Positions 1 through 7,446 of a stretch of 7,446 nucleotides of DNA are shown here, piece after piece. The stretch comes from an uncultured Fretibacterium sp. (GTDB lineage Bacteria > Synergistota > Synergistia > Synergistales > Aminobacteriaceae): assembly GCA_937892105.1 (NCBI GenBank), contig CALAUZ010000036.1, positions 1 to 7,446 of the forward strand. The letters run 5' to 3'. Position numbers and translations under genes: made by a program. How positions within the stretch are numbered: the stretch's first letter is position 1; each line of letters starts with the position of its first letter. The notes beneath the pieces are model-generated. The model saw only the letters and a program-made list of their open reading frames with translations. It made no database searches and was not told where the DNA came from.

Positions 1-208
1 GTCTTAACGGATTTTCGACAAAAGTTATGCGCGAACGTTCAAGCCATTCGCAAACCCAGTCTTGAAGAACTTCGCCCATTATATCCCGTCGTTTTACACA
101 TGAAGATATGCCGCCAAGCTGAAAATTTATGCTGCCGGTCAAAAATTTTATCCTGTAATCAAAAATCAAAAGCCTATAAAGTTCGCGTGCAGTTATTAAG
201 TTCGCCAT
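1..208 (-). CDS. N-terminal fragment, possible type II restriction endonuclease (NgoBV/NlaIV-like)
   Basis: An open frame of 69 codons runs from an ATG at 208-206 off the left edge without a stop. The protein starts MANLITARELYRLLIF and later reads IMGEVLQDWVCEWLERS, then ITFVENPLR. An N-terminal TA-x-ELY helix, a G-x-x-LQ-x-W-x-x-xW helix and a following NP are, from memory, reminiscent of NgoBV/NlaIV-type restriction endonucleases. The catalytic PD-(D/E)xK part would lie outside the window, so this name is a weak inference. What is seen directly is the long open frame, its protein-like composition and its AT-rich codons (ATA, TTT, TTA, TTG), which fit an acquired gene. No Shine-Dalgarno site precedes the ATG. 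The gene is divergent from argG. A partner methyltransferase, if there is one, would lie to the left. Confidence 0.6.
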   Translation of the reverse strand, partial: MANLITARELYRLLIFDYRIKFLTGSINFQLGGISSCVKRRDIMGEVLQDWVCEWLERSRITFVENPLR

Positions 209-210
209 TG

Positions 211-219
211 TGATATTAT
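211..219 (+). promoter_or_regulatory. Putative extended -10 promoter of argG
   Basis: TGATATTAT matches the extended -10 pattern TG-N-TAtaaT with one mismatch in the hexamer. It lies about 45 bases before the argG ATG, leaving a leader of roughly 40 bases that carries the ribosome site. It forms part of a perfect TGATA-T-TATCA inverted repeat (211-221), which also contains the -10 bases of the divergent gene. No good -35 is visible. Confidence 0.45.
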
Positions 220-223
220 CATA
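213..223 (-). promoter_or_regulatory. Putative -10 region of the left-edge minus-strand gene
   Basis: On the minus strand the bases just before the ATG at 208 read TATGATAATATCACA. This contains TATGAT (223-218) and an extended -10-like TG-A-TAATAT (221-213). Either box would start RNA at or within a few bases of the ATG, and no ribosome site is present. A leaderless or near-leaderless message is therefore inferred. No convincing -35 was found. Confidence 0.35.
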
Positions 224-244
224 GCCAAATTTTAATTTTATTGA

Positions 245-252
245 AAGAAGGA
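245..252 (+). promoter_or_regulatory. Ribosome binding site that sets the argG start
   Basis: AAGAAGGA is followed by a 12-base, T-rich spacer and the ATG at 265. The in-frame TTG at 241 lies upstream of this site and would add eight residues (MKEGFFFT) that do not look like the family, so the ATG at 265 is preferred. Confidence 0.7.
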
Positions 253-264
253 TTTTTTTTCACT

Positions 265-1497
265 ATGCCCGAAAAAAAAGGAAAAGCAGTTCTCGCATAC
301 AGTGGCGGTCTTGATACTTCGGTGGCCGTCATGTGGCTCACGGAACAGGGCTATGACGTTATCACAATGACCGCAGACGTTGGCCAGAAGGACGTAGATC
401 TTCAGGCGGCAAAGGCAAAAGCATTACACAGCGGTGCAGTGAAAGCCTACATATTCGATCTCAAGAAGACGTTTACCGAGAATTACGTTTACCCCGCACT
501 CAAAGCAAACGCAATGTATCAGGGAACTTACCCACTCGTCTCCGCGTTATCCCGTCCACTCATCGCAAAGACCCTCGTTGACATCGCCAACAAGGAAGGA
601 GCTGTCGCAGTAGCACATGGCTGCACCGGAAAAGGCCAGGATCAAGTCAGAATAGAAGTCTGCGCAACAGCACTCAACCCGCGCATTAAGGTTCTTGCCC
701 CTGTCAGGGATTGGCATTTCACCCGCGAGGCCGAAATCGAGTACGCCAACAAACATGGCATACCCGTAAGAGCTACAGCTTCATCACCCTACAGCACGGA
801 CGATAACCTTTGGGGACGCTCTATAGAATGCGGATTGCTCGAAGACCCCTGGAACGAACCCCCCGAAGATGCCTACGAAATGACTTCAAACCCTCTTGAA
901 GGCCCTGATACCCCAGAGTTCATAGAGATAGATTTTGAGGGAGGACTGCCTGCCGGTCTCAATGGTGATAGAATGAACGGTGTTGAACTAATACGCAAGC
1001 TTAACACTGTAGCAGGGAAACATGGGATAGGCCGCATTGACATGATAGAAGACAGGCTCGTTGGCTTCAAGTCGAGGGAAGTGTATGAATGTCCAGGCTC
1101 TACGGTGCTTCTTGCCGCTCACAGAGCAATGGAGACTTTGACGCTGGATAAGCAGGTGCTGAAGACGAAGCGTGAACTTGAGACGAGATTTGCCGAGCTG
1201 ACATACGAAGGTTACTGGTTCTCGCCGCTCAGGGACGCAATCAACGCGTTCATGGACGACACACAGAGATACGTGAATGGGACGGTTAAGATGAGGCTCT
1301 TCAAGGGTCAGTGTGTTGTTCGCGGAATGAAGACGGCTAAGAGCATTTACAGGCATGACCTCGCGACGTACTCTGAGGGTGATACGTTCGACCATTCAGC
1401 GGCGGTAGGGTTCATCAATATATGGGGGCTTCCTGTCAGAACGTGGACATCGACATGGCCGCGTCAGGACGAGGCAGAAATACCCATAGAAGCATAG
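265..1497 (+). CDS. argG: Argininosuccinate synthase
   Basis: This enzyme joins citrulline and aspartate using ATP to give argininosuccinate, the penultimate step of arginine synthesis in the cytoplasm. From the ATG at 265 it is 410 aa, the usual length for bacterial type I enzymes. The N-terminal ATP pyrophosphatase P-loop AYSGGLDTS is at residues 11-19. The citrulline/aspartate-binding signatures QGTYPL (86-91), HGCTGKGQDQVR (118-129) and YSTDDNLWGRS (176-186) are intact. The synthetase domain has GIGRIDMIEDRLVGFKSRE (254-272) and ends in INIWGLP (384-390). An upstream in-frame TTG at 241 is rejected because the ribosome site at 245-252 fits the ATG. It appears to be a single-gene unit: promoter at 211-219, terminator at 1507-1536, and no argH or other arginine gene in view. 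Threonine codon choice changes midway (see findings). Identification is secure. Confidence 0.98.
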   Translation: MPEKKGKAVLAYSGGLDTSVAVMWLTEQGYDVITMTADVGQKDVDLQAAKAKALHSGAVKAYIFDLKKTFTENYVYPALKANAMYQGTYPLVSALSRPLIAKTLVDIANKEGAVAVAHGCTGKGQDQVRIEVCATALNPRIKVLAPVRDWHFTREAEIEYANKHGIPVRATASSPYSTDDNLWGRSIECGLLEDPWNEPPEDAYEMTSNPLEGPDTPEFIEIDFEGGLPAGLNGDRMNGVELIRKLNTVAGKHGIGRIDMIEDRLVGFKSREVYECPGSTVLLAAHRAMETLTLDKQVLKTKRELETRFAELTYEGYWFSPLRDAINAFMDDTQRYVNGTVKMRLFKGQCVVRGMKTAKSIYRHDLATYSEGDTFDHSAAVGFINIWGLPVRTWTSTWPRQDEAEIPIEA

Positions 1498-1506
1498 GGA
1501 TAAATT

Positions 1507-1536
1507 GCAGCTCTGGGAGCTTTAGGGCTGCTTTTT
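1507..1536 (+). terminator. Intrinsic terminator of argG
   Basis: GCAGCTCT (1507-1514) pairs with AGGGCTGC (1524-1531), an 8-bp stem with one G-U pair and a 9-base loop. TTTTT (1532-1536) follows directly. It begins 9 bases after the argG stop. Confidence 0.8.
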
Positions 1537-1546
1537 CACTGGAATT

Positions 1547-1555
1547 TGATAGAAT
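1547..1555 (+). promoter_or_regulatory. Putative extended -10 promoter of the cold-shock-like gene
   Basis: TGATAGAAT fits TG-N-TAtaaT with one mismatch. It sits between the argG terminator and the SD of the next gene, where a promoter is needed. The identical nine bases occur at 5557-5565 ahead of another plus-strand gene. No clear -35 is seen. Confidence 0.5.
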
Positions 1556-1573
1556 ACTTGAAAAAACTTTAAC

Positions 1574-1581
1574 GAAAGGGG
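1574..1581 (+). promoter_or_regulatory. Ribosome binding site supporting a TTG start
   Basis: GAAAGGGG is followed by 9 bases and then TTG at 1591. No in-frame ATG or GTG near this site would fit better, since the next Met (residue 18) lies inside the conserved-looking N-terminal fold. Confidence 0.7.
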
Positions 1582-1590
1582 CTTTTAGCT

Positions 1591-2814
1591 TTGCAGAAAA
1601 AATTGTTTGAGAGCTTCATCGGGAAACAAGTTGAACTGTTCATGGCTCCAAATATGCCAGTAACCGCCGGGATTTTGAAGTCATGCGATGAAGATTTTAT
1701 CGTCATAGGAAATGAAGTTTGGTCATACAAGGCGATTTTAGGAATAAGACCGATAACAACTCCTACTTTGCCTTTCAGCAATGAACGTGAGGAGGAAAAG
1801 GCAGTTCATCAGCCTGAAGCAGCGAAAACGGAGCCTGAAGCTGCAAAAACGAAACAAAAGACCGAAATTGCAACATCTCAGCCGCAGTCATCGGAAAAAT
1901 CAAGCACAGCAGATGTTCCAGTTTCACCGAGCGAACCAGCTCCCTCAAAGGAAGTGAAGCCGGAGAAAACGGAAAAAACTGTGAAGCCGGAGAAGCCGGA
2001 AAATGATGACGCTGAAAAACAGCCTGAAATAAAAATTCCTGACCGTGAATTTGCAGGAATACTTACCGTCTATTACGCAAACAGGCATTGGGGCTTTATC
2101 GAGTCCGAAGAAGTCTTACGAACAGGTGTTCCTCTCCGTGATGGCAAAAGAATATTTTTCCATCTTAACCAGATAACGGACGCTGCTTTACGCGAGAAGT
2201 TACAGAGAGAGAAGCTCGTTTACCCGAGTATAGATGTCGTTTTCAGGCTGATACCTAAACAGCAGGGTGTTGCAGCCGATGACGTAAGGGAAGCAGTCCA
2301 TGTAAAGATTGCTGATGTTGTTATTCCCATTGAGTCGAAACCGGAAAAAAATGAGCCTCCTCAAAAAGAACAGAAAGTTCAGGAGAGTGAAACGGCCGAA
2401 AACGTTGCTGAAAACGCTGAAGCTAATACCGAAGCTGTTGAACAGAAAGCTCCTGCTGATACTGAAGGGCAGGAAACGCAAACTTCAGTTGAGGAAACAA
2501 CGGAGTCTCCATACGAAACCGGTGAAATTGATTACTACAGCCGTTACGGAAACCCGCCTCATGGAAAAATCCGCATAAAGGGCAACCAGTTGTTCCATTT
2601 TGAGGACATTGATGTTATTGACCCAGTTCTGGCAGTATTCCTTGAAGTCTCCCCGTCTGCTGAAGGCCAGGCTGTAAAATTCACCAAGTATACAGACCCA
2701 AGAGGCAGAGTTAAGGCTGAAAATGTAGAGGCAGCAACTCCATTTCCTGAAGATAAGCTCAAAAGTTGGGCGGATTTAATCGAAAAAGCAAAGAAGCGTA
2801 TGAAGCAAGGGTAA
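1591..2814 (+). CDS. Sm-like plus double cold-shock-like domain protein
   Basis: A predicted cytoplasmic protein of 407 aa with a TTG start, no signal peptide and no membrane segment. Residues 1-56 (starting KLFESFIGKQVEL, ending WSYKAILGIRP) read like a small Sm/Hfq-type beta barrel. Residues 64-150 are a Lys/Glu/Pro-rich linker with short repeats (PEAAKT twice, KPEKTEK then KPEKPEN). Residues 154-244 resemble a cold-shock domain, with WGFIES (167-172) in place of RNP1 and IFFHLNQITD (188-197) in place of RNP2, enlarged by an insertion at 198-212. A second acidic linker covers 246-306. Residues 308-381 look like a degenerate second cold-shock fold: LFHFEDI (334-340), VKF (362-364) and GRVKAENV (372-379) are kept, but the aromatic RNP1 is lost. 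A helical, basic tail follows. RNA binding is inferred from the folds; no specific role is known. The gene appears to be a single transcription unit, with its own promoter and the terminator at 2823-2853. Confidence 0.85.
   Translation: MQKKLFESFIGKQVELFMAPNMPVTAGILKSCDEDFIVIGNEVWSYKAILGIRPITTPTLPFSNEREEEKAVHQPEAAKTEPEAAKTKQKTEIATSQPQSSEKSSTADVPVSPSEPAPSKEVKPEKTEKTVKPEKPENDDAEKQPEIKIPDREFAGILTVYYANRHWGFIESEEVLRTGVPLRDGKRIFFHLNQITDAALREKLQREKLVYPSIDVVFRLIPKQQGVAADDVREAVHVKIADVVIPIESKPEKNEPPQKEQKVQESETAENVAENAEANTEAVEQKAPADTEGQETQTSVEETTESPYETGEIDYYSRYGNPPHGKIRIKGNQLFHFEDIDVIDPVLAVFLEVSPSAEGQAVKFTKYTDPRGRVKAENVEAATPFPEDKLKSWADLIEKAKKRMKQG
1813..2011 (+). repeat. Low-complexity Lys/Glu/Pro linker repeats within the CDS
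   Basis: The DNA encodes an imperfect tandem PEAAKT pair (residues 75-80 and 82-87) and a second pair, KPEKTEK and KPEKPEN (123-129 and 132-138). These are coding repeats of a flexible linker. Such repeats can change length by slippage, so linker length may vary between strains. Confidence 0.6.
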
Positions 2815-2822
2815 ATTTTTCT

Positions 2823-2853
2823 ACAGCTCTGAGTAATTCGGGGCTGTTTTTTT
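2823..2853 (+). terminator. Intrinsic terminator after the cold-shock-like gene
   Basis: ACAGCTCTGA (2823-2832) pairs with TCGGGGCTGT (2838-2847) in a 10-bp stem with some G-U pairs and a 5-base loop. It is followed by a run of seven T (2847-2853). It ends only 4 bases before the SD of the next plus-strand gene. Confidence 0.85.
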
Positions 2854-2857
2854 GATG

Positions 2858-2865
2858 AAAGGAAG
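2858..2865 (+). promoter_or_regulatory. Ribosome binding site that sets the esterase start at 2873
   Basis: AAAGGAAG has its AAGGA core 9 bases before the ATG at 2873. In-frame starts at 2852 (TTG) and 2855 (ATG) lie upstream of this site and would put extra charged residues before the signal peptide, so they are rejected. Confidence 0.75.
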
Positions 2866-2872
2866 AAACATA

Positions 2873-3463
2873 ATGAAGAAATTTTGCGTAACATTATTAC
2901 TTCTCGCGATGTTTTGCGTTTCAACATCAGCAGAGGAGTTCACAACATGGGATATCGACAGCATGATACGCCCTGAGCTGAAGCAGTATCTTGCAGACAA
3001 GCCAGGACGGATCATAAACCTTGAAACTCTCCCAGCCCTGAGAAAAGCACTGACAATCCAGCCCGAAGCACTCCCCAAAAATGAACGCGTCAATGTCCGC
3101 AAAGACCGTGTCGCTGTTGCAGGACAAAGCGCAGGAGGAGGACTTACGGCGAGGGATTTCAACATTTTTGCGTGGAATTTGTACATTTCTGACGTTAGCG
3201 GTGATGTTCCTGCTTATGCCTCACCGTCAATAGCTGAAGATTTATCGGGGCTTCTTCCAGCATATATCATGGTTGGAACTCTTGATCCCTTCAGAGATGA
3301 GGCCATAACCTACGCTCAAAGGCTAATGCAGGCCGATGTTCCTGTTGAACTTCACGTTATACCAGGAACAACTCACGGCTTCGAGGCCATATTCACTGAC
3401 GCTGAATTTAGCGTTAAGACCGTGAATGAGTATGTGAACGCTCTTTCTGAGGCTATGAGGTAA
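2873..3463 (+). CDS. Exported HSL-type alpha/beta-hydrolase, internally deleted
   Basis: From the ATG at 2873 the product is 196 aa. Residues 1-20 are a signal peptide (MKK, a hydrophobic core, then STSA before EE). The rest matches pieces of the hormone-sensitive-lipase-type esterase family in order. First comes the N-terminal LETLPALRKAL segment (50-60). Then DRVAVAGQSAGGGLTA (78-93) carries nucleophile Ser86. Then AWNLYI (100-105) and VPAYASP lead to GTLDPFRDE (135-143) with acid Asp138, and PGTTHGF (164-170) has catalytic His168. The whole triad is present. The stretch that normally holds the HGGG oxyanion hole is missing before residue 76, and the stretch after the nucleophile elbow is missing near residue 94. 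Family members usually exceed 300 aa. It may be a decaying gene that kept its frame or a divergent small protein; normal activity is doubtful. It is the first gene of an apparent operon with the permease and nuclease. Confidence 0.75.
   Translation: MKKFCVTLLLLAMFCVSTSAEEFTTWDIDSMIRPELKQYLADKPGRIINLETLPALRKALTIQPEALPKNERVNVRKDRVAVAGQSAGGGLTARDFNIFAWNLYISDVSGDVPAYASPSIAEDLSGLLPAYIMVGTLDPFRDEAITYAQRLMQADVPVELHVIPGTTHGFEAIFTDAEFSVKTVNEYVNALSEAMR
3457..3461 (+). promoter_or_regulatory. Ribosome binding site for the TTG-started permease
   Basis: GAGGT overlaps the esterase stop codon (3461-3463) and lies 9 bases before TTG 3471. Its position suggests translational coupling between the two genes. 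Confidence 0.6.
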
Positions 3464-3470
3464 TACGAGT

Positions 3471-4241
3471 TTGGACTGGCAGATTTCACAGCTCTTTATC
3501 ATATGTCCGCTGATATTCATAGGCGGTGTAATTGACGCGATTGGAGGAGGCGGAGGGTTAATCACGCTTCCTGCATTCATGATTTCCGGCTTCCCTGTTC
3601 ACTTTGCTATAGGGACAAACAAAGTCAGTTCTGCAATGGGAACATCAATAGCTTTCTGCAAGTTCATGCGGGACGGCTACATGCCGTTGAAGCTATCAGC
3701 ATTGGGAATAATCTTTGCGCTTCTCGGTTCGTCATTGGGAGCGCGTACAGCATTGCTCATAAGTGATTATGCGTTCAGGATATTAATGCTTGCAATCATT
3801 CCCGTAACAGCGTATTACGTCTTCAAGAGCCAGGATTTACTCAGGGAAGAACAGGGCAATAATGACAGCATAACTTCCCGTACATACATAATCTGCGTAC
3901 TTGTTGCGTTCTGTCTTGGGTTCTACGATGGATTTTACGGGCCAGGCGCGGGGACTTTCATGCTTCTGTTAATGGCAGGGGCGGCACGTCTCAGTGTTCA
4001 AAAGGCAAACGGAGTAACGAAAGCAATAAACTTCGCCACCAACGTAGCAGCTATAGCAGTGTACTTCATGAATGGAAAAGTTATACTTCCTGTAGGGCTT
4101 ACGGCGGGGCTGTTCAGCATTGCGGGCAACTATATTGGCGCAAGGTTCTTCGAGAAGGGCGGGGCAAAAGCTGTAAGGCCGGTTATTCTGATTGTGCTAT
4201 CATTATTCTTTGTTCGTGTAATATATGATTTAATATTCTAG
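3471..4241 (+). CDS. TauE/SafE (TSUP) family membrane permease
   Basis: A 256-aa inner-membrane protein with a TTG start, rich in hydrophobic stretches (about 8-9 likely membrane segments, for example 8-24, 74-92, 100-118, 139-158, 183-200, 205-224 and 236-254). It shows the family's internal duplication. The first half has FIGGVIDAIGGGGGLITLPA (16-35) followed by GTNKVSSAMGT (48-58). The second half has FCLGFYDGFYGPGAGTF (147-163) followed by NGVTKAINFATN (180-191). Members move sulfite, sulfoacetate, sulfolactate or other organosulfur anions, but substrate cannot be read from the sequence and no sulfur gene lies nearby. It starts 7 bases after the esterase stop, and the nuclease SD begins 3 bases after its own stop, so co-transcription is likely. 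The family call is strong; the substrate is unknown. Confidence 0.9.
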   Translation: MDWQISQLFIICPLIFIGGVIDAIGGGGGLITLPAFMISGFPVHFAIGTNKVSSAMGTSIAFCKFMRDGYMPLKLSALGIIFALLGSSLGARTALLISDYAFRILMLAIIPVTAYYVFKSQDLLREEQGNNDSITSRTYIICVLVAFCLGFYDGFYGPGAGTFMLLLMAGAARLSVQKANGVTKAINFATNVAAIAVYFMNGKVILPVGLTAGLFSIAGNYIGARFFEKGGAKAVRPVILIVLSLFFVRVIYDLIF

Positions 4242-4244
4242 GTG

Positions 4245-4250
4245 AAAGGA
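4245..4250 (+). promoter_or_regulatory. Ribosome binding site that sets the nuclease start at 4260
   Basis: AAAGGA is 9 bases before the ATG at 4260. The in-frame GTG at 4242 precedes the site and is rejected; the protein from 4260 begins with a clean signal peptide, MRKLSF. Confidence 0.75.
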
Positions 4251-4259
4251 TTGATATTC

Positions 4260-4901
4260 ATGCGCAAGTTAAGTTTTGTTCTGGCAGCTGTCCTCGTTCT
4301 GGCAATGTCATTGGCGGCATCGGCTCACCCCGGAAAACTCGACAAGAACGGCGGGCATTACGACAAGGAGACAGGGGAGTACCATTACCACAAAGGCCCA
4401 AACGCTCTCGAAAGTCTGGAAATACGCCGCAACACAGTGTACAAGGCGAAAGTTGAGAGGGTTGTTGACGGTGATACGATGATAGTGTCATTCGTATTCG
4501 ATGATGGCAGCAAGTACCTCAAGGAACGCGTGAGATTTCTCGGTGTCGATACCCCCGAAACTGTTCACCCCAACAAGCCGGTACAGTATTACGGGAAAGA
4601 GGCCAGCGATTTCACTAAAGCAAGCCTCACCGACAAGACAGTATGGCTTCAGACTGATGTAGGAGTGAAGGACAGGTACGACAGAATGTTGGCCTATGTG
4701 TGGCTCAAAGAACCTACCTCGAAAGAGCTTGATGATGAGGCTGCAATACGCGCCAACATGTTCAACGCAAGATTATTGCTTGATGGTTACGCACAGTTGA
4801 TGACGGTACAGCCCAATTCACGTTACGCCAATCTGTTTGTACACTTCCAGCGTGAGGCCAGACAGGAGAATAAAGGTCTCTGGGGAAAAGAACCTGACTA
4901 G
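4260..4901 (+). CDS. Exported thermonuclease (SNase family) with YHYH segment
   Basis: The 213-aa product has a signal peptide, MRKLSFVLAAVLVLAMSL, with likely cleavage after ASA (20-22). Residues 23-45 form a His/Gly-rich HPGKLDKNGGHYD then YHYHKG segment, often seen before secreted nuclease domains and possibly metal binding. The staphylococcal-nuclease domain spans about 60-210. By alignment from memory with S. aureus nuclease, the calcium ligands map to Asp70/Asp72 (VDGDT), Asp97 and Thr98, and the catalytic residues to Arg92, Glu100 (RFLGVDTPE) and Arg142 (DRYDRMLAY). All are intact. The end GLWGKEPD resembles the family's NIWSED. It should cut DNA or RNA outside the cytoplasm, for nutrient scavenging or degrading external DNA. 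It is the last gene of the apparent esterase-permease-nuclease operon, with a terminator 11 bases after its stop. Confidence 0.95.
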   Translation: MRKLSFVLAAVLVLAMSLAASAHPGKLDKNGGHYDKETGEYHYHKGPNALESLEIRRNTVYKAKVERVVDGDTMIVSFVFDDGSKYLKERVRFLGVDTPETVHPNKPVQYYGKEASDFTKASLTDKTVWLQTDVGVKDRYDRMLAYVWLKEPTSKELDDEAAIRANMFNARLLLDGYAQLMTVQPNSRYANLFVHFQREARQENKGLWGKEPD

Positions 4902-4912
4902 GAACACTTCGG

Positions 4913-4940
4913 CCGTCCGTGAGAGATTACGGGCGGTTTT
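4913..4940 (+). terminator. Intrinsic terminator of the nuclease operon, overlapping the mpg end
   Basis: CCGTCCGT (4913-4920) pairs with ACGGGCGG (4929-4936) in an 8-bp stem with one G-U pair and an 8-base loop. TTTT, G, TTTT follows. The right arm and T-run lie inside the last codons and stop of the convergent mpg gene, so these bases serve two purposes. It has no T-run on the minus strand. Confidence 0.8.
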
Positions 4941-5526
4941 GTTTTACCTTCGAGACGTAGATATTCCCTTCAGCGTAATAACGCCACAAGTATTCCCTGC
5001 ATTCTTCAGCATAATCTATGTTCACACGCTTCGATACCGCAATGTCATACTTTCTGCCCTCGTCAATGATGTAAAGTTCATCACCGCAAAGGTCAATCCC
5101 ATAATGCCGCAAGTTTATGTCCATTGCCGCACATAATTTTCCAGGCCCGCTGCAAAGGTTTACTCTCTTGTCAGTACTGCGCCTTCTCATCATCAAGTCT
5201 TCACCCTCCAGAGGCTCAAGCGAACGTATCAATACTGCCTCCGGTTTTCCGGGTAAACCCGCCGTAACATTGAAGCAGCAATACATACCGTAAATCAAAT
5301 ACACATAGGCAAACCCGCCGTCATGATACATGATCTCAGTCCTTGAAGTCCTCCTGCCGTTGTAACTGTGTGCTGCTTTGTCTTCCGGCCCGCAATATGC
5401 CTCTGTCTCAATGATGATACCTGACGTTACGCCTTCGTTTGAGGAGTGAACAAGAACCTTCCCGATTAAGTCATGAGCAGCCGGACAAGCATTTCTCTGG
5501 TAAAATTCACGCTGTAACTTCTTCAT
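4927..5526 (-). CDS. mpg: 3-methyladenine DNA glycosylase (AAG/MPG type)
   Basis: This enzyme removes alkylated and deaminated purines (3-methyladenine, 7-methylguanine, hypoxanthine) to start base-excision repair. It is 199 aa, the usual bacterial size. By alignment from memory with human AAG, ETEAY gives catalytic Glu42 (human Glu125) and Tyr44 (Tyr127); AAHS gives His53 (His136); YGMYCCFN gives intercalating Tyr79 (Tyr162) and Asn86 (Asn169); and IRSLEPLEG gives Arg101 (Arg182). LCSGPGKLCAAMDI (124-137) is the conserved C-terminal signature. All key residues are present. It starts at ATG 5526-5524 with no SD upstream but a TACAAT box 8 bases before the ATG, so the message may be leaderless. 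It is convergent with the nuclease operon and divergent from the CsgG-like gene. No sign of Ada-type control is visible. Confidence 0.96.
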   Translation of the reverse strand: MKKLQREFYQRNACPAAHDLIGKVLVHSSNEGVTSGIIIETEAYCGPEDKAAHSYNGRRTSRTEIMYHDGGFAYVYLIYGMYCCFNVTAGLPGKPEAVLIRSLEPLEGEDLMMRRRSTDKRVNLCSGPGKLCAAMDINLRHYGIDLCGDELYIIDEGRKYDIAVSKRVNIDYAEECREYLWRYYAEGNIYVSKVKQNRP

Positions 5527-5533
5527 AATAATA

Positions 5534-5539
5534 ATTGTA
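5534..5539 (-). promoter_or_regulatory. Putative -10 box of mpg
   Basis: On the minus strand TACAAT (5539-5534) is one mismatch from TATAAT and is separated from the ATG at 5526 by only 7 bases. Transcription would start at about the A of the ATG. No clear -35 was found. Confidence 0.4.
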
Positions 5540-5556
5540 GCAGTATTCCGCTATTC

Positions 5557-5565
5557 TGATAGAAT
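5557..5565 (+). promoter_or_regulatory. Putative extended -10 promoter of the CsgG-like gene
   Basis: TGATAGAAT is identical to the box at 1547-1555. It leaves a leader of about 35 bases before the ATG at 5608. It overlaps an imperfect inverted repeat (TGATA, palindrome GAATATTC at 5562-5569, then TATCA at 5571-5575), which could be an operator or chance in AT-rich DNA. A TTGTAG at 5535-5540 is a weak -35 candidate with a long, 19-base spacer. Confidence 0.5.
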
Positions 5566-5607
5566 ATTCATATCATCGTAAATTCAATCAAGGGGGATAT
5601 TTATTCC

Positions 5608-6906
5608 ATGAAGAAACTCGTTTGCGTCTTGGCAGTAATGTTATGCCTTGTTGCGTCTCAGGCAGGAGCGTCAGACAGGATACGTATTGGTGTCTTGAAG
5701 TTCCAGAACAGCTCAGGAGTTGAGCCGTATTATGCCGGTACAATCGGTGATACTTTCGCCCAAATGCTCGGTATATCGGAGAAACTCTCGGTAATGGGGC
5801 CAGACCAGCTCAATCTCATAGCCGCGCAGAACAATGTAGCACTGTCAGGTTATGTTTCCCGCGAGACAGCACAGGAGATAGGGAAGCTCGCAGACTGCCG
5901 TTACGTTGTAGTTGGGACAGTAACCAGCTTCAAGCGCAAAGCAACATCAGGCGGAGTATGGATTGCAGGTTCGCACAAGGAGGAGGCTTCAGCGGAGGCG
6001 GATATACGTGTTTACGACACTGAGACAGGGGACACTGTAATATCGGAATCAGCATCAGGGAAGGCCTCTCAGGGTGGAAGCTATGTAGTGCTTTACGGAA
6101 TATCGAGCGGGCAGTCAGACCTTAGCGGAATGGACTCTGGAGCAATCTCGGAAGTTACATCAAAACTGAGCCTGACAGTACGGGATAAACTTGCAGGAGA
6201 TTCTCCAAAAGTAACTGCGAAGGGAGCGAAGGAAGTAACGCTTGACTTGGGAACATTAGGCGGTGCAAGCAAGGGCAGCCTCTACAGGATTTACGCAGGT
6301 TCAGCGTCAAGGCCTAGCAACTTTGCTGTAGTGAAGGTTACGGACGCGAAGTCAGACTACAGCAAGGCAGAATTAGCAGACGCAAAGACAGCGGGAAGCC
6401 TCTCAATCGTTCAGAAGGGCGACAAGATTTACCCCATCAACGCGGAAGAGTTCAAGGCGATGCAGAAGAAGAAGGGAGCGTTCACGAAGTCCAGACCCAG
6501 AAGCAGTGAGACGGAGAATGTTGATGACCTCCTAAAGCCTTCATCAGAGACATCATTAACGCCCTCAGAGCCAGCCCCCGCAGTGTCAACATCAGGCAAA
6601 AGCTATGAGAACGAGTCAACAGATCCTGCGAAAGTCATTCCAACCTACGGACTTCCTTCAGGCGAGGCTAACACGAGAAGGATTGCCCACACCAACGCTG
6701 CGAAACTCGGTGATAAGAGCAAGAAGGCTTACGATAAGTATGTGGAACTTGCAGGGTCATATGAAAACGATTACCTTGCGGCTTACAGGGCGGGAGTAAT
6801 AGCCAAGAACCTGAAGAAGAAGAAGGACGCGGCGAAATGGCTTGACAAGGCTCTGGAAATCAACCCTGACTATGCGCCTGCACAAGAGGCAAAGGAAGGA
6901 CTGTAG
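5608..6906 (+). CDS. Exported CsgG-like / FlgT-C-like protein with TPR end
   Basis: The 432-aa product has an SD (AAGGGGG, 5590-5596) 11 bases before its ATG. Residues 1-21 are a signal peptide (MKKLVCVLAV ... SQAGA) without a lipobox, so it is probably periplasmic. Residues 24-197 resemble the CsgG/TolB-N-like fold: RIRIGVLKFQNSSG, then IGDTFAQML, DQLNLI, ETAQEIGKLADCRYVVVGTV and a tGDTVIS strand. Residues 200-277 resemble the FlgT C-terminal barrel (VTLDLGTLGGASKGSLYRIY, then VVKVTDA and QKGDKIYPI). Residues 285-345 are a Ser/Pro/Glu-rich linker. Residues 363-430 hold one or two TPR-like helical pairs, ending in AAKWLDKALEINPDYAPAQEA. Likely an envelope assembly or scaffold protein; its partner is unknown. 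Curli secretion proper is unlikely because the lipid-anchor Cys and the csg genes are absent. It appears to be a single-gene unit. Confidence 0.85.
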   Translation: MKKLVCVLAVMLCLVASQAGASDRIRIGVLKFQNSSGVEPYYAGTIGDTFAQMLGISEKLSVMGPDQLNLIAAQNNVALSGYVSRETAQEIGKLADCRYVVVGTVTSFKRKATSGGVWIAGSHKEEASAEADIRVYDTETGDTVISESASGKASQGGSYVVLYGISSGQSDLSGMDSGAISEVTSKLSLTVRDKLAGDSPKVTAKGAKEVTLDLGTLGGASKGSLYRIYAGSASRPSNFAVVKVTDAKSDYSKAELADAKTAGSLSIVQKGDKIYPINAEEFKAMQKKKGAFTKSRPRSSETENVDDLLKPSSETSLTPSEPAPAVSTSGKSYENESTDPAKVIPTYGLPSGEANTRRIAHTNAAKLGDKSKKAYDKYVELAGSYENDYLAAYRAGVIAKNLKKKKDAAKWLDKALEINPDYAPAQEAKEGL

Positions 6907-6931
6907 AAGCAATATAGAGCTATGAAGTTTC

Positions 6932-6970
6932 CCCCCGTGTTTCAGCGATGAGATACGGGGGATTTGATTT
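6932..6970 (+). terminator. Hairpin between the convergent CsgG-like gene and hisS
   Basis: CCCCCGTGTTTC (6932-6943) pairs with GAGATACGGGGG (6950-6961) in a 12-bp stem with two G-U pairs and a 6-base loop. ATTTGATTT follows, a broken T-run. It likely ends the plus-strand message 26 bases after the stop. The minus strand has no T-run after the hairpin, so use by hisS is less certain. Confidence 0.7.
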
Positions 6971-7446
6971 ATAGCTTGGTCTTCAGATAACTTACAGCTT
7001 CACTCATAGGAACACAAGCCTGTGAGCCGTCCTGCAAATCTTTCACCGACACAGCGTTATCCGTCATCTCATCAGCACCGATAATGCACGCAAACCTGCA
7101 AGCCCCAGCACTCTTCATTTGAGCCTTGAAGCTCCTTCCCGATGTGTCGCATTCTGACGCGATACCAGCCATTCTCAGCACGTGTGTGAGAACCTGTACT
7201 GTCCCTCTCGAAGCTTCATCGAGCGCAACAGCATACACATCAACGCCCGGCATTTTCCCGAACGAACACCCCTGTTCCTCCATCACGAGAGCAACACGGT
7301 CAAGCCCGCACGCGAACCCTACGCCAGGAATTTTCCCGCCGCCTATTGCACTTGCAAGATTGTCATAGCGTCCTCCTCCTGCAACAGCATTCTGTGCGCC
7401 CAAGTCTCCGGATAATATCTCGTATGCCGTCTTCTGCTTGAAAAAA
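6969..7446 (-). CDS. hisS: Histidyl-tRNA synthetase, C-terminal part, cut at window edge
   Basis: This class II synthetase attaches histidine to tRNA-His. About 158 codons of the C-terminal part are visible, against about 420 in a full protein. In order they show the LGAQNAVAGGGRYDNL signature, motif 3 as PGVGFACGLDRVAL with its usual Glu changed to Asp (a common variant is GLER), and then the alpha/beta anticodon-binding domain from VDVYAVALD to the C-terminal LKTKL. The TTG at 7403 that could look like a start is internal, because the family sequence continues upstream (TAYEILSGD before LGAQN). The last 30 bases (7417-7446) equal an Illumina adapter end plus poly-A. Codons up to about 7430 still fit HisRS, but beyond that the expected Asp-Tyr-Tyr is replaced by Phe-Phe-Lys-Gln. 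Treat 7431-7446 as not genomic. Confidence 0.93.
   Translation of the reverse strand, partial: FFKQKTAYEILSGDLGAQNAVAGGGRYDNLASAIGGGKIPGVGFACGLDRVALVMEEQGCSFGKMPGVDVYAVALDEASRGTVQVLTHVLRMAGIASECDTSGRSFKAQMKSAGACRFACIIGADEMTDNAVSVKDLQDGSQACVPMSEAVSYLKTKL
7417..7446. other. Illumina P7 adapter end plus poly-A (artefact)
   Basis: Bases 7417-7440 begin ATCTCGTATGCC and end TTCTGCTTG. As recalled, all 24 bases equal the reverse complement of the P7 flow-cell primer. They are followed by AAAAAA to the edge, the usual run-off after a read passes the adapter end. The contig therefore ends in library sequence and not in genome. Confidence 0.92.

Follow-up and report, generated by a model that had tools for sequence, protein, structure and literature searches.

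The window, i.e., the whole stretch of 7,446 nucleotides that we analyzed, ends on its right side within a minus-strand gene for histidyl-tRNA synthetase (hisS), which at positions 7417-7446 of 7446 gives way to a synthetic oligonucleotide sequence. Elsewhere it carries ordinary genes at 241-1497, 3471-5526, and 5608-6906, viz., those for argininosuccinate synthase, a TauE/SafE-type permease, an SNase-like nuclease, a methylpurine-DNA glycosylase (minus strand), and a CsgG-like protein with TPR, along with a gene for a 407-aa Glu/Lys/Pro-rich protein with no Pfam match (1591-2814) and one for a short alpha/beta hydrolase (2852-3463; 203 aa). The last of these matches only the final third of Abhydrolase_3 (profile positions 134-208 of 210) and seems to lack the N-terminal half of the domain. 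The SNase homolog is the sole other gene of the window seen near hisS in relatives (1 of 28 loci). The features of the contig end are as follows:

6969..7416, minus strand: genuine 3' part of hisS (C-terminal part of histidyl-tRNA synthetase), truncated by the contig end; from the ORF, Pfam matches, and protein identity
7417..7440, minus strand: complete sequence of the synthetic P7 oligo, running 5' to 3' toward lower coordinates; 24/24 identity
7417..7433, minus strand: 3'-terminal 17 bases of P7, the putative priming site, replacing the K-T-A-Y-E-I codons of hisS; from the hisS genes of relatives
7441..7446, minus strand: T run 5' of P7 (an A run on the plus strand) at the end of the contig; from the sequence, with the run being a probable T spacer

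At the contig edge the minus-strand frame is already open, reading FFKQKTAYEILSGDLGAQN, and it continues into the C-terminal part of HisRS, which is the only part covered by its two Pfam matches, both above cut-off (tRNA-synt_His, 25.5 bits against a cut-off of 25; HGTP_anticodon, 38.5 bits). Its best identity to Synergistaceae hisS is about 78-79% at the protein level, and its best DNA identity to relatives is 79% over 436 of the 448 bases. The gene itself is an ordinary one, cut by the contig end, and there is nothing biologically new about it. Our comparison set comprised 28 hisS loci, of which 22 are from Synergistetes (Synergistia), with 15 of the latter labelled as coming from deer, reindeer, or goats. 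At the point of the join the relatives read GLDYYT-KTAYEI-LSGDLGAQN, their protein there being RLVRGLDYYTKTAYEILSGDLGAQN. The GLDYYT motif precedes the join site in all 28 loci and is lost from the window, its place being taken by P7, bearing out the loss of the family Asp-Tyr-Tyr pointed out in the preliminary description of this DNA. We read this absence as a loss through the artefact and not as a departure from the HisRS family, and the true gene presumably continues with GLDYYT. For the adjoining hexapeptide, KTAYEI is encoded by 17 of the 22 Synergistetes loci, RTAFEI by two, KTAYEV by two, and KTAFEI by one. All 30 family loci of a separate set (L172-L201), some of which stem from the same genomes as the 28-locus set, encode KTAYEI.

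The reverse complement of Illumina P7 occupies positions 7417-7440 without a mismatch (24/24 bases; chance expectation in the window about 5e-11) and is followed by AAAAAA at 7441-7446, the last bases of the contig, just as had been noticed from the letters. The 3' end of the window accordingly reads ...CCGGATAAT (hisS), ATCTCGTATGCCGTCTTCTGCTTG (P7 complement), and AAAAAA (A run). An adapter screen was run on both strands of the window with eight adapter sequences, and P7 was the only one to match, all other comparisons yielding at most nine consecutive matching bases. In this eight-adapter scan no index, TruSeq, Nextera, or P5 sequence was found beside P7, which directly abuts hisS with neither an index nor a read-2 adapter between them. 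The right edge of the contig is thereby confirmed as a sequencing artefact without biological meaning.

The P7 sequence does not sit at an arbitrary point of the gene, for its last 17 bases (AAGACGGCATACGAGAT) are resembled by the KTAYEI codons of the relatives. Across the 22 Synergistia loci this site matches 12-16 of the 17 bases, a score that is partly a consequence of the amino-acid sequence, because no choice of codons for KTAYEI can match fewer than 12 of the 17. It is the best or tied-best site in all 22 loci and the unique best in 21, with only one of 344,650 other positions scoring as high. When the last 14 bases are used instead, the site is the unique best in 16 of the 22 loci and best or tied in 19, and 21 of 344,782 other positions score as high. 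A search of 81 whole genomes of the family allowing one mismatch retrieved 10 sites in nine genomes, every one of them the KTAYEI codons of hisS, and the reversed control pattern retrieved none. The exact native 17-mer was absent from all 81 genomes, the best match being 16/17. The suggestion that a related hisS might hold the site natively is thus borne out for a near-match and not for an identical copy. The native match is that of relatives rather than of the source strain itself. Judged by these sequence comparisons, hisS is the likeliest landing place in the family for the 3' end of P7, and both the 22 loci and the 81-genome scan support the initial proposal that this end had found a matching stretch of hisS to anneal to. 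That proposal had also held that 7417-7430 fits the HisRS family in frame; the fit is real, but the fitting stretch is longer, spanning 17 bases (7417-7433, K-T-A-Y-E-I). It would be in frame because priming fell on the KTAYEI codons. A second P7-hisS join was found neither among 76 HisRS fragments, in which the first 40 residues were checked, nor among the viral contigs.

Comparable joins were recovered from a sample of viral contigs holding six T followed by P7, with at least 123 P7 occurrences in at least 120 contigs. Among the matches listed, 115 of the 123 occurrences have an index and a TruSeq or Nextera adapter within 45 bases, and the remaining eight consist of three with a changed adapter start and five that are index-less. 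The length of the T run, in a search that required at least six T, has its mode at 10 (51 of the 123 occurrences among the matches listed). A pattern designed to skip index read-through (P7, eight bases, then not G) yielded 18 viral contigs, 17 of them index-less with a median T run of 10, and one (L151) an index read-through; L163 has merely 17 bases of inner sequence. A megablast search with T10 + P7 gave no match, with the low-complexity filter probably masking the query. Nine phage records with P7 were found through matches to the joins of L010 or L162; eight show index read-through, some of them with a shortened adapter, and one, Vibrio phage D57 g1, is index-less. In these eight published records (L207-L211, L213-L215) P7 is followed by an index and all or part of an adapter, either internally or terminally, and they thus represent untrimmed read-through. 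Illumina surface oligos carry a ten-T spacer, which the mode and median of the T runs fit. Surface primers built with ten T and a nearly identical P7 sequence are also described in a passage of PMC11123353. The A run at 7441-7446, which the preliminary description had taken for poly-A run-off, is better read as a probable copy of this T spacer.

Clean close relatives were found for four of the 17 index-less viral contigs, namely L037 (= Marfa), L152, L156, and L158, and a fifth join, that of a Vibrio phage group, was compared from phage records. In Klebsiella phage Marfa (MN044033; L037, L206) an index-less T11 + P7 lies at about 99,150-99,200, at a spot that belongs to the portal gene in three relatives, whose native sequence there is CGGCATACGAGAT. 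The portal frame of these relatives meets a stop inside the overlay, and the Marfa record has no portal gene annotated in that stretch. Vibrio phages D57 g1, D194, and D193 (L212, L222, L223) carry an index-less P7 overlay at about 30,016-30,052, adjoining an Erf-like gene, while the clean Vibrio phages 219E41.2, D68, and D279 are without P7 and read GACGGCAT(C/T)CGAGAT; 11 Vibrio records are at least 99.8% identical to D57 g1, with the overlay present in the three examined. Contigs L152, L156, and L158 were compared with the clean L218, L217, and L216, respectively. The native sequences match the last 14 bases of P7 at 13 (Marfa), 13 (Vibrio), 13 (L152), 12 (L156), and 12 (L158) positions, the chance of a match of at least 12/14 being about 3e-6 per join, and the first 10 bases of P7 at only 1, 4, 4, 7, and 2 positions in the same order. 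The L156 relative differs from P7 at the 3'-terminal base too. At the positions of the site where a clean relative differs, the base found in the joined sequence is that of P7, though strain differences could explain some of these cases. Because the joined sequences carry the base of P7 at such differences, 7417-7430 in the window is untrustworthy, and the whole of 7417-7446 is best treated as primer-derived. The earlier recommendation to trim beyond about 7430 should therefore be replaced by trimming from 7417, since primer bases stand in place of native ones in all five joined-versus-clean comparisons.

For L157 and L159 a search with the inner flank found only these contigs themselves; L157 matched phages away from the join, its other matches being taken as P7 hits from their identity bands. 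Among the matches listed for L010 and L162 there was a match at the P7 stretch only, and the matches of L050 lie away from its join. L154, identical in length and 100% matching to Proteus phage Saba (MN062188; 60,056 bases), has an index-less T10 + P7 in the tail region (annotated as distal tail/tape measure). No close clean relative of L154/Saba was found, and a distant one (61% identity), which shares CGAGATCA at the join, was left out of the count. The relative search left out L004, L058, L153, L155, L160, L161, and L163.

The best overall explanation of the contig end, to which we assign a probability of about 0.88, is that P7 misprimed on hisS, more probably while clusters grew on the flow cell than in library PCR. 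The 3' end of the P7 oligo would have paired with the KTAYEI codons of a Synergistaceae hisS and then been extended; reads coming from the left would have passed through hisS into the copied P7 and onward into the surface oligo's T spacer (read as A), where the contig ends. With priming on the flow cell, the misprimed short strands and the full-length strands would share one cluster, in which the short strands may dominate the signal until their template ends, with the full-length strands alone giving signal thereafter. Such a course of events is suggested by Marfa, the Vibrio phages, and L152, the three sites for which a clean relative can be compared and an outer flank can be read. In all three, the T run and P7 replace native bases with the length unchanged, and the native sequence picks up again in register past the T run. 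In a weaker test of the internal joins, the strand chosen for each was the one whose open run is longest, and the open frame continues across eight of 11 (P about 0.009 versus an expectation of one third), three of the 11 being the sites already compared directly. The test fails at L058, L152, and L162, although the direct comparison shows L152 to be in register. The in-register resumption could owe something to consensus building from clipped reads.

The same mispriming might instead have occurred in the enrichment PCR of the library, with the free P7 primer landing on hisS to give an index-less molecule, which formed a cluster and was sequenced on into the surface oligo. The native match at the join and the missing index fit this equally well, a T run is expected whenever a read extends to the far end of that oligo and by itself does not separate flow cell from PCR, and the end of the window as such accommodates both. 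However, a molecule made in this way ends at P7, which makes in-register resumption impossible, and yet this is what is seen at 3/3 readable sister sites. Moreover, demultiplexing would probably discard an index-less molecule, except in a run made without indexes. We accordingly regard the library PCR as unlikely to be the source. Because the sister sites return to native sequence, in register, once the T run is over, our analysis favors the flow cell as the more likely place of the join, contrary to the initial view that it had been built into the library; the window itself ends at the T run, and the flow-cell reading leans on these sister sites.

Three further explanations dispense with mispriming altogether. 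A chance chimera of adapter and hisS, arising by ligation or as an assembly join, has precedent in the adapter chimeras recorded in a passage of PMC3163567, but it should neither single out the most P7-like site of the locus (best or tied in 22/22) nor keep the native frame, and the sister joins too have native matches; we consider it very improbable. Ordinary read-through of a short insert into the adapter is a common source of P7 and a T run at contig ends, accounting for 115 of 123 occurrences among the matches listed. Here, however, the read-2 adapter and index that should precede P7 are both wanting, and the join falls on a native P7-like site. With no index or adapter between hisS and P7, we reject read-through, to which we would grant scarcely any chance. 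Finally, the frame that remains open through the P7 stretch might be taken to mean that the hisS of the organism truly encodes FFKQKTAYEI. Against such a native origin stand the 24-base identity to a synthetic oligo and the loss of GLDYYT, which is kept in 28/28 hisS loci, and on these two grounds it is rejected as having a practically negligible probability.

Beyond this locus, we think it probable that index-less, in-register P7 overlays constitute a recognizable class of cluster-growth error that enters assemblies and published genomes, and that conserved codon blocks, for example the KTAYEI stretch of hisS in Synergistaceae, are predictable hot spots for it. If this is true, then about 34 bases (T10 + P7) overwrite the genome wherever it resembles the last 12-17 bases of P7, leaving the length unchanged, and screens keyed to the index or the read-2 adapter would miss such overlays. 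Index-less P7 contamination can read in frame (FFKQKTAYEI) and replace coding sequence at constant length, and an overlay placed by sequence similarity may turn up in that gene again when related samples are sequenced. The pattern should be useful as a contamination signature.

For the terms searched, and within the portions of the open PMC literature retrieved by them, we found no description of flow-cell P7 mispriming, but several known artefacts are comparable in part. Adapter read-through likewise places P7 and a T run at a contig end, but it has an index and a TruSeq or Nextera adapter before P7, and its position is set by the insert length and not by sequence. In the reverse-transcription mispriming described for HITS-CLIP (PMC4858895), a library primer also anneals inside the sample sequence by complementarity; that case differs in concerning RNA libraries and the reverse-transcription step, and in giving rise to false peaks rather than contig-end joins. 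Highly shared T cell receptor chains (CFFKQKTAYEQYF, with the coding sequence tgttttttcaagcagaagacggcatacgagcagtacttc) were, according to a passage of PMC6162092, removed because the sequencing pipeline had probably produced them as a technical artefact. In these chains a run of six T leads into P7, of which the first 22 bases are present and fused in frame, at TACGAG, with a partner sequence that we take to be a J segment (TRBJ); the FFKQKTAYE peptide that results is also the one in the window. The chains differ in coming from amplicon data and in the absence of the last two bases of P7, and the passage concerned gives no mechanism. The overlays of Marfa and of Vibrio phages D57 g1, D193, and D194 differ from the window in being internal to the genome, with the native sequence resuming in register, whereas the contig of the window stops at the T run; nevertheless, they share with it a T run and a complete index-less P7 set on a native near-match to the 3' end of P7.
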